64,000 bases of DNA, taken from the NCBI GenBank assembly GCA_020402865.1, contig JADBYT010000006.1:62001-126000 (forward strand). The letters are read 5' to 3'. This stretch comes from Bacteroidota bacterium. GTDB lineage: Bacteria; Bacteroidota; Bacteroidia; Palsa-965. A program made the translations under genes and the position numbers. This document shows, piece after piece, positions 1-64,000 of this stretch. Under the pieces are notes generated by a model that saw nothing but the letters and a program-made list of their open reading frames with translations, searched no databases and was not told where the DNA came from. How positions within the stretch are numbered: position 1 is the stretch's first letter; each line of letters begins with the position of its first letter.

Positions 1-23
1 CGCCGTTTTTTACATCCGGTGCG

Positions 24-334
24 TTAAACATTTCCCCACAGCCGTCCAGCCGTCGGCAGTATTAAATCGTTTCCACCGCAGCCTGAATAAGGCAAAGTCG
101 TATGTAACACCAATGCGCGGATTCTCAAAAAACGAAATCCCCATTGCCCCGTACCAAGCACACACCGCATGCGCCACATGTAGTTGTTGTAGCGGTCTTC
201 AAAATACCCCATGCTTGAAATAGAGGCTTTGCGTGTAAACGCTTTAATGCTACAGACCAGGCATTTATTAGCGCCGGCAACACAGCAAAAATCAGCACAT
301 ACGCAAAGCGTTTGAGGAGAATCGGAATTTTCAT
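24..334 (-). pseudogene. Possible small gene with a broken frame
   Basis: A start codon at 334 opens a reading frame beginning MKIPILLKRFAYVLIFAVLP, which looks like a signal peptide or membrane anchor. This frame then runs into low-complexity Thr/Cys sequence and stops at 125. A second frame on the same strand (about 345 to 24) has protein-like composition in its last 62 codons (start MGYFEDRYNNYMWRM) and ends at 24. Together they resemble one small protein split by a frame change near 250, but no long homopolymer marks the site and I recognise no family. It may also simply be non-coding. Confidence 0.25.
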
Positions 335-430
335 CAGGTTTACGCTTAGCTTAAAACAGCAATTTCATTTGCATAAATCCAATGCGTGGGTAAAGCAATG
401 CAGCAAGCTAAAAAATGTATCTGCACCGGG

Positions 431-1201
431 TTAAAAATCCACATCTACCAGAATCGGGCAGTGGTCAGAGTGTACGGCATCGGCCAGTATGGCGGCGCGT
501 TTCAGCTGCTTTTCCAGTGTGTTGCTTACCATGTTATAGTCAATGCGCCAGCCTAAGTTGCGCGCACGTGAGTTGAAGCGCTGGCTCCACCAGGTATATT
601 GGTGCGGCTCCGCATTAAAAGCACGGAACGAATCAATAAAGCCGCTGTCTATAAACTTGCCAATCCATTCACGCTCCTCCGGCAAAAAGCCCGATGTTTT
701 AGCGTTACTCACCGGGTTGTGAATGTCTATCGGCTTGTGGCAAATGTTCCAGTCGCCGCCAATTATCAGCTTCTTGCGCTTTTTCTTCAGCGTATCAATG
801 TAGGTCTGGAAGTAATCCAGAAACCCGTATTTAAACTGCTGCCGTTCATCGCCCGTTGTGCCCGATGGCATATATACACTCATTACCGATACATCGCCAT
901 AATCAGCACGCAGTATGCGGCCTTCAAAATCGTAAAGAGCATTGCCGCAACCCACTTCCACATGTGTCGGTTTCTCGCGCGAGAGTATGGCTACACCGCT
1001 GTAGCCCTTTTTCTGTGCCGGATGCCAGTAGTGGTGCGTAAAACCTGCAGCTTCAAAATCAGCCAGATTCAGCTGCTCCGGTTGTGCCTTAATCTCCTGC
1101 AGCAGCACAATATCCGGCGCCGCAGCCTTAACCCAGTCAAACCAGCCTTTATTAATTGCAGCACGTATGCCGTTCACATTGTACGAAATAATTTTGGCCA
1201 T
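431..1201 (-). CDS. xth: Exodeoxyribonuclease III (AP endonuclease)
   Basis: A 256-residue protein of the exonuclease III/APE1 family, acting in base-excision repair by cutting DNA at abasic sites and removing 3'-blocked ends. It begins MAKIISYNVNGIRAA, has the metal-binding Glu in LLQEIK (E36), the GGDWNICH catalytic segment near residue 148, and the terminal SDHCP motif with the catalytic His (H247). Length is normal for the family. It stands alone: the upstream side (1202 onward) is the repeat cluster, and the downstream side contains only a doubtful small frame. Function is secure from motifs. Confidence 0.95.
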   Translation of the reverse strand: MAKIISYNVNGIRAAINKGWFDWVKAAAPDIVLLQEIKAQPEQLNLADFEAAGFTHHYWHPAQKKGYSGVAILSREKPTHVEVGCGNALYDFEGRILRADYGDVSVMSVYMPSGTTGDERQQFKYGFLDYFQTYIDTLKKKRKKLIIGGDWNICHKPIDIHNPVSNAKTSGFLPEEREWIGKFIDSGFIDSFRAFNAEPHQYTWWSQRFNSRARNLGWRIDYNMVSNTLEKQLKRAAILADAVHSDHCPILVDVDF

Positions 1202-1263
1202 AAGCTAAAGTTGAACAGCGAAGATAAGCCGTTGCGGCCAAATGTGCGGGGCGTTTACCCTAT

Positions 1264-1728
1264 TGCCGAAAGTTTCAGCAGACAAAGTCAGCAAACAAGC
1301 TGCCAAGCTGCGGAAAGTTTCAGCAGACAAGCTTACAAGCTGCGGAAAGTTTCAGCAGACAAAGTCTGCAAACTTTCCGCCGGGGTTAAACAAGTCTCCA
1401 GACTTGTTTAAAGTGCTAATCACGTAAGAAGGAGCAATTTCTGCTGCATTTCAAACAACCACCTGTCCCGTGTTCCGCTATACTCCCAAGCTGCGGAAAG
1501 TTTCAGCAGACAAAGTCTGCAAACTTTCCGCTATGGTTAAACAAGTCTCCAGACTTGTTTAAAGTGCTAACCACGTAAGAAGGAGCAATTTCTGCCGCAT
1601 TCCAAACAACCACCTGTCACGTGTTCCGCTATACTCCTTCCCCGCATTTATTGCGGGGAGGGTGCCGCTCCACCCGGGGCTAATTAGTTACGTCAGGTTC
1701 ATTAAAACACCACCTGTTCCCCGCCCCC
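1264..1728 (+). repeat. Dispersed repeat cluster A, two hairpin units plus tail block
   Basis: This fills the gap between xth and the glycine-rich gene. Fragments of the unit start at 1264 and 1309. Full units run about 1335-1486 and 1487-1638. Each has hairpin 1 (1342-1380, 1493-1531): outer arms GCGGAAAGTTT/AAACTTTCCGC, then CA, inner arms GCAGAC/GTCTGC, loop AAA. Hairpin 2 follows (1386-1411, 1537-1562): arms TTAAACAAGTCT/AGACTTGTTTAA. A conserved tail of about 75 bases ends CCGCTATACTCC. A separate hairpin (1640-1658, arms CCCCGCA/TGCGGGG) and a GC-rich block (GGTGCCGCTCCACCCGGGGC, about 1660-1680) with its own tail complete the cluster. No gene is seen in it. Confidence 0.9.
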
Positions 1729-1753
1729 CGCATTTGCACCGTTCAAAAAATCA

Positions 1754-2923
1754 CTATTTCTCCAAGGCTTGAAATGCAGCTACCTGAACCTTTCTTATCG
1801 TATAAATTGTTTCAGCGCCAGGCATTCCCTGTTTGCCTTGTACACCGTCTGTGCCATTTTTCCCATTCTGCAGGTGTGCACAGGCATTTGGCAGCGACGA
1901 ATAACCGCTAATCGAACCACCTTTGCCGGCAAAGCCGCCCGTGCCGCCATTACCGCCCTTGTTGTACACGGCTATATTCAACTCACCGCGCGTCACATTC
2001 GTGTCGAGCACAAATTCTACATGTCCGCCATCGCCTCCTTCACCGCCATCGCCTCCGTTTCCGCCATCGGCAGCCGGGCAGCACACGGCAGTGTTGTTTA
2101 CATCGGCAATAAGGCCATCGCCGCCACTCCCTCCGTTAGCGCCACTTCCACCCACACCGCCTGTTACATCAAACACCAGCATGGCTGCCGTATTGCGCAT
2201 AAACAGCTGTTCGGTGTTAGCCGTAATATCTTTTACCAAAATGGCAAGCAAGGGTGTGGGTGCATTTTTAAGCGTCACTTTTTTTATCAATACCTGCAGC
2301 GCATGGCCCGCACCGCCCGGTTTACCGTCTGTACCACTTACGCCATCACGGGCGCATTTTTTACAATCTCCGTTTTCAGGATCCGAGGCATCACGCCCGC
2401 CAAACAAAAGTGTTTTCAGCATGGTTGCATCATTACCCGCATTGCCCGTAGCGTTGATATTTAGCGGTAGCGAAAAATCTATTTTCGTTCTCCACTCGCC
2501 ACTTATTTTGTGCGCTTTTTTGTGTTTTACAATAATTATAAGTTCTCCATTTTCCAGCCCCGATAAATCGTCATTCAGTTTCACCAGATTGGGGGCTAAC
2601 CAGCTGCCTCCTTTCACTTCTGTTTGCAATTCTGAAAACGAAATGCGTTTGCGGCGTTTGTGTGCATCAGTACTTTTCTGATAGTTTTTGCCCTTATATT
2701 CATAAATCACATCAGCTTCAATAGCCGATGTTTGTCCCGGAAACATACTGAACACACTCCCCGGCCGCACGTCAATGCGGATAATGTGTTCGGGCTTACA
2801 AGCACTATGGTAACTCAGTGTTGTTTGCCCCGTGTGCAGCATCCGTGCATATACACACAACTCAGGTTGTGGTCTGCCCCAAAAAAGTGCAAACGGAAGT
2901 ATGATTATGAAAAGTATGCGCAT
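1754..2923 (-). CDS. Secreted glycine-rich collagen-like protein, unknown function
   Basis: A 389-residue protein with an N-terminal hydrophobic signal segment (MRILFIIILPFALFWG). Residues about 30-150 form a non-repetitive domain. From about 170 onward Gly-rich tracts take over (GGDGGEGGDGG, GGNGGTGGFAGKGG, GMPGAE), interrupted by hydrophobic beta-like segments and Cys pairs (CKKC, VCC). No type IX sorting domain is visible. I do not recognise a family; a cell-surface or extracellular structural role is inference from composition. The gene is bracketed by same-direction repeat clusters (1264-1728 and 3113-3407), which makes it a candidate for recombination-mediated loss or duplication. Confidence 0.75.
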   Translation of the reverse strand: MRILFIIILPFALFWGRPQPELCVYARMLHTGQTTLSYHSACKPEHIIRIDVRPGSVFSMFPGQTSAIEADVIYEYKGKNYQKSTDAHKRRKRISFSELQTEVKGGSWLAPNLVKLNDDLSGLENGELIIIVKHKKAHKISGEWRTKIDFSLPLNINATGNAGNDATMLKTLLFGGRDASDPENGDCKKCARDGVSGTDGKPGGAGHALQVLIKKVTLKNAPTPLLAILVKDITANTEQLFMRNTAAMLVFDVTGGVGGSGANGGSGGDGLIADVNNTAVCCPAADGGNGGDGGEGGDGGHVEFVLDTNVTRGELNIAVYNKGGNGGTGGFAGKGGSISGYSSLPNACAHLQNGKNGTDGVQGKQGMPGAETIYTIRKVQVAAFQALEK

Positions 2924-3494
2924 ACGTGTTTATCAAGACCAAAGATCTTCTTTTGGGTTGTTTCTAATATGACCGATTAACATCTTTTTTGCACCACATT
3001 TTTATGTGGAAAGTGGTTAATAGATAATCTGCATAAAATTGGTTACCATAATTGAGCCGCTTATCATACCACGGAATGCTTCGGCTTACAAAATTCATCC
3101 TGCCTAAGTCTAAGCAGACAAAGTCTGCAAACCACGCCCACCCAAGCTTACAAGCTGCGGAAAGTTTCAGCAGACAAAGTCTGCAAACTTTCCGCCGGGG
3201 TTAAACAAGTCTCCAGACTTGTTTAAAGTGCTAACCACGTAAGAAGGAGCAATTTCAGCCGTATTCCAAACAATCACCTGTCCCGTGTTCCGCTATACTC
3301 CTCGGAAACGCTGCAAATACAGCAGTCTGCACCTGCGGGGTGCCGCTCCACCCGGGGCTAATTAGTTACGTCAGGTTCATTAAAACACCACCTGTTCCCC
3401 GCCCCCGCAAAATTTCCCCCCACCCCCAGCGTTATACACAGGCACGATCAAGCCCCTCCGCAAATTCAGCCCGGGCTTTCGTACTTTTAGCGAG
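2924..3494. other. Intergenic region between divergent genes
   Basis: The first 190 bases lie upstream of the minus-strand glycine-rich gene and hold a small hairpin (arms CCACAT/ATGTGG, 2994-3009) but no convincing promoter. Bases 3113-3407 are repeat cluster B. The last 85 bases lead into the barrel gene, with TACTTTTA at 3482-3489 as a possible -7 box. I see no coding frame with protein-like composition. Confidence 0.6.
3113..3407 (+). repeat. Dispersed repeat cluster B
   Basis: A near copy of cluster A in the same orientation. It opens with a fragment (GCAGACAAAGTCTGC, about 3113-3128). Hairpin 1 is at 3157-3195 and hairpin 2 at 3201-3226, with the same arms as in A. The shared tail ends CCGCTATACTCC near 3302. 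A variable spacer then leads to the block GGGGTGCCGCTCCACCCGGG and its downstream sequence to about 3407. Relative to A, the spacer between tail and GC block differs, so the element is modular. Cluster B lies just upstream of the barrel gene. Confidence 0.9.
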
Positions 3495-6400
3495 GTGAAT
3501 CTGCAGCAGGTCTTTCGTTTGCGCCATGTGCTGCTGTTGTGCTTTTTCCTTTCGGGCACAGCGGCCGGGCTGCACGCACAAACCTCCGACAACCTGCGCA
3601 GCCGCACCCTCGCTCCGGCCGATACAATCCGGCTCGACACACTCAGCATCATCCCCGAAACATTTCTCCTTCGCCTCGGTACCGATACTGTGCCCGCTTC
3701 CTGCTACCAGCTCAACGCCGCTGCTGCTTATGTCGTACTGCCGCCCTGCGCACCACGTACCGATAGTTTGCGCATCAGCTACCGCGTGTTTCCGGTGTAC
3801 TTTGCGGCCACCGCCCGCCGCAAGGATCCCGTGCAGCTTACCGCACCACCCGGCCGCAGCATCAACCCGTTTGTATATAAACCCGGCGAACAAAAGCGCG
3901 ATGATATCTTCGCCATGAACGGGCTCAACAAAAGCGGCTCACTGGCACGCGGCATTTCCTTTGGCAACAACCGCGATGTATCGGTAAACTCCAGCCTCAA
4001 CCTCCAGCTCTCCGGCCGCCTTACCGAAAACATCGAACTCACCATGGCGGCTACTGATGATAATCTGCCCATTCAGCCCGATGGGACCACGCAACAGCTG
4101 CAGGAGTTCGACCGGGTGTATATTCAGCTGGCAGGCAAAGGCACGCGCCTCATTGCGGGCGACTTTTTTACCACGCGGCCGGCGGGTTATTTTATGAATT
4201 ACAGCAAGCGCGGGCAGGGTCTTTACGTAACCAGCCGCCAGCGTGTGGGCAATGCCGCCTCGGCCGATTCGCTCAAACAGCCCTTGCTGCTGGTAACCGG
4301 CGGCGCAGCCGTATCAAAAGGAAAATTTGCACGCAACATCGTGCAGGGCATCGAGGGCAATCAGGGCCCCTACCGCCTGCGCGGCGCCGAAAACGAATTG
4401 TTCATCGTGGTACTTTCCGGCACCGAAAAAGTGTTTGTGGACGGGCAGCTGCTTGTGCGCGGACAGGAGAACGATTACATTATCGACTACAATACGTCGG
4501 AAATTACATTCACCGCAAAGCAGCTTATTACCAAAGACAAGCGCATTGTGGTGGAGTTTCAGTACACCGACCGCAACTATGCCCGCTCGCTGCTGCTGGC
4601 CGGGGCCGAATACCGCACCCAGCGCTGGGGTGTGCGGCTGCAGGCGTTTTCGGAACAGGACAGCCGCAATCAGCCCCTGCAGCAAACACTTACTGATGTG
4701 GACAAACTCACGCTCACACAGGTGGGCGATACACTTTTGCAGGCCGTAGTACCCGGGGCCGACAGTGTGGGCTTCAGCAATGATGTGGTGCTTTACCGCC
4801 AAACCGATACGCTGGTAAACGCCGCGCTGTATCCCGATGTGTTTGTGTTTTCAACCGATCCGTCGGTGGCGCACTGGCGGGTTACGTTTTCGTTTGTGGG
4901 CGCGGGGCGCGGTAATTACCGGCAAATCAATGCCTCGGCAAACGGAAAGGTGTTTGAGTGGGTGGCGCCCGTGGGCAATCAGCCGCAGGGCGAATACGAG
5001 CCGGTTATTCTGCTCGTTACACCCAAGCAGCGCCAGCTTGTTACATTCGGCGCCGACCGCCGCACCAAGAAAAATGCGGTGTTCAGCGCCGAGGCGGCTT
5101 ACAGCAACAACGACCTGAATACATTCTCTGCCGCCAACAGTAACGACGATAAAGGCTATGGTTTTTTTCTGCGCGGGGCTGATACCTTGAAGCTGCGCGA
5201 TTCGCTGCGCCTGCTGGCCGATGTGAGCACTGAAGTAGTGAGCCGCTTTTTCACGCCGGTTGAACGCTACCGTGCCGTGGAGTTTGAGCGCGACTGGAAC
5301 CGTGGCTTTCAGAATGCGGGCGGTGCGGGCTGGCAAAATACATCGGGCAGTGCGCTTTCGCTGGCGGCCGCAGCGGGGCAGCAGCTGGCGCAGGGCGGCG
5401 TGCAGTTGCAGCGTTTAGGCTTTGGCACGGCCGGCTACCGGTTTGGTATGTTTCTCGAAGGCAGCAACTACACCGGCTTGCGGCATGCGCTCACTACTAC
5501 GGTGGCACGCGGCGGTTTCAGGCTCAGTGCCGACGGGAGTTTGCTCACCAGCACAGGTGCGGTGGGTGCCACTGAATTTTTGCGCCACAAAGTGGCTGTG
5601 CAACAAATTGTGGCAAAGAAATGGATGATTGCCGCACGCGAACAAACCGAAACTTCGCGTGTACAAAAGCCGCAAAGCGACTCGTTGCAAACCTCCAGTT
5701 TCGGGTATTTCGAGTGGGAGGTGCGCGCCGGTACGGCCGATTCGGCTTTGCGTGCGTTTCAGCTTTTCTACAGCCGCCGCAACGATAATCTGCCCACGCC
5801 GCTTACACTCAAACAAGCGGCCATTGCCGAAAACCGTGGCGGCACATTTTCGCTCAAACAAAATCCGAACCAGCAAATCCGCCTCACACTCAACTGGCGC
5901 ACACTGCGCATTACCGATACCGTGCTGGCTCCGCAGCAGCCCGAAAACACACTACTCGGCCGCTTCGAGTACAATGCGCGGTTCTGGAAAGGTATTGTAA
6001 CCGCGAATACATTCTACGAAGCCGGCTCCGGACTCGAAGTACGCCGCGAGTTTTCGTACCTCGAAGTGCCCGTGGGGCAAGGCACCTACACCTGGACCGA
6101 TTACAACGGCAACGGCGTAAAGGAACTCAACGAATTCGAAATAGCCGTCTTTACCGATCAGGCTTCCTACATCCGCATTTATACGCCCACCAATCAGTTC
6201 ATACGCGTGTACACCAACCAGTTTACACAAAGCATAAACGTGCGTCCTGCCGTGCGCTGGGCCAATGAAAAAAAGTTCAAAGGCTTTCTGGCGCGACTGT
6301 CTGATCAGTTTGTGTATCGTGTGGAACGCAAAACTACCAGCAGTGATGCGGCTGTAGCATTGGTGCCGCGCCTCGACGATGCGAATGATGCCGAGCTTGT

Positions 6401-7052
6401 GTCGCTATCGGCCTCGGTGCGCAACACGGTTTTCTTCAATCAGCTCAGCAGTAAATTCGGTGCCGATTTTTCGGTGCAGGATATCCGCAGTAAAATCCTG
6501 CTCACCAACGGACTCGAATCACGCGGCAACACCTCGCGCGAGTTTCGTGTGCGCTGGAACATTACACGCGCACTGCTGCTCAGTACCGAAATGAAGGAAG
6601 GTGTAAAAACAAACAGCAGCCAGTTTTTCAGCACGCGCAATTTCAGCATCCGCTATTACGAGGTGGCTCCTCAGTTCAGCATTCAGCCCGGCACTACATT
6701 CAGGCTCAGCATTGGTTATCGCTATGCGCAAAAGCAAAATGCGCCGGGCTTAGGCAATGAGAGTTTGTTTCTCAACAAACTCAGCACTGAAGTAAAATAC
6801 AATGTACTTTCAAAAGGCAGCCTTAACGCCGAGCTTGCCTGGATCAGCATGAACTACAACGGCAGCGCCACTTCTGCCGTAGCGTGGGATATGCTTGAGG
6901 CACTTAAGCCGGGGCAGAATTATACCTGGCGTGTAAACTGGCAGCGTGCACTTGCAAACAACCTGCAGCTTACACTCGGCTACGAAGGACGTAAGTCTGA
7001 TGCAACCAAAGCCATACACACCGGCAGCGCACAAATCCGGGCCATGTTCTGA
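3495..7052 (+). CDS. Large predicted outer-membrane beta-barrel protein, unknown function
   Basis: A 1185-residue protein with a clear signal peptide ending ...GTAAGLHAQ. A middle segment (about 145-375) contains NKSGSLARGISFGNNRDVS, a repeated beta-strand pattern, and a module reading GPYRLRGAENELFIVVLSG and then DYIIDYNTSEITF. The remainder is alternating amphipathic strands rich in aromatic and polar residues, ending in ...SAQIRAMF, whose terminal Phe is typical of outer-membrane barrels. The start is a GTG: no ATG in frame precedes the signal peptide. I recognise the general pattern as a conserved Bacteroidota envelope protein but cannot name its function. It is convergent with the glycoside hydrolase, with no spacer between the stop codons. 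Confidence 0.8.
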   Translation: MNLQQVFRLRHVLLLCFFLSGTAAGLHAQTSDNLRSRTLAPADTIRLDTLSIIPETFLLRLGTDTVPASCYQLNAAAAYVVLPPCAPRTDSLRISYRVFPVYFAATARRKDPVQLTAPPGRSINPFVYKPGEQKRDDIFAMNGLNKSGSLARGISFGNNRDVSVNSSLNLQLSGRLTENIELTMAATDDNLPIQPDGTTQQLQEFDRVYIQLAGKGTRLIAGDFFTTRPAGYFMNYSKRGQGLYVTSRQRVGNAASADSLKQPLLLVTGGAAVSKGKFARNIVQGIEGNQGPYRLRGAENELFIVVLSGTEKVFVDGQLLVRGQENDYIIDYNTSEITFTAKQLITKDKRIVVEFQYTDRNYARSLLLAGAEYRTQRWGVRLQAFSEQDSRNQPLQQTLTDVDKLTLTQVGDTLLQAVVPGADSVGFSNDVVLYRQTDTLVNAALYPDVFVFSTDPSVAHWRVTFSFVGAGRGNYRQINASANGKVFEWVAPVGNQPQGEYEPVILLVTPKQRQLVTFGADRRTKKNAVFSAEAAYSNNDLNTFSAANSNDDKGYGFFLRGADTLKLRDSLRLLADVSTEVVSRFFTPVERYRAVEFERDWNRGFQNAGGAGWQNTSGSALSLAAAAGQQLAQGGVQLQRLGFGTAGYRFGMFLEGSNYTGLRHALTTTVARGGFRLSADGSLLTSTGAVGATEFLRHKVAVQQIVAKKWMIAAREQTETSRVQKPQSDSLQTSSFGYFEWEVRAGTADSALRAFQLFYSRRNDNLPTPLTLKQAAIAENRGGTFSLKQNPNQQIRLTLNWRTLRITDTVLAPQQPENTLLGRFEYNARFWKGIVTANTFYEAGSGLEVRREFSYLEVPVGQGTYTWTDYNGNGVKELNEFEIAVFTDQASYIRIYTPTNQFIRVYTNQFTQSINVRPAVRWANEKKFKGFLARLSDQFVYRVERKTTSSDAAVALVPRLDDANDAELVSLSASVRNTVFFNQLSSKFGADFSVQDIRSKILLTNGLESRGNTSREFRVRWNITRALLLSTEMKEGVKTNSSQFFSTRNFSIRYYEVAPQFSIQPGTTFRLSIGYRYAQKQNAPGLGNESLFLNKLSTEVKYNVLSKGSLNAELAWISMNYNGSATSAVAWDMLEALKPGQNYTWRVNWQRALANNLQLTLGYEGRKSDATKAIHTGSAQIRAMF

Positions 7053-8990
7053 TTATTTGCCGTTTACCACAAACGATTGTGGCCGCGAATTACCGTATTC
7101 CTCCCTCACAAAATAAATTCCGGGCGCAAAATCATTAACCCGCACAACCGTCTGATTTCCCTGAACGGGTATCATTTTTATCACTTTCCCGTTTATGTTT
7201 GTGATGATGTAAGTAGTATTAACCGGTGCAAGATCATTTCTGCGGATGTAGAGTATATCACTTGCCGGATTGGGAAAAAGCTGAAAGGCAGATTCAGAAA
7301 CCGACTCATTCCGTATTGATGTAATACCCGGAATATGAACCCTCAGATAAGCTGTGGCATTGGGGCGCAGCGGAAATGAAAAGACGGAATCTGTAATTGT
7401 AACTGTGGTTGAGGTGAAATTGTTTCGGAACGGATAGAGATAAGCCGTAGCCGTTTGTCGTGTATATCCTGCATTAATTAAGGAATCATACACAGGTATT
7501 ACATTGTTTTGAATTGAGTCAACAATTATTAATTCTCCGCTGTGCTGCCCTGTAATTCCGGTAAGTTGTAATGTAACTGTGCGTCCGTTTCGGAATACGG
7601 AATCGGAATACTGGTAGTAGGGAATTAACTGATTAATTGCCGTGGTTAACGGTGTGGTGGCCGGAAGCTGAATAAGTCCGCGATAAATGGAATCGAGCAG
7701 GGTTTCGGATGCCAGCCCTTCATTGATAAGATCGTTTGTGTTGAAGTTCATTGTGTAGAGCAGGCGGGCTGTGGCTTCCGAAACAGGCGGCAGCTGATAA
7801 GCGGCAACCACAACCTGAAGCGTGTCCTGATGTGATGATGCGGCTGCCAGCAGATTTGTACTGTCTGAATAGTTGACCGGAATTCTTGCCCCTTGCAGCC
7901 TGTTCAGCAGTTGCATTGATTTCCAGGCAGGCTTGTGCAAGCTGGCCCAGCTTACCACACCGTAGTCGTTGTGAAATTCGGTTGCGGAAGAATCAAAATC
8001 CTGCCAGGCTGCTACCGACTGTGCGCTTGCGCCGTATGCTTGCAGGAGTATGGTGTAATACGACATATACCCGCTGCTGTATTCCGTATCGCGCAGCGGT
8101 GTGGCAAGGTTCCATTCCGATACCATGAGCGGCACAAGCCCGTGCCCCGAACTGATTAATTTCTGCCGGAGAAACGTCATTTCCTGCGGAATGGCGTGTG
8201 CAACCACATCAAACTTATGCCAGGAGATAAAATCGAGCGGCGTGCCCCAGCTCACACAACTGTCGATAAGATTGGCAATAATGGTTTGATTGAGTTGAGT
8301 CTGACTCAGCGTACCAAGCGGAGGAATGGAGCCGAAAATTGAGGTAAACTGCGAAACTGCAGGCCCTCCTACACGCACGTTCGGGTGCGCTGTTTTTATG
8401 GCTGTATAGCTGCGGTGAAAGAATTCGAAATATTGCTGCGGAGTGCCTTGCCAGTAGAAATTATCAGGCTCATTCCAGATTTCGTAGTCAATATCAAGCC
8501 CCCATTGTACACTCATTTTCTGCACCACACTGTCGAGCAGTTCAGCCCAAACGGTATAATTGGCCGGAGGATGACCGTGATGCACATTCCACGACGGATC
8601 ACCGGCACCGGGAATGGGAGCAGTATTGCTTGAGGAACTTAACCACAGCGGCATTTTCAGAATGGGCATTATTATTTTGTGGCAATGCTGGCTCAGCGTA
8701 ATTGTTCCCGGCCTCATGGCTTCAAGCACGGTCATGGCATCGGCAACAGAATTTACGCCAGCCCAGTTTATTGCCGTTTCTATATTGTATATCCTTACTG
8801 CATCGTAATGAATGCCGCTGTTGTAAAAATCCATTCCGCCGGCATTGGTCTTTGGCGAATAATTTACGCTGGCAGTGTAGCAAACAGGCACATTTCCCGC
8901 CACCTGAAAAGGATTGATACGTAGCTGTTGCGCATTGGCACTTTGAATTGCGGCAACAATAGTAAAAATGAACAGGAGTAGTTTTTTCAT
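7053..8990 (-). CDS. Secreted glycoside hydrolase, GH39-like, type IX sorted
   Basis: A 645-residue protein from the ATG at 8990 (MKKLLLFIFTIVAAIQSANA signal peptide); a longer open frame upstream lacks any signal and is unlikely to be translated. A TIM-barrel domain resembling beta-xylosidase/iduronidase family 39 carries YEIWNEPDNFYW (E174, presumed acid/base) and MVSEWNLATP (E292, presumed nucleophile). The C-terminal 80 residues form a type IX sorting domain (FQLFPNPASDILYI ... GIYFVREEYG). It should act on a glycan outside the cell or at the surface; the substrate is unknown. It follows the sensor kinase by 16 bases on the same strand, so co-transcription is likely. Confidence 0.85.
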   Translation of the reverse strand: MKKLLLFIFTIVAAIQSANAQQLRINPFQVAGNVPVCYTASVNYSPKTNAGGMDFYNSGIHYDAVRIYNIETAINWAGVNSVADAMTVLEAMRPGTITLSQHCHKIIMPILKMPLWLSSSSNTAPIPGAGDPSWNVHHGHPPANYTVWAELLDSVVQKMSVQWGLDIDYEIWNEPDNFYWQGTPQQYFEFFHRSYTAIKTAHPNVRVGGPAVSQFTSIFGSIPPLGTLSQTQLNQTIIANLIDSCVSWGTPLDFISWHKFDVVAHAIPQEMTFLRQKLISSGHGLVPLMVSEWNLATPLRDTEYSSGYMSYYTILLQAYGASAQSVAAWQDFDSSATEFHNDYGVVSWASLHKPAWKSMQLLNRLQGARIPVNYSDSTNLLAAASSHQDTLQVVVAAYQLPPVSEATARLLYTMNFNTNDLINEGLASETLLDSIYRGLIQLPATTPLTTAINQLIPYYQYSDSVFRNGRTVTLQLTGITGQHSGELIIVDSIQNNVIPVYDSLINAGYTRQTATAYLYPFRNNFTSTTVTITDSVFSFPLRPNATAYLRVHIPGITSIRNESVSESAFQLFPNPASDILYIRRNDLAPVNTTYIITNINGKVIKMIPVQGNQTVVRVNDFAPGIYFVREEYGNSRPQSFVVNGK

Positions 8991-9006
8991 GGCAGGAGCG
9001 TAATGT

Positions 9007-12000
9007 TTATTCGCGCCACTCGGGGAACGACACAAAAAATGTGGTGCCTTTGTCTTTTGCGGTTTCAAACCAGATTTTGCCGCCGCAGTGCTCCACAATG
9101 TTTTTCACCATGGCCAGACCAAGCCCCATGCCGGCTGTTTTGGTGGTGAAATTGGGCACAAATATTTTGTCAATCACCTCGTCGGCAATGCCCGTGCCGT
9201 TGTCGGCAAAAGCAAGCTGGTAGCGCGTGCCGGTGTCTGAAATTTCGCGGGTAAGCAATACGTTGATTTTGCCCTGCCTTTCTTCCGGAATGGCCTGCAC
9301 CGCATTTTTGAGCAGGTTGTTAAACACGCGCACAAGCTGCTCTTTATCGGCAGCTACCGGGGCTTCGGAAATTGAGCCGGCATCGAAGTTTATTTCTACG
9401 CCTTCGCTTGTTTCGCGGAAAAGCTCAACGGTGTTTTGTGCCATTTGCAGCAAATCCATGCGTTCGCTGATCACCTTTGGCATTTTGGCGAAATCAGAAA
9501 ATGCGTTGGCGATGGATGCAAGCGTATCAATCTGCTCGATGATGGTTTTCGACATGCGCTCAATTTTCTCGTCAATGCCGGGCGCTTTGTCTTTGTAGGC
9601 GCGCTCAAGCAGCTGAATGCTCAGGCGCATGGGGGTGAGCGGGTTTTTGATTTCGTGTGCTACCTGCTTGGCCATTTCGCGCCACGCACTTTCGCGTTCA
9701 GATTGCGCCAGCTTTTCGGCACTCAACGCAAGCTCGGTAATCATGCGGTTGTATTCAAACACCAGACTGCCGATTTCGTCGGAATTCTGCCACGTAATCG
9801 GGTCGTTGGTTTTGCCAAGTTTTACCTGACGCATTTTTTCCTGTATCAGCCGCAGCGGATGTGTGAGGTAGTTGGATACAAAAATGGCCGCCAGCACAGA
9901 GAGTGCAAACAAAAACACGTAAATATTGATGAGCGCCACAAGAAACTGAGAAATTTCCTTTTCAAGCGCACTCTGCCGCGCAAAATACGGGAAGTTGAGG
10001 TACGCCTCCAGTTTACCTTCCTTGTTGCGCACCGGCAAATAGGCCGAAAGATAATCGAGATTGCCAATGTGCTCATCGTGAATAAATTCTGAAACACCTT
10101 TCACACTCAGCTCCAGAAACGCCTCCGGATTCATCTTGCGCGACACAAGTCCTTCATCAAACAATTTCTGCCGCGATGAGGCATATAAATCACCCTTCAG
10201 ATCATACATATTCACATCTGTCCCGAAAACAGTGGAAATATCATTGAGCAGATAATTTGCAAAAGCCGGATTGAGTGAATAATTTTTCTCCTTCAGATAC
10301 GCCTCAATTTCCAGTCGCGCCGAATGCGTTTTGTCGCTGATAATTTCCTGATTTTTGGTTTGATACTGGTTGCGGATAAACACAATTGAACCTACACCAA
10401 ACAATCCGAGCGACGTAAGAATAATGAGCACAAATACAAGCTGTATGCGCGATTTGAACGAGAGATTGGAAAAAGTAAATCCAACCGTAAACAATTGCCG
10501 CAAGGCAAACAGCACAATCAGCAGCAGGCTGAAAATGGTAAACAAATAGGAGAATGTGGTTAAGCGCCCCAGCCAGCCAATGAGGGGTTTGCTGAGAATA
10601 ACCAATGTTTGCGCATCAGAGCGATATACCAGATGATTCCAACCGTCGTGTTTGATAAACTCGGAAGGCTTGCGTGTATTGAGTTCCCCGGGATGCAGGT
10701 TGAAGGTGTATTTGCCCGAATGATTGAGCAGCTCGTTGTTTTTGTATTTGGCGTAGGAATAGTTGATGAGTTTTTTGTTAATGCCGAGTTCACGGTCGAG
10801 GAGAAGTTCGGGGAAGCCGATTTCCTGCACCATGAGTTTCGATTCGAGTTCGATGAAAAGCTGCCCCTGCCCCAGCGGCTTTTTCTCGCCCGGAAATTGC
10901 AGCATAATTAATCCTGCATAACTGGTTCGGCCCGAATTGAGGTTGAGGTAATGAAGCTGCTCACTCATTGTAGGGCTTCCCTTTTCGGCAACGAGTTCTT
11001 CAGCCAGCGTAAGGCTTTCGGTCCACGGCGATTCTGAACGGTGCAGGGGCGAACAGAGTGTATCGTAATAGGTTACGCTGAGGTTGTATTTGTTGTCCCA
11101 GAAGCCGTTGAAATAATTCTGGCGGATGTATCGGTCAAATACATTCCAGTCGGGCTGCTGCTGCTGCGCCATTGCAATAAGCACGGTATCGGTGCTGAGG
11201 CGTGGCTGGAGTTCGAAGAAAAGTTGCTCGGCCACCGGATCCTGTTCGGCGGCAAGTTTTTCAGCGAGAAGCAGGCGTGTGTCGTGTTCTTTATAGCGGC
11301 TTTCACGAATGAGCAGATGGGTGGACACGAGCGAGAAGAAAAAGAGCAGCACCACAATCATTACAAATGAATAGGGCTGATTGTGTTTGCTGAGCATGAG
11401 CAGCAGCAGAATGCCGTATGGCCAGCTCATCACCAGAATATCGGCCACGCCAAGCAGGTGCATCACGGCAATGTGTACGCATATAGCTGCAACCAAAAAC
11501 AACCAGCGATGCAGTGTGCGGGTAATGAACCGGTGAAGCCAGCTGTTGAGCCAGTTGGCCAGCACGAAAAACGTACCAAGCAGAAACGTGAGCAGCAGCA
11601 GTGAAATATAACTGAAGCGGTTAAGCGAGAAAAAATCGTTGAGGTTGAATGAAATGTCTGAGTTCTGCACAAGGCCGCTCACCATAGTATTAATCATCAT
11701 TCCCGCGCTGCCCAGCGCCAGCAAGGCCAGTAAACTTAGTGCGGCTCGCAGCGGGTAGCGTCGTGGCAGCGGCCAGGTATGCGGCGGCAAACGGCGTGTT
11801 ACATACCGGGCCAGATACAGGAGCAGCAACGCATTAATAAAGAAATCGCCAAGCGAGGGCAGCCAGAACGAATCGGCATTGCCGTAGTGAACCGGACTAA
11901 ACATCGGCAGTTCGTCGAACAATGCGGGTATGTGCAGCAGCATACACAGCACACGCAAACCTGTTACCACGGCCACAAACAGCAGTGTGGTGTAAACCGT

Positions 12001-12756
12001 GCCGATGCTCCTTGACAGTGCTTCACATTCGCGACGGATAAAAAGTATAAGCAGCACAAACCCGCATATATACAGCAATACGGCCAGCCAGTCGCGCCAG
12101 CCCAAACCGGCTGAGGCCGATACTGATTTGGTGGTGAGCGTGAGCAGGTAATTACCTTCCTTGTCGCTGATGCTGTTTATGGCGTTGGGCGTGCCGCTCT
12201 GGATATCAGCTTCGCCGGGCAGCGAAAATGAAGGATGAAATTCGTTTTGCAGGTATTCGTTCTGGTACGGATAAGCGTACTTGATAAGTATTAGTCCGAT
12301 ATAAATGCGCCCTGTATTGTCGTTGCGCTTACGTACCTCGAACCAGCCGTTTTTCAAACGCGCCAGCCGGTCGTCGAGGCATACTTCCTTCATGTAATTT
12401 TCAACGGCAACGGAGTTTTCCGACCAGAACTTGAGCGTGTCCTGTTCATAAATCAGGTACACGAAGCCTTGTTTGCGGGCCGTTTCAATGAGGTCTGATG
12501 GCTGTTGCCGGAAAATATCGGCGTATGATTTGCCTGTGGCAAACTGTTCGAACCGTGCAAGCTGCTGTTCAATTAAGGTTTCCCGCTTATGGAGCGTTTG
12601 CGTAAACCGTGCGGTATGCAGGCCCAGCGGGTTGTTTCCGGCCCCTGCACTGCTGCCCGATTCCTGGATGAGCCAGCCCGGCAGCATACACAGCAGCGTG
12701 GCTGCAAGCAGACTAAACCGGTGTTTCAGTAAGGCAGGGAGAGAAAAACGGGCCAT
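9007..12756 (-). CDS. Very large membrane sensor histidine kinase, NtrY-like
   Basis: A 1249-residue protein from the ATG at 12756 (MARFSLPALLKHRF). An N-terminal membrane anchor precedes an extracytoplasmic region, a cluster of membrane segments (about 220-480), a second large extracytoplasmic region, another transmembrane pair, a HAMP-like segment (about 945-1000), the phosphoacceptor helix AHEIKNPLTPMRL (His about 1034) and a complete ATPase domain (NNLLKNAVQAI, DNGTGI, GMGLGLAMVKNIV). This is two to three times the usual NtrY length because of the extra sensor and membrane modules. No response regulator lies nearby. It sits between the coiled-coil protein and the secreted hydrolase; a link to envelope or polysaccharide sensing is inference. 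Confidence 0.88.
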   Translation of the reverse strand: MARFSLPALLKHRFSLLAATLLCMLPGWLIQESGSSAGAGNNPLGLHTARFTQTLHKRETLIEQQLARFEQFATGKSYADIFRQQPSDLIETARKQGFVYLIYEQDTLKFWSENSVAVENYMKEVCLDDRLARLKNGWFEVRKRNDNTGRIYIGLILIKYAYPYQNEYLQNEFHPSFSLPGEADIQSGTPNAINSISDKEGNYLLTLTTKSVSASAGLGWRDWLAVLLYICGFVLLILFIRRECEALSRSIGTVYTTLLFVAVVTGLRVLCMLLHIPALFDELPMFSPVHYGNADSFWLPSLGDFFINALLLLYLARYVTRRLPPHTWPLPRRYPLRAALSLLALLALGSAGMMINTMVSGLVQNSDISFNLNDFFSLNRFSYISLLLLTFLLGTFFVLANWLNSWLHRFITRTLHRWLFLVAAICVHIAVMHLLGVADILVMSWPYGILLLLMLSKHNQPYSFVMIVVLLFFFSLVSTHLLIRESRYKEHDTRLLLAEKLAAEQDPVAEQLFFELQPRLSTDTVLIAMAQQQQPDWNVFDRYIRQNYFNGFWDNKYNLSVTYYDTLCSPLHRSESPWTESLTLAEELVAEKGSPTMSEQLHYLNLNSGRTSYAGLIMLQFPGEKKPLGQGQLFIELESKLMVQEIGFPELLLDRELGINKKLINYSYAKYKNNELLNHSGKYTFNLHPGELNTRKPSEFIKHDGWNHLVYRSDAQTLVILSKPLIGWLGRLTTFSYLFTIFSLLLIVLFALRQLFTVGFTFSNLSFKSRIQLVFVLIILTSLGLFGVGSIVFIRNQYQTKNQEIISDKTHSARLEIEAYLKEKNYSLNPAFANYLLNDISTVFGTDVNMYDLKGDLYASSRQKLFDEGLVSRKMNPEAFLELSVKGVSEFIHDEHIGNLDYLSAYLPVRNKEGKLEAYLNFPYFARQSALEKEISQFLVALINIYVFLFALSVLAAIFVSNYLTHPLRLIQEKMRQVKLGKTNDPITWQNSDEIGSLVFEYNRMITELALSAEKLAQSERESAWREMAKQVAHEIKNPLTPMRLSIQLLERAYKDKAPGIDEKIERMSKTIIEQIDTLASIANAFSDFAKMPKVISERMDLLQMAQNTVELFRETSEGVEINFDAGSISEAPVAADKEQLVRVFNNLLKNAVQAIPEERQGKINVLLTREISDTGTRYQLAFADNGTGIADEVIDKIFVPNFTTKTAGMGLGLAMVKNIVEHCGGKIWFETAKDKGTTFFVSFPEWRE

Positions 12757-12833
12757 ATTTTGCCAAGATACAAAGCTGCTGCCAAAGCTGGCAAATACAG
12801 CCGCCACCAGCCGCAAAAATCAGGCCGTAACCG

Positions 12834-13772
12834 CTATTCAAATTTATACCGTGTGCCGCCAATCTTGGCTTTGTCGGAAATGAGTTCCACAATATATTCG
12901 CCGGGAAGAAAGGTATAATCGGCATTCGGTTTGGCACAGTATATCAGTACCGATAAATTTTCATTCTGGTAATCCACCGATTTTTTTGCGGCAAAATAGG
13001 TAGTGCCACCGTTGTAGGAAATACGGTGTTCCGCATCCATTGCCTGTGTCAGCTCCTGCCCGTCGGGTGTAATTATCCGTACATAAATATCCTTCATCCC
13101 CGGTTTGGTGGTGGGGTTGCGTACCAGTTCAAATGTCACTTTAAGCCGGTCAATTTTTGAAGCTTTCGTTACCTGATTTTCTTTTCGTCCCCCACGCTTT
13201 TCGTCCACACCGGCTAATACAATATTGGTTGCCGCAATCCGGGCCGCCTCGTTTAGCCGGCCCTGCAGGTTTTCGGTTTGCCGGGTAAGTTCGCTGGAGC
13301 GGTCGCGTTCCACACTCAGTTCTTCGCGCACCTGTTTGCCTTCAGCACGCAGGCCCTCGTTGAGGCGGGCCATGGAGTCGATGGTGCGCACATAGCCTTG
13401 CATAACACTGCGCAGGGTGCCCATTTCCTTACGGAGTTTGGCAATAACGGCAGCGTTGTTTTTGTTGCGTTCGGCTTCTTTCTTGAGTTCCTCGATCTGC
13501 GCAATTTTATCGTTCAGCTCCTTCTGCAAATTGGCATCGTTGGTTTTCAGGTCTTCAAACTGGCGCGAAAGGTCGTCGAGTTCGTCCTGAAGCTGATCGT
13601 TTTTATCGCCAAGTTCGGTTACAACAACCGTTTGTGTTTGTATCTGGTCCTGCTTCTCCATAAACTTCCAGCCCAGAAAGCCGGAAATGCCGGTGAGCAC
13701 GAAAATGATGCTGAGGTAGGTAATGTGCAACCCCTTGTTGCTTCGGGGTGCTTGCTGTTCAGGCTGTTCCAT
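12834..13772 (-). CDS. Membrane-anchored coiled-coil protein, unknown function
   Basis: A 312-residue protein from the ATG at 13772 (MEQPEQQAPRSNKG). A short cytoplasmic tail and one membrane helix (about 17-36, ITYLSIIFVLTGISGFLGW) lead into a long coiled coil (about 40-170, rich in Glu/Lys/Gln). A C-terminal beta-rich domain (about 190-312) contains LKVTFELVRNPTTKPGMKDI. Bacteroidota genomes have many such anchored coiled-coil proteins without assigned roles. It precedes the sensor kinase by 77 bases in the same direction and is probably its operon partner. The 265-base stretch upstream, to comF, shows no further features. Confidence 0.75.
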   Translation of the reverse strand: MEQPEQQAPRSNKGLHITYLSIIFVLTGISGFLGWKFMEKQDQIQTQTVVVTELGDKNDQLQDELDDLSRQFEDLKTNDANLQKELNDKIAQIEELKKEAERNKNNAAVIAKLRKEMGTLRSVMQGYVRTIDSMARLNEGLRAEGKQVREELSVERDRSSELTRQTENLQGRLNEAARIAATNIVLAGVDEKRGGRKENQVTKASKIDRLKVTFELVRNPTTKPGMKDIYVRIITPDGQELTQAMDAEHRISYNGGTTYFAAKKSVDYQNENLSVLIYCAKPNADYTFLPGEYIVELISDKAKIGGTRYKFE

Positions 13773-14037
13773 ACGATTTCTTCTTCTACTTCGGGAAGGA
13801 TGCAAAAACCATTCCCGCTGCATAATCAAACGTCAGAAAAAACGGCTTATTTCTGTAAGGTTGTAAAAACGACTTGTTGACATCTCGGTATGAATAACCC
13901 TGAAAAAGAGCCTGTTTGCCGTTTTGGCGCTGTTTGCCGGGTTGTTTTGAATGATTACAAAGGTAATAAGCCGCTAAATTTTTACTTTTAAAATTCGGCG
14001 TTACGTCCGAAATAACAGATTAACTGCAAAAAACAGT

Positions 14038-14772
14038 ATGCCGGTTTCACTTTCCTTTCACGCTGCAAAGTCGTTCCTCGGGCAGCTCGGTACTGATTTG
14101 TCGGGGCTATTGTTTCCCAAACTCTGCGCAGGTTGTGCTGATAATTTGCGTGTGGGGGAGCAGGCTATTTGTATGTCATGCCGGCTCGAACTGCCACCGG
14201 CCTATGATTTTGACGAGCCCGCCGAAAATGCGTCAGCGCGGGTGTTCTGGGGGCGTATTCCTTTTCGGGGCGTGGGTGCCGGTTTTGTGTTTAGTGGTAA
14301 AAGCCGGCTGCAGGAAATCATTCACCAGCTCAAATACAATTCGCGGTCCGATGCAGGTGTGGAACTGGGGAAAACAGTAGGGCGTAAGCTGATCGGGGCA
14401 CATCCGTTTTGCACGGCCGAGTGTATAATTCCGGTGCCGCTGCATGAAAAACGGCTGCGCGAACGCGGCTATAATCAGGCGGCTGAGTTCGGGCGCGGAC
14501 TTTCGCAGGTTTTGAATATTCCGCTTCAGGAAAATGTGCTTTTCCGCCTGCAGGCCACGCGCACGCAAACCCGCAAAACACGCGCGCAGCGCTGGGAGAA
14601 TGTGAGCGACGTGTTTGCCGTGCGCAATGAAGCAGAAATAACCGGCCGGCATATTCTGCTGGTTGATGATGTGCTCACCACCGGCGCCACCCTCGAAGCA
14701 GCTGCCAGTCCGCTGCTGGCTATACAAGGAGTCTCCGTAAGCATCGTTACCATTGCCGCCGCGCGCAACTGA
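14038..14772 (+). CDS. comF: ComF family phosphoribosyltransferase-like protein
   Basis: A 244-residue ComF/GntX-type protein. The N-terminal part has a four-Cys putative zinc site (KLCAGC ... ICMSC). The C-terminal part is a type I phosphoribosyltransferase fold with the PRPP loop ILLVDDVLTTGATL near residue 205-218 and the family segment KRLRERGYNQAAEFGR near 140. In bacteria with natural transformation, ComF supports DNA uptake in the cytoplasm. Whether this strain is competent cannot be judged here, as no other competence genes are in the window. The gene stands alone on the plus strand. Confidence 0.9.
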   Translation: MPVSLSFHAAKSFLGQLGTDLSGLLFPKLCAGCADNLRVGEQAICMSCRLELPPAYDFDEPAENASARVFWGRIPFRGVGAGFVFSGKSRLQEIIHQLKYNSRSDAGVELGKTVGRKLIGAHPFCTAECIIPVPLHEKRLRERGYNQAAEFGRGLSQVLNIPLQENVLFRLQATRTQTRKTRAQRWENVSDVFAVRNEAEITGRHILLVDDVLTTGATLEAAASPLLAIQGVSVSIVTIAAARN

Positions 14773-14847
14773 CAGCCGCCAGCTGCACATCGCCAAAAGA
14801 TGCAAAATGCCGCACCGGCCTGCTGTGCATAACCCCGCCAAACTCGT

Positions 14848-14855
14848 TACCTTTG
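14848..14855 (+). promoter_or_regulatory. -7 promoter box TACCTTTG before the fRMsr gene
   Basis: TACCTTTG matches the Bacteroidota -7 consensus TAnnTTTG exactly and ends seven bases before the ATG. Transcription would start only a few bases upstream of the start codon. I see no clear -33 TTTG at the proper distance. Confidence 0.55.
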
Positions 14856-14862
14856 CCCAGCT

Positions 14863-15363
14863 ATGGCCGAAACATTGCTCATTACCGGCACCACACGCCG
14901 CGAAATCTACCACTCGCTGTTGCCGCAGATTGCCGCACTCACCGAAGGCGAAACCGATTTTACTGCCAACCTCGCCAACGTGGCAGGTGCGCTGCGTCAG
15001 GGGCTGGGCTTTTTCTGGGTGGGCTTTTACCTTGTGCGTGGCGGGCAGCTTGTACTTGGCCCTTATCAGGGGCCGGTGGCCTGCACACGCATACAGAAAG
15101 GCAAAGGTGTGTGCGGCACAGCCTGGGCCGAAAACCACACACTGGTAGTGCCTGATGTAGATGCTTTTCCCGGCCATATTGCCTGCAGTTCGGCTTCAAA
15201 ATCAGAAATCGTGGTGCCGTTGCATGATGCGCAGGGCGAAGTAATTGGTGTGCTGGATGTGGACAGCGATACGCTGGCCGATTTTGATGATACGGATGCG
15301 GCTTACCTCGGCGAACTTGCCAAACTCATTACACAACTTTATGTACGTGCGGCACAGGCTTAA
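14863..15363 (+). CDS. msrC: Free methionine-(R)-sulfoxide reductase, GAF domain
   Basis: A 166-residue single-GAF-domain protein of the fRMsr (YebR) family, which reduces free methionine-R-sulfoxide with thioredoxin. Three Cys residues, C74, C84 and C108, have the same spacing (10 and 24) as the catalytic and resolving Cys of the Escherichia coli enzyme (C84, C94, C118). The GAF segments GLGFFWVGFYLV and VIGVLDVDSD are typical. Length is normal. The 3' end overlaps the start of the next gene (15341), which suggests translational coupling without an obvious functional link. Confidence 0.93.
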   Translation: MAETLLITGTTRREIYHSLLPQIAALTEGETDFTANLANVAGALRQGLGFFWVGFYLVRGGQLVLGPYQGPVACTRIQKGKGVCGTAWAENHTLVVPDVDAFPGHIACSSASKSEIVVPLHDAQGEVIGVLDVDSDTLADFDDTDAAYLGELAKLITQLYVRAAQA

Positions 15364-16990
15364 TTTTTTGTGGCTGGCTGCGGTGCTGCTGCTGCTGGCG
15401 CGCTGTGCACAGGTAGTTACGCCAAACGGCGGGGCTAAAGATACACGCCCGCCTGTAGCCGTAAAATACAGCCCCGACAGTGCCGCCGTAAACGCCAATG
15501 CACAGCGTGTGGTTATTGAGTTTAATGAGTATGTGACTCTGAGCAATGTAAACGAACAACTCATTATTTCGCCGCCGCTGGCTAATCCGCCAGAAGTAAG
15601 CATCCGCCGCCGCGAAGTGGTGATTGACTTTAAAGACACACTGCGCCCCAATACAACCTATACACTCAGCTTCGGAAATTCCATCCGTGATATTACCGAA
15701 GGCAATGTACTTGATAATTTCCGCTACGTATTTTCAACCGGTCCTGTGGTTGATTCGCTTCGTATTCGCGGCCGTGTAACGGATGCGTTTACGCTGGCGG
15801 GCGAAAAAGAGGCACTGGTTATTTTATACAACACCGCTGCTGATTCGGCACCCCTGAAAATGCGGCCGTGGTATTTTACCAAAACCCGCGCCGACGGCTC
15901 GTTTGAGCTCACCAACCTGCGCGCGGGCAGCTACAAGGTAGTGGCCATTACGGATAAAAATGCCGATTACCTCTGGCAAAACGCGGCCGGCGAGCGCATT
16001 GCCTACCGCGATTCGCTGCTTACACTCAATGCAAATTGTGATACGCTGCAACTGCGCCTTTTTCAGCAAACCGAATCCAGACAGCGCGTGCGCAACACGG
16101 TACAGGTGGCGCCGGGAAAAGTAATGGTGTACTTTGCCTTCCCTGCAAAAAAACCGGAACTGCGTTTCACAGAACCCCTTTCCCCACAAATCAAACTTTT
16201 CACCGAACGCAACCGAACAGGCGATACACTTACCCTCTGGTTTAGCAGCAACACTACCGATACACTCGGACTCATTGCAGCCGATGGCGGTGAAATATTT
16301 GACACAGCCGAGGTCCGGATTTTTGATCCCAACGATAAACGCTTCCGCCCGCGGGGCGGACAGCCCGATGCGCGTAAACTCATGGTGTATGCCACTGTAA
16401 ACAACAACCAGAAAGCCGATCTGTACTCGCCGCTGGCCGTGCTTACATCAATACCCGTTCGCGAATTCAATGCAGCCGGAATTATCCTTACCCGTGGCCG
16501 CGATACACTCCGCATCAACCCGCAGCTCGACAGCCTTTCACGCAGGCGTATTCAGCTGCTGAGCACGCTGCAGGAAGACTCGGCCTATAAACTCGTGGTG
16601 CTGCCAAACACCGTAACCGACTGGTTTGGTCAGCGGAATAAAGACACCATTACAATCAACTTCCAGCCCCGCACGCCCGACGATTACGGAAACCTCAAAG
16701 TCACCACCCGAAATCTCAAACCCGGAAATTACCTGCTGCAGCTTCTCAACGAAAAAGGACTGGTAGTAAACGAATACACGATTACTTCCGATCAGTCCGT
16801 GTCTTTCGAACATCTGCTGCCGGGACAATATGCGCTGCGTTTGATTACCGACACCAACAAAAACGGCCGCTACGATTCAGGCAATTACACCGAACACCGC
16901 CAGCCCGAAATTGTAAAGCTGTATGGCGGAAATGTAAAGGTCAGAGCTGGCTGGGATCTGGATATCGACTGGAAGATGAAGAAGCAGTAA
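15341..16990 (+). CDS. Surface lipoprotein with N-terminal Big_5 (Ig-like) domain
   Basis: A 549-residue protein from the ATG at 15341, overlapping the previous gene by 23 bases. A hydrophobic leader (FLWLAAVLLLLARC) ends in a Cys at a relaxed lipobox. This is followed by TPNGGAKDTRPP, the hallmark start of a Bacteroidota Big_5 lipoprotein family, and then an SbsA-type Ig-like domain (about 25-130, with FNEYVTL and NTTYTLSFG). Two further beta domains follow (TRADGSFELTNLRAGSYKV; LLPGQYALRLITDTNKNGRYD), the latter resembling carboxypeptidase-regulatory folds. Envelope location is expected; the precise role is unknown in the family. Confidence 0.85.
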   Translation: MYVRHRLNFLWLAAVLLLLARCAQVVTPNGGAKDTRPPVAVKYSPDSAAVNANAQRVVIEFNEYVTLSNVNEQLIISPPLANPPEVSIRRREVVIDFKDTLRPNTTYTLSFGNSIRDITEGNVLDNFRYVFSTGPVVDSLRIRGRVTDAFTLAGEKEALVILYNTAADSAPLKMRPWYFTKTRADGSFELTNLRAGSYKVVAITDKNADYLWQNAAGERIAYRDSLLTLNANCDTLQLRLFQQTESRQRVRNTVQVAPGKVMVYFAFPAKKPELRFTEPLSPQIKLFTERNRTGDTLTLWFSSNTTDTLGLIAADGGEIFDTAEVRIFDPNDKRFRPRGGQPDARKLMVYATVNNNQKADLYSPLAVLTSIPVREFNAAGIILTRGRDTLRINPQLDSLSRRRIQLLSTLQEDSAYKLVVLPNTVTDWFGQRNKDTITINFQPRTPDDYGNLKVTTRNLKPGNYLLQLLNEKGLVVNEYTITSDQSVSFEHLLPGQYALRLITDTNKNGRYDSGNYTEHRQPEIVKLYGGNVKVRAGWDLDIDWKMKKQ

Positions 16991-17015
16991 TTTGCGCTAC
17001 TGAACCTTCGGCAAA

Positions 17016-17843
17016 CTACATCAGTTCAAATTCGTCGGCATCCATTCCGGCTGGGAAATTACTGCGAAACTGTTCGAGATTGTTCAGGTCAAATGTCTGA
17101 CGTACTACCTGAGGAACATTGTATTCATAGTAATGCATGTTTTCGCCTTTGAAATTGAGTAACAATGAACGGCCATCATGCGGTATATTTTTACCATCCC
17201 TACCAATACGGTTTACACCAATTACATAACATTGGTTTTCAATAGCCCTTGCCCGCAATAGTGTTTCCCATTGAAAAGAACGTGCTTCGGGCCAGTTGGC
17301 TACGTATATAAGTATGTCGTAATCGGCAGTGAGGTTGCCTTGTTCGTCTTTTCGGAACCGGTTGCGGCTCCATACCGGGAAGCGCAGGTCGTAGCATACG
17401 AGCGGACAAATTTTGAAGCCGTTAAGTTCGGTAATCAGTTTTTCTGTGCCGGCTGTGTAGTGTTTGTCTTCACCACCCATGCGGAAGAGGTGGCGTTTGT
17501 TGTAGTATTTGACTTGGCCACCGGGCGCCACCCAGAGCAGGCGGTTGTAAAAGAGGTTGTTTTCTTTGATAATGATGCTTCCGGTAATCACTGCATTGTG
17601 TAGTGATGCCTGCTCCTGCATCCATTGTGTGGTAGGCCCGCCGGGCGCCTCGGCCAAACGTTCGGGCGACATGGAAAAACCGGTGCTGAACATTTCGGGC
17701 AGCACGATAAGGTTGGGGCGCATCTCCTCTTCATCGGCTGCCATTTCACGCATAATGGCGCTGAAATGCCTGCGGTTGGCATCAGGATTTTCCCAATGCA
17801 AGGCGGTTTGCACAGCCGCAATATGAAGTTCTCCGGGTTGCAT
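17016..17843 (-). CDS. Omega-amidase, nitrilase superfamily (YafV/Nit2-like)
   Basis: A 275-residue nitrilase-fold amidase from the ATG at 17843 (MQPGELHIAAVQ). The catalytic triad is E50 (LPEMFSTGF), K116 (YYNKRHLFR) and C150 (CPLVCYDLRFPVW). The family hydrolyses alpha-ketoglutaramate and alpha-ketosuccinamate, the products of glutamine or asparagine transamination. The start lies two bases after the stop codon of the upstream aminotransferase, so the two are almost certainly one operon. Together they form the glutamine transaminase/omega-amidase route associated with methionine salvage. Specificity is inferred from family and neighbour. Confidence 0.9.
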   Translation of the reverse strand: MQPGELHIAAVQTALHWENPDANRRHFSAIMREMAADEEEMRPNLIVLPEMFSTGFSMSPERLAEAPGGPTTQWMQEQASLHNAVITGSIIIKENNLFYNRLLWVAPGGQVKYYNKRHLFRMGGEDKHYTAGTEKLITELNGFKICPLVCYDLRFPVWSRNRFRKDEQGNLTADYDILIYVANWPEARSFQWETLLRARAIENQCYVIGVNRIGRDGKNIPHDGRSLLLNFKGENMHYYEYNVPQVVRQTFDLNNLEQFRSNFPAGMDADEFELM

Positions 17844-17845
17844 GT

Positions 17846-19003
17846 TCAGACCTTGCAAAGTTTTTCGGCGGCAGCTTCCAGCGTTTCGTCTTTCTTGGCA
17901 AAACAAAACCGCAGCACATTGTTGTAAACCGGTTTGTGGTAAAATACCGAAACCGGAATGGAAGCCACACCATGCGTTTTAAGTAACTCTACGGCATAGT
18001 CGGTGTCTTTTGCGTCGGTAATACCCGAGTAATCGAGCAGCTGGAAATAGGTGCCCGGACTGGAGATGAGTTTAAAACGCGAGTCTTTAAGAAGGGCGTT
18101 AAACTTATCGCGTTTCTGCTGGTAAAATGTGTTCAGGCCGAGGTAATGTTCTTTCTGGTCGAGAAACTCAGCCACGGCCACCTGCACTGGCGTGTTGCAC
18201 GAAAACACCAGAAACTGATGCACCTTCCGGAACTCCGCCATCAGTTGTTTCGGCGCCACACAGTAGCCAATTTTCCAGCCGGTGGTATGAAACGTTTTGC
18301 CAAATGACGACACAATAAAACTGCGCGAAGCCAGTTCGGGATATTTCGCCATACTCTGGTGCGGTAAGCCATCAAACACCATGTGTTCATACACCTCATC
18401 GGCCAGAATAATAATATCGGTGTTTCGCGTAAGATGGATGAGCTGCTGCATATCCTCTTCGCTCAGTACCGCCCCGGTGGGGTTGTGCGGCGTATTCACA
18501 ATAATCATCCGCGTGCGGTGATTCACGAGTTTTTTCACCGCACCCCAGTCGATGTGAAAATCCGGAGCGCAGAGTTGGGCATATACCGTTTTGCCGCCGT
18601 TGAGCTCAATGGCCGGTTCATAACAGTCGTAGGCCGGCTCGAAAATTATAACCTCATCGCCATCACGCACGGTAGCGGCAATGGCGGTGTAAATGGCCTG
18701 TGTAGCCCCGGCGGTAATGGTTATTTCGGTTTCAGGATCATACGCCGTGCCGTAAAGCATCTGTGTTTTTGCACAAAGCTGTTCGCGCAAACGCGGCAGC
18801 CCCGGCATGGGTGCATACTGGTTGTGCCCGTCGCGCATGGCTTTTGATACAAGATCAACCAGTTCTGGCGGGCAACCAAAATCGGGGAAACCCTGAGAAA
18901 GATTGATGGCGTTATATTCAGCCGCCATGCGCGACATGACCGTAAATATGGTAGTCCCCACGCGGGGCAGTTTCGAGCCTAAGCTTCCTGAATAATCGGG
19001 CAT
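17846..19003 (-). CDS. PLP-dependent methionine/glutamine aminotransferase (YbdL-like)
   Basis: A 385-residue fold-type I aminotransferase of the YbdL/kynurenine aminotransferase group. Visible motifs include INLSQGFPDFGCP near the N terminus, NQYAPMPGLPRLR, NTPHNPTGAVL (about 170-180), ILADEVYEHMVF and the PLP lysine in SSFGKTFHTTGW (K236). It should transfer amino groups from methionine or aromatic amino acids, or glutamine, to 2-oxo acids. The omega-amidase follows directly, which would pull the glutamine reaction forward. The first ATG gives normal family length. Confidence 0.92.
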   Translation of the reverse strand: MPDYSGSLGSKLPRVGTTIFTVMSRMAAEYNAINLSQGFPDFGCPPELVDLVSKAMRDGHNQYAPMPGLPRLREQLCAKTQMLYGTAYDPETEITITAGATQAIYTAIAATVRDGDEVIIFEPAYDCYEPAIELNGGKTVYAQLCAPDFHIDWGAVKKLVNHRTRMIIVNTPHNPTGAVLSEEDMQQLIHLTRNTDIIILADEVYEHMVFDGLPHQSMAKYPELASRSFIVSSFGKTFHTTGWKIGYCVAPKQLMAEFRKVHQFLVFSCNTPVQVAVAEFLDQKEHYLGLNTFYQQKRDKFNALLKDSRFKLISSPGTYFQLLDYSGITDAKDTDYAVELLKTHGVASIPVSVFYHKPVYNNVLRFCFAKKDETLEAAAEKLCKV

Positions 19004-19190
19004 ACGTAAGGGGAAAGGTTAGCGATATATAAACAGTACAGGGTAAAAGTAAGTGATAACAGGCGTAGAAAAAACACCTCCTGTGTGTAAACTGTACGAA
19101 CGGGCGATTCTCCGCTGGTGCAATAAGTTGGTATGTAATGTTAAAAACGCCCTTTTTCGCCGTATCTTTCGGAAAATTAAATCTCACTCA

Positions 19191-19709
19191 ATGATTATTG
19201 CGAAAGACTGTGTGGTAGCTGTAAACTACCACCTCACCACTCCCGGTGAAAACGGCGAAGGTGAAATCACTGTAGAGCAAACCTCCGCTCAGGATCCGTT
19301 TGTGTTTCTGTTTGGCGTAGGTCAGCTTCTGCCCGAATTTGAAGGTAATCTTGCCGGCAAACAAGTTGGAGATACATTTGATTTCCGGATCGAGGCCGAA
19401 AACGGCTACGGTGTTTACCAGCTTGAACACATCGTGAACATCCCGATGACCGCTTTCCTCGACGAAGAAGGAAAACTCGATACCGAAATGATTGCCACCG
19501 GCAAATCAGTGCCCATGATGGACAATGAAGGTAACCGACTCTGGGGCAAAGTACTTGCCGTGGAAACCGAGCATGTGCGTATGGATTTTAATCACCCCCT
19601 TGCCGGCAAACAACTCCACTTCGTTGGCGAAGTGGTAGAAGTGCGTGCTGCAGAAGCCGACGAACTGGCTCACGGCCACGTGCACGGCCCCGGCGGGCAT
19701 CACCACTAA
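19191..19709 (+). CDS. slyD: FKBP-type peptidyl-prolyl isomerase, SlyD-like
   Basis: A 172-residue protein from the ATG at 19191 (MIIAKDCVVAVNYHL); an upstream extension of the frame lacks family similarity. The FKBP domain (about 1-70 and 128-155) is interrupted by an insert-in-flap domain (about 75-125), as in SlyD. The tail is His-rich (HGHVHGPGGHHH), consistent with nickel or other metal binding. It acts as a cytosolic folding catalyst and metallochaperone. TATCTTTC (about 19164-19171) may be its -7 box. A strong terminator follows at 19721. Confidence 0.93.
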   Translation: MIIAKDCVVAVNYHLTTPGENGEGEITVEQTSAQDPFVFLFGVGQLLPEFEGNLAGKQVGDTFDFRIEAENGYGVYQLEHIVNIPMTAFLDEEGKLDTEMIATGKSVPMMDNEGNRLWGKVLAVETEHVRMDFNHPLAGKQLHFVGEVVEVRAAEADELAHGHVHGPGGHHH

Positions 19710-19720
19710 ACAGATAAAAA

Positions 19721-19746
19721 AACTCCCGGCTTTGCAGTCGGGAGTT
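19721..19746 (+). terminator. Intrinsic terminator after slyD
   Basis: Arms AACTCCCG and CGGGAGTT (8 base pairs) enclose a 10-base loop, with a T-rich run (TTTTTGTTTT) after the stem and A residues before it. It lies 11 bases after the stop codon and may also serve the minus-strand gene at 19774. Confidence 0.85.
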
Positions 19747-19773
19747 TTTGTTTTATTCGAGCTGAATTCATAT

Positions 19774-20070
19774 TCAGGCAATACCTCGCAAATTATCAAT
19801 ATTCAAAAACTCCCGCCAGTCGGCCAGGTTAGCCATCACCTGAAGCTGGCGGTAACGCTCGTGAAATGCCACATCGCTTGGCTGCGCGTTTAATTCTTCT
19901 ATTCGGAAGCGATCGAAATTATAGAGTGCCAGACGTTCGTCCTCGGTAAGATATTCGCCGTTGAATTCCCGGTCGCGCAGGTCATTAATGCTCACGCTGC
20001 CACCAATATTCATCTTGGCAAAAAACTGCTGAAAGGTTGTATTACGCGACGACATATATCGTTTGTTCAT
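19774..20070 (-). CDS. Small hypothetical protein
   Basis: A 98-residue, mainly helical, soluble protein, MNKRYMSSRNTTFQQFFAKM and onward, with DLRDREFNGEYLTEDERLAL and RYRQLQVMANLADWREFL as notable segments. It has no signal peptide or membrane helix. A second possible start is the Met at residue 6 (20055). I do not recognise the family. It stands alone between two terminators, so it is probably a monocistronic gene. Confidence 0.6.
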   Translation of the reverse strand: MNKRYMSSRNTTFQQFFAKMNIGGSVSINDLRDREFNGEYLTEDERLALYNFDRFRIEELNAQPSDVAFHERYRQLQVMANLADWREFLNIDNLRGIA

Positions 20071-20175
20071 GCAAAATTAACGAGCCTGATCGAGCAAACG
20101 TTTCAATAATCCTGCCGCAGTTATTAACAGGTGTTGGTTAATGATGAGTTACAACGATTTAGCAGGTGAAAAAAG

Positions 20176-20206
20176 TGCCCGGGCGGAACTATTGTCCGCC
20201 CGGGCA
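20176..20206 (-). terminator. Intrinsic terminator of the GT-C/TPR gene
   Basis: Twelve-base-pair stem (TGCCCGGGCGGA paired with TCCGCCCGGGCA) with a 7-base loop. On the minus strand it is followed by a run of T (CTTTTTTC). It lies about 36 bases beyond the stop codon of the gene at 20242. Confidence 0.85.
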
Positions 20207-20241
20207 TTAAATAATTTCGACAGAAAAGTGGTTGTTTCCGG

Positions 20242-22512
20242 TTATTGCGGTTTGATTACCGCCCGGGGCATGCGTTTTTCACGGGCATTCAGACTGTCAA
20301 TCAGCATACGCGCATTGGCATCGCCGGGGCGGGCGGCAAGTGCACGGTTGAGCAGCACACGTGTTCTCGGATAAAACTCGGTTGTGTTTATTAATGCATT
20401 GGCAAGCAAAATATTACGGTCGGGGTTGAGCGAGTCGGCCTGCCAGAGTTTCATGAGCGAATCATTCTGATGTGCCGCGCGGAAGCCATTGCCAATCTGA
20501 TTTACATCAATGCGCGAGGCCTCGCCGTAGCTTTGAGCCAGCCTGTCTTCATCGGCCGCTTTCTGAAAGGCTTTTTCAGCCTCGCCAAATTTCATGGCCA
20601 TAAAGCTCGATCCGGCATAGTCGGCCCAAAGTCCTGCATCGCCGGGGTTGGAGGTGGCGGCCAGTCTGTACCAGTAAGAGGCTGTGGCGTAATCTTTTTT
20701 CACAGCGGCCTGTCCGGCCGGGTTCTTGAAGAAATTTACATAACCCAGCAAAATCGGGTTGTTGCGGAATGCGCTCTGTGCATTGCCCCAGCAAACGGCC
20801 GCATTTTCCACATCACCACGGTGGTAGTAGCATAACCCCAGATTAAGCCAGCTGTTTACATAGCGGGGGTGCAGCTCGGTGGCTTTCTGCAGGTAAGGCA
20901 GCGCCTTGCCCGACCAATACAACACGCTGTCTTTGTTTTTGTCCACGTGCACAAGCGCCTTGTTCATGTATTGCGCGCCCGCATTGCCATTGCAAAGGGC
21001 GCTGTTGGGTTTGTGCGTTACATCGTGTGTAAACAACGTGAAATCATTTTTCCAATACGGGTTGCGGTCAATTGTAACCAACGCATACGGAATGCCCAGC
21101 GCCAGCACAACACCCGCCGGCACAAAGCGCCCGGCTGTTTTCAGATACTGTGCCAGCCACACTACGCCCCAGGCAATGGCCATGGTAAAGCCCAGCGAAG
21201 AATGAAAGATCAGACGTTCGCCCATAGTAGCGCCGATATCCATGAGGATGTTGCACACCAGCGCAAAAAAGCCCAGGTAAAATGCAATGGCAAAACTCAG
21301 CACATGCTTTCGCCTGAATAGCCAGATCATAAGACCTGTGAGCAGCACATAGATGAAGAAGGAAAGATAAACCCCGCCATCGCTGAAACTGGAATACGGG
21401 AAATGCTTGTAGGAGTAATCCGACGAAAGCGGCGAAGGCACCACCAGCAGCAGGAGGTAATCATCAAGCCGGTTAATCTTCGAAGCCATGCGCTGGTGCG
21501 ATTTGGCATACATGTAAGGCTCATTCAGCGGATCGAGTGCGCTGCGGTCGGGTTTACCCGCGCCAAGTCCCACCGCATCAAAACGCATTGCACCATAAAT
21601 CACAAACACGGCCGTAATAGCCAGCAAAGGCTTCGTAATGGCATTTTTATCGCCCCGGAAAAGGTAGATGGCCATGGGCAACAGCACAAGTAATGCAAAG
21701 GCATATTCTTTCGAAAGCAGTGCAAGGAATAACCAGAGCGAACCCAGCAACAGGTGTTTCAGCAAACGGGTATCGACATAACGGAAAAACGAAATGAACG
21801 TGAGCGCAATAAACAGGAGCGAGAAAATTTCATCGCGGCTTTTTACGTTGGCCACTACTTCTGTATGAATGGGGTGCATACCGAAAAGCAGCACGGCAAT
21901 AAAGGCAATTTCGGTATTGGTTCGAAACACACACTCGCGCAGAAAAACCAGCAACACCACCAGCAACAACGCATACCACGCAATCTGAAAGCCGTGGCGC
22001 AACGGAGCCATTTCGATATTGCTGGCCGTTATTTTTTTGTCGAGATCAAGGCGTTCTTCAATTAATTTGTTGAGTTCCTTTTGTTCCTCTGCGGTAATGT
22101 TTGCTTTCTTTTGAAGTTCAAGCACACGGTCGCGCACAAACTCAAAACGTTCACCGTAGCATTCACCAAACAAACCCTGTTCAATGGCAAAGCTCACAAT
22201 GGAAAGCGGACGATAACGGCCACCGGCCAGCTGCTGTTCCACACCCATGCTTTTGTAGAAACTCTTGTACGCATCGTTGGTGAGAATTTCGCCGATACCG
22301 CCAAAGCCTTTTTGTACAAAGGTGTTCTGACGCATTACAATATCATCGTCAAGCGCGTATTCGTTTTTCAGCGTATTGGCATAAAAACCTACAGCCACCG
22401 CCACCAGCACGGCGGCCTGCACCCAGAAATTGCGGGTAAATAAATAGGCTGTACTTTGTAAAGCAGGCAATTCAAATGAAGCCTTCTTTTTGGTTTTGGC
22501 AGTTGATGACAT
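20242..22512 (-). CDS. GT-C-type membrane glycosyltransferase-like protein with TPR domain
   Basis: A 756-residue protein. A membrane helix near residue 30-48 is followed by NEYALDDDIVMRQNTF, whose acidic residues in the first extracytoplasmic loop recall the metal- and donor-binding motif of GT-C glycosyltransferases and TMTC proteins. GGRYRPLSIVSFA is also typical. About ten further membrane helices (about 180-480) lead to a C-terminal run of tetratricopeptide repeats (about 510-745: SWLNLGLCYYHRGDVENAAV, WYRLAATSNPGDAGLWADYA). The likely role is transfer of a lipid-linked sugar to protein or glycan at the outer face of the inner membrane; donor and acceptor are unknown. Confidence 0.75.
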   Translation of the reverse strand: MSSTAKTKKKASFELPALQSTAYLFTRNFWVQAAVLVAVAVGFYANTLKNEYALDDDIVMRQNTFVQKGFGGIGEILTNDAYKSFYKSMGVEQQLAGGRYRPLSIVSFAIEQGLFGECYGERFEFVRDRVLELQKKANITAEEQKELNKLIEERLDLDKKITASNIEMAPLRHGFQIAWYALLLVVLLVFLRECVFRTNTEIAFIAVLLFGMHPIHTEVVANVKSRDEIFSLLFIALTFISFFRYVDTRLLKHLLLGSLWLFLALLSKEYAFALLVLLPMAIYLFRGDKNAITKPLLAITAVFVIYGAMRFDAVGLGAGKPDRSALDPLNEPYMYAKSHQRMASKINRLDDYLLLLVVPSPLSSDYSYKHFPYSSFSDGGVYLSFFIYVLLTGLMIWLFRRKHVLSFAIAFYLGFFALVCNILMDIGATMGERLIFHSSLGFTMAIAWGVVWLAQYLKTAGRFVPAGVVLALGIPYALVTIDRNPYWKNDFTLFTHDVTHKPNSALCNGNAGAQYMNKALVHVDKNKDSVLYWSGKALPYLQKATELHPRYVNSWLNLGLCYYHRGDVENAAVCWGNAQSAFRNNPILLGYVNFFKNPAGQAAVKKDYATASYWYRLAATSNPGDAGLWADYAGSSFMAMKFGEAEKAFQKAADEDRLAQSYGEASRIDVNQIGNGFRAAHQNDSLMKLWQADSLNPDRNILLANALINTTEFYPRTRVLLNRALAARPGDANARMLIDSLNAREKRMPRAVIKPQ

Positions 22513-22691
22513 AAGCAGTGTAAACGGGCTGGCACTAAACTACGAAAAATGTAGCTGTGCGTAGTTGACCGGCGGGGGAATGAAATGAGGTTGAATCAGT
22601 ATGGCGTGCCAATAATTTACTGCATCAACACTTTTCACACACATTAATTTCTAATTTCACACAACCAATTCCGGGGAAAAACAATCAGTTT

Positions 22692-23036
22692 ATGAGCGAT
22701 TTCGGCGCATACATATCAATTTCCAAAACCGATGAATCTTCCTTTTCCGATCAGGAACAGGAAGCCATGAAAGAGGTGTGTGAGGAAGTAAAAAACCGCC
22801 TGCAGTTGAAAAACTCAATGGGTGAATATTACTACTACAATGTAGGCCGCTCCATGCGTGTGGGTTCGGAGGAATGCTTTGAACTTATTGTGCTGCTCTC
22901 TGATTACTGGGGTGATGCCGAAATGTTTAAATGGCATGGTGAAGTGGATGAAAGAGATGCACGGAAAATTGCCGCCGTACTTACCGAAACACTCGGCAAC
23001 GGTTATGTAATTACCCCAAAATTTGAGTGGTGGTAA
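22692..23036 (+). CDS. Small hypothetical protein
   Basis: A 114-residue acidic soluble protein (MSDFGAYISISKTDESSF...). It has a helical segment near residues 20-45 and a mixed alpha/beta remainder, ending ...YVITPKFEWW. There is no signal peptide. The family is not recognised, though the composition and length suggest a single compact domain. It is divergent from the GT-C/TPR gene (180 bases apart) and convergent with hemB. Confidence 0.65.
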   Translation: MSDFGAYISISKTDESSFSDQEQEAMKEVCEEVKNRLQLKNSMGEYYYYNVGRSMRVGSEECFELIVLLSDYWGDAEMFKWHGEVDERDARKIAAVLTETLGNGYVITPKFEWW

Positions 23037-23051
23037 ACCGAATTGCGGTTT
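23035..23051. terminator. Short bidirectional terminator between convergent genes
   Basis: Arms AAACCG/CGGTTT with a 5-base loop overlap the stop codon of the small gene ending at 23036 and lie 10 bases from the hemB stop. The stem is short and the T run is brief, so the call is tentative. Confidence 0.4.
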
Positions 23052-23060
23052 TATAAAAGC

Positions 23061-24035
23061 CTACAGCCAGCCTTTTTCTACAATGTCGCGTGCGTGATAG
23101 GTAATGATAATATCAGCACCGGCACGGGCAAAGGCTGTCATGTTTTCCATTACAATGCGCGGCTCGTCAATTAGTCCGGCAGCAGCGGCATTTTTCACCA
23201 TGCTGTATTCGCCCGAAACATTGTAGCAGGCCACCGGCACATTTACTTGGTCTTTTACGCGGCGTATAATATCGAGATAAGCCAGCGCCGGTTTCACCAT
23301 AATTATGTCTGCGCCTTCCTGCACATCCAGCAGTGCCTCGCGTATGGCTTCGTTGCCGTTGCGCGCATCCATCTGATAGGCTTTTCTGTCGCCCTGCTGG
23401 GGCGATGAATCGGCAGCTTCACGGAACGGGCCGTAGTACGCCGAGGCAAATTTTACCGCATACGACATTAGCGCCGTGTGCTCAAAGCCATTGCTGTCGA
23501 GCGTTTCACGTATGGCGCCCACACGGCCGTCCATCATGTCTGATGGTGCCACCATATCGGCCCCGGCCTGTGCATGTGCCAGCGCCATGCGCGAAAGCAG
23601 CTGCACCGAACTGTCGTTCTGTACTTCGCCATGATGCAAAATGCCGCAATGTCCGTGCGTGGTGTAAGCACATACGCATACATCGGTAATTACATATACA
23701 TCATTACCAAACGCATTTTTCAGCGCCTTCACAGCGGCAGGCACAATACTGCTTTCGCCGTGTGCAGTGTGTCCGTCTTCGCTTTTTTCTTCACCTACAC
23801 CAAACAACAGCAGCTTGTTTATTCCGGCTTTCAATCCTTTCTCTGCATCCTTCAATAACGTATCCACCGAGAAGTGATTTACACCCGGCATGGCCGAAAT
23901 CGGATTCACCACCCCGTTTCCGTGTGTCACGAAATACGGATAAATAAACATATTGCTGCTGAGCCTTGTTTCGGCCACCATATCGCGGATAATAGCGTTT
24001 CGACGGTTGCGGCGGGGGCGCTGAATAATGTTCAT
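23061..24035 (-). CDS. hemB: Delta-aminolevulinic acid dehydratase (porphobilinogen synthase)
   Basis: A 324-residue HemB that condenses two 5-aminolevulinate molecules into porphobilinogen. It has the Cys-rich zinc site (ITDVCVCAYTTHGHCGI, about residues 115-132) and the two active-site Lys segments (MSYAVKFASAYYGPF and ADIIMVKPALAYLD). Full length. It is the last gene of hemA-hemCD-hemB on the minus strand, 23 bases after hemCD. The intact CVCAYTTHGHC motif indicates a zinc-dependent enzyme. Confidence 0.97.
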   Translation of the reverse strand: MNIIQRPRRNRRNAIIRDMVAETRLSSNMFIYPYFVTHGNGVVNPISAMPGVNHFSVDTLLKDAEKGLKAGINKLLLFGVGEEKSEDGHTAHGESSIVPAAVKALKNAFGNDVYVITDVCVCAYTTHGHCGILHHGEVQNDSSVQLLSRMALAHAQAGADMVAPSDMMDGRVGAIRETLDSNGFEHTALMSYAVKFASAYYGPFREAADSSPQQGDRKAYQMDARNGNEAIREALLDVQEGADIIMVKPALAYLDIIRRVKDQVNVPVACYNVSGEYSMVKNAAAAGLIDEPRIVMENMTAFARAGADIIITYHARDIVEKGWL

Positions 24036-24058
24036 AGCTGTGGTTATAAATACGGTTA

Positions 24059-25633
24059 TTAAATGATTTCGTTCCGGCTCAGTACGGCAAATGTGGCCTG
24101 TACCAATCCTGCATCATCAAATGTGGCAGGCAGTGTGCAGCGTGTAATGCCCATTTCGCGGAGGGCGCTTTGTGTGGCGTGACCCATGGCTACAATTTCC
24201 TGTCCGCTGCGTGGCTTGCGTTGTGCAAAGCAGGCTTCGGCATTCGACGGGCTGGTGATTACCAGCACATCGGCATCGGGCAGTTCGGAGGCGGGGCGCT
24301 CAATGGTTTCATACACAATGAGGTTGATTACCTGCGCGGCAGGAAGCTGCTGCTGCACGGTACGCATGCTGCCTTTGGCCTGCGGAAAAAGCACGCGGTC
24401 GCGGCCGGCACGTGCGGCAAACTGCTTGCCGGTAATGCGTGTATCGTTGCCGCCGCCTATGAAATCGGCGCGGAGGTTATGCTTGCGCAGTTCGTCGGAG
24501 GTGCCTTTGCCTACGGCGGCTATTTTGGCGCCTTGCGGAATTTCGGCCTGTGCCAGAAAATGTTTCACGGCATGCTTGCTCGAAAAGAACACCCAGCTTG
24601 CCTCGGGCACTTTTGCAAGCTGCACGCGCCGGGTTTCAATGAGTGCCACGCCGTGTACCGTGCAGCCCGCCGCTTCGAGCAGTTGCTGAAACACATCACC
24701 CTGACGCAGGTCGCGGGTAATGGCAACCGATGCGGGTTTGATGCTGTGCAACCGGCGCAGTACGCGCTCCGGCAATTCTTCGGGCTGGCGCGATTCGAGG
24801 CAAATCATGCGCGGCGACTGATCGGCGCTGTCGGCCAGTGCGGTCCAGACTTTAAAGTTGCCATCGTCTTCTTCGCAGTAGGCGCCCAGCGGCAGGTGGC
24901 AACCGCCTTCGAGCAGGTTGAGGATGCGGCGCTCCACGGCAATGCAGGCCTGCACATCGGGGTGATGAATCTGTTGCAGGGCGGCAATAAGCTCGTGGTC
25001 GTTATCGCGGGTTTGCAGGGCGAGTACACCTTGCGCGGGTGCGGGAATAAATTCGTGTGCGGGCAGTTCTTCCACATGCAGGTCGCTCAGATCGAGCCCG
25101 AGTCGGCCCACGCCCGCGGCGGCAAGCAGGATGGCGTCGTATTGTCCGCTGCGCAGTTTTTCGATGCGCGTGGGTACATTGCCGCGCAGATCGGTAATGC
25201 TTACATCGGGCCGGAAGCCGCGCAGCAGCGATTTACGGCGTGCGGAGGATGTGCCCACCACCGCATTTTTGCGCAGGTGAAATTTGTTGTATTTGTCAAC
25301 CGCCTCTTTGCGTATGAGCAGCAGTTCGCGCGGATCTTCGCGGTACGAAACTGCTGCTACGGCAAGCCCTTCGGGCGATTCGGTGGGCAAATCCTTGTGC
25401 GAATGCACGGCCAGATCAGCCGCGCCGCTGAGCACCGCTTCTTCAATTTCTTTGGTAAAAAAACCCTTGCCTTCGAGTTTGTCGAAGCTCAGGTGCTGGA
25501 TGTTATCGCCCTGCGTTTTGAGAATAAGCAGTTCAGAGGCGATGCCGTTGCGCTGAAGTTCGCTTTGTACAAAGCGAGCCTGCCAGAGCGCAAGGTCGCT
25601 TCCGCGTGTGGCAATGGTGATTTTGCGTTGCAT
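24059..25633 (-). CDS. hemCD: Fused porphobilinogen deaminase and uroporphyrinogen-III synthase
   Basis: A 524-residue fusion. Residues 1 to about 290 are HemC: GSDLALWQA, HSHKDLPTE with the catalytic Asp (D81), GTSSARRK, and the dipyrromethane-cofactor Cys in LEGGCHLPLGAYC (C245). Residues from about 296 are HemD-like: SVAITRDLRQGDVF, WVFFSSKHAVKHFL, AAVGKGTSDEL and DVLVITSPSNAEACF. Together they make uroporphyrinogen III from porphobilinogen in one polypeptide. No stop or frame break lies at the junction, and the linker is continuous. It lies between hemA (41 bases upstream) and hemB. Confidence 0.95.
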   Translation of the reverse strand: MQRKITIATRGSDLALWQARFVQSELQRNGIASELLILKTQGDNIQHLSFDKLEGKGFFTKEIEEAVLSGAADLAVHSHKDLPTESPEGLAVAAVSYREDPRELLLIRKEAVDKYNKFHLRKNAVVGTSSARRKSLLRGFRPDVSITDLRGNVPTRIEKLRSGQYDAILLAAAGVGRLGLDLSDLHVEELPAHEFIPAPAQGVLALQTRDNDHELIAALQQIHHPDVQACIAVERRILNLLEGGCHLPLGAYCEEDDGNFKVWTALADSADQSPRMICLESRQPEELPERVLRRLHSIKPASVAITRDLRQGDVFQQLLEAAGCTVHGVALIETRRVQLAKVPEASWVFFSSKHAVKHFLAQAEIPQGAKIAAVGKGTSDELRKHNLRADFIGGGNDTRITGKQFAARAGRDRVLFPQAKGSMRTVQQQLPAAQVINLIVYETIERPASELPDADVLVITSPSNAEACFAQRKPRSGQEIVAMGHATQSALREMGITRCTLPATFDDAGLVQATFAVLSRNEII

Positions 25634-25674
25634 GTAATTGATTCCGCTGTTGCGGGCGCAAGTTACGCCGAAGT

Positions 25675-26910
25675 TCAGCTGCGTGCGGCTTCCGCAGTAA
25701 GGATTTCGCGCGCCATTTTCATGGGCACGCTGATGTATTTTTTCTCCACATACCCCAGCACCCGGTCGAGCAGTTCACGCGAGGCCGGATCAAGCTGTTC
25801 GATTTCGCGGGCAAACACGCTGTTTACGGCGGTATCGCGTATTTCTTTCACCTTGCTGGGCACATGGCGCATGGCCAGTTCAATGCGGCGGGTTTTAAGT
25901 TCGGTGCGGAAGGCTTCTGCCGATGCGCCAATGATGGCATTGCAGCGGTCGAGTTCTTTTTCGCGCTCTTTCAGGTTCTCCTGTGCCACTTCCTGCAGGT
26001 TGTTTACCGCAATGAGGTTTACATCCCACGCATTCAGAATTTCGGGATCAAGATCATTGGGCACGGCCAGGTCAATTACCACTTTGCGTGTACGGTCGCC
26101 CTGTGCAAGCTGACGGTAAATGGCGGGTGTAATTACGGCGTGATCGGCTCCGGTGCAGGTTACAATTACCTCAAAGCCGCCGGCAAATGTGTCGAGTGCA
26201 GTGAGCGGATATGCATTTCCGCCAATTTCCAGCGCCAGCTTTTCGGCATTGGCCTGTGTGCGGTTGAAGATGCTGAAACGGGTGAAACCGTGCTTGCGCA
26301 GGTAGCGCGCCATGGCCGTGTTGGTTACACCCGAACCGACAATAAGAATGCGTGCGTCGAGCTGCACGTTAAGTGCGCGCAGCTTGCGGTAGGCGAGTGA
26401 TACTACCGAAACCGGATTGCGTGCAATGGCTGTTTCGGTGTACACAGCCTTGGCTGTTTCGATGGTTTTTTTGATTACCAGACGAATGATGTCGCCGGTA
26501 AGCCCCATGGCTGCCGATTCCTCAAATGCGTTGCGCACCTGGGTAATGATTTCGCGTTCACCCACCACCAGCGAATCGAGCGAGGAAGCCACCCGGAAAA
26601 TATGCTCCAGCGCATCCTGCCCGCGATACACCGCTCCCGTTTCCACGGCTTCGGCAATAAGTTCGGGTGAATCGGTATTGAGGAAACAGCCAAAAAACTG
26701 TGCAAGGAATTCTGAATCGGTATGTTCATCGCGCACAAACACAAATTCTACACGGTTGCAGGTGCTCAGGTACATCAGTTCCGACAGGCCGCAGGCTGCT
26801 TTTAGCCCCTGCAGGCGTGCAGCACGCACATCATCGCTTAAATGATAGCGACCAATGTCGTCAACACCGATGGTTTTGTGAGTAAATGCTATGACCTGAA
26901 TCTCTTGCAC
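25675..26910 (-). CDS. hemA: Glutamyl-tRNA reductase
   Basis: A 411-residue HemA, the first enzyme of C5 haem synthesis, which reduces glutamyl-tRNA to glutamate-1-semialdehyde. The catalytic Cys is C51 in YLSTCNRVEF. GREREIITQVRNAFE-like residues (VVGEREIITQ) lie near 115-125. The NADPH fold is in the middle (ILIVGSGVTNTAMARYL) and a C-terminal helical dimerisation domain follows. The start is GTG at 26910; no in-frame ATG gives a full N terminus. It leads the hem operon. A 14-base perfect palindrome sits 22 bases upstream (26933-26946). Confidence 0.96.
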   Translation of the reverse strand: MQEIQVIAFTHKTIGVDDIGRYHLSDDVRAARLQGLKAACGLSELMYLSTCNRVEFVFVRDEHTDSEFLAQFFGCFLNTDSPELIAEAVETGAVYRGQDALEHIFRVASSLDSLVVGEREIITQVRNAFEESAAMGLTGDIIRLVIKKTIETAKAVYTETAIARNPVSVVSLAYRKLRALNVQLDARILIVGSGVTNTAMARYLRKHGFTRFSIFNRTQANAEKLALEIGGNAYPLTALDTFAGGFEVIVTCTGADHAVITPAIYRQLAQGDRTRKVVIDLAVPNDLDPEILNAWDVNLIAVNNLQEVAQENLKEREKELDRCNAIIGASAEAFRTELKTRRIELAMRHVPSKVKEIRDTAVNSVFAREIEQLDPASRELLDRVLGYVEKKYISVPMKMAREILTAEAARS

Positions 26911-26932
26911 AAAAGGGCTTTCGTAGTTTCTA

Positions 26933-26946
26933 CTGCAAATTTGCAG
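26933..26946. promoter_or_regulatory. Perfect 14-base palindrome upstream of hemA
   Basis: CTGCAAATTTGCAG is a perfect inverted repeat ending 22 bases before the hemA GTG and within the 232-base divergent region shared with the phosphatase gene. Its position suits an operator. The binding protein is unknown. Confidence 0.4.
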
Positions 26947-27093
26947 CCCCTGCGCCCCTTTTTTGTCAGAGAATTGTCACCGCCCCGGGTGATAACCGTC
27001 AGCATTCCGCTATTTAGAATCAGTATAAACAAGATTCACCCAGCTACTTTTCAACCGATTTACGTATAACGACAGGAAATAACCGGCGACGGT

Positions 27094-27101
27094 TATTTTT
27101 G
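27094..27101 (+). promoter_or_regulatory. -7 promoter box TATTTTTG of the phosphatase gene
   Basis: TATTTTTG matches TAnnTTTG exactly. It overlaps a 9-base-pair hairpin with a GCGA loop (27077-27098). Transcription would begin near 27105, placing the ATG of a ten-codon leader frame at 27114 close to the mRNA 5' end. Confidence 0.45.
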
Positions 27102-27113
27102 TTGGGAATAGCC

Positions 27114-27146
27114 ATGTATTATACATCGCATACTGCAAAGTTGTGA
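27114..27146 (+). CDS. Possible ten-codon leader peptide
   Basis: ATG at 27114 opens the frame MYYTSHTAKL and stops at TGA 27144-27146. The stop overlaps the GTG start (27143) of the following gene by two bases, a geometry that permits translational coupling. It is short enough to be chance; the predicted promoter just upstream makes it worth listing. Confidence 0.25.
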   Translation: MYYTSHTAKL

Positions 27147-29158
27147 CAAAACCATCAGTTTCTGTGTTTCGGAGCATAAAAAGTTTATTGTTTCTGTTGA
27201 TGATGTGCCACGCGGCTTTCGGGCAGAAAACGGATAGTCTGGAAGCTGTACTCAGGCGCAGTCTGGAAGATACCTCGCGGGTGCGGGTGCTCACGGCGCT
27301 GGCCTGGCAGTTGCGCACGTCAGATCCGGGGCAGGCCAGCCGGCGTGCGCAGGAAGCGCTGGTGCTTGCCGGCAGGCTGCACGACGAAAAAGGGCAGGGC
27401 GATGCGTGGAATGTGATTGGCGTGGTGCATTACCGGCGTGGCGAATTTGTGGATGCGGCAGCAGCTCATTTAAAAGCGTTGGGTATTCGTGAACGCATTG
27501 GCGATGAAGAAGGCTCGGCCATCAGTTTCATCAATCTGGGCAATGTGTACAGCGATCAGCAGAACAATAAGCTGGCGCTTGATCATTACATGCGTGCGGC
27601 GGGACTGCTCGAAAAAACGGGTGGTACAAAGCGGCTGGGTGCGGTGTATCTGAACATTGGCACCATTTACGCCACCGACGAAAAATGGGGACAGGCGCTT
27701 GATTTTTTCCGCGAAGCAAAAAAACTGGCCATTGCCAATGGCAACCGCGCACTTGAAGCGCAGGCCAACAACAACATTGGCGTGGCCTACGAAAACACCG
27801 GCCGCTATGATGAAGCCCGGAAAGCCTACGCCGAATCCTACGCCATTGGTCAGGCCGAAGACGATGCGCCGAGTATGATTGATGCGGGCATTAACATTGG
27901 CAATATTTACCGCCTGCGCAAACAATATGCCGAGGCCATGAAGCAATACGACCAGGCCGAAGCACTGAGCCGCAAAACCGAATATGCCGAAGGCCTGCTG
28001 GCGGTGTACGAAGTAAAAGCCAAAACGTACCGCGAAATGCAGCAGTTTGAAAAGGCGCTGGTGTGCCAGATTCGTTTCAAGGCCATCAGCGATTCACTGT
28101 TCAGCATTGAGAATACAACCAAAATGAACGAGCTTACCACGCGCTGGCAAACCGAGCGGCAGGAACGTGAACTGCTGGCCCGCGAAGCCGAACTGACCAA
28201 ACAGCGTGAGGCCGAGCGCCGAGCTACCATGCGTCTTTGGATTACAGCCGCGGTAGCTTTGCTGGTGCTTATTTTTGGTACGTGGGCGTTTTATGCCTAC
28301 ACGCAAAAGCAACGCGCAGGCGAACTGCTGGCTGCACAAAAACGCGAAATCGAATTTAAAAACGAAGAGCTGGCGGTAAAAAACAAAGACATTACCGACA
28401 GCATTGTGTATTCGCGGCGTATCCAGCAGGCGCTGCTGCCGTCGGCCGGTTACGTGCAGCAGCTCTTGCCCGATTCATTTGTGTTTTACCGGCCAAAGGA
28501 TATTGTAAGCGGCGATTTTTACTGGGTAGAAAGCTGGGGCCGACGCGTGCTCGTAGCCGCGGCCGATTGTACCGGACATGGCGTGCCGGGTGCGCTGCTG
28601 AGTGTAGTCGGGCTTAATCTGCTTAATCAGGCCGTGCAGGTGCATGGGTTGTCGAGCCCGGCACCCATGCTTAACGCGGTAAACAAAAGCCTGGCGCAGG
28701 CCCTGGGACAGCGGCAAAGCGGAGCCGGGCAAATGTATTCGCAGGTGAACGACGGTATGGACATTGCCCTGCTGGCTATTGACCGCAGTGAAATGCAGGC
28801 TGAGTTTGCCGGAGCCAACAACCCGCTCTGGTTAGTGCGTGGCCACGAACTTACTGAATACCGCGCCGACCGCCAGCCCGTGGGGCAGCACAGCGACGGC
28901 GAGCAACGCCCCTTTACCAGCCACAGCATTGCACTGCAGCCCGGCGATATGCTCTATATTTTCAGCGATGGTTATGCCGACCAGTTTGGCGGTACTACGC
29001 AAAAGAAATTCAAACAACGCCGCCTGCGCGAACTGCTTACCGAAATTGCCGCCCAACCCGCCGCGCAGCAGCGCATCCTGCTCGAAGACCGGTTCGAAGA
29101 ATGGAAAGGAAGCCTTGAGCAGGTGGATGATGTGCTGGTAATCGGCATTCGCGTGTGA
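27143..29158 (+). CDS. TPR sensor with SpoIIE-type serine phosphatase domain
   Basis: A 671-residue protein. A signal peptide (SLLFLLMMCHAAFGQ) precedes a periplasmic array of tetratricopeptide repeats (about 60-305), an Arg/Glu-rich helix, one membrane helix (about 365-385, LWITAAVALLVLIFGTW), a coiled-coil linker and a cytoplasmic PP2C/SpoIIE phosphatase domain (about 430-671). Metal-binding Asp residues are visible in IVSGDFYWVE, AAADCTGHGVPGALLS and IFSDGYADQFGG. It should sense an envelope signal and dephosphorylate a cytoplasmic partner. No anti-sigma or STAS partner lies nearby. The GTG at 27143 is the only start that keeps the signal peptide. Confidence 0.9.
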   Translation: MTKPSVSVFRSIKSLLFLLMMCHAAFGQKTDSLEAVLRRSLEDTSRVRVLTALAWQLRTSDPGQASRRAQEALVLAGRLHDEKGQGDAWNVIGVVHYRRGEFVDAAAAHLKALGIRERIGDEEGSAISFINLGNVYSDQQNNKLALDHYMRAAGLLEKTGGTKRLGAVYLNIGTIYATDEKWGQALDFFREAKKLAIANGNRALEAQANNNIGVAYENTGRYDEARKAYAESYAIGQAEDDAPSMIDAGINIGNIYRLRKQYAEAMKQYDQAEALSRKTEYAEGLLAVYEVKAKTYREMQQFEKALVCQIRFKAISDSLFSIENTTKMNELTTRWQTERQERELLAREAELTKQREAERRATMRLWITAAVALLVLIFGTWAFYAYTQKQRAGELLAAQKREIEFKNEELAVKNKDITDSIVYSRRIQQALLPSAGYVQQLLPDSFVFYRPKDIVSGDFYWVESWGRRVLVAAADCTGHGVPGALLSVVGLNLLNQAVQVHGLSSPAPMLNAVNKSLAQALGQRQSGAGQMYSQVNDGMDIALLAIDRSEMQAEFAGANNPLWLVRGHELTEYRADRQPVGQHSDGEQRPFTSHSIALQPGDMLYIFSDGYADQFGGTTQKKFKQRRLRELLTEIAAQPAAQQRILLEDRFEEWKGSLEQVDDVLVIGIRV

Positions 29159-29261
29159 GGCTTACCGCCACAATGCTGCATCGCTGAAAGCATGGGTGAT
29201 GTGCAGCTTATCAGTGTGTTGTCGGTTCATAACCCCATTGAAAATTCCTTGTTTTCCGAAG

Positions 29262-29291
29262 GATAGCATAAATGCTGTCGTCCTATTTTTG
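29262..29291 (+). promoter_or_regulatory. umuD promoter box with candidate SOS operator
   Basis: TATTTTTG at 29284-29291 matches the -7 consensus. Just upstream, 29262-29279 is an inverted repeat, GATAGCAT-AA-ATGCTGTC, with 7 of 8 pairs complementary. Placement between the -33 and -7 positions suits a repressor such as LexA, but the Bacteroidota SOS motif is not known to me. Confidence 0.45.
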
Positions 29292-29339
29292 CAGATAGCT
29301 GTGGTGTGTTTCACAGCCAAAGCGCCTCCTCCTCCGCTC

Positions 29340-29798
29340 ATGAGCAGCCGAAAGAAAAAAGCAACTCCGCAAACACCCCTGCTTGACGTATTCATGCCTG
29401 ATGTGACACAGCGTATTTCCCTGCCGCTGTTTCAAACTCCTGTATCAGCCGGCTTTCCTTCGCCTGCCGACGATTACGAAGAAAAGAAACTCGACCTCAA
29501 CGAATATCTCGTTTCACGTCCGTCGTCCACATTTTTTGTAAAAGTAAGCGGGCAGTCAATGACCGGCGCCGGCATTCACGACGGCGATTTGCTGATTGTG
29601 GACCGCTCGGCCACTGTGGCCGATAAGAAGATTGTAATTGGTGTGGTGAATGGTGAGTTTACCGTGAAGCGCATCCGCAAAAAAGGCACGCAGCTTTTTC
29701 TGGAGCCGGAAAATCCGGCGTTTAAGCCGATTGAAATTACGGGGGATATGGATTTTACAATCTGGGGTGTGGTTACGTATGTAATTCACAAGGTGTAG
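29340..29798 (+). CDS. umuD: UmuD-like autoproteolytic subunit of DNA polymerase V
   Basis: A 152-residue LexA-fold S24 protease without a DNA-binding domain, from the ATG at 29340 (MSSRKKKATPQ). The cleavage bond is probably A37-G38 (PVSAGFPSPADD), with nucleophile S73 (GQSMTGAG) and K110 (GEFTVKRI). The spacings G38-S73 and S73-K110 are the same as in Escherichia coli UmuD (35 and 37). After self-cleavage, UmuD' activates UmuC for translesion synthesis. The matching umuC lies 980 bases away, beyond an inverted regulator gene. Confidence 0.92.
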   Translation: MSSRKKKATPQTPLLDVFMPDVTQRISLPLFQTPVSAGFPSPADDYEEKKLDLNEYLVSRPSSTFFVKVSGQSMTGAGIHDGDLLIVDRSATVADKKIVIGVVNGEFTVKRIRKKGTQLFLEPENPAFKPIEITGDMDFTIWGVVTYVIHKV

Positions 29799-29883
29799 GT
29801 TTTTTTTGCGAGGGATTTTTTGTGGTGAGGGATGAATTGGTGAACGTTTTTCGGGTGAAATTCGGGATTGTTTGATTGCATTT

Positions 29884-30022
29884 TTGAATCAAGTCTGGAG
29901 ACTTGATTCAAAATGGCGAAAAGTTTGTCGTCTTTGCCGACTGAAACTTTTCGCAGCTTCAACGACTGAAACTTTCCGCAGCTTCGAGTTTCCGCAGCTT
30001 CAACGGTCGTCTTCGCCGACCG
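29884..30022 (-). repeat. Dispersed repeat cluster C (diverged copy, opposite orientation)
   Basis: Between convergent umuD and the crp-like gene. Read on the minus strand it has the architecture of clusters A and B. Hairpin 1 (29916-29954) has arms GCGAAAAGTTT/AAACTTTTCGC, then CA, inner arms GTCGGC/GACGAC and loop AAA. Hairpin 2 (29884-29911) has arms TTGAATCAAGTCT/AGACTTGATTCAA. Degenerate further copies extend to 30022, with arms CGGTCG/CGACCG (30004-30022). Stem sequences differ from A and B, but pairing is preserved. It ends 7 bases before the crp-like stop codon and may double as a terminator. Confidence 0.8.
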
Positions 30023-30029
30023 GAACTTT

Positions 30030-30608
30030 TCAGCTGCGTTGTGTAATGCGTTTGCGGATGCGGCTGAGCGATTCGGGAGTTACGCCGATGTAGCTGGCCA
30101 GCTGGTGTTGCGGTACGCGTTGCAGTAAACCGGGGCGTTGTTCGAGCAGTTGCAGGTAGCGTTGTTCGGGCGAGGAAGTGATGAAACGGGCAAAGTTGTC
30201 TTTCATTTTCCCGAAGCTTTGTTCGAGCATGATGCGGATTACCTCGGCAAACTTCGGGTGCCGGGCAAGGAATTGTTCTTCGCTTCCCGGGCCGCCGGCT
30301 GTGGCTGTGGTGTCTTCTTCACACACGAAGAAATGGCTGGCCGGCAGCTGCTGGCTGAAACTGATGAGCGATGCAGCCGCTTCGCCTTCGGTGAAAAATG
30401 CAGTGGTTTTTTCTTCACCGTTTATAAGCTGATATTCGCGGATGCAGCCCGAGAGTACAAAGTAGCACTCGCGCGCAATCTCGCCTTCGCGCAGCAGCAC
30501 AGTGCCTTTGGGGAAATGCTTTACTTCAATTTCCTTTTCAAGCACCAGCCGGTCTTCATCACTCAGCGGCGTGTACTGCTCCACATAATCGGCAAGCGTT
30601 TTTGGCAT
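30030..30608 (-). CDS. Crp/Fnr family transcription regulator
   Basis: A 192-residue protein from the ATG at 30608 (MPKTLADYVEQYTPLSDED); the frame continues upstream across umuC antisense but only this part resembles a protein. The N-terminal cyclic-nucleotide-binding fold (about 20-120) has FPKGTVLLREGEIARECYFVL. The C-terminal helix-turn-helix (about 150-190) contains QHQLASYIGVTPESLSRIRK. The usual cAMP-contacting Arg-Ser pair of Crp is not evident, so the effector is unknown. The gene sits inverted between umuD and umuC and is divergent from umuC. Confidence 0.9.
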   Translation of the reverse strand: MPKTLADYVEQYTPLSDEDRLVLEKEIEVKHFPKGTVLLREGEIARECYFVLSGCIREYQLINGEEKTTAFFTEGEAAASLISFSQQLPASHFFVCEEDTTATAGGPGSEEQFLARHPKFAEVIRIMLEQSFGKMKDNFARFITSSPEQRYLQLLEQRPGLLQRVPQHQLASYIGVTPESLSRIRKRITQRS

Positions 30609-30718
30609 TTTGTCGGACCTGAATAAGCGAAGGCAAGTTACAAAACCCCGCGCACACAACTGCAAAGAATGGATTCGTCGGCTGTTTTTGCCTGCCGGGC
30701 GAAGTGAACGGCAAATAC

Positions 30719-30750
30719 TTGACAAGCGGGTTTTGTGCGCAGTATCTTCA
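30719..30750 (+). promoter_or_regulatory. Candidate umuC promoter
   Basis: TTG at 30719-30721 and TATCTTCA at 30743-30750 are separated by 21 bases. The second box deviates from TAnnTTTG at its last two positions. The start codon is 30 bases downstream. The region is shared with the divergent crp-like gene. Confidence 0.35.
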
Positions 30751-30779
30751 TGGCGTATTGGCAAAAGACCTGTGCCCTG

Positions 30780-32051
30780 ATGTACGCCATTGTTGACTGC
30801 AATAACTTCTTCGCTTCGTGCGAGCGCGTGTTCCGTCCCGACCTGCGCACGCGCCCGGTGGTGGTGCTTTCCAACAACGACGGCTGTATTATTTCGCGTT
30901 CGGCAGAGGCTAAGAAGCTGGGCATAAAAATGGGTGCACCGTATTTCGAAGTGCGCGAACAGCTGGAGAAAAACGGCGTGTCGGTGTTTTCGTCGAACTA
31001 TGCCCTTTACGGCGATTTTTCGCACCGCGTGATGAATTCGCTGGCTGAGTTTGTGGACCGCGAGGAAGACCTTGAAGTGTATTCGATAGACGAGGCCTTT
31101 CTGCATCTTGCCCCGCTGGCTCAATTGCATGAGCCGGTGGCCTATTGCCACACAATACGCACCACGGTGGAGCGGTGGACGGGCATTCCGGTTTCGATAG
31201 GCATTGCACCCACCAAAACGCTGGCTAAGATTGCCAACACCATTGCCAAGAAGTACAAAGGCTATGGCGGCGTGTTTCATCTCGATACGCAGGAGCGTTT
31301 AGACAAAGTACTTACCGCCACGCCTGCCGAAGATGTATGGGGCGTAGGCCGCCGTCTGGCCGAAAAGCTGAAGCAATACGGCCTTTATACCGCAAAGCAG
31401 CTGCGCGACTGCAACGATGCCTTTATCCGCAAAACCGGCGGCGTGGTGCTGTTGCGCACCGTACACGAACTGCGCGGTACGCCCTGCTTTTTTTCCGATG
31501 CCGTGCCCGATGTGCGCAAAGGCATTGCCAGCACACGTTCGTTTGGCAAATCCGTAACCACATTTGAAGAGCTGCGCGAAGCTGTATCCACCTACGTATC
31601 GCGCGCGGCCGTGAAACTGCGCAGGCAACAGTCGGCGGCGGGCTCGCTGTATGTGTATGTGCGCACCAGCGCATTCAGCGACAGTGAAAAATACAGCCGC
31701 AGCCTCTGGCGCGAACTTCCGGTACACACCGACAGTACGCCCGAACTCATTCACCACGCCACCGAAATGCTGCGCGAAATGTACCGCGAAGGCTACCAGT
31801 ACAAAAAAGCCGGTGTGATGCTCTCGCAACTCATCCCGCGCAGCAGCGTACAACTCAACGCATTCGACACCGCCGACCGTTCGCGCCAAAGCCGCGCCAT
31901 GCGCGCCCTCGATCAGATAAACCGTATTCACGGCAGTGATACACTGCGCATCGCTGCCTCCGGCCAAAGCCGCGAATGGAGCATGAAATCAGACATGAAA
32001 TCGGGGCAATACACCACGCAGTGGAATGAGTTGTTTGTGCTGAAGGTGTAG
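30780..32051 (+). CDS. umuC: UmuC-like catalytic subunit of DNA polymerase V
   Basis: A 423-residue Y-family polymerase from the ATG at 30780 (MYAIVDCNNFFASCERVF). Catalytic acidic residues are D6 and the pair D104/E105 in YSIDEAFLHL. The helix-hairpin-helix region (VWGVGRRLAEKLKQYGLYTA) and little-finger domain follow, with a C-terminal DUF4113-type tail (QYTTQWNELFVLKV). It replicates past lesions with UmuD'. It has its own upstream region, separated from umuD by the crp-like gene, so the usual umuDC operon is broken here and the two may be regulated separately. Confidence 0.95.
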   Translation: MYAIVDCNNFFASCERVFRPDLRTRPVVVLSNNDGCIISRSAEAKKLGIKMGAPYFEVREQLEKNGVSVFSSNYALYGDFSHRVMNSLAEFVDREEDLEVYSIDEAFLHLAPLAQLHEPVAYCHTIRTTVERWTGIPVSIGIAPTKTLAKIANTIAKKYKGYGGVFHLDTQERLDKVLTATPAEDVWGVGRRLAEKLKQYGLYTAKQLRDCNDAFIRKTGGVVLLRTVHELRGTPCFFSDAVPDVRKGIASTRSFGKSVTTFEELREAVSTYVSRAAVKLRRQQSAAGSLYVYVRTSAFSDSEKYSRSLWRELPVHTDSTPELIHHATEMLREMYREGYQYKKAGVMLSQLIPRSSVQLNAFDTADRSRQSRAMRALDQINRIHGSDTLRIAASGQSREWSMKSDMKSGQYTTQWNELFVLKV

Positions 32052-32086
32052 AAAACAGTTTTACATTCGCATAAAACCACCCCAAA

Positions 32087-32770
32087 ATGAAAATCCGTAC
32101 ACTTTTTCTCACACTGCTTTTCCCGCTTTTTATTCACGCCGAAACTGAATTTATCAAACCAGATCGCGCAGCAATAGAAAAAGCCATTACCGATTCAACC
32201 GCTGATACCTATTACCCAAAACTCCTGAAACGGTACAACGATTTTGATTCTACGCTTACCGTAGAAGAATACCGGCTGTTGTATTACGGATTTGTATTTC
32301 AGCCCGGCTATTCGGGTTATGACAATCACAACAAAAAAGAAATTCAGGAAGAGCTCAGTGCCGGTATGAACAGCGCAGCATCTCGCCTCTGCGATTCGGT
32401 ATTTAAAAAAATCCCCATCAGTTTACAAACCAATTACTATAAATCGCTTGCGCTGATACGCATGGGAAAAACCGGAGAGCCGGTGCAGAAATATGCACGC
32501 CGCTATCGCGGATTACGCGATGCTATTTTACAAACCGGCGACGGGAAAACAAAAGAAACAGCCTTGCACGTAATTTTTGTGACGGACGAATATCACCTCA
32601 TGTATTTTCATTTTGATCTTGATCAGATAAAGTCACAATCGCTTATTTATCCCTGCGACATGTTTGTGGTGAAGAAAAATAAAAACTACCGCGGCAAAAA
32701 AATCTGGTTTGATATTTCGGAGGCATTCAACGCCATGTCGAAACAACTTCGTAAAGAAAGCGGGGAGTAA
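32087..32770 (+). CDS. DUF4919 domain protein, exported
   Basis: A 227-residue protein with a signal peptide (MKIRTLFLTLLFPLFIHA) followed by a single DUF4919 domain. Typical features are PKLLKRYNDFDSTLTVEEYR, LYYGFVFQPGYSGY and HVIFVTDEYHLMYF. The family is found mainly in Bacteroidota, and its function is unknown. Gene length matches one domain with nothing added. It starts 35 bases after umuC on the same strand, without an obvious link. Confidence 0.85.
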   Translation: MKIRTLFLTLLFPLFIHAETEFIKPDRAAIEKAITDSTADTYYPKLLKRYNDFDSTLTVEEYRLLYYGFVFQPGYSGYDNHNKKEIQEELSAGMNSAASRLCDSVFKKIPISLQTNYYKSLALIRMGKTGEPVQKYARRYRGLRDAILQTGDGKTKETALHVIFVTDEYHLMYFHFDLDQIKSQSLIYPCDMFVVKKNKNYRGKKIWFDISEAFNAMSKQLRKESGE

Positions 32771-32795
32771 AATTTTTCAGGCGCATCTTTTTTCA

Positions 32796-33695
32796 TTACC
32801 GCAAAACCCGCTCACGAATAAGTGTGGCATACTGTGTAGTATTTTCAAGTTCAGGGAAATGACCACACTGTGCAAACTCAATAATTTCGCAGCCCGGCAA
32901 ATGTGTGTGAATTGTGTCGGGGGCGGTATGGCGGTGTGTGAAATCAAGTTTACCCCAAACCAATGTGGCTGGCGCGTGTAAAGGATGAAGCGAGGCCGAT
33001 GATTCGCGGTTTAAGCCCTGCACCAGTCCTGAGAGACAGAAGCAGCCGCGTTGGCCGAGTGCATGGTGTGCAGTTTGTACAAACGGATTTCTGTTGGCTC
33101 CTTTGGGCAGGGCATATTTGTACCAGATTGCTGCAAACTTTTTGGCATACACCGCATTCATCGTTTGTCCGAGCACAGGCACCCGCAGCGATTTAGGGAT
33201 TGATTTTTCGCTCCATTGCTGCAGTGCTTCAAACGATGGTGTTTGTGAGAGAAAAAGATGTGTTACACGTTCGGGAAAACGTTCGGTGGCTTTTATGGCG
33301 TAGTAGCCGTTTGAGCACGAAAAGGCAAACACCGCACGCGCAATACCAAGTATATCCATAACCTGCAGAATAAGCGCGGCGCCATGATCAATCGAATAAT
33401 TGAAGCGGCGTGAAGGATAGGAAAAACCCACACCGGGAAACTCAAAACAAATTACCCGGAATGATTTTGAAAGCTGTTCAATCAACGCAAGCTGATGTTC
33501 AATTACATTCGGTCCGTCGGGCGCATTAATCAGCACAGGCTTCTCGCCGCCGGTATCAAATACGCGTACAGTGCCAAAGTCAGTATCAAGCAACGTGGCG
33601 TTGATATTCCAGTATGCAGTTGTGGGTTTTCGGGCAAAACGAAGATGATCGATGAAATTGCTATTGAACATTGCTGCGTTAAATTTTGCAGGCAA
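32796..33695 (-). CDS. Alpha/beta hydrolase
   Basis: A 299-residue alpha/beta-hydrolase fold protein. The nucleophile elbow is FAFSCSNGYY with Ser128. The oxyanion-side region is VLINAPDGPNVIEHQL. The acid is probably the Asp in VWGKLDFTHR, and the catalytic His lies in FAQCGHFPELE near the C terminus. There is no signal peptide. An alternative start is the Met at residue 9. The substrate cannot be told from sequence. It is convergent with the DUF4919 gene (25 bases). Confidence 0.88.
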   Translation of the reverse strand: MPAKFNAAMFNSNFIDHLRFARKPTTAYWNINATLLDTDFGTVRVFDTGGEKPVLINAPDGPNVIEHQLALIEQLSKSFRVICFEFPGVGFSYPSRRFNYSIDHGAALILQVMDILGIARAVFAFSCSNGYYAIKATERFPERVTHLFLSQTPSFEALQQWSEKSIPKSLRVPVLGQTMNAVYAKKFAAIWYKYALPKGANRNPFVQTAHHALGQRGCFCLSGLVQGLNRESSASLHPLHAPATLVWGKLDFTHRHTAPDTIHTHLPGCEIIEFAQCGHFPELENTTQYATLIRERVLR

Positions 33696-33787
33696 TGTAG
33701 GTGGAATGTCGTTTAGAAAAATGTGTGCGGGGTGATTTTTATATGAGTGGTGTTTGTAGGATGGGATATTGCCGAAGGAGATACAAA

Positions 33788-34007
33788 ATGAATCCTCTTT
33801 TCCATACTGTATTATTATAAAGGCCGCTCTATTTGTTTCTACTCGCCATGTATGAGCAAGGCAAGCTGTTGCTTGGTCAGGCGGCGGAACTGGCCGGACT
33901 TACCAAAAAAAGCATTTAGCGAAGTATTGGGAAAATACAATGTATCTATATTCAACTCCCCATCATCAGAACTGGTAAATGATATTACCAATGCTTCACC
34001 AGCGTGA
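33788..34007 (+). pseudogene. Broken UPF0175 family (antitoxin-like) gene
   Basis: From the ATG at 33848 the frame reads MYEQGKLLLGQAAELAGLTK, the core of UPF0175 small DNA-binding proteins often paired with PIN-domain toxins. After a run of seven A (33904-33911) the frame hits TAG at 33917. Removing one A restores AFSEVLGKYNVSIFNSPSSE and a normal end at 34007. Upstream, an ATG at 33788 with a Shine-Dalgarno-like AAGGAGA opens the same frame but meets TAA after ten codons, so the 5' part is also damaged. No toxin partner is visible. Remnant status is likely; a sequencing error explains only the A run. Confidence 0.75.
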
Positions 34008-34085
34008 TGTGCTTTCACATTTATATCTCTTCTTTTGACTAATAATCCAGAATTTACAATTTACCGCACCGAACCAAATGAATTT

Positions 34086-34190
34086 CCAGCCCCGGGCGTA
34101 GCGGCACCCCACAGGTGTAGAAAGCTGTTTATGTAAATAACTCCGAGGAGTATAGCGGAGCACGGGAACCGAGCCGTATTTTAATGCACT
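34086..34190 (-). repeat. Dispersed repeat D (tail and GC block only)
   Basis: On the minus strand this copy has the tail motif CCCGTGCTCCGCTATACTCC (compare CCCGTGTTCCGCTATACTCC in A and B). A spacer follows, then CACCTGTGGGGTGCCGCTAC and CGCCCGGGGCT, matching the GC block of B with changes. The two hairpins are absent. It shows that the tail plus GC block can occur without the hairpin part. Confidence 0.75.
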
Positions 34191-34282
34191 CTAAGCTTCG
34201 CTCCACCTCATTTGAATACAGTAGGTTATGAATACACAAAGTCAACACAACCTTTTGCTACCTTGCATGTGTGAATAACACC

Positions 34283-34804
34283 ATGCACCTGCACCACCAA
34301 ACACCCAACCTCCTCCTGCGTCCGCTGCGCGCAGCAGATGCCCCCGCCATTTACACCTTCTACTCCACCCCCGAAATGATGGCCTGGCGCGGCGCAGCCG
34401 TATTCACTACACCTGATGAAGCCGAAGCCCTGCTCTTTCACTGGCGCAAACTGGAAGCCTTGCAACGCGGCTTTCGGGTGGGCATTGCATGGAAGGAAAC
34501 CGGCCAGCTCATTGGCACGGCCGGATTCAAACACATTGACCACACCCACCACAGCGGCGAAATTGGCTACGAACTTTTGCCGGCCTTCTGGAACCGCGGC
34601 TACATGACCGAAGCCATGCAACCCCTGATTGCGCAGACCGCCGCACGTTACCAGCTGCACACCGTGACCGCCAACATAGACCCCGGCCACACCGCCAGCA
34701 AACGCGTGCTCGAAAAGCTGGGCTTTGTGCAGGAAGCGCATTACCGCGAAAATTACTTCTTTGAGCGCTGGTGGGATTCGGCCATCTGGGTGAAGCATTT
34801 ATAG
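34283..34804 (+). CDS. GNAT family N-acetyltransferase, RimJ/RimL-like
   Basis: A GNAT acetyltransferase of about 173 residues. It begins LLLRPLRAADAPAIYTFY, has the acceptor-side segment and the acetyl-CoA-binding region IGYELLPAFWNRGYMTEAMQ, and ends with NIDPGHTASKRVLEKLGFVQ, all typical of the RimJ/RimL group that acetylates protein N termini or amino compounds. ATG 34283 is chosen; a GTG four codons upstream (34271) is possible. The substrate is unknown, and neighbours give no hint. Confidence 0.88.
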   Translation: MHLHHQTPNLLLRPLRAADAPAIYTFYSTPEMMAWRGAAVFTTPDEAEALLFHWRKLEALQRGFRVGIAWKETGQLIGTAGFKHIDHTHHSGEIGYELLPAFWNRGYMTEAMQPLIAQTAARYQLHTVTANIDPGHTASKRVLEKLGFVQEAHYRENYFFERWWDSAIWVKHL

Positions 34805-34994
34805 CAGCACACGCACCATAAACGTTTACAAACACATGTGGGGCAGGCAGTTGTACCTGCAGCCAAACAGTGCGCCAATGTAAACTACGCAGGATTTCGG
34901 GCAGGTTACACAACGAAAACCGCAGACTACATTATTTAACTTGAACCGGTGAAATTTTGGTACTTACTTGTGAGCAAACTAAAATTTCATACCC

Positions 34995-36761
34995 ATGAAA
35001 AAAATCTGTTTACTTATGGCGCCCCTGCTTGTATCGGGGGCTTTGTGTGCGCAGTATTACGAGCGCGCCTACGGCGGAATTGGTGGCGGCTGCGATGTAC
35101 TGCGCGATGGAATTCCTTCGGTAACGGGCCTTGACGGCCATCTGCTTGCCGGGCACACCGATGTGTTTGGCGGCGGCGACATGACACTGACCCGCACCAA
35201 CAACAACGGCGATATTCTTGGTGCTACAGCTTTCAACAATGGCTACCGGTTGTTTAATGGTGCCACCACACTCTATACCGATCCGGTAAAAGTGCTGCAC
35301 ACGGCCAGCAACCGCATTTTGGTGGTGGGCAATTCAACCCGCATTGCTCCGGGCAACGCGCAGGAAATTTATATTGGTGCCGCTTCAGGCGGCGGCGGAT
35401 TCTTTTCTACCGTGGGCTTTGTGGATGCCGGCTTTCAGAATGCCTATGCTTCGTCGGCCTGCATATCGGCCTACAACCCGGCCGAAATGTTTGTAACCGG
35501 CTATGTGCTTGCTCCCAACTTTACCGATATACGTCCGTTTATTATTTGCTACAACTGGCAAACAAACACTACCGTGTGGACAGAGACCTACGACCTGAGC
35601 CCGACACAAACCGATGCAAACATTCCGGTAGAAATTATCTGCTCGCCGTACGGCAACGAACTCATTGTGGTGGGCAACAACTCAATAAACACCGTGCGCA
35701 ACGGGTTTATGTTTAAAGCCGATCCGGCCAACGGAAATTTCATTCCCGTAACGCTGTGGTCGGGCGCGTCGGACCGTGTGGTGTTTTATGATAACCGCGG
35801 CGTGGATTATTTTGAAGCCATTACCACAGGCTCATCCGGATCAGGCGGAGCGCAGGGGTTTGTAATTGCAGGCAACAGCGATTTTATGCAAACCTACACC
35901 CAGCCGCTGCCGTGGCTGCTGAAAATAGATACCGACGGCAATGTGCTGTGGACAAACGAACTTATTTACCGCAACGGCAACGCCACCGTATCAGACGTAG
36001 AAGAACGCCTGAACACAAGCGGCACGTATGAGTACTATCTCTCCGGCACTGCAGGTATGGGCTACACTTCGGGCGATCAGGATTTTCTTGGCTTTAAATG
36101 CGACGATGCGGGCAATGCGTTGTTTGAGTTTACCTACAACAATCCCGGTTTCCAGCACACGGTAGCAGTGGGCCTTGTGCAAAACACACCCGACGATGGC
36201 CTTGCACTTTACGGATCTGACGGAAGTGCATTTCTATCGGGCTTTCCCGGCGATTTGTTTATGGTAAAGGCATACTTCGACGGTGCGGTGGCCTGCAACG
36301 AAAACATTTTCCCCACAGCAAGCAACAGCTGGTACACGGCGCATTGGGCCGTGGGCGGAAGCATGCCCGGGCCGCTCAGTTCGTTTCCGCTTACCATTAC
36401 CAATCTTGGCCCGTTTGGTGATTATCCGTTCTGCTCCACACCGTCTATTGCCGGAGCCAGCAATGCACGACAAACTGTTTCACAGCAAAACACAAATGCA
36501 GCCACGCAAACGCTTTCGCCCAATCCGCTGAGCAAAGACGCAAGAGCATTTCAACTGCAAACCGCTTACAACGAGACCACCGAACTGCTGATAGAAATTC
36601 ATGCTGCCGACGGACGCATTGTGGATCGCATCACCCACCAGGCGGCTGCGGGCAAACAGCAGCAGACAATTGGTTTGCGCGAAGCACTGGCTACTGGTGT
36701 GTATCTGGTGCGCGTTTACGACGGTGCATCGATGAATGTACTCCGGCTAATAGTAGAATAA
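34995..36761 (+). CDS. Secreted protein with type IX sorting domain, unknown function
   Basis: A 588-residue protein with a signal peptide (MKKICLLMAPLLVSGALCAQ). The body (about 25-480) consists of beta-propeller-like repeats with Asp/Asn-rich turns, for example DVFGGGDMTLTRTNNNGDIL and WLLKIDTDGNVLWTNELIY, as in delta-60-repeat-like or SBBP-type proteins. The C-terminal 85 residues form a type IX sorting domain (LSPNPLSKDARAF ... GVYLVRVYDG). It is expected to be exported through the outer membrane and anchored or released. The ligand or activity is unknown. A clear terminator follows. Confidence 0.82.
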   Translation: MKKICLLMAPLLVSGALCAQYYERAYGGIGGGCDVLRDGIPSVTGLDGHLLAGHTDVFGGGDMTLTRTNNNGDILGATAFNNGYRLFNGATTLYTDPVKVLHTASNRILVVGNSTRIAPGNAQEIYIGAASGGGGFFSTVGFVDAGFQNAYASSACISAYNPAEMFVTGYVLAPNFTDIRPFIICYNWQTNTTVWTETYDLSPTQTDANIPVEIICSPYGNELIVVGNNSINTVRNGFMFKADPANGNFIPVTLWSGASDRVVFYDNRGVDYFEAITTGSSGSGGAQGFVIAGNSDFMQTYTQPLPWLLKIDTDGNVLWTNELIYRNGNATVSDVEERLNTSGTYEYYLSGTAGMGYTSGDQDFLGFKCDDAGNALFEFTYNNPGFQHTVAVGLVQNTPDDGLALYGSDGSAFLSGFPGDLFMVKAYFDGAVACNENIFPTASNSWYTAHWAVGGSMPGPLSSFPLTITNLGPFGDYPFCSTPSIAGASNARQTVSQQNTNAATQTLSPNPLSKDARAFQLQTAYNETTELLIEIHAADGRIVDRITHQAAAGKQQQTIGLREALATGVYLVRVYDGASMNVLRLIVE

Positions 36762-36801
36762 CAGATATTCCGGCGAATTGAGTGCCGCACCGGCAAACCG
36801 G

Positions 36802-36831
36802 CAGGCAACAGTAGATAATTACTGTTGCCTG
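36802..36831 (+). terminator. Intrinsic terminator
   Basis: Twelve-base-pair stem (CAGGCAACAGTA with TACTGTTGCCTG), 6-base loop, followed by TTTTATTATTT. It lies 40 bases after the type IX client gene. Confidence 0.88.
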
Positions 36832-36950
36832 TTTTATTATTTAACTGGACGAAGACAATTTCATTCACATCTTTTGTTTTCCTTTCACATTCGTTGACAA
36901 CTCATTCCGCACATCGCATGTAGTTTCGTGCCACACACAAAACCTCCGCC

Positions 36951-37670
36951 ATGCTGCCCGTAATCTTCATTTGTTTTGCCTGCTGCTTTCTGATTGAGCG
37001 GCTTTTTCCGGGATGGAAACTTCCCGAAGTGCCCACCTGGACCATACGCGTGCTGGCCATAAATTTTGTGCAGCTGGGTGTGGTGGTGCTTGCGGGATAT
37101 TCGTGGGAAATCTGGCTATCGTCGGTAAGTATTTTTCATCTTTCTGAACTTACAGGGCCGGTTTGGGGCGGAATCATTGCCTACTTTATTGCCACGTTTA
37201 TTTTTTACTGGTGGCACCGCTGGCGGCATACGGTTGATTTTTTGTGGACGCATTTTCATCAGATCCATCACAGTCCGCAACGGATAGAAGTGATTACGTC
37301 GTTTTACAAACATCCGCTTGAGATGACGGTGAATTCCATTATAGGCAGTTTGCTAGTGTACACCACACTTGGGCTGAGTCCGGAAGCGGGTGCTGTGTAC
37401 ACGCTTTGCACGGCGCTTGGCGAATTTTTTTACCACACCAATGTAAAAACGCCGCAGTGGATCGGCTACATTTTTCAACGTCCGGAAATGCACCGCATTC
37501 ACCACGAATACGAAAAGCACACAAGCAACTATGGTGATATTGTGTGGTGGGATATGTTGTTTGGCACATACAGCAATCCGAAAGAATTTACCACCTCATG
37601 CGGGTTTGATACGGAGAAGGAACTGAGATTAAAAGACATGCTGCAGTTTAAGGATGTGCACAAAGAGTAA
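36951..37670 (+). CDS. Sterol desaturase/fatty-acid hydroxylase family membrane protein
   Basis: A 239-residue di-iron membrane oxygenase. Histidine clusters are WWHRWRH, THFHQIHHSPQR and MHRIHHEYEKH, with His in EFFYHTN between them, covering the eight or more His ligands of the superfamily. Four or so membrane helices are visible (residues about 1-20, 30-50, 70-90, 120-160). It hydroxylates or desaturates a lipid, possibly a fatty acid, carotenoid or hopanoid-type substrate; sequence alone does not decide. It precedes queA by 21 bases, but queA has its own promoter. Confidence 0.88.
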   Translation: MLPVIFICFACCFLIERLFPGWKLPEVPTWTIRVLAINFVQLGVVVLAGYSWEIWLSSVSIFHLSELTGPVWGGIIAYFIATFIFYWWHRWRHTVDFLWTHFHQIHHSPQRIEVITSFYKHPLEMTVNSIIGSLLVYTTLGLSPEAGAVYTLCTALGEFFYHTNVKTPQWIGYIFQRPEMHRIHHEYEKHTSNYGDIVWWDMLFGTYSNPKEFTTSCGFDTEKELRLKDMLQFKDVHKE

Positions 37671-37679
37671 GCGGATGCG

Positions 37680-37687
37680 TACTTTTG
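37680..37687 (+). promoter_or_regulatory. -7 promoter box TACTTTTG directly before queA
   Basis: TACTTTTG matches TAnnTTTG exactly and ends four bases before the ATG at 37692. Transcription should begin at or next to the start codon, giving a leaderless or almost leaderless mRNA. Confidence 0.55.
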
Positions 37688-37691
37688 CGGC

Positions 37692-38927
37692 ATGAGTACC
37701 ACTGATCCGCGCGCAATTTCGATTTTCGATTACACCTACGACCTGCCCGAAGCGCGCATTGCGCAGCATCCGCTGCCCGAACGCGATGCCTCAAAACTGC
37801 TGGTGTACAAAGGCGGTGAAATTGCCACGCGCATTTTCCGCGAACTGCCGGAGGTATTGCCGCCGGGCGGTCTGCTCGTTTTCAATACCACGCGTGTGGT
37901 GCGCGCACGTTTGCAGATGCAGCGCGAAAGCGGCGCAGCAATTGAGCTCTTTTGCACGGATGCGGCCGATCCGTCGGTTGATTTTGTGCGGCTGCTGCAT
38001 GCGCGCGAGCGTGTAACCGTGCGCTGCTTTGTGGGCAACGGCAAGCGCTGGAAGCCCGGCGAAATGCTGCAGCTGCAACTGCCCGGCAGCGAAGGCGCCA
38101 CGCTTTTTGCCGAGCGCCTGGAGGCCGACGGCGAGCAATGGAAAATTGCACTGCACTGGTCGCCCGCCGCACTCACGTTTGCCGAAATACTGGATGCAGC
38201 CGGACGCATACCGCTGCCACCCTACATGAAACGCGACGAGGAAAGCGACGATGCCGAGCGCTACCAGACCATTTACGCACAGCACAACGGCTCGGTGGCG
38301 GCGCCTACAGCCGGACTGCATTTTACGCCGCGCGTGCTGGATGCGTTGCGGCAAAACGGCACCGAGCTTGGCGAAGTAACGCTGCACGTAGGTGCCGGCA
38401 CATTCAAGCCCGTAAAAGCCGAGCAAATGGCCGGGCATGACATGCACCGCGAGCAGATTATTGTCACGCGTGCGCTGGTGGAGCAGCTTATTGCCTGCAT
38501 CGGTAAAAAGCCGGTAACGGTGGTGGGCACTACGGCGCTGCGTACAGTGGAAAGCCTTTACTGGTTTGGCCGGCAATTAGTAACCGAGCCCGGGCGCTAC
38601 CGCGATGCGCTGTTTGTGGAGCAATGGGAACCGTATGCCGGTGGCCCCGATGTGCCCGCTGCCATTGCGCTGCGTGCCATTTACGACTGGATGGTGGAAA
38701 ACAACCATGCGCAGGTGCAGGGCTACACGCAGCTGCTTATTGCACCGGGCTATACCTTCCGCGTGGCCGATGCGCTGATTACAAACTTCCACCAGCCGCA
38801 AAGCACACTGCTGCTGCTTGTGGCGGCCTTCATTGGCGGCGATTTCCGTAAGGTGTATGACTACGCGCTGGCGCACGATTATCGCTTTTTAAGTTACGGC
38901 GATTCGAGTATTTTATTCCGTAATTAA
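37692..38927 (+). CDS. queA: S-adenosylmethionine:tRNA ribosyltransferase-isomerase
   Basis: A 411-residue QueA that transfers the ribosyl part of S-adenosylmethionine to 7-aminomethyl-7-deazaguanine in tRNA, the penultimate step in queuosine synthesis. Typical motifs are YDLPEARIAQHPLPERDASK, RIPLPPYMKR, YQTIYAQHNGSVAAPTAGLH, LHVGAGTFKPV and ITNFHQPQSTLLLLVAAFIG. It is somewhat longer than the usual 340-350 residues because of small insertions in the first half. Other queuosine genes are not in the window. Confidence 0.95.
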   Translation: MSTTDPRAISIFDYTYDLPEARIAQHPLPERDASKLLVYKGGEIATRIFRELPEVLPPGGLLVFNTTRVVRARLQMQRESGAAIELFCTDAADPSVDFVRLLHARERVTVRCFVGNGKRWKPGEMLQLQLPGSEGATLFAERLEADGEQWKIALHWSPAALTFAEILDAAGRIPLPPYMKRDEESDDAERYQTIYAQHNGSVAAPTAGLHFTPRVLDALRQNGTELGEVTLHVGAGTFKPVKAEQMAGHDMHREQIIVTRALVEQLIACIGKKPVTVVGTTALRTVESLYWFGRQLVTEPGRYRDALFVEQWEPYAGGPDVPAAIALRAIYDWMVENNHAQVQGYTQLLIAPGYTFRVADALITNFHQPQSTLLLLVAAFIGGDFRKVYDYALAHDYRFLSYGDSSILFRN

Positions 38928-38973
38928 CGGTTTGCGGCTTGGTTATTGCGGCGGTTTGGACTAATTTTAATGT

Positions 38974-39609
38974 ATGACCCAACCCCGACTCCCCGGTTTC
39001 TCCATTCCGGAGCCTTGCACTACATTGTGGTATAAAGCTGCAGTAATGCTGCCTCTTTCACTTTTGTGCGCATCGCTCAATGCACAACAAACCGCGCAAA
39101 CGGATTTAAGTTCGTTCACTACTGCTGAAAAGGACTCTGTGCAACTGGCGTTGATTGTATTAGAAAATAATGCCGATGTGGTGATGAATGATTCTTTTGC
39201 CGCCACCGATTTGATGCTTGCAGATACAGCAACTACGGAGTTGTACAACTGGGTTGACGTTGTCGGATTAGCGAACTGCAGATATTTAGCCCCTGAAGAA
39301 TATGTTTATGACAGGGCAGCAGTCACATTTAGTAACACACTAACAATACCCGAATTTACGATAGCCGATTACACACCCATTGAATGCATTGCGGCTCAAA
39401 GTAATGTTGTTTTCGACTACGAAGCGTATTTATATGCACAGCGATTGCGCACCATTGCCGCAATGATTACCCAACGCTTTACGCCGCAAAAACAGGAACT
39501 CGCCGTACATCATCCCTCATCCGGTTCACACGCAGGCATTCTTCCTCCCGAAACACGCATCGCAGTACCCGAATCGCGCAAGCGACCAAAAAATAATCCG
39601 CGCGCATGA
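38974..39609 (+). CDS. Exported or membrane-anchored protein, shortened paralogue of the next gene
   Basis: A 211-residue protein. It begins MTQPRLPGFSIPEPC and runs directly into a membrane segment (WYKAAVMLPLSLLCASLNAQ). The following gene has the same two elements (TISIPEPC and WWKAAVLLPLSLWSKHAFAQ) but about 70 residues between them, including the Cys-rich part. This gene therefore looks like a version from which the cytoplasmic Cys domain was deleted. The rest is acidic and predicted extracytoplasmic, with a Pro/Arg-rich tail. The stop overlaps the start of the next gene (ATGA). The function is not known. Confidence 0.75.
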   Translation: MTQPRLPGFSIPEPCTTLWYKAAVMLPLSLLCASLNAQQTAQTDLSSFTTAEKDSVQLALIVLENNADVVMNDSFAATDLMLADTATTELYNWVDVVGLANCRYLAPEEYVYDRAAVTFSNTLTIPEFTIADYTPIECIAAQSNVVFDYEAYLYAQRLRTIAAMITQRFTPQKQELAVHHPSSGSHAGILPPETRIAVPESRKRPKNNPRA

Positions 39610-40406
39610 GCAGGCGAACTCACCTCACCATTTCCATTCCCGAACCCTGCCATGTGCCCTGGCAGGAAATGCGGCGTGTGGATGAATTTCGTCGCCACTG
39701 CAATTCATGCGCGAAAATTGTGACCGACTTTACGGCGATGAGTGAGGATGAAATTGTGAGTTACTTTCAGCAGCATGCCGCACAAAAACCCTGCGGGCAG
39801 TTTACACAGGAGCAGCTCAACCGGCCAATGAAATTGCTGCCGGAGAAAACGCAAAAAGCCGCGTGGTGGAAAGCGGCCGTACTGCTGCCGCTGAGCTTGT
39901 GGAGTAAACATGCGTTTGCGCAACAGCACACTAACGCGCAGGATACGTCCACACAACAAGCCGCGCACGCATTCGGCAACCCGCATACGAACGATTCAAT
40001 TTCTTCCGCACCCGTTGCGAACAATGTGAAATGCGCATTGCCCGATACCGTTAACTCACCCTACATCAATACACAGGTTTGGGTGAATATTGATTCGCTG
40101 ACATTAGTTAATCCATTCTCCCCACATATCATTGTAACCGGTGGCGTGCCGATGATTATGTATGACCAGCCTTTGCGTTGGGATATTAGTGCTTTATCCT
40201 ACACGATTACCATGCTTTACACGCCGGTTTATGATTCGGTAGTGCGTGCGCGTGATAGTGTGTATGAGGCGTTGAAGGTGAAACTCTGGGGCAAAACTAC
40301 GGCCGGAAATTCTCCCCTGCCTTCGCCGAAGTTGCCGGAGCCGCATACAGGCGAAGGCATTACTGCTACTGAGCCGCCCCGGCGTGTACGTGTGCCAAAA
40401 GCGTAA
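39606..40406 (+). CDS. Membrane protein with N-terminal Cys-rich cytoplasmic domain
   Basis: A 266-residue protein of a Bacteroidota arrangement: N-terminal ISIPEPCHVPWQEM, then RRHCNSCAKIVTDFTAMSED with a CxxC pair, then KPCGQFTQEQLNRP, then one membrane helix (about 88-106), then an extracytoplasmic region ending in a Pro-rich tail. The same N-terminal Cys module appears ahead of unrelated outer domains in this phylum. It may bind metal or sense redox, which is inference. It overlaps the preceding gene by four bases and is probably translated with it. Confidence 0.75.
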   Translation: MSRRTHLTISIPEPCHVPWQEMRRVDEFRRHCNSCAKIVTDFTAMSEDEIVSYFQQHAAQKPCGQFTQEQLNRPMKLLPEKTQKAAWWKAAVLLPLSLWSKHAFAQQHTNAQDTSTQQAAHAFGNPHTNDSISSAPVANNVKCALPDTVNSPYINTQVWVNIDSLTLVNPFSPHIIVTGGVPMIMYDQPLRWDISALSYTITMLYTPVYDSVVRARDSVYEALKVKLWGKTTAGNSPLPSPKLPEPHTGEGITATEPPRRVRVPKA

Positions 40407-40463
40407 ATTCCTGACGATACAACCAAAAATTAAACGGTAAATTCGTGCAGGAACCAAACGCAC

Positions 40464-41588
40464 ATGCCGCACCTTTACCTGCACATTCCGTTTTGCAAAC
40501 AGGCTTGCCATTACTGTGATTTTCATTTCTCCACCTCGCAGCAGCGGCGGGGCGAAATGACAGCCGCACTGGTTGATGAGCTGCGCATGCGCAAAAGTGA
40601 ATTGCCTGCAGTGCCGCTCGAAACCATTTACTTTGGCGGCGGCACACCCTCGCTGCTCAACAGCGATGAACTGCTGCGGATTTTTGACGCTATCGGTGAG
40701 CATTTTTCCATTGCGCCTGATGCCGAAATTACGCTCGAAGCCAATCCCGATGATCTTACCGAAACCTATCTGCGCATGCTGCGTCATACACCGGTAAATC
40801 GTCTCAGCATTGGCATACAGTCGTTTCGCGACGATGATCTGCAGCTGATGAACCGCGCACACACCGCTGCCGATGCAAAACGCGTGGTGCAGCGTGCGCA
40901 GGATGCAGGCATTACCAACCTTTCCATTGATCTGATTTACGGCATTCCGGGCCTGAGTAATGCCGACTGGCTGCGTAATCTCGATCAGGCGTTTGCATTG
41001 GGTATGCAGCATCTTTCGTGCTACAACCTAACGGTAGAGCCCAAAACGGCGCTGGCCTGGCAGGTATCGAAAGGATTTGTGCAGCCGCCCAACGATGCCG
41101 TGTGCGAACAGCAGTTCATTCTGCTCACCGAGCGTGCAGCCGACGCAGGTTTTCTGCACTACGAAATTTCCAACTTTTCGCTGCCGGGCTGGGAAGCAAG
41201 GCACAACAGCAGCTACTGGAAAAACAAACCGTACCTCGGCATCGGTCCTTCGGCACACAGTTATAACGGTGAACAGCGCAGCCACAACATAGCAAACAAC
41301 AGCGAATATCTGCGCCGTATTGCTGCAAACCAAACCGCAGCCATAATTGAAGAACTAAGCCACAACGAAAGCTACAACGAGTTTGTGCTTACACGCCTGC
41401 GCACTTCGTGGGGCATTGAAGATACCGAGCTGCAAAACCGCTTTGCCGAATTTGCAGGCGATTTCCGCACCGAAGCCACAACCTGGCTGCGCAGCGGCGA
41501 TCTGCGTTTTGAAAACGGAAAATGGTTTCTCAGCGCCTCCGGCAAATTGCTGGCCGACCGCATTGCCGCCTCACTGTTTGTTGTGTAG
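40464..41588 (+). CDS. hemW: Radical SAM family haem chaperone HemW
   Basis: A 374-residue protein close to HemW. The radical SAM cluster motif is CKQACHYCDF (CxxxCxxC) near residues 11-18. GGGTPSLL and LEANPDDLTETYL follow, then DLIYGIPGLSNADW and a C-terminal HemN-type domain (YEISNFSLPGWEARHNSSYW). HemW hands haem to respiratory proteins and is not a coproporphyrinogen dehydrogenase despite frequent misannotation. The haem-synthesis genes lie 14 kb away on the other strand. Confidence 0.92.
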   Translation: MPHLYLHIPFCKQACHYCDFHFSTSQQRRGEMTAALVDELRMRKSELPAVPLETIYFGGGTPSLLNSDELLRIFDAIGEHFSIAPDAEITLEANPDDLTETYLRMLRHTPVNRLSIGIQSFRDDDLQLMNRAHTAADAKRVVQRAQDAGITNLSIDLIYGIPGLSNADWLRNLDQAFALGMQHLSCYNLTVEPKTALAWQVSKGFVQPPNDAVCEQQFILLTERAADAGFLHYEISNFSLPGWEARHNSSYWKNKPYLGIGPSAHSYNGEQRSHNIANNSEYLRRIAANQTAAIIEELSHNESYNEFVLTRLRTSWGIEDTELQNRFAEFAGDFRTEATTWLRSGDLRFENGKWFLSASGKLLADRIAASLFVV

Positions 41589-41639
41589 CTTTGTTGTAAT
41601 GCTTCACCTGCGCCGGTTTGGCGCGTAATTAGTCATCGT

Positions 41640-42287
41640 ATGAAATCAATTTTAGTTTTTCTTCTCCTCGCCGCTGCCCCGCTTAATGCTACCGGCACTT
41701 TTGATGCACACTACGGCATGGGGGTGATGCACCTGAATTTTGAGCTGCTCACCGAAATAAAACTCTATCCCGAACGAAACGATAAAGCAGCACCAGCCAA
41801 AACCATTACGTTTACCGTAAGCGGAAAAGGAAAAACTAAAACCGCAAAACTCGAAACGCCCAATACCGACAACTGGCTGAAGCCTGAGTTGCTGAAACCG
41901 GAGAATCTGTTGTTTTCGATGCGGGTGCTGAGCCGTGAAACCGGGTGGTATCAGGTAATGACAAACAACGGCACGCATCAGACCTACTGGCTGCGCAAGG
42001 TTGACGGGCTCGACTTTTACGACTGGGCTGATGAATTGCTGCGTGCCACGAGTGTAATACGATTGAAGCGCGAAACCAATCCGCTGCGTAAATTTCAGGC
42101 AAGCACCATTATTTTGCCGTGGGATATGAATTATGCCGATTGTTTTAAACCGGTGAAGATACTGGGGCAATGGATGGAAATTGAAACGCGCGAGAAATGT
42201 GCCGACGGTACTACAAAAATCAAATCGGCCTGGATTCAGTGGCGTGATGAAGATGGACTGCTGATTGATTATTCACTTTTGCCCTGA
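41640..42287 (+). CDS. Exported hypothetical protein
   Basis: A 215-residue protein with a signal peptide (MKSILVFLLLAAAPLNATG) and a beta-rich domain. Segments such as KTITFTVSGKGKTKTAKLET and DWADELLRATSVIRLKRETN do not match a family I recognise. The mature part has only two Cys residues, both near the C terminus (YADCFKP, REKCADG), which may form a disulfide. A periplasmic or surface location is expected. It precedes the cyclase-family gene by four bases and may be co-transcribed with it. Confidence 0.7.
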   Translation: MKSILVFLLLAAAPLNATGTFDAHYGMGVMHLNFELLTEIKLYPERNDKAAPAKTITFTVSGKGKTKTAKLETPNTDNWLKPELLKPENLLFSMRVLSRETGWYQVMTNNGTHQTYWLRKVDGLDFYDWADELLRATSVIRLKRETNPLRKFQASTIILPWDMNYADCFKPVKILGQWMEIETREKCADGTTKIKSAWIQWRDEDGLLIDYSLLP

Positions 42288-42291
42288 TTGT

Positions 42292-43038
42292 ATGTTTGCC
42301 ACCATCAACCACAAAGGCCGCAACATTAAAGCCGATTTGCACAAAGGCTTTGATATTTCCATTGCCGTGGCGCCTGCGGGTGTACGCGCATGGTATGCAG
42401 CGCCGCCCGTTATTGAACCTGTGCGTATGGGCGACTGGGTGGGCGAAGTAAAGCAGGGCGGCTCGGTGAATTTTAAAAATGTATTTTTCAATCCGCACGC
42501 GCACGGCACACATACCGAAAGTGTGGGCCACATTACCCCTGAGGGCGAAACGGTGAATGGCATTGTAAACCGCGCATTTTACGTGGCCGAGCTGATTACC
42601 GTATTGCCCGAACAGCTCGACAACGGCGACTTCGTAATTACACGTCGCCAGCTGCGCACGCTGCTCGAAGGCAAAACACCCGAAGCCGTGGTGTTGCGCA
42701 CCATTGCCAATCCCGAAGTAAAACGCACCACCAACTGGTCGAACACCAATCCGCCCTACCTCGCTGCCGACGCGGCTTTGCTGCTGGCCGAAATGGCCGT
42801 GGAACACCTGCTCATTGATTTGCCTTCGGTTGACCGCGAAGTGGATGGCGGCGCATTATCAGCACACAAAACATTTTGGAATTATCCCGAAAACACACGC
42901 CGCCACTGCACCATTACCGAGCTTGTGTATGTGCCCAACGATGTGTTTGACGGCGCCTATCTGCTCAACCTGCAAACCGCAGCCATAGAAAATGATGCCG
43001 TGCCCAGCCGGCCGGTGCTGTACCGCATTGTAAATTAA
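42292..43038 (+). CDS. Cyclase family protein (kynurenine-formamidase-like hydrolase)
   Basis: A 248-residue protein from the ATG at 42292 (MFATINHKGRNIKADLHKG). The cyclase-family metal motif is present as NPHAHGTHTESVGHI (HxGTH), about residues 70-82. Further family features are LLIDLPSVDREVDGGALSAH and a late His in NTRRHCTITE. The family comprises manganese- or zinc-dependent amidohydrolases, including kynurenine formamidase; the substrate here is uncertain. It is part of a tight same-strand run with its neighbours on both sides. Confidence 0.85.
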   Translation: MFATINHKGRNIKADLHKGFDISIAVAPAGVRAWYAAPPVIEPVRMGDWVGEVKQGGSVNFKNVFFNPHAHGTHTESVGHITPEGETVNGIVNRAFYVAELITVLPEQLDNGDFVITRRQLRTLLEGKTPEAVVLRTIANPEVKRTTNWSNTNPPYLAADAALLLAEMAVEHLLIDLPSVDREVDGGALSAHKTFWNYPENTRRHCTITELVYVPNDVFDGAYLLNLQTAAIENDAVPSRPVLYRIVN

Positions 43039-43046
43039 CTCAGGCC

Positions 43047-43397
43047 ATGCACATTGAAGAGCTCCGCGAATACTGCCTCAGCAAACCCGGCACCACCGAA
43101 GATTTTCCGTTCGACAGTGAGGTGCTTGTATTTCGTGTGCTGGGCAAAATTTTCCTGCTCACACCCGTAAGCGCCCAGCCTCCGCAGTTTAACGCCAAAT
43201 GCGATCCGGAGCGTGCGGTTGAACTTCGCGGCAGGTACGACAGCATAAAGCCCGGTTACCACATGAACAAACAGCACTGGAACACCGTGGTGGCCGACGG
43301 TTCGGTACCCAAAAAACTGCTGCTCGAACTCATCGATCATTCGTACGAACTTATCCGAAACAGCCTGCCCAAAAAGCAGCGCGATACATTGCAATAA
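43047..43397 (+). CDS. MmcQ/YjbR family protein
   Basis: A 116-residue single-domain protein of the MmcQ/YjbR fold, which resembles a double-wing DNA-binding domain. Segments CLSKPGTTEDFPFDSEVLVF, KPGYHMNKQHWNTV and LIDHSYELIRNSLPKK are characteristic. The family is widespread but its cellular role has not been settled. It starts eight bases after the cyclase-family gene and ends nine before the DUF502 gene, so all three are probably in one transcript. Confidence 0.88.
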   Translation: MHIEELREYCLSKPGTTEDFPFDSEVLVFRVLGKIFLLTPVSAQPPQFNAKCDPERAVELRGRYDSIKPGYHMNKQHWNTVVADGSVPKKLLLELIDHSYELIRNSLPKKQRDTLQ

Positions 43398-43406
43398 TCC
43401 ATACAC

Positions 43407-43979
43407 GTGAAAACAATAGCGCGTTACTTCCTTCAGGGAATTTTAGTGATTGTGCCGCTGGGCATTACTGCACTTGTGCTGTACCGCATTTTCATCTGGC
43501 TTCGCGCACTTTTCGCTGAGTTTGATGTGGTGATCCATCCCTATGTGGATCCGGCACTTTTTACATTGCTGGCTATTTTAGCAGTAGTGCTCATTGGCGT
43601 ATTTGCATCAAGTGTAATTGCCAATTTTGTGCTGCGTGCCACGGAAAATGTACTTGAAAATACCCCCGGCGTAAAACTCATTTATACACCCATCAAAGAT
43701 ATTCTAGCCGCATTTATCGGCAACCGTAAACGGTTTACACATCCGGTGCTGGTGCGTATAAACGATGAGAATGAGATTTATGAACTTGGGTTTATGACGC
43801 AGGAGAATCTTTCGGAAATGGGTATCGAAGAAGGTTTTGTGTCAGTGTATCTGCCTGCTTCGTATGCCGTTTCGGGAAAAGTGGTCATTGTGCCCCGCTC
43901 GCGTGTGCGCGAACTGGATGTACCTGCAGGCGATGCCATGAAGTTTATTCTTTCGGGCGGTGTTTCGGAAATTAACTGA
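43407..43979 (+). CDS. DUF502 family membrane protein
   Basis: A 190-residue protein with two N-terminal membrane helices (residues about 7-30 and 48-72) and a soluble domain with the family motifs NTPGVKLIYTPIKDILAAFI and VSVYLPASYAVSGKVVIVPR. The start is GTG (43407), nine bases after the previous stop. The family is conserved from bacteria to plants (LIKE COV in plants), with a suggested role in membrane trafficking or wall differentiation; the bacterial function is unknown. A short terminator-like hairpin follows. Confidence 0.88.
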   Translation: MKTIARYFLQGILVIVPLGITALVLYRIFIWLRALFAEFDVVIHPYVDPALFTLLAILAVVLIGVFASSVIANFVLRATENVLENTPGVKLIYTPIKDILAAFIGNRKRFTHPVLVRINDENEIYELGFMTQENLSEMGIEEGFVSVYLPASYAVSGKVVIVPRSRVRELDVPAGDAMKFILSGGVSEIN

Positions 43980-43980
43980 G

Positions 43981-44002
43981 AATAGGTGTAGCTACGCCTA
44001 TT
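43981..44002 (+). terminator. Possible terminator after the DUF502 gene
   Basis: Arms AATAGGTGT/ACGCCTATT (one G-T pair) with loop AGCT, followed by TATTTATG. It begins two bases after the stop codon. The T run is interrupted, so efficiency is uncertain. A second interrupted hairpin (44010-44045, arms GTCGT + AAAAACT / AGTTTTT + ACGAC) lies just downstream. Confidence 0.45.
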
Positions 44003-44087
44003 TATTTATGTCGTAAAGCATGAAAAACTCCATAGTTTTTACGACCTTTCCTGTACAGAATTGAACCGGAATTTAACACACACGATT

Positions 44088-44753
44088 ATGAAAAAAGTTT
44101 TTGTACTAGCAGTGGTGCTGCTTGCTGCCGTTGTGGCACATGCCCAGAAAATAAACGTTAAAGAATCGAACGAAAACATTGGCGGAGGTTCGCACAATGC
44201 GCTGGTGGTAACCATTTACGATGCCAAACCGGATGATATTGAGAAGGAATGGAAATCGAAAATGAAAGGCTACGATGCGAAGGTGAGTTCGAAAAAGGAA
44301 ATTTTTGCCGATAATGCGCTCATCAAGGAAATGGGCGGGAATGACCCGATGGATATTTATGCGCGGGTAGAAAAAGTAAGTGATACTGAATCGAAACTCA
44401 TTGTGGGTTTTGATCTGGGCGGTGCCTGGCTGAACTCAAAAGAGCATAGCGATAAATATAAAGTGGCCGAGAAAATTGTACGCGACTTTGCCCTGCAAAT
44501 GACGAAGGAAGCGGTAGCCGGCATTCGCAAAGCTGCGCAGAAAAAAGTGGACAACCTCAAAGACCAGCAGGCCGATCTGGAGAAGAAAAACAAAGACCTG
44601 AAAAACGATATTGAAACCTATAAAGAAAAAATCAAAAAGGCCGAAGACGATATAAAAACCAACGAAAGCGATCAGGCAAAGAAAAAAGCGGAGGTAGATG
44701 CTGCACAAAAAGCACTCGACGAAATTCTTGCCCGCGAAGCAAAGATCGATTAA
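44088..44753 (+). CDS. Exported protein with C-terminal coiled coil
   Basis: A 221-residue protein from the ATG at 44088 (MKKVFVLAVVLLAAVVAHAQ signal peptide). Residues about 20-135 form a compact alpha/beta domain (NIGGGSHNALVVTIYDAK ... ARVEKVSDTESKLIVGFDL). A long highly charged coiled coil (about 140-215, Lys/Asp/Glu/Gln-rich) makes up the rest. It is probably periplasmic. I do not know a function; the pattern is frequent in Bacteroidota. A terminator shared with the convergent S74 gene follows. Confidence 0.78.
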   Translation: MKKVFVLAVVLLAAVVAHAQKINVKESNENIGGGSHNALVVTIYDAKPDDIEKEWKSKMKGYDAKVSSKKEIFADNALIKEMGGNDPMDIYARVEKVSDTESKLIVGFDLGGAWLNSKEHSDKYKVAEKIVRDFALQMTKEAVAGIRKAAQKKVDNLKDQQADLEKKNKDLKNDIETYKEKIKKAEDDIKTNESDQAKKKAEVDAAQKALDEILAREAKID

Positions 44754-44770
44754 GCGATACCTCATAAAAA

Positions 44771-44800
44771 AACGGCAGCCGCAAAAAAGTGGCTGCCGTT
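44771..44800. terminator. Bidirectional intrinsic terminator
   Basis: Ten-base-pair stem (AACGGCAGCC with GGCTGCCGTT), a 10-base loop, preceded by A residues and followed by TTTAATT. It serves the plus-strand coiled-coil gene and the minus-strand S74 gene ending at 44817. Confidence 0.88.
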
Positions 44801-44816
44801 TTTAATTGTTGCGGTA

Positions 44817-46835
44817 TTACTCGGTTACAATCATACGCTTGCTGTCGGCTGCTTTGCCGTCAACAATAAGTGTGTAGATATACATGCCCGGAGCAAGTTC
44901 GTTTGCGTTGATTACAAACTGACCGGCACCGCGCTGGTTGATCTGCTCAGCGCGGATCTGACGGCCGTTGAGATCGTAAATGATCATGCTGGCTACACCT
45001 GCGTTCTGCGCCACGTTGAAGTTGATTACCGTTTGCTGGTTGAACGGATTGGGTACGTTCTGCTGCAATGAACCAAGTGAAGGATTTACTTCAAGCGGAG
45101 CCTGCACACCGTCGTTGGTAATGGTGTTGCCTTTCATAGCGGCAATCTCTGCTTTGAGTGCATCAATCTGAGCCTGCTGCTGCGAAATTTTGTCTTCCTG
45201 TGTTACAATCTGCTGCTGTTGTACTTTCATACCTTCTACAAGCAGCGGAGTAATGGCACCGTAGTTTACAGCGTAAACACCGTCATCACCCACAGCTACC
45301 ACTTCAGGTACAACCTGAGCAAGTTCCTGTGCAATAAATCCGATTTGCGCTACACCCGGAGTGCCTTCTTGGTTGCCCGGCGAGTTGAATACATAGCTGG
45401 TACCGCGCATTTTCATAATACGCTCCATCGGATTTTCGATGGTCTGGATAGATGATTTGTAGCGCTGATCGGAGAAAGCAAAGTAGCCTTCAGCACGCAC
45501 GCCACCCTGTACATCAAGATAAAAATCAAGTGTGCCGCCAGGTGAAGGCGACACGTTAAAGGTTCCTGCATTTACCGGAGCCGCGGTGTTAATACCTACA
45601 CGGCCGTTGGCCAGAATAGTCATCACCTCACGCTTGGTGGTAGAGTTATTAGCATTAACGTTGTTACGGAAGTTGAAGGTAAGACGATCCTGTGAAGCGC
45701 CTGCTGTTGATACATTGCTGCTGAACTGTAAATCCTGCCAGGTAATTTCGGCGGTATTGCCGTTTACCTGCGCATTGAATCCGGCATCGCCATTTTGAGC
45801 GCGAAGCCCCACAATATCATTGGTAGCAAGTGTTGTATTACCCTCTTGTCCGATAGAAGCGAACTTAACGGTTGCCGGATTTATAAAACTTCCGTCGGTA
45901 ACAACAGTAATGGCGCGGAATACCGAAGGCAGCGTATTTGAAATGGCTGTGGGTGAAGCATCAACCAAAAAAGCCACGGTACCGGGATCTCCATTTATAC
46001 CTGCAAAACCATTGGCGTTAAACACCATCAGATCTTTATTCACAGGCGCTGTTGCACCGTTAGTGCGGATATTTCTGATGCGCATGCGCTGGTTAGCATC
46101 GGGTGTGGCGCCTTCGCCTCCAAATCCGATAACAAGGTCTTCTGTACCCAAAAATACCGGGCTGTTTACCAGATTGAAATAACCCGCCGAAGCACCCCGC
46201 GACATAGCCATACCAAATACCGAAGAAATCGGTACTGCCTGTGTACCGGCAATGCCTAAACCAATCCATTCATTACCGTTTGCAAAGTTGCCGAAAGTTC
46301 CTGTCTGCAACTGCGAAATCTGTCCGCCGAATACCTGAAATACTGCCGACGGAGCTGTAGTACGAACGCCCACAAAGCGGTCGCCGGTAGCAGTAAAGAT
46401 ATTGCTTGATGCAGCTTCGGTACCCGCCTGAATGCGGAAAAAAGTACCTGCAACACCTGCATTGCCAATTACGTTAATATTACTTCCATTATATAAATTT
46501 GCCTGATCTGTGCGGCAATTAAATTCCGTACGACTACCATTTACATAGAGGCGGGCAAATAAACCACCGCCGTCCTGCACACGGATACCACCACGTACAT
46601 CAAGCGGATCAAGCGCAGGATTAGGTAGTCCGACTGTAACACCGGTAGATGTTAAACGCATGCGCTCAATACCTCCGCGCTGCATAATTACATCAAAATT
46701 GGTAGTAGATCCGAAAATTCCATTTGCTGCCAGCGGATTTCCACCCACAAGCCATTGCGCTTTCATCTCAGAATAACTGAGCAATAATAACGCACCAAGT
46801 ACCGCCGTAGCAGCAATTCGTTTGTTTGTTTTCAT
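44817..46835 (-). CDS. Type IX secreted protein with peptidase S74 domain (paralogue 1)
   Basis: A 672-residue protein. A signal peptide (ending YSEMKAQ) precedes a long beta-rich tail-fibre-like body (about 30-450). An S74-type intramolecular chaperone domain begins at FSDQRYKSSI (Ser455) and continues GTPGVAQIGFIAQELAQVVP. A 25-residue coiled coil (about 544-568) of three heptads ending in Ile follows, then a type IX sorting domain (NVPNPFNQQTVINFNV ... GMYIYTLIVDGKAADSKRMI). In phage tailspikes, S74 follows the fibre and cuts itself off; here the sorting domain lies beyond it. It is one of three tandem paralogues. Probably a trimeric surface or extracellular fibre; the ligand is unknown. 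Confidence 0.85.
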   Translation of the reverse strand: MKTNKRIAATAVLGALLLLSYSEMKAQWLVGGNPLAANGIFGSTTNFDVIMQRGGIERMRLTSTGVTVGLPNPALDPLDVRGGIRVQDGGGLFARLYVNGSRTEFNCRTDQANLYNGSNINVIGNAGVAGTFFRIQAGTEAASSNIFTATGDRFVGVRTTAPSAVFQVFGGQISQLQTGTFGNFANGNEWIGLGIAGTQAVPISSVFGMAMSRGASAGYFNLVNSPVFLGTEDLVIGFGGEGATPDANQRMRIRNIRTNGATAPVNKDLMVFNANGFAGINGDPGTVAFLVDASPTAISNTLPSVFRAITVVTDGSFINPATVKFASIGQEGNTTLATNDIVGLRAQNGDAGFNAQVNGNTAEITWQDLQFSSNVSTAGASQDRLTFNFRNNVNANNSTTKREVMTILANGRVGINTAAPVNAGTFNVSPSPGGTLDFYLDVQGGVRAEGYFAFSDQRYKSSIQTIENPMERIMKMRGTSYVFNSPGNQEGTPGVAQIGFIAQELAQVVPEVVAVGDDGVYAVNYGAITPLLVEGMKVQQQQIVTQEDKISQQQAQIDALKAEIAAMKGNTITNDGVQAPLEVNPSLGSLQQNVPNPFNQQTVINFNVAQNAGVASMIIYDLNGRQIRAEQINQRGAGQFVINANELAPGMYIYTLIVDGKAADSKRMIVTE

Positions 46836-46887
46836 AAGTAATAGATTTTGGTGTTATACCCGAACCATAGTTTATGATCAGGTGGAG

Positions 46888-46919
46888 CCAAAGTAAACTA
46901 AGTAAATACCAATTACAAA
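46888..46919 (-). promoter_or_regulatory. Promoter of S74 paralogue 1
   Basis: On the minus strand, TTTG (46916-46919) and TACTTTGG (46888-46895) are separated by 20 bases. The -7 box deviates from TAnnTTTG at one position. The start codon is 52 bases downstream. Confidence 0.5.
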
Positions 46920-47070
46920 TGTTTGTAAATATTTTAATCTTTTGTAAAACGAACAAATACATATAAAACAAAACCAAAGCAGTTTTGTTTCTGCGGGCAA
47001 CCGAAGCTTATCAACAGATTTAGCTTTCGACTAATTGAATGGTTAAACATTTTTAATCCCGGCAAAAAAA

Positions 47071-47094
47071 CAGCCCGGAAAGACTTCCGGGCTG
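47071..47094 (-). terminator. Terminator of S74 paralogue 2
   Basis: Ten-base-pair stem (CAGCCCGGAA with TTCCGGGCTG), 4-base loop, followed on the minus strand by seven T. It lies 34 bases after the stop codon. Confidence 0.88.
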
Positions 47095-47127
47095 TAAAAT
47101 CAGGGCAATAAATGTTGTACAATATAA

Positions 47128-49110
47128 TTATTCGGTTACAATCATACGCTTGCTGTCGGCTGCTTTGCCATCAACGATAAGTGTGTAGATGTACATGCCC
47201 GGAGCAAGTTCATTTGCATTAATTACAAACTGACCGGCACCGCGCTGGTTAAGTTGTTCGGCACGGATCTGACGGCCGTTGAGATCATAAATGATCATGC
47301 TGGCCACACCGGCATTCTGCGCCACATTGAAATTGATTACGGTTTGCTGGTTGAACGGATTGGGTACGTTCTGCTGGAGCGAGCCAAGCGCAGGATTCAC
47401 TTCAAGCGGAGCCTGCACACCATCGTTGGTAATGGTGCTGCCTTTCATAGCGGCAATCTCTGCTTTGAGTGCGTTAATCTCAGCTTGCTGTGTGGTAATT
47501 TGCTGCTGCTGTACTTTCATGCCTTCCACCAGAAGCGGTGTAATGGCGCCATAGTTCACCGCGTAAATTCCATCATCGCCTTTGGCCACTGCTTCAGGCA
47601 CTACAAGCTCAAGTTCCTGAGCAATGAAACCAATTTGCTGTACACCGGGCGTACCTTCTTCAGCGCCGGGAGCATTGAATATATAACTGGCACCACGCAT
47701 CTTCATGATACGTTCCATCGGGTTTTCAATGGTTTTGATATCGCTTTTGAAACGTTGGTCGGAAAATGCAAAGTAACCCTGAGCACGCACACCACCGTTT
47801 ACATCGAGGAAGAAGTTGAACATACCAGCCGGTGAAGGTGCAACGTTGAAAGTACCCATAGCAACAGGTGCGGCAGTATTAATACCCACACGGCCATTGG
47901 CCAGAATGGTCATTACTTCCTTTTTGTTGGCGGCATTGTTGGCCGGCTGATTATTACGGAAGTTAAACGTAATACGATCCTGCGCCGCTGTTGCGGTAGA
48001 AACGGCTCCTGCAAAATTCAGATCCTGCCAGGTAATTTCGGCCACGCTGGCATTTACCTGACAATTCAAACCTGCATTACCATTCTGTGCACGTAAACCG
48101 GTAATATCGGTACCCGGTATAATGGTACTGTTTCCTTCCTGACCGATGGAAGAAAAAGTAGCCGCGGCCGGAACGGCAAAACTGCCGTTGGTAAGCACGG
48201 TTATCGCCCGGAAAGCTGCGGGAGAAGGAACAACAGCGGGTGTGGCATCTACCAGAAATGCAATTACACCCGGATCGTTGTTAATGCCTACGTAACCGGC
48301 TGCGTTGAATACCATCAGGTCTTTGTTTACCGGTGCAGCCATTCCGTTGGTGCGGATGTTTCGGATACGCAAACGCTGGGCCGCATCAGCCGCAGCACCG
48401 TCGTTACCGTAACCGATCACCAGATCCTTGGTGGCGCCGTTATCTACAATATTGTAATACCCGGCAAAACCGTTGTCGGCCATGCCCAGACCATAAACAG
48501 ACGGAATCGGCATTGCCGGTGATCCGGCCTGCCCGAGCGCGAGCCATTCATTACCGGCAGCAAAATTACCGAATGTCCCGAACTGAAGCTGCGATACCTG
48601 TCCGCCGATTACCTGAAACTTGGCCGAAGGCTGACCACCAATGCCCACGAAATTGAGCGTACCGTCGCAAAGCAGCAGATCAGGCCCTACACCACCGGGC
48701 TGAACACGGAAGTTGCGCACACCGCCCAACAGACCGGGACGCATTACCATCGACCCGAAATCAGAGCCAATCACAAAATCATTTATGGCAATAATCTGCT
48801 GAAAGGCATTCGACTCGATACGCAGGTGACGGCCGGGGAAACCATTGCTGGAAACCCGGAACGTATTTCCTACTTCAAGCTGAGCTACCGGGGCGGCAAC
48901 AAGGCCTACGCCCACATTGCCCGCCGCCAGAATCCGGACGCGGTCAACACCATTGGAAATAAAACGAACATCGGCATTGTTCGTAGAACCAAAAACGTCG
49001 GCAGCACCGACAACGTTACCGGCCGTCAGCCAGTTCTGAGCACTGAGCCCGGCCGTACTCAGTGTACCGGCCAGCAACAATGCTGTTTTTAATAGTGTGT
49101 GTGTATTCAT
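47128..49110 (-). CDS. Type IX secreted protein with peptidase S74 domain (paralogue 2)
   Basis: A 660-residue paralogue of the gene at 44817, with the same order: signal peptide (LSTAGLSAQ), beta-rich body, S74 domain starting at FSDQRFKSDI (Ser450), coiled coil, type IX sorting domain. The coiled coil is the shortest of the three, 18 residues (two heptads plus four). Residues about 60-150 differ strongly from the other paralogues, whereas the last 200 are nearly the same, which suggests recent duplication or gene conversion with exchange of the distal head. It has its own terminator, and no clear promoter was found. Confidence 0.85.
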   Translation of the reverse strand: MNTHTLLKTALLLAGTLSTAGLSAQNWLTAGNVVGAADVFGSTNNADVRFISNGVDRVRILAAGNVGVGLVAAPVAQLEVGNTFRVSSNGFPGRHLRIESNAFQQIIAINDFVIGSDFGSMVMRPGLLGGVRNFRVQPGGVGPDLLLCDGTLNFVGIGGQPSAKFQVIGGQVSQLQFGTFGNFAAGNEWLALGQAGSPAMPIPSVYGLGMADNGFAGYYNIVDNGATKDLVIGYGNDGAAADAAQRLRIRNIRTNGMAAPVNKDLMVFNAAGYVGINNDPGVIAFLVDATPAVVPSPAAFRAITVLTNGSFAVPAAATFSSIGQEGNSTIIPGTDITGLRAQNGNAGLNCQVNASVAEITWQDLNFAGAVSTATAAQDRITFNFRNNQPANNAANKKEVMTILANGRVGINTAAPVAMGTFNVAPSPAGMFNFFLDVNGGVRAQGYFAFSDQRFKSDIKTIENPMERIMKMRGASYIFNAPGAEEGTPGVQQIGFIAQELELVVPEAVAKGDDGIYAVNYGAITPLLVEGMKVQQQQITTQQAEINALKAEIAAMKGSTITNDGVQAPLEVNPALGSLQQNVPNPFNQQTVINFNVAQNAGVASMIIYDLNGRQIRAEQLNQRGAGQFVINANELAPGMYIYTLIVDGKAADSKRMIVTE

Positions 49111-49330
49111 AGGTATTGGTTTTAATGAATTTTATTACTGCTTTTTGCAGCTTATAAGGGAAGTTAAAACGGTTAAACTGAGAAGGCAAGCCGACTTTTT
49201 CTACTTAACTAATTATAAGTGCTTGTTTCGACTTATTGCCTTTCCTGTTCTCAAATCTGCATTTTACGAACAGCCTTTCAAATAAATGATTTTAACGTTT
49301 ACATAATATGTTTGAATTGATTCAATAAAA

Positions 49331-49358
49331 AAGCGCCGGACAAATCTATCCGGCGCTT
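49331..49358 (-). terminator. Terminator of S74 paralogue 3
   Basis: Ten-base-pair stem (AAGCGCCGGA with TCCGGCGCTT), 8-base loop, flanked by A and T runs; on the minus strand the T run follows the stem. It lies 18 bases after the stop codon. Confidence 0.85.
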
Positions 49359-49376
49359 TTAATATTTTAATACTAA

Positions 49377-51416
49377 TTATTCCGTCACAATCATACGCTT
49401 GCTGTCGGCCGCTTTGCCGTCAACAATAAGCGTGTAGATGTACATGCCCGGAGCAAGTTCGTTTGCGTTGATTACAAACTGACCGGCACCACGCTGGTTG
49501 AGTTGCTCAGCACGGATCTGGCGGCCGTTGAGATCGTAAATAATCAGGCTGGCCACACCGGCGTTCTGCACCACGTTGAAGTTGATTACCGTTTGCTGGT
49601 TGAACGGATTGGGCACGTTCTGCTGCAATGAGCCAAGCGCAGGATTCACTTCAAGCGGAGCCTGCACGCCGTCGTTTGTAACGGTGTTGCCTTTAAGTGC
49701 AGCTACTTCGGCAAGCAGCGTATTAATCTGAGCCTGCTGGGTGGTAATCTGGTTCTGCTGCTCGGTAATTTTCTGCTCCTGTGTTACAATCTGCTGCTGC
49801 TGCACTTTCATGCCTTCAACCAGAAGCGGAGTAATTGCACCATAGTTTACCGCGTAAATACCATCGTCGCCTTTGGCTACTGCTTCGGGTACTACCTGCT
49901 CAAGCTCTTGTGCAATAAAACCAATTTGCTGCACACCGGGCGTACCTTCTTCAGCACCAGGTGCGTTGAAGATGTAGCTTGTGCCGCGCATTTTCATGAT
50001 TCGATCCATCGGGTTTTCGATGGTTTTGATATCGGTTTTGAAGCGCTGATCGGAAAATGCAAAGTAGCCTTGTGCACGCACACCGCCGTTTACATCAAGA
50101 AAGAAGTTGAATGTACCCGCCGGCGAAGGAGCTACGTTGAATGTACCTGTAGCAACCGGTGTAGCGGTGTTGATTCCTACACGGCCGGTAGCCAGTATGG
50201 TCATTACTTCTTTTTTGTTGGTCGCATTATTGGCCGACTGATTGTTGCGGAAGTTAAACGTAATGCGGTCCTGCGCTGTTGTTGCTGTGGAAACGGCCCC
50301 GGCAAAATTCAGATCCTGCCAGGTAATTTCGGCCACGCTGGCATTTACCTGACAATTCAGGCCGGCATTACCGTTTTGTGCGCGCAAACCGGTAATATCT
50401 GTACCCGGTGTGATGGTGCTGTTTCCTTCCTGACCAATTGAAGAAAAAGTAGCCGCAGCAGGCGATGCGAAGCTGCCGTTTGTAAGTACCGTAATTGCTC
50501 TGAATGCATTCGTGGCAGGAACAGTTGCAGCGGTGGCATCAACCAGAAATGCAATGGTTCCCGGATCGGCATTTACACCCACGTAGCCGGCGCTGTTAAA
50601 CACCATCAGGTCTTTATTTGCAGGTGCGCCCGCACCATTTGTTCGAATACTGCGGATGCGCATACGCTGATTGGCATCTAATGCAGTTCCTTCGTTGCCG
50701 TAACCGATAATCAGGTCTTTGGTAGTACCATTATCTACAAGATTGTAATAACCGGCAAAACCGCCGCGCGAAAGACCAAGGCCATAAACCGTATTAATCG
50801 GAGCAGCAGCAGAACCAGCCAAACCTAAACCAATCCATTCGTTACCGGTTGCAAATGTGCCGAATGTTCCGGTTTGCACCTGCGAGATTTGGCCACCGAA
50901 AACCTGAAATTTAGCGGTTGGATTGGTAATTCCTATACCCATGAAACCGTTACTCAATACAGTAGTCAAAGGATTTGTGGCTGATCCCGAACAGATGTTG
51001 TAGGAATTAGATGTGCCAAAAATATTATTAAAATTATTTATGGTACTAATCTCCATTATAAATGAGGTCTCTATCTGACTCACATATGGAAAAGTTGCCA
51101 ATGAAGAAGTCAGGCGAAGAGTTGCTAGTTGTCCGATTCCTACTGTACCATTAACATGTAGCGGTTGTGTTGGCGTTCCTAACCCAAGTCCTATGCCAAC
51201 ATTACCTGTGGAAGAAATTTTCATCCTGTCAGCACCATTAGTCTGGAAAATAAGATCAAATCCATTTGTTGAACCTAATCGCTGTGTTGGTGAAGGCGCA
51301 AATCCCGTTAACGCATTCCCGCTCAACGACCAATCTTGTCCGTTCACCTCAGCCGCGAGCAACAGCATGCCTCCCATTGCCAATGAGGCAATTTTTGTTT
51401 GTGTTTTCTTTTCCAT
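49377..51416 (-). CDS. Type IX secreted protein with peptidase S74 domain (paralogue 3)
   Basis: A 679-residue paralogue from the ATG at 51416 (MEKKTQTKIASLAMGGMLLL signal peptide); an eight-codon upstream extension is unlikely. Same domain order as paralogues 1 and 2, with S74 Ser at about 455 (FSDQRFKTDI). Its coiled coil is the longest, 32 residues (four heptads plus four). Residues about 65-165 (NVGIGLGLGTPTQPLHVNG and following) are unlike those of its neighbours. The middle (about 170-450) is close to paralogue 2. It has a good promoter 50 bases upstream. Surface or extracellular fibre with variable head is the favoured inference. Confidence 0.85.
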   Translation of the reverse strand: MEKKTQTKIASLAMGGMLLLAAEVNGQDWSLSGNALTGFAPSPTQRLGSTNGFDLIFQTNGADRMKISSTGNVGIGLGLGTPTQPLHVNGTVGIGQLATLRLTSSLATFPYVSQIETSFIMEISTINNFNNIFGTSNSYNICSGSATNPLTTVLSNGFMGIGITNPTAKFQVFGGQISQVQTGTFGTFATGNEWIGLGLAGSAAAPINTVYGLGLSRGGFAGYYNLVDNGTTKDLIIGYGNEGTALDANQRMRIRSIRTNGAGAPANKDLMVFNSAGYVGVNADPGTIAFLVDATAATVPATNAFRAITVLTNGSFASPAAATFSSIGQEGNSTITPGTDITGLRAQNGNAGLNCQVNASVAEITWQDLNFAGAVSTATTAQDRITFNFRNNQSANNATNKKEVMTILATGRVGINTATPVATGTFNVAPSPAGTFNFFLDVNGGVRAQGYFAFSDQRFKTDIKTIENPMDRIMKMRGTSYIFNAPGAEEGTPGVQQIGFIAQELEQVVPEAVAKGDDGIYAVNYGAITPLLVEGMKVQQQQIVTQEQKITEQQNQITTQQAQINTLLAEVAALKGNTVTNDGVQAPLEVNPALGSLQQNVPNPFNQQTVINFNVVQNAGVASLIIYDLNGRQIRAEQLNQRGAGQFVINANELAPGMYIYTLIVDGKAADSKRMIVTE

Positions 51417-51465
51417 GAGTTTGATGTTTATTTGACACATTCAACCATTGAATGCGCACGAAAAA

Positions 51466-51497
51466 GAAAAGTACTCCCGGATTGTTTTAATGTCAAA
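51466..51497 (-). promoter_or_regulatory. Promoter of S74 paralogue 3
   Basis: On the minus strand, TTTG (51494-51497), a 20-base spacer, and TACTTTTC (51466-51473). Only the last base differs from the consensus TAnnTTTG. The start codon is 50 bases downstream. Confidence 0.6.
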
Positions 51498-51730
51498 TTA
51501 AATATTTATATTATAAATGTTTTATTTATGTCAAAACATAAAATAACACACACACCACAGCAATGTTGAATGAATTTCCGATTATCTGCTAACAGATTTA
51601 GATTTAGACTAAAAAACAAGCAGTTTCCCATGTATCGTTAAACAAAAACAGGGCTGCATGCTTTAATGACGCATAGCCCCGTTGACGCAAAATCAATAAT
51701 TTAATTTGCCGCTAATCCTTCAACTAAAAA

Positions 51731-51774
51731 ACCACCCGGACTATCCAGACAAACTTGTCGGGAATCCGGGTGGT
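51731..51774 (-). terminator. Terminator of the DUF4397 gene
   Basis: Ten-base-pair stem (ACCACCCGGA with TCCGGGTGGT) around a 24-base loop that can itself pair (GACAAACTTGTC). The minus strand ends in six T. A second hairpin (51786-51817) lies between it and the stop codon. Confidence 0.85.
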
Positions 51775-51847
51775 TCTTCTTTTGCGATGCGCCGGGGATT
51801 TAAGCCCGCGGCGCATCAGGCTGCACTTCCAACTTCACACTCTTCTG

Positions 51848-54283
51848 TTAATTCGATATGGTTAAACGCTGACGCGATACTTTGCCATCCATGAGAAGTT
51901 CTACGATGTAGATGCCTTTCTCAAGACCGGCAAGCTGTACATCCTGCAGGTAGTTACCGGCGGCAAGCGAACCAAGGTCAATTTGCTGTACGGTGCGGCC
52001 GCTCATGTCGGTGAGGGTAATCATACCCTGCTGTACGGGCGACTCAAGCGAGTAGGCAATCTGTACATTGTTCTGCGCCGGGTTGGGGAACATTACCATG
52101 TTTGATACCGCATCCGTTTCGGTGATACCGGTGGTAAGCTGCAGCGGAATGAGGCTGTCGCCCGAAGCAAGTGCTACCCAGAGGCCAAAACCAGGACCGT
52201 TGCTGTTGTTTGACGGGTTAAGGAAGCCCGAAGCAAGTACGGTAATTGCTTGTCCCTGAAGGTTGCGCTGTGCAAGATCAGCAAAGTAAGAAGCCACTAC
52301 GGTGTTGCCGGTAGCATCAGTTACACTGATGTTGTAGTTTGAAGTAGGCAGTGAAAGGTAACCCGCAAAGTTGGTGTAAGCTGCATCATTTACAAGTGTA
52401 GCACCGGTAAAGGCTTCTTCTACATCCACTGTGGGCGCATCAGTTGAACCATGAAACACCAGTACATCGGTGTTGGCCACGTTGGTAGCCTCTTCACGGG
52501 CACCGCTGAATACTTCAATAGTAAAGTTAGGAGCCGGGTTGTAGCCGGTGGGGCTTACAATACCGCTGGCCACCAGAATATATTTGGTACCCGCGTTTAA
52601 AGTATAAGTGAAACGGGCAACTTCATTGGTTGTATCGGTGCTGTTGGGTCCGCAAATGGTTACATCAAACGGCGTTCCGGCGGGAAGATCTACAAAACCG
52701 GTGGCGGTGCGGAACGCAAAGTTGGTTACCGCAGGAGTATTGTTTACCCATACATCAACCAAGGCCGCTGCTGCGTCGGCACAATTGTGAATTACTTGTG
52801 CGCGGGTTGTACTCACAGCCACAGAAGGCAATTGCTGGAGCGGACCGCCCGAAGGCAATGCTACCCAAAGACCGAATGCAGGACCATTGTTGTTCGCCTG
52901 TGTATCAAGAAAACCCGAAGCTACTACAGTAATTGACTGACCAGCCAGACTGAGTGTTTGAAGCGGAGCAGAATACTCAGCTACTACATCGGCACCAGAA
53001 GCTGTACGCACCTGCAGGTTGTAGTTGGCAGTGGGCAGTTCGAGGTAACCACCAGAAGCATATTCGCTGTACGAAATATCATCAACAAGTGTGGCAACAA
53101 GCGGAGCCACTACATCTACAGTAGGAGCATCGGTTGCACCATGATATACGAGCACATCCGTATTAGACGGGTTTGAAGCTACTTCGCGGCTTTGGCTAAA
53201 GATTTCGAGAGAGAATGCAGGTGCAGGATTATAGTTTGCAGCTACCACAATACCACTGGCAATAATGGTGTTTTTGCTGTTTGCAGGAACACCACCGGGA
53301 TAGCTGAAACGAACCACTTCAGCTGTAGTATCTGTGCTGTTCGGCCCGCAAATGGTAATGTCGAACGTTACGCCAGCAGGTACGTCCACCCAGGCGGTGG
53401 CTTCGCGGAAGCTCAGGTTGTTGGCATACAAGGTATCGTTGAGCCAGATGTCAACCGTTGCTGCTGCTGCATCGGCGCAGTTATGAATGATTTGTGCACG
53501 GGCAGTGGAAATGGGAGCCGAAGGCAATTGAATCATGGGGCCGGTGGTATCAGGAGCTACCCAGATACCAAACGCCGGACCATTGCTGTTGGCCGCCGGA
53601 TTGAGGAAACCTGAAGCTACAGCTACCAGCGCAGCACCGTTCAGATTAAGTGTTTGGAGCGGAGCCAAATACTCAGCCACCACGTCGGTGCCGGCAGCGG
53701 TACGCACCTGGAGGCGGTAGTCGGCCGTGGGCAATTCGAGGTAGTTGCTGAACTGCGGATACGATACGTCATTAAGCAACGTAACATTGGTGTAAGGCGT
53801 ACCTACACCGGGAGCCACAATATCAACAGTGGGTGCATCGGTTGAACCGTGCAGCACAAGGATATCAGTATTAGCCGGATTAGAGGCCGTTTCGCGGCCG
53901 AGTGTATAAAGATCAAGGTTAAATGCCGGAGCTGGCGAGTAGCCCGAAGGACTTACAATACCGTTAGCTACTGCCACATAGGTTTCACCAGAAGTAAGTT
54001 GAAGACCAGAGAAGCGACGCACTTCATTGATAGTGTCAGTACTGTTTTTACCACAAATGGTAATGTCAAAAGGCACTCCGGCGGGTGCATTGTTGAATCC
54101 CCAAACAGTTCGGAATGCAAAGTTGTCAATAAGCAATGTATTGTTCAACCAAACATCCACTGTGTCGGCCGCTGCATCGGCACTATTGTGAATAACCTGC
54201 AGACGGGCAGTTTGTGCATTAAGGCCTAAATACCCCAGCAATAGTCCCCCCGCGAGTGTGAAAAATCGTTTTGTTCTATTCAT
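51848..54283 (-). CDS. DUF4397 repeat protein with type IX sorting domain
   Basis: An 811-residue protein from the ATG at 54283 (MNRTKRFFTLAGGLLLGYLG signal peptide). Three repeats of about 230 residues follow. Each holds two DUF4397-like halves: the first with IHN(S/C)ADAAA..VDVWLN and FDITICGPNSTDT, the second with NTDVLVYHGATDAPTVDVVA and a YLELPTANYNLQVR-type segment. The C-terminal 80 residues are a type IX sorting domain (MVMFPNPAQNNVQIAYSL ... KGIYIVELLMDGK). It is probably a surface adhesin-like or structural protein; the DUF has no known function. It stands as its own transcription unit. Confidence 0.87.
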   Translation of the reverse strand: MNRTKRFFTLAGGLLLGYLGLNAQTARLQVIHNSADAAADTVDVWLNNTLLIDNFAFRTVWGFNNAPAGVPFDITICGKNSTDTINEVRRFSGLQLTSGETYVAVANGIVSPSGYSPAPAFNLDLYTLGRETASNPANTDILVLHGSTDAPTVDIVAPGVGTPYTNVTLLNDVSYPQFSNYLELPTADYRLQVRTAAGTDVVAEYLAPLQTLNLNGAALVAVASGFLNPAANSNGPAFGIWVAPDTTGPMIQLPSAPISTARAQIIHNCADAAAATVDIWLNDTLYANNLSFREATAWVDVPAGVTFDITICGPNSTDTTAEVVRFSYPGGVPANSKNTIIASGIVVAANYNPAPAFSLEIFSQSREVASNPSNTDVLVYHGATDAPTVDVVAPLVATLVDDISYSEYASGGYLELPTANYNLQVRTASGADVVAEYSAPLQTLSLAGQSITVVASGFLDTQANNNGPAFGLWVALPSGGPLQQLPSVAVSTTRAQVIHNCADAAAALVDVWVNNTPAVTNFAFRTATGFVDLPAGTPFDVTICGPNSTDTTNEVARFTYTLNAGTKYILVASGIVSPTGYNPAPNFTIEVFSGAREEATNVANTDVLVFHGSTDAPTVDVEEAFTGATLVNDAAYTNFAGYLSLPTSNYNISVTDATGNTVVASYFADLAQRNLQGQAITVLASGFLNPSNNSNGPGFGLWVALASGDSLIPLQLTTGITETDAVSNMVMFPNPAQNNVQIAYSLESPVQQGMITLTDMSGRTVQQIDLGSLAAGNYLQDVQLAGLEKGIYIVELLMDGKVSRQRLTISN

Positions 54284-54552
54284 GATTTCTAGTTTTGAAA
54301 AGTTCAGCCTGTGGTTGCAACACAGCAACAAAACCAGAATAGGGTTTTAATGTTCAGTGCACTCATCAAACTTTAATGTGCATTAAAACCTGTTTAATAA
54401 ATTGCACCTGCACGTCCTGACCAGTTACCGGTAATTTACCTGCCGGTTATCATCCGATAAATACCAATTGCCGGAAAAGACCGAAAACAGGCACAAACCG
54501 TGCTCCGGCGAAATTTTCTTACCTTTAACCCTTCTGAATTCGTTTGTTACGT

Positions 54553-55542
54553 ATGACTATGCAAAATCTGGTGGAGCGCTTTCCCGAACAACTCGACGAA
54601 GCTGTTTCCATCTTTCGTGCCGCCACACTGCGTGAACCGTCGCAGCCTTTTGTGAATGTGGTTATTGCCGGCCTGGGTGGCTCTGGTATTGGCGGAACTA
54701 TTGTAAGCGATCTCGCCTTCGATTCGTCGCCCATCCCGGTAACTGTTACCAAAGGCTATTTCATTCCGGCATTTACAAGTGCACAATCGCTGGTGGTTAT
54801 TTCCTCTTATTCAGGAAATACCGAAGAAACCATAGCCTGTTTTGAGCAGGCCCGCAGCAAAGGTGCGCATATTGTATGCATCACCTCAGGCGGACGTGTG
54901 GCCGATATGGCCCGCGAAGGCAAAGAAGATTTGCTGCTGGTGCCCGGCGGTATGCCTCCACGCGCCTGCCTCGGCTATTCGCTTGTGCAGTTGCTGGGCG
55001 TATTTTCGGCATACGGACTGCTGCCGGCCACATCGCTTAGCGAAGTTTCTCACGCCGGAGCTGCTTTGCGCAGTACAAAAGAAGAAATTGCCGCCGCAGC
55101 AACCACGCTTGCCAATGACCTCAATAACCGCGTACCGGTAATTTACAGCACCACGCACCTCGAAGGTGTGGCCATACGCTTGCGCCAGCAGATAAACGAA
55201 AATGCAAAAATGCTTTGCTGGCACCACGTAATTCCCGAAATGAACCACAACGAGCTTGTGGGCTGGGCCGGCGGCAACGATCAGTTTGCCGTAGTACTGC
55301 TGCGCGACCCGAACGAATACGAGCGCAACAACTACCGCATCGACATTAACAAAAACATCATCATCCAGAAAACAGCAAACTTCTTTGAAGTAACTGCACA
55401 GGGACAAAACCCCATTGCAAAGGCACTCTGGCTGATTCATTTCGGCGACTGGCTCTCTGTAATACTGGCTGATTTGCGCGGTGTGGATGCCATTGAGGTA
55501 AATGTGATCAACTACCTCAAAAACGAACTCTCCAAAAAATAA
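54553..55542 (+). CDS. Bifunctional phosphoglucose/phosphomannose isomerase
   Basis: A 329-residue SIS-domain protein from the ATG at 54553 (MTMQNLVERFPEQL); a TTG three codons earlier is less likely. The SIS segments are GLGGSGIGGTIVSDL and VISSYSGNTEETIACF. The C-terminal PGI/PMI-type half has the catalytic Glu in PEMNHNELVGW. It interconverts fructose-6-phosphate with glucose-6-phosphate and mannose-6-phosphate, a type best known from archaea and also found in Bacteroidota. It probably supplies sugars for glycolysis and polysaccharide synthesis. Seven bases separate it from lipB. Confidence 0.9.
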   Translation: MTMQNLVERFPEQLDEAVSIFRAATLREPSQPFVNVVIAGLGGSGIGGTIVSDLAFDSSPIPVTVTKGYFIPAFTSAQSLVVISSYSGNTEETIACFEQARSKGAHIVCITSGGRVADMAREGKEDLLLVPGGMPPRACLGYSLVQLLGVFSAYGLLPATSLSEVSHAGAALRSTKEEIAAAATTLANDLNNRVPVIYSTTHLEGVAIRLRQQINENAKMLCWHHVIPEMNHNELVGWAGGNDQFAVVLLRDPNEYERNNYRIDINKNIIIQKTANFFEVTAQGQNPIAKALWLIHFGDWLSVILADLRGVDAIEVNVINYLKNELSKK

Positions 55543-55549
55543 CAGCGCC

Positions 55550-56272
55550 ATGCAGCAGGTGCGCTTCCGCGATCTGGGTCTGATTGATTACAAGGCCTGC
55601 TGGGATTACCAGGAAGAATTATTTGCGCAAACCGTTGCCGTAAAGCTGGGCAACCGCAACCTGCCGCCCGATGAAGCCGTACCTACACAAAGTCACCTGC
55701 TCTTTTGTGAGCATCCCCATGTATATACACTCGGCAAAAGCGGCCATGAAAGCAACCTGCTGGTTGACGAGGCAGGCCTGAATGCCATTCACGCTACCTA
55801 CTATAAAATAAACCGCGGCGGCGATATTACCTACCACGGCCCCGGCCAGCTGGTAGGCTATCCGGTGCTCGATCTCGATTGCTTTTTTACCGATATACAC
55901 CGTTACCTGCGATTACTTGAAGAAGTGATTATCCGCGTGATGGCCGAATACGGACTCAAGGGCGAACGCTATCCCGGCTACACCGGCGTGTGGCTTGATG
56001 CAGCCGACGAACAAAAAGCGCGTAAAATATGCGCTATGGGCGTGCGCGCAAGCCGGTGGGTAACTATGCACGGCTGGGCGTTTAATGTAAATACCAACCT
56101 CGACTACTTTTCAAAAATCGTACCCTGCGGTATTGATGACAAAGCCGTTACATCAATGAAACAGGAGCTGGGGCATGATGTAAATATGGAAGAAGTAAAG
56201 CGGCTCACCGCATATTATTTCGAGCTCGAATTTGGCTGCAAACTGGTTGTTGCAGCAGACGTAAGGGTATAA
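55550..56272 (+). CDS. lipB: Octanoyl-[acyl-carrier-protein]:protein transferase
   Basis: A 240-residue LipB that moves octanoyl groups from ACP to lipoyl domains, the first step of lipoate synthesis. Motifs are EHPHVYTLGKSGHESNLL, RGGDITYHGPGQLVGYPVLD, the Lys in ARKICAMGVRASRWVTMHG and the catalytic Cys in KIVPCGIDDKAVT. Length is normal. lipA is not in the window. Probably co-transcribed with the isomerase gene upstream. Confidence 0.95.
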   Translation: MQQVRFRDLGLIDYKACWDYQEELFAQTVAVKLGNRNLPPDEAVPTQSHLLFCEHPHVYTLGKSGHESNLLVDEAGLNAIHATYYKINRGGDITYHGPGQLVGYPVLDLDCFFTDIHRYLRLLEEVIIRVMAEYGLKGERYPGYTGVWLDAADEQKARKICAMGVRASRWVTMHGWAFNVNTNLDYFSKIVPCGIDDKAVTSMKQELGHDVNMEEVKRLTAYYFELEFGCKLVVAADVRV

Positions 56273-56353
56273 CTTTTTCGGCCTGTTTCCGTATTACACA
56301 CAAGGAGTGTGTGAAAAGGGTTGTATCATTTCTTTCATTGAAAAGCCTCATGT

Positions 56354-57526
56354 ATGCGAAAGTTTCTGAAACGTTTTGGAATTGGTTTGCTGATTCTGCT
56401 TGTGGCACTAAATCTGTTTATCCTTATCAGCGGCCGCACCTATCTTTACAAAGGCGTATGGAATACCTATCTGAAAGGGCGCAGCGGTCCGTCGGTAAGT
56501 GAATATGCAATTTTTGAAAACCGTACGCTTCAGCCGCTTTCGCCGCAGCCCTGGCCCGTAGCGGCCAAACTGAATGCGCAAAGCATTCCGGCCGACTTGC
56601 TGGCAAAAATAAATGCCATTGAAACCGGTGCACTGCTCATCATCCGTCATGACACGATCCTGCACGAGCAGTACTGGGGCGATTTTTCGGCGGCAAGTCA
56701 TACCAACTCCTTTTCCATGGCGAAAACTGTAGTGAGTATTCTGGTCGGATGCGCCATTGAAGATGGTTTTATTCAAAGTGTGGATCAGCCGGTGGGCGAT
56801 TTTTTGCCTGAATTTAAGCAGGGCGAAAGGGCGCGAATCACCATCAGGCATCTGCTTACCATGAGCTCAGGTATTTCGTTTGATGAAGACTATGTAAACC
56901 CGCTGGCCTACCCGGCCGAATCATACTACGGCAGCGACCTGCGCCAACTTACTTTCGGTTACGATAAAGTACACAGCGCGCCGGGGCAAACGTTCGAATA
57001 CCTGAGCGGTAATACGCAACTGCTGGGTTTTGTGCTGCGTGCCGCTACGGGCAAACCCGTTTCAGACTACGCCACACAACGGCTCTGGGGGCCGGCAGGC
57101 TGTGAGCAAACCGCATTCTGGAGCCTCGACCATAAAGACGGCGACGAAAAAAGCTTCTGCTGCCTCAACAGCAACGCACGCGATTTTGCCCGCATCGGCA
57201 AACTGTATCTCGACAGCGGCCGCTGGAACGGAAAACAACTTGTGCCCGAAGCCTACGCCCTGCAATCAGTGCAACCGGCCGGGCTAAAACGTAACGACGG
57301 AAGTGTGTGCGATGATTACGGCTTCAGCTGGTGGCTAATTCCCGACTACAAAGGCCACCGCATTTTTTATGCACGCGGTATTCTCGGACAATATGTGCTT
57401 TGTATTCCTGATCTGGATATGATTGTGGTGCGCCTTGGCAAAAAACGACTGCCCAGCGACAGTGACGATGTGCCGGAAGATGTACATTATTATCTGGATG
57501 CGGCACTAACCATGTATGCGAAATAG
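56354..57526 (+). CDS. Serine hydrolase, class C beta-lactamase family
   Basis: A 390-residue protein with an N-terminal membrane anchor (residues about 8-27, FGIGLLILLVALNLFILI). The beta-lactamase class C fold has S121-M-A-K124 as the SxxK pair, FEYLSGNTQLLG carrying the Tyr-x-Asn-type motif, and HRIFYARGILGQY in place of the usual KTG. Such proteins act as DD-peptidases, esterases or amide hydrolases. Antibiotic resistance cannot be inferred. It has an 81-base gap from lipB and stands as an independent gene. Confidence 0.88.
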   Translation: MRKFLKRFGIGLLILLVALNLFILISGRTYLYKGVWNTYLKGRSGPSVSEYAIFENRTLQPLSPQPWPVAAKLNAQSIPADLLAKINAIETGALLIIRHDTILHEQYWGDFSAASHTNSFSMAKTVVSILVGCAIEDGFIQSVDQPVGDFLPEFKQGERARITIRHLLTMSSGISFDEDYVNPLAYPAESYYGSDLRQLTFGYDKVHSAPGQTFEYLSGNTQLLGFVLRAATGKPVSDYATQRLWGPAGCEQTAFWSLDHKDGDEKSFCCLNSNARDFARIGKLYLDSGRWNGKQLVPEAYALQSVQPAGLKRNDGSVCDDYGFSWWLIPDYKGHRIFYARGILGQYVLCIPDLDMIVVRLGKKRLPSDSDDVPEDVHYYLDAALTMYAK

Positions 57527-57585
57527 AAATTATTTACATCGCTCCTCAAAATTGTTTTTTATACCCGGTGAAAAAGCCGGAAGGA

Positions 57586-57593
57586 TAATTTTG
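57586..57593 (+). promoter_or_regulatory. -7 promoter box TAATTTTG
   Basis: TAATTTTG matches TAnnTTTG exactly. Transcription should start near 57598, which excludes the ATG at 57596 as a start and supports the one at 57632, giving about 33 bases of leader. Confidence 0.5.
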
Positions 57594-57631
57594 AGATGAG
57601 TTCTGATTGTTTAACGATCTTTGCACTGCGT

Positions 57632-58033
57632 ATGAAAAAGGATTTTGAAATTCCGCCGGTTGAAAACGTGGCTATAGCCATAATCAAGGAACCTAACCGC
57701 GATGTGGATGAATGGGGTGTTTATCTGATAAACCTCAAACAAGAACCCCTGCGGAATGTGTTTATTACCTCCACCGGCTACGGGGAACTTAACGGTGAAA
57801 AACGCCGGACTTCTACCCTTCGGCATTTCTTCGAAACCGTGGCTGCCGACACTGCAATTAAAGTAGAACCCATCATGGATTTTACTTTCGGGCTGAGTAA
57901 CGAGTACTGGGTGAGTTTTTATGTGGGCGAACAGGTTTACGACAAACAATACATCTTTCTGCCCGAAACAATTAACCCGTCAAACTTCACCACCATTCCC
58001 CTGCTCGAACGCAAGGGTGTGATGATCGGCTGA
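57632..58033 (+). CDS. Small hypothetical protein
   Basis: A 133-residue soluble protein from the ATG at 57632 (MKKDFEIPPVENVAIAIIKE). A start 12 codons upstream (57596) is ruled out if the promoter box at 57586 is correct. The sequence is a beta-rich single domain (DEWGVYLINLKQEPLRNVFI, YWVSFYVGEQVYDKQYIFLP). It looks like a conserved Bacteroidota family of unknown role, though I cannot name it. It precedes the exonuclease gene by 19 bases. Confidence 0.72.
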   Translation: MKKDFEIPPVENVAIAIIKEPNRDVDEWGVYLINLKQEPLRNVFITSTGYGELNGEKRRTSTLRHFFETVAADTAIKVEPIMDFTFGLSNEYWVSFYVGEQVYDKQYIFLPETINPSNFTTIPLLERKGVMIG

Positions 58034-58052
58034 TTTTGCGCATCTTCGTGGT

Positions 58053-58787
58053 ATGAGCAACTACACGCCGGCCACAAGCATTCTTTTCCTCGATATTGAA
58101 ACGGCACCGGCAGCGCCGGGCTACGATAAACTGCCCGAACACTGGCAGGAACTCTGGAACCTGAAGGCCGAGCAGATTAAGCGTGAACGCAATTTGCCCG
58201 AAGCCTCAGCTGCCGAAGTCTATGACCGCGCCGGTATTTATGCCGAATTTGGCAAAGTGGTGTGCATTGTAGCCGGTGCAGTAGTAAAAGCCGAAGACGG
58301 CCGCCGGGCACTGCGCCTCAAAGCCTTTGCCGGCCACGACGAAAAAAAACTGCTAAGCGATTTTGCCGAACTCCTGCGCAACCGCTACAGCCGCCCCGGC
58401 ACTTTTCTTTGCGCGCACAACGGCAAAGAGTTCGACTTTCCCTTCCTCGGCCGTCGAATGCTGGTACATGGCATTACGCTTCCGCCCGCGCTTGATGTGG
58501 CCGGCAAAAAACCGTGGGAAACTTCGTTTATAGATACCATGGAGCTTTGGAAATTCGGCGACCGGAAAAGTTTTACAAGCCTCAACGTCCTGGCCGCATT
58601 GTTTGGCATCCCCTCGCCTAAAGACGACATAGACGGCAGTATGATTCATCAGGTATATTGGCAGGAAAACGACCTGGAGCGTATTGCCCGGTATTGCGGT
58701 AAGGATGTGGCCACGCTGGCTCAGGTATATTTACGCATTACAGGTGAAGAAATAATTGATGCCGATTTAATTATGGAAATAGGCTGA
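58053..58787 (+). CDS. Predicted 3'-5' exonuclease, PolB-like DEDD family
   Basis: A 244-residue RNase H-fold exonuclease. Motif I is ILFLDIETAPAAPGY (D-x-E). Motif II is FLCAHNGKEFDFPFLGRRML. Motif III lies in ARYCGKDVATLAQVYLR (Y-x(3)-D). A YprB/PolB-exo-type protein of this size without a polymerase domain is common in Bacteroidota and may take part in DNA repair or RNA processing. The function is predicted, not demonstrated. Confidence 0.87.
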   Translation: MSNYTPATSILFLDIETAPAAPGYDKLPEHWQELWNLKAEQIKRERNLPEASAAEVYDRAGIYAEFGKVVCIVAGAVVKAEDGRRALRLKAFAGHDEKKLLSDFAELLRNRYSRPGTFLCAHNGKEFDFPFLGRRMLVHGITLPPALDVAGKKPWETSFIDTMELWKFGDRKSFTSLNVLAALFGIPSPKDDIDGSMIHQVYWQENDLERIARYCGKDVATLAQVYLRITGEEIIDADLIMEIG

Positions 58788-58828
58788 TACAAACGGTTGG
58801 TGTATCTTCGCAGCAGGTATTCAGACAC

Positions 58829-59392
58829 ATGCGATTTGCCTTCATTTCCCTTTGCTTTCTTTTGCTGTTTGCGGGCTGCTCTTCGCAACCTGAAGCCGAC
58901 AAAAAAATTATCTCCGGATTTTCAGGAACTGTTGTAAATATCATCAACAACGACGAGGGGTTGCTGCACGGCATCGCACTGGGCATGACCGAAGCCGAGG
59001 TAAAGAAAAAAGCCCTGCCCGGCGACAGTTTAAGCAGTACTTCGGCAGGTTATCTGCTTTATGAAGAAAAGCTTGATTCATCAATTGAATATACTTATGA
59101 ATGTGAGTTTGATGAAAAAGGCCTGAGCGCACTTACCCTTATGGTTTACCGGAAAGGTGAAACACAGGCTGATGCCCTTTTTGCCGATTTCAAAAACTAC
59201 TTCACAAAAAAGTACGGCCAGCCCGAAGATGCAGGTTTCGGATACATCTGGAATGCAACCGCAGGCAAACGCCCCGCACGCATTACACTCAAAGACGAAT
59301 CAGTGGAATACCTGTACGGCGTAATTTCCGTATCGTTTTACGACAGCTCCTTCGAAGCGCGGCCTGCCACAAAAGACAGTTTAGCACTGTAA
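58829..59392 (+). CDS. Putative lipoprotein, unknown function
   Basis: A 187-residue lipoprotein: signal segment and lipobox (LLLFAGC with Cys at residue 17) followed by an acidic Ser/Asp-rich stretch and a beta-rich domain with GIALGMTEAEVKKKALPGDS and EYTYECEFDEKGLSALTLMV. The first part resembles a small repeat found in SmpA/BamE-like lipoproteins, which is only a loose likeness. TATCTTCG at 58803-58810 is a likely -7 box, giving a short leader. Confidence 0.75.
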   Translation: MRFAFISLCFLLLFAGCSSQPEADKKIISGFSGTVVNIINNDEGLLHGIALGMTEAEVKKKALPGDSLSSTSAGYLLYEEKLDSSIEYTYECEFDEKGLSALTLMVYRKGETQADALFADFKNYFTKKYGQPEDAGFGYIWNATAGKRPARITLKDESVEYLYGVISVSFYDSSFEARPATKDSLAL

Positions 59393-59429
59393 TTTCTCCG
59401 ATTCCGCCGAAAACCTTATTTTTAAGGCG

Positions 59430-61253
59430 ATGGAAATGAAGGAACCCACGGGCGGCGAACTGCTCGACATCCGAAATCTTGTTACTGAATTCCGTTCGGG
59501 CGACGAAACCCTGAAAGCAGTAAATAACGTAAGTTTTACTGTGCGCAAAGGCGAAACCGTAGGCGTGGTGGGCGAATCGGGCTCGGGCAAATCAGTAACA
59601 GCCCTTTCGGTGATGCGCCTCATTCCTAATCCTCCCGGAAAAATTACCGGTGGCGAAATCATTTACCATTCCCGCACAAAAGGCATTGTGGATCTCACCA
59701 AAGTATCAGAGAAAGACATGCGCGATTTTCGCGGGAATGAAATAGGCATGATCTTTCAGGAGCCGATGACTTCCCTCAACCCGGTTTACACCTGCGGCAA
59801 TCAGGTGATGGAGGCCATAATGCTCCATCAAAAAGTGACCAAACAGGAAGCCGTAAACCGTACCCTGCGGCTTTTTGAAGAAGTACTGCTACCTAACCCG
59901 GCCGAGATTTTTAAAAAGTATCCGCACCAGATTTCGGGCGGACAAAAGCAGCGTGTGATGATTGCCATGGCAATGTCGTGCAATCCGCAGGTGCTTATTG
60001 CCGACGAGCCGACCACGGCGCTCGACGTAACGGTACAAAAAACCATTCTCGACCTCATGCTCAAACTTCAGCGCGAGCATGATATGGGCATCATTTTCAT
60101 TACACACGACCTTGGTGTAATTGCCGAACTGGCCGACAAGGTGGTGGTAATGTATAAAGGCCGTATTGTAGAGCAGGGACCAGTAATGGAGATTTTTGCC
60201 AACCCGCAGCATCCCTACACCAAAGGCCTGCTTGCCTGCCGTCCGCCACTGAACCGTCGTTTGCACTACCTGCCCACCGTGGCTGACTTTATGACGGTGG
60301 CTGAAGACGGCACCATTAGCGAAAATAAACGCACCGTTACCGACATGATTCACGACGTGGAGGTAACGCCCGAGCAGCGCCGCACACAGCAGGAAAAACT
60401 CCGCGCACAGCAACCCATCCTCCGCATCGAAAACATCCGCACCTGGTATCCTACGGCAAAAACCATTCTGGGCAAAACCATTTCGTGGAACAAAGCGGTT
60501 GACGATGTAAGCTTTGATGTATATCCCGGCGAAACCCTTGGACTGGTGGGCGAATCGGGCTGCGGAAAAACCACACTCGGCCGCACCATTCTGCGTTTGA
60601 TTGAGCCTACCGAAGGCAAAATTATTTTCGACGGAAAAGACATTACACATTTGCCGGCTGCCGAAATGAGGCCGCTGCGTAAAGACATACAAATCATTTT
60701 TCAGGATCCGTATTCATCGCTCAACCCGCGCATTACCATTGGCAGTGCCATTATGGAACCCATGCGTGTGCACAACATTGGCGCAAACGACAAAGAGCGG
60801 AAAGAGAAAGTAATGGAACTGCTGCGGCGTGTGAATATGAACGAAACGCATTTTCACCGCTACCCGCACGAATTTTCGGGCGGACAACGCCAGCGTATTT
60901 GTATTGCACGCGCGCTGGCGCTCAATCCGCGTTTCATTATCTGCGATGAGTCTGTATCGGCGCTCGATGTATCCGTGCAGGCACAGGTGCTCAATCTGCT
61001 CAACGAACTGAAAAAAGATTTTGGCTTTACCTACATCTTCATCTCACACGATCTTTCGGTAGTAAAGTTTATGAGCGACCGCATGGTGGTGATGAACAAA
61101 GGCAAGATTGAAGAAATGGGCGATGCCGATGAAGTCTATGCCAATCCGACCTGCGAATACACACGCAAACTCATCAGCGCAATTCCGAAAGGTGAGCTTG
61201 AAGATATTCGGCGTGCAATGGTGGAAAAGCGCATGCGCTCAGGCCTTGTATAA
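59430..61253 (+). CDS. Fused oligopeptide ABC transporter ATPase (DppD-DppF-like)
   Basis: A 607-residue protein with two ATPase domains of the oligopeptide/nickel family. Domain 1 (about 10-270) has Walker A GESGSGKS, signature ISGGQKQRV and Walker [14 protein letters not shown]. Domain 2 (about 320-590) has [17 protein letters not shown] and [14 protein letters not shown] peptide-transporter-type tail follows the first domain ([16 protein letters not shown]). It energises uptake or export of peptides through separate permeases, none of which is in the window. Start at the first ATG (59430), with ATG 59436 also possible. Confidence 0.93.
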
Positions 61254-61262
61254 ACCGGATAA

Positions 61263-62862
61263 CTAGTCCGGCTTGTACGCATACAACGTAACATGCCTTT
61301 TCCTGAAAACGATTGCATAGTGAAGTGAGTCCATCGCCGACGTTATTTTTTGCGCACACAACGTGTCTTTAGCATTGTTGATATTACCCAATAGCATTAC
61401 GTAATCGATCTGCCGGGCTGGCTTACTCATTTCCGTTTTCCATGAGCTCAGGCAATGCAATTCGTGCGGATCTAATGAGGCAAGTGTAAAACGATGAGGA
61501 AAATGCGCATCATTATTTTTTAGCGGAAAATAGCCCTGTCCGGTTTCGTAATTATTAAGTAAAGCCACGTCCCGTCCCGCAAAAGCATACTCCCCTGAAT
61601 GATGATCCAGCACCTCATCCGAAAATGAATACACAACAATTGTACTGCGGTCGCGGATGTATTTACCAGCTTCCGAAACAGCATGCACATTGTTGTTCAG
61701 GTGTTCGGCTTTGTCTTGTATCAGAAGATTTTTGGAAAGTGTGATCACAACCGAAACTACGGCAAAAGAATATAACCATCGCTGCGGGTACCGGAAACGG
61801 GCAACAACGACCAGCAAAAAAATCCACGTAATCCACTCAACCCGCACGCCAAAAATTCCGCCTCCTCCGGCCTCCTCCGGAAAAAAAAGAACAGCAAAAA
61901 AACACAACACAGCAAATAGTATAAGAAGCAAAGTCAGCGACCTTGCTTCATTACCCGCATGCTTTCTTAATCTGAACGTATTATAAGCACCAATTACAAT
62001 AACGCCCAAAATAATCGCCGCCAATAACTCGTAAAGCAGACTTACCGGTGCTGTAAGTATTGGTGCCGAATGCATACTTAAAAAGAAATCCATTCTTTCA
62101 GATACCGGCTCGAATTTAACCGCATTCGCTCCGGACTGTGCCATCGTATAGATTATGAAAAAAAACAAGCGAAGGCAAAAAGCTGATGAACGCCACAATT
62201 AACGGCTTTAGCAGCTGCCTGAAATTACGTTGACGTATAGCCTGAATAATAAGAGAAACAAAAACAAATAGCCCTGTAAACAACCAGGTGAGCTGATGTG
62301 AAAACCAACCTGCGGTAAACAACATGAGCAGTAGTAATACGTATGGCCAACGGATGTCAGAAGAATACTTAAGCCAGCCGGTTATTCCCAGCAACATAAA
62401 AACCACTCCGAAACAAAAATTGTAGAACCCGAACTGAAAAACCAAACTCAGCACGATTGGGAAAATAAGGTAACTCATTATTCGCGGATAAGGAGATACC
62501 ACAAACATCAACCAACGAAAAGCAAACACAAGTCCGACGGCATAAAGCAAATGAACAATTTTTGCGGCCAGCGCTATTCCGAACCACTCATTAAAAAATG
62601 CAAGTAAAACATGCCCCGTCCAATTGGGCGAAGGCAGTGTATTTACCGAATAAAACTGATTTAAAAATTCATCATTCCCAAAAACAAGTTTATACAATAC
62701 ACCCGCATTGTAACTATGTGCAGCCCCATCGAGTGTAAGAAACCATTTTGAGGCGATGAGCGGATTAAGCAGCAATAAAGTGACTCCGCAAAAGAAAACA
62801 ACCTCTATCCGGTTTCGGAGTGTGGCTGAACGTAACATGGATGCTGGGTTAAATGCAGGCAT
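61263..62862 (-). pseudogene. Multi-spanning membrane protein, frameshifted
   Basis: Two frames on the minus strand belong together: the first (62862 to 62116) carries the N-terminal half with several membrane helices and LDGAAHSYNAGVLYKLVFGN; the second (to 61263) carries the remaining helices and an extracytoplasmic tail (AGKYIRDRSTIVVYSFSDE). The switch occurs in a run of eight T on the minus strand (62158-62165). With seven T the joined sequence reads PSLVFFIIYTMAQSGANAVK and aligns with its tandem paralogue (PSLVFLFVYSVKGGGGSGAE). The intact form would have about 530 residues. The early acidic loop suggests a GT-C-like glycosyltransferase, tentatively. Start at 62862 or 62838. Confidence 0.8.
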
Positions 62863-62962
62863 GTGTGTGATAAATTAAGTTTTACCAGATGCTTCTGTTA
62901 AATGTTTACGTTACGCCGACTCTTCAGACAAGTAAAAGCCAATGTATGGACATTATTAACGG

Positions 62963-64000
62963 TTAATCCGGCAAATACTCATACAAGGTAATTTCCCGTC
63001 GGCTATATATCGCTCTGTAATCAAGCGAATCCATAGCACAGGCAATCTTCTCCAGACAAACCGGATCTTTTATATATACCTGATCCTTTACAATCAGTAC
63101 ATAATCGACCTGCTTAGCCGGTTTGTTTTTCACTTCCGGCCAGTACCATGTACAATTCACATCGCGCCAGCTGAGCGAGGCGAGCTGATAGTTGTAGGGT
63201 AGTTTTTCATAATTCCATTTTACCGGAAAATAATTATGCTGCGCTTCGTAATTATCAAGCAACACTACATCGCGCCCGGCAACTGCATACTGTCCGATGT
63301 GCAGATGCAGCCAGTTGTAAGTAAAAGGCAACACAACTACTGTAGATTTATCACGGATATATTTCCCTGCATCATGCGCTGCATGTGCATCAAGATTGTA
63401 GTCAATCAACGACGGCTTGAAGTAGGCCACATGCAACAGGCCAAGCAATACCGTAACTGTACCCGCAGCAGTCCAAAGACGCGAAGGCAAACGAAATTGT
63501 GCAGCCAGTATCATCAGAAAGACTATAGTAATCCATATTATCCGTATGCCAATTACCCCTCCGTCGCCAATTACTTCGGGAATAAACAACATGAGCAGAA
63601 AAGACAATACAAACATGATCAGCCAGAAAATTATCTGCCCTGATACACCTGCTGCTGCGCTTTTCCGCACCCGGTAATAACGAATGCCGCCTGCAACCAC
63701 CATTGCGGTTAACAGCAATAAAAAACAGACTCCCAATGTATTCTCCTGAATAAAATACAGTCCCCAAAAACTACCATCCGAAAAATCAGTCCAACGCTTT
63801 GATAACGCAACAAATTCTGCTCCCGATCCTCCGCCTCCTTTAACGCTGTAAACAAACAGGAAAACAAGCGATGGCAGCGATACACCCGCTGCATACAATA
63901 CCTTCCTAAATACAACAGCAAACTGCTTTTGTGTAATGAACAGATAAAGCAGATGACAGCCAATAAACAACCCAGTAAACGCCCAGGTAAGCTGATGCGA
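62963..64000 (-). CDS. Multi-spanning membrane protein, cut by window end
   Basis: A paralogue of the preceding gene with an open frame that runs through the window edge (SHQLTWAFTGLFIGC at the border matches SHQLTWLFTGLF of the neighbour). About 345 codons are present, containing some seven membrane helices and then a C-terminal extracytoplasmic domain with AGKYIRDKSTVVVLPFTYN and GRDVVLLDNYEAQHNYFP. Stop at 62963; the N-terminal half lies beyond 64000. Function unknown; the tandem arrangement suggests duplication. Base composition is lower in GC than in most of the window. Confidence 0.8.
   Translation of the reverse strand, partial: SHQLTWAFTGLFIGCHLLYLFITQKQFAVVFRKVLYAAGVSLPSLVFLFVYSVKGGGGSGAEFVALSKRWTDFSDGSFWGLYFIQENTLGVCFLLLLTAMVVAGGIRYYRVRKSAAAGVSGQIIFWLIMFVLSFLLMLFIPEVIGDGGVIGIRIIWITIVFLMILAAQFRLPSRLWTAAGTVTVLLGLLHVAYFKPSLIDYNLDAHAAHDAGKYIRDKSTVVVLPFTYNWLHLHIGQYAVAGRDVVLLDNYEAQHNYFPVKWNYEKLPYNYQLASLSWRDVNCTWYWPEVKNKPAKQVDYVLIVKDQVYIKDPVCLEKIACAMDSLDYRAIYSRREITLYEYLPD

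Follow-up and report, generated by a model that had tools for sequence, protein, structure and literature searches.

Fibre-like proteins with an S74 domain ahead of a type IX sorting domain in a Bacteroidota genome

In the known S74 route a coil trimerizes the chains, the fibre folds, the domain cuts itself off directly before a Ser and the chaperone is released (PMC10769870, PMC8326128, PMC4690869). The phage chaperones (K1F endosialidase, T5 pb1, S16-type gp37) carry the S74 domain, with its Ser–Lys dyad and coiled coil, behind an upstream fibre. S74 is their C-terminus, they fold in the cytoplasm, and they have neither a signal peptide nor a C-terminal sorting domain (CTD). T5 pb1 terminates in a triple coiled coil (PMC4690869). 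The mosaic adhesive trimeric (MAT) S74 subfamily of Bdellovibrio is cellular and forms a multigene family. Its members carry a signal peptide followed by a conserved beta-rich domain of about 130 aa and end in S74; in Bd3182 the substitution S782A blocks self-cleavage (PMC10769870). MyRF, a eukaryotic transcription factor that is not secreted, has an internal S74/ICA domain and coiled coil with a C-terminal part behind. Its trimerization is driven by the coil, cleavage frees the N-terminal trimer from the C-terminal anchor, a transmembrane helix, and both S587A and K592A abolish cleavage (PMC8326128). In the Caenorhabditis elegans MYRF, cleavage can be held back by a segment behind the ICA domain (preprint PMC12803276).

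Cargo of the type IX secretion system (T9SS) is exported by Sec, is proposed to fold in the periplasm and passes through SprA in a CTD-dependent manner; PorU then takes off the CTD, and the cargo is joined to A-LPS or released (PMC10202324). Type A cargo (TIGR04183 / PF18962) is recognized by its Sec signal and its CTD sandwich.

The window analysed here, a stretch of 64 000 nucleotides, contains three tandem paralogues on the minus strand, each composed of a Sec signal, a passenger of about 420 aa, an S74/ICA domain, a helix and a T9SS CTD. An earlier note had placed three tandem secreted proteins with S74 before the type IX signal at 44817–51416, and the Pfam and NCBIfam profiles bear this out. 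The features are as follows (all on the minus strand unless stated otherwise).

44817..46835, gene 1: 672 aa; signal peptide, passenger, S74, coil, T9SS CTD
44820..45068, gene 1 T9SS type A CTD: aa 590–672; PF18962, TIGR04183; folds like the CTDs of PorU, PorZ and mirolase
45126..45242, gene 1 helix, predicted coiled coil (helix at model residues 141–184)
45225..45473, gene 1 S74/ICA core: aa 455–537; predicted scissile bond before Ser455 (codon 45471–45473); Lys460 (45456–45458)
47070..47095, terminator-like hairpin directly 3' of gene 2: 11 pairs and a T run; consensus match only
47128..49110, gene 2: 660 aa; architecture as gene 1
47131..47379, gene 2 T9SS CTD: PF18962, TIGR04183
47437..47532, gene 2 coil: 14 aa shorter than in gene 3
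47515..47763, gene 2 S74 core: Ser450 (codon 47761–47763), Lys455
49329..49360, strand not assigned, near-palindromic terminator-like hairpin between genes 3 and 2; consensus match only
49377..51416, gene 3: 679 aa from the Met at 51416 (687 from 51440); architecture as gene 1
49380..49628, gene 3 T9SS CTD: PF18962, TIGR04183
49686..49823, gene 3 coil: longest of the trio; Ile every 7 residues
49806..50054, gene 3 S74 core: Ser455 (codon 50052–50054), Lys460

The start of gene 3 was taken at 51416, the second Met of the frame opening at 51440, because it gives the better signal-peptide start. Gene 2 has a visible hydrophobic N-terminus, yet it failed the simple rule used to call signal peptides. 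Between the genes lie 266 and 292 bp, which hold terminator-like hairpins; to judge from these consensus matches, they are probably separate transcription units.

The S74 domain is detected by Pfam Peptidase_S74 (PF13884) with E-values of 5.8e-13, 1.2e-13 and 1e-15 (49.4, 51.5 and 58.1 bits, cut-off 22). The dyad motif is SDQRYK in gene 1 and SDQRFK in genes 2 and 3, with the Lys five residues past the Ser. An AlphaFold2 model of gene 1 aa 385–672, based on 92 aligned sequences, has a mean pLDDT of 83.8, and values above 90 for most of the S74 core and the entire CTD. The nearest solved S74 fold found in the structural comparison is the MyRF ICA crystal structure 7dc3, which matches model residues 62–175 (Z 8.9, rmsd 2.4, 114 aa). 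For the partial model Foldseek lists numerous unrelated beta-sandwiches as well, and the MyRF and T9SS-CTD rows alone were used. In the sequence alignment, Ser455 of gene 1 corresponds to MyRF position 587 (Ala in that chain) and Lys460 to MyRF Lys592.

Behind S74, Por_Secre_tail (PF18962) is found in all three proteins (Pfam, E 5.6e-8, 2.7e-8 and 1e-7), and the NCBIfam T9SS type A sorting domain TIGR04183 lies at the extreme C-terminus (E about 1e-8, about 35 bits, cut-off 23). Model residues 200–288 fold like the PorU CTD 6za2 (Z 10.1, rmsd 2.2, 87 aa), and also match the CTDs of mirolase (8qb1, Z 8.8) and PorZ (Z 8.7). The source genome encodes both components of the secretion system that were sought, full-length PorU (1353 bits) and SprA (2656 bits).

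The order S74, coiled coil, sorting domain proposed in the earlier note holds in all three proteins, and S74, helix and CTD follow one another in the genome's three remaining S74 genes as well. The coil itself is not an oddity: as in T5 pb1 and MyRF it is a standard part of S74/ICA, so that S74 followed by a coil is ordinary and the CTD is the addition. Within the trio the distance from Ser to CTD varies by exactly 7 and 14 residues, i.e. whole heptads, and this, with the Ile spacing of gene 3, is what one would expect of a coiled coil whose register is preserved.

The passenger matches its own paralogues only (49–57% identity). At E 1e-8 no relatives were found in 38 related genomes, six of them of the same genus, nor in phages. 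The full-length AlphaFold model, with three sequences aligned, has a pLDDT of 32 and gives no usable passenger fold; as signs of an upstream trimeric beta fibre, the passenger shows GNVGIG-type motifs only.

Of 392 genomes sampled from the phylum, 113 have S74. In the source genome the CTD tail is present on every one of the six S74 genes, including one cut by the contig end in which the CTD is still detected. Among 92 classed bacterial S74 proteins, the CTD follows S74 in 40 and is lacking there in 52; 40/92 is not a frequency, since part of the sample came from a query for the fusion. The fusion-bearing genomes include Candidatus Symbiothrix, Saprospiraceae, Bacteroidaceae, Paludibacteraceae and Chitinophagales, and a one-off fusion is therefore rejected: the S74–CTD combination recurs across several Bacteroidota families. 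Mapping the CTD onto the S74 tree, which rests on 97 columns only, takes 17 changes, against a mean of 33.6 for shuffled labels; well-supported branches force at least three of them. This suggests that the tail came or went repeatedly, gain and loss being indistinguishable on this tree. Each of the 47 S74-bearing genomes examined, whether its S74 is tailed or tail-less, has SprA, and the idea that the tail is set by the presence or absence of a T9SS is thus not supported.

The viral proteins are built differently. In a set of 80 distinct viral S74 proteins, the chain ends 3–19 residues past the S74-coil match in 79 and 55 residues past it in one; none of the 80 has a CTD. By the simple rule, signal peptides are present in 47 of 55 complete bacterial S74 proteins (26/32 with the CTD and 21/23 without) and in none of 30 viral ones, and the bacterial S74 proteins are thus exported proteins of cells. 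Relative to phages, only the CTD behind the S74-coil unit is unusual.

Both dyad residues are strongly conserved. The Ser is retained by 39 of the 40 CTD-tailed proteins, and so is the Lys, compared with 98 per cent in the tail-less class and 100 per cent in viruses; because the detection profile includes the dyad motif, these values are mildly biased towards intact motifs. Members with altered motifs are still detected (L070, L078 and L053), among them the tail-less L053, a natural variant in which Ala replaces both Ser and Lys. Of the other S74 positions in the CTD class, Gly499 is conserved as highly as the dyad, the Asp in 90 per cent, Gln503 in 87 per cent and the motif Arg in 60 per cent. 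Together with the MyRF-like fold, dyad conservation suggests that the S74 protease of the CTD-tailed proteins is probably active, and cleavage is predicted. Conservation of the Ser–Lys pair could also reflect a role in folding, besides one in catalysis. An Arg 14 residues before the Ser is found in K1F and T5 and not family-wide. At this position the trio has Asp, and Arg occurs in only 1 per cent of 77 viral members (counted without allowing gaps), so that it is uninformative as a marker.

The trio resembles the phage chaperones in its S74 domain, dyad, coil and predicted upstream fibre, and type A cargo in its Sec signal, its CTD and the PorU and SprA of its genome. In ordinary cargo the CTD is removed by PorU only, whereas a second, self-made cut further upstream is predicted here. 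The closest system in biology is that of the MAT S74 fibres, which share the cellular origin, the signal peptide, S74 and the multigene family. Unlike the MATs, the trio has a CTD after S74, and the conserved domain of the MATs is N-terminal. In layout the closest is MyRF, with its internal S74/ICA, although the trio gives no Pfam match to a MyRF-family DNA-binding domain before the ICA domain or to a transmembrane helix after it, and has the CTD instead.

We propose that these proteins are cellular fibres of the phage-tail-fibre type that would leave by Sec and then by the T9SS. The S74 (ICA) coiled coil would join three chains and aid the folding of the upstream fibre, and the Ser–Lys dyad would cut directly before the Ser, yielding a fibre subunit of about 47 kDa and an S74-coil-CTD piece of about 24 kDa. 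The cut may take place during or after translocation, freeing the fibre from the CTD or from an anchored S74-coil stub. To this account as a whole we assign a probability of roughly 0.5. The order and fold of the domains, the conservation of the dyad, the signal peptide and the T9SS genes of the genome come from computation; the trimer, the cleavage, its timing and what the fibre binds are inferred. The S74 and T9SS routes would conflict if folding and cleavage came first, since the fibre would lose its export tag. A cut during or after translocation seems most likely because the CTD is required to recruit cargo to the T9SS, and late cleavage is further favoured by the intact dyad of the CTD-tailed proteins and by MYRF, where a stretch behind the ICA domain can postpone cleavage. 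More tentatively, self-cleavage may act as a built-in T9SS release switch: the CTD would export the full chain, the trimer would form outside, and the cut would let the mature fibre go, with the S74-coil stub staying behind on PorU or lipopolysaccharide. The proposed folding of T9SS cargo in the periplasm before export (PMC10202324) counts against late cleavage and favours an early cut.

Cleavage might instead occur early, in the periplasm, once the trimer has folded; the fibre would then be held noncovalently by the S74 trimer and carried out or kept in the envelope, and the CTD would export mainly the S74-coil piece. Phage S74 cleavage does come after correct trimer folding (T5 pb1, PMC4690869), effectors of the T9SS are proposed to reach their fold in the periplasm, ahead of export (PMC10202324), and T9SS-positive genomes hold tail-less S74 proteins with signal peptides, so the CTD is not required by every S74 fibre. 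With such an early cut, however, the CTD would do little for the fibre, yet the dyad residues are kept almost throughout the CTD-tailed proteins; the cleaved chaperone of T5 must let go of its fibre (PMC4690869), and cleavage of the C. elegans MYRF can be delayed from behind the ICA domain (preprint PMC12803276). We regard it as rather doubtful. It is unlikely, too, that no cut takes place, with S74 as a trimerizing clamp and chaperone, the fibre attached to the surface by its C-terminus after PorU has removed the CTD, and the variable N-terminus as the distal tip. Identity within the trio climbs from about 30 per cent in the N-terminal 160 aa to 96–99 per cent in the CTD, the opposite of the gradient described for the Bdellovibrio MATs, where the conserved domain follows the signal peptide (PMC10769870), and the Ala/Ala variant shows that an S74 domain can occur in nature with both dyad residues replaced. 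Yet few columns of the CTD class are conserved as well as Ser and Lys, which exceed the motif Arg, Asp and Gln, and the dyad is catalytic in the MAT, MyRF and T5 proteins, in which Ser-to-Ala blocks cleavage.

That the trio represents prophage tail-fibre genes or their remnants is very improbable. S74 and GNVGIG-type motifs occur in phage fibres too, but the signal peptides and CTDs are absent from the viral set and the passenger has no phage match, on which grounds a prophage origin was rejected; nor is there a phage gene among the neighbours examined (a DUF4397-CTD protein and a DUF502 protein).

The unusual folding-and-release mechanism suggested in the earlier note is upheld in part. The architecture and the dilemma of signal loss are real and recur in Bacteroidota; the principle is known, since an internal, releasing S74 (MyRF) and self-cleaving bacterial S74 fibres (MAT) have been described, and what is new is the combination. 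A partial literature search found nothing joining ‘peptidase S74’ or ‘chaperone of endosialidase’ with T9SS, and looser searches gave T9SS papers that lack S74; this does not prove absence. The results suggest that such secreted fibres form a class widespread in Bacteroidota and, it seems, not described before. With a phage folding protease and a type IX export signal, both of them well studied, joined in one chain, the protein must either cut early and lose its tag or delay folding until it is outside, and this recurrent fusion opens the order of folding, cutting and export to experiment. As phage and MyRF S74 domains cut only once trimerized, proteins of this type could sense where T9SS cargo folds, an open point in the field; if the release-switch reading is true, cleavage would report the folding compartment.

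The N-terminal variation and the high CTD identity of the trio also fit a fibre anchored by its C-terminus, and in this respect count against release. The proportion of identical codons at conserved residues rises in parallel with identity, from 41–48 per cent in the N-terminal to 74–82 per cent in the C-terminal part. Both gradients point to recombination or gene conversion, which would even out the C-terminal cassette of the trio while the N-terminus diverges.

The type IX sorting domains (CTDs) of the three tandem S74 proteins of the window are 96–99% identical at the protein level, with 74–82% identical codons. Their N-termini are about 30% identical. Judging from the sequences, the C-terminal cassettes appear to be homogenised among the paralogues (window 44817-51416 together with the surveyed S74 loci L001, L002 and L004). 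Two other paralogue copies are 79% identical at the N-terminus but just 54% in the middle part, a pattern suggestive of recombination.

An S74 protein of genome G377 (L053 1781-2833, + strand) carries the motif ADKRFA, in which Ala replaces both the Ser and the Lys of the self-processing dyad. It adjoins, in a tandem array, an S74 paralogue with an intact dyad (L053 709-1812), and is predicted to be a naturally occurring cleavage-dead chaperone within this array.

Locus L081 encodes two proteins in tandem, each roughly 1000 aa long:
L081 1325-4246, +, weak S74 match and CTD
L081 4818-7832, +, weak S74 match and CTD
In both, the S74 match lies about 265 aa from the C-terminus, a longer spacing than in other members.

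The three tandem genes have the following neighbours:
window 44061-44753, +, adjoining small protein; its start resembles a signal peptide, and its C-terminal part is a long region that looks like a coiled coil
window 51848-54331, -, secreted protein that matches DUF4397 six times and also carries a type IX CTD
Family matches of the small protein are weak throughout; the CTD of the DUF4397 protein is clearly unlike those of the three S74 proteins in sequence.

Many Bacteroidota S74 proteins (L009, L010, L035, L161 and others) have a signal peptide and lack a CTD; the type IX secretion gene SprA is present in the tested genomes encoding such proteins.
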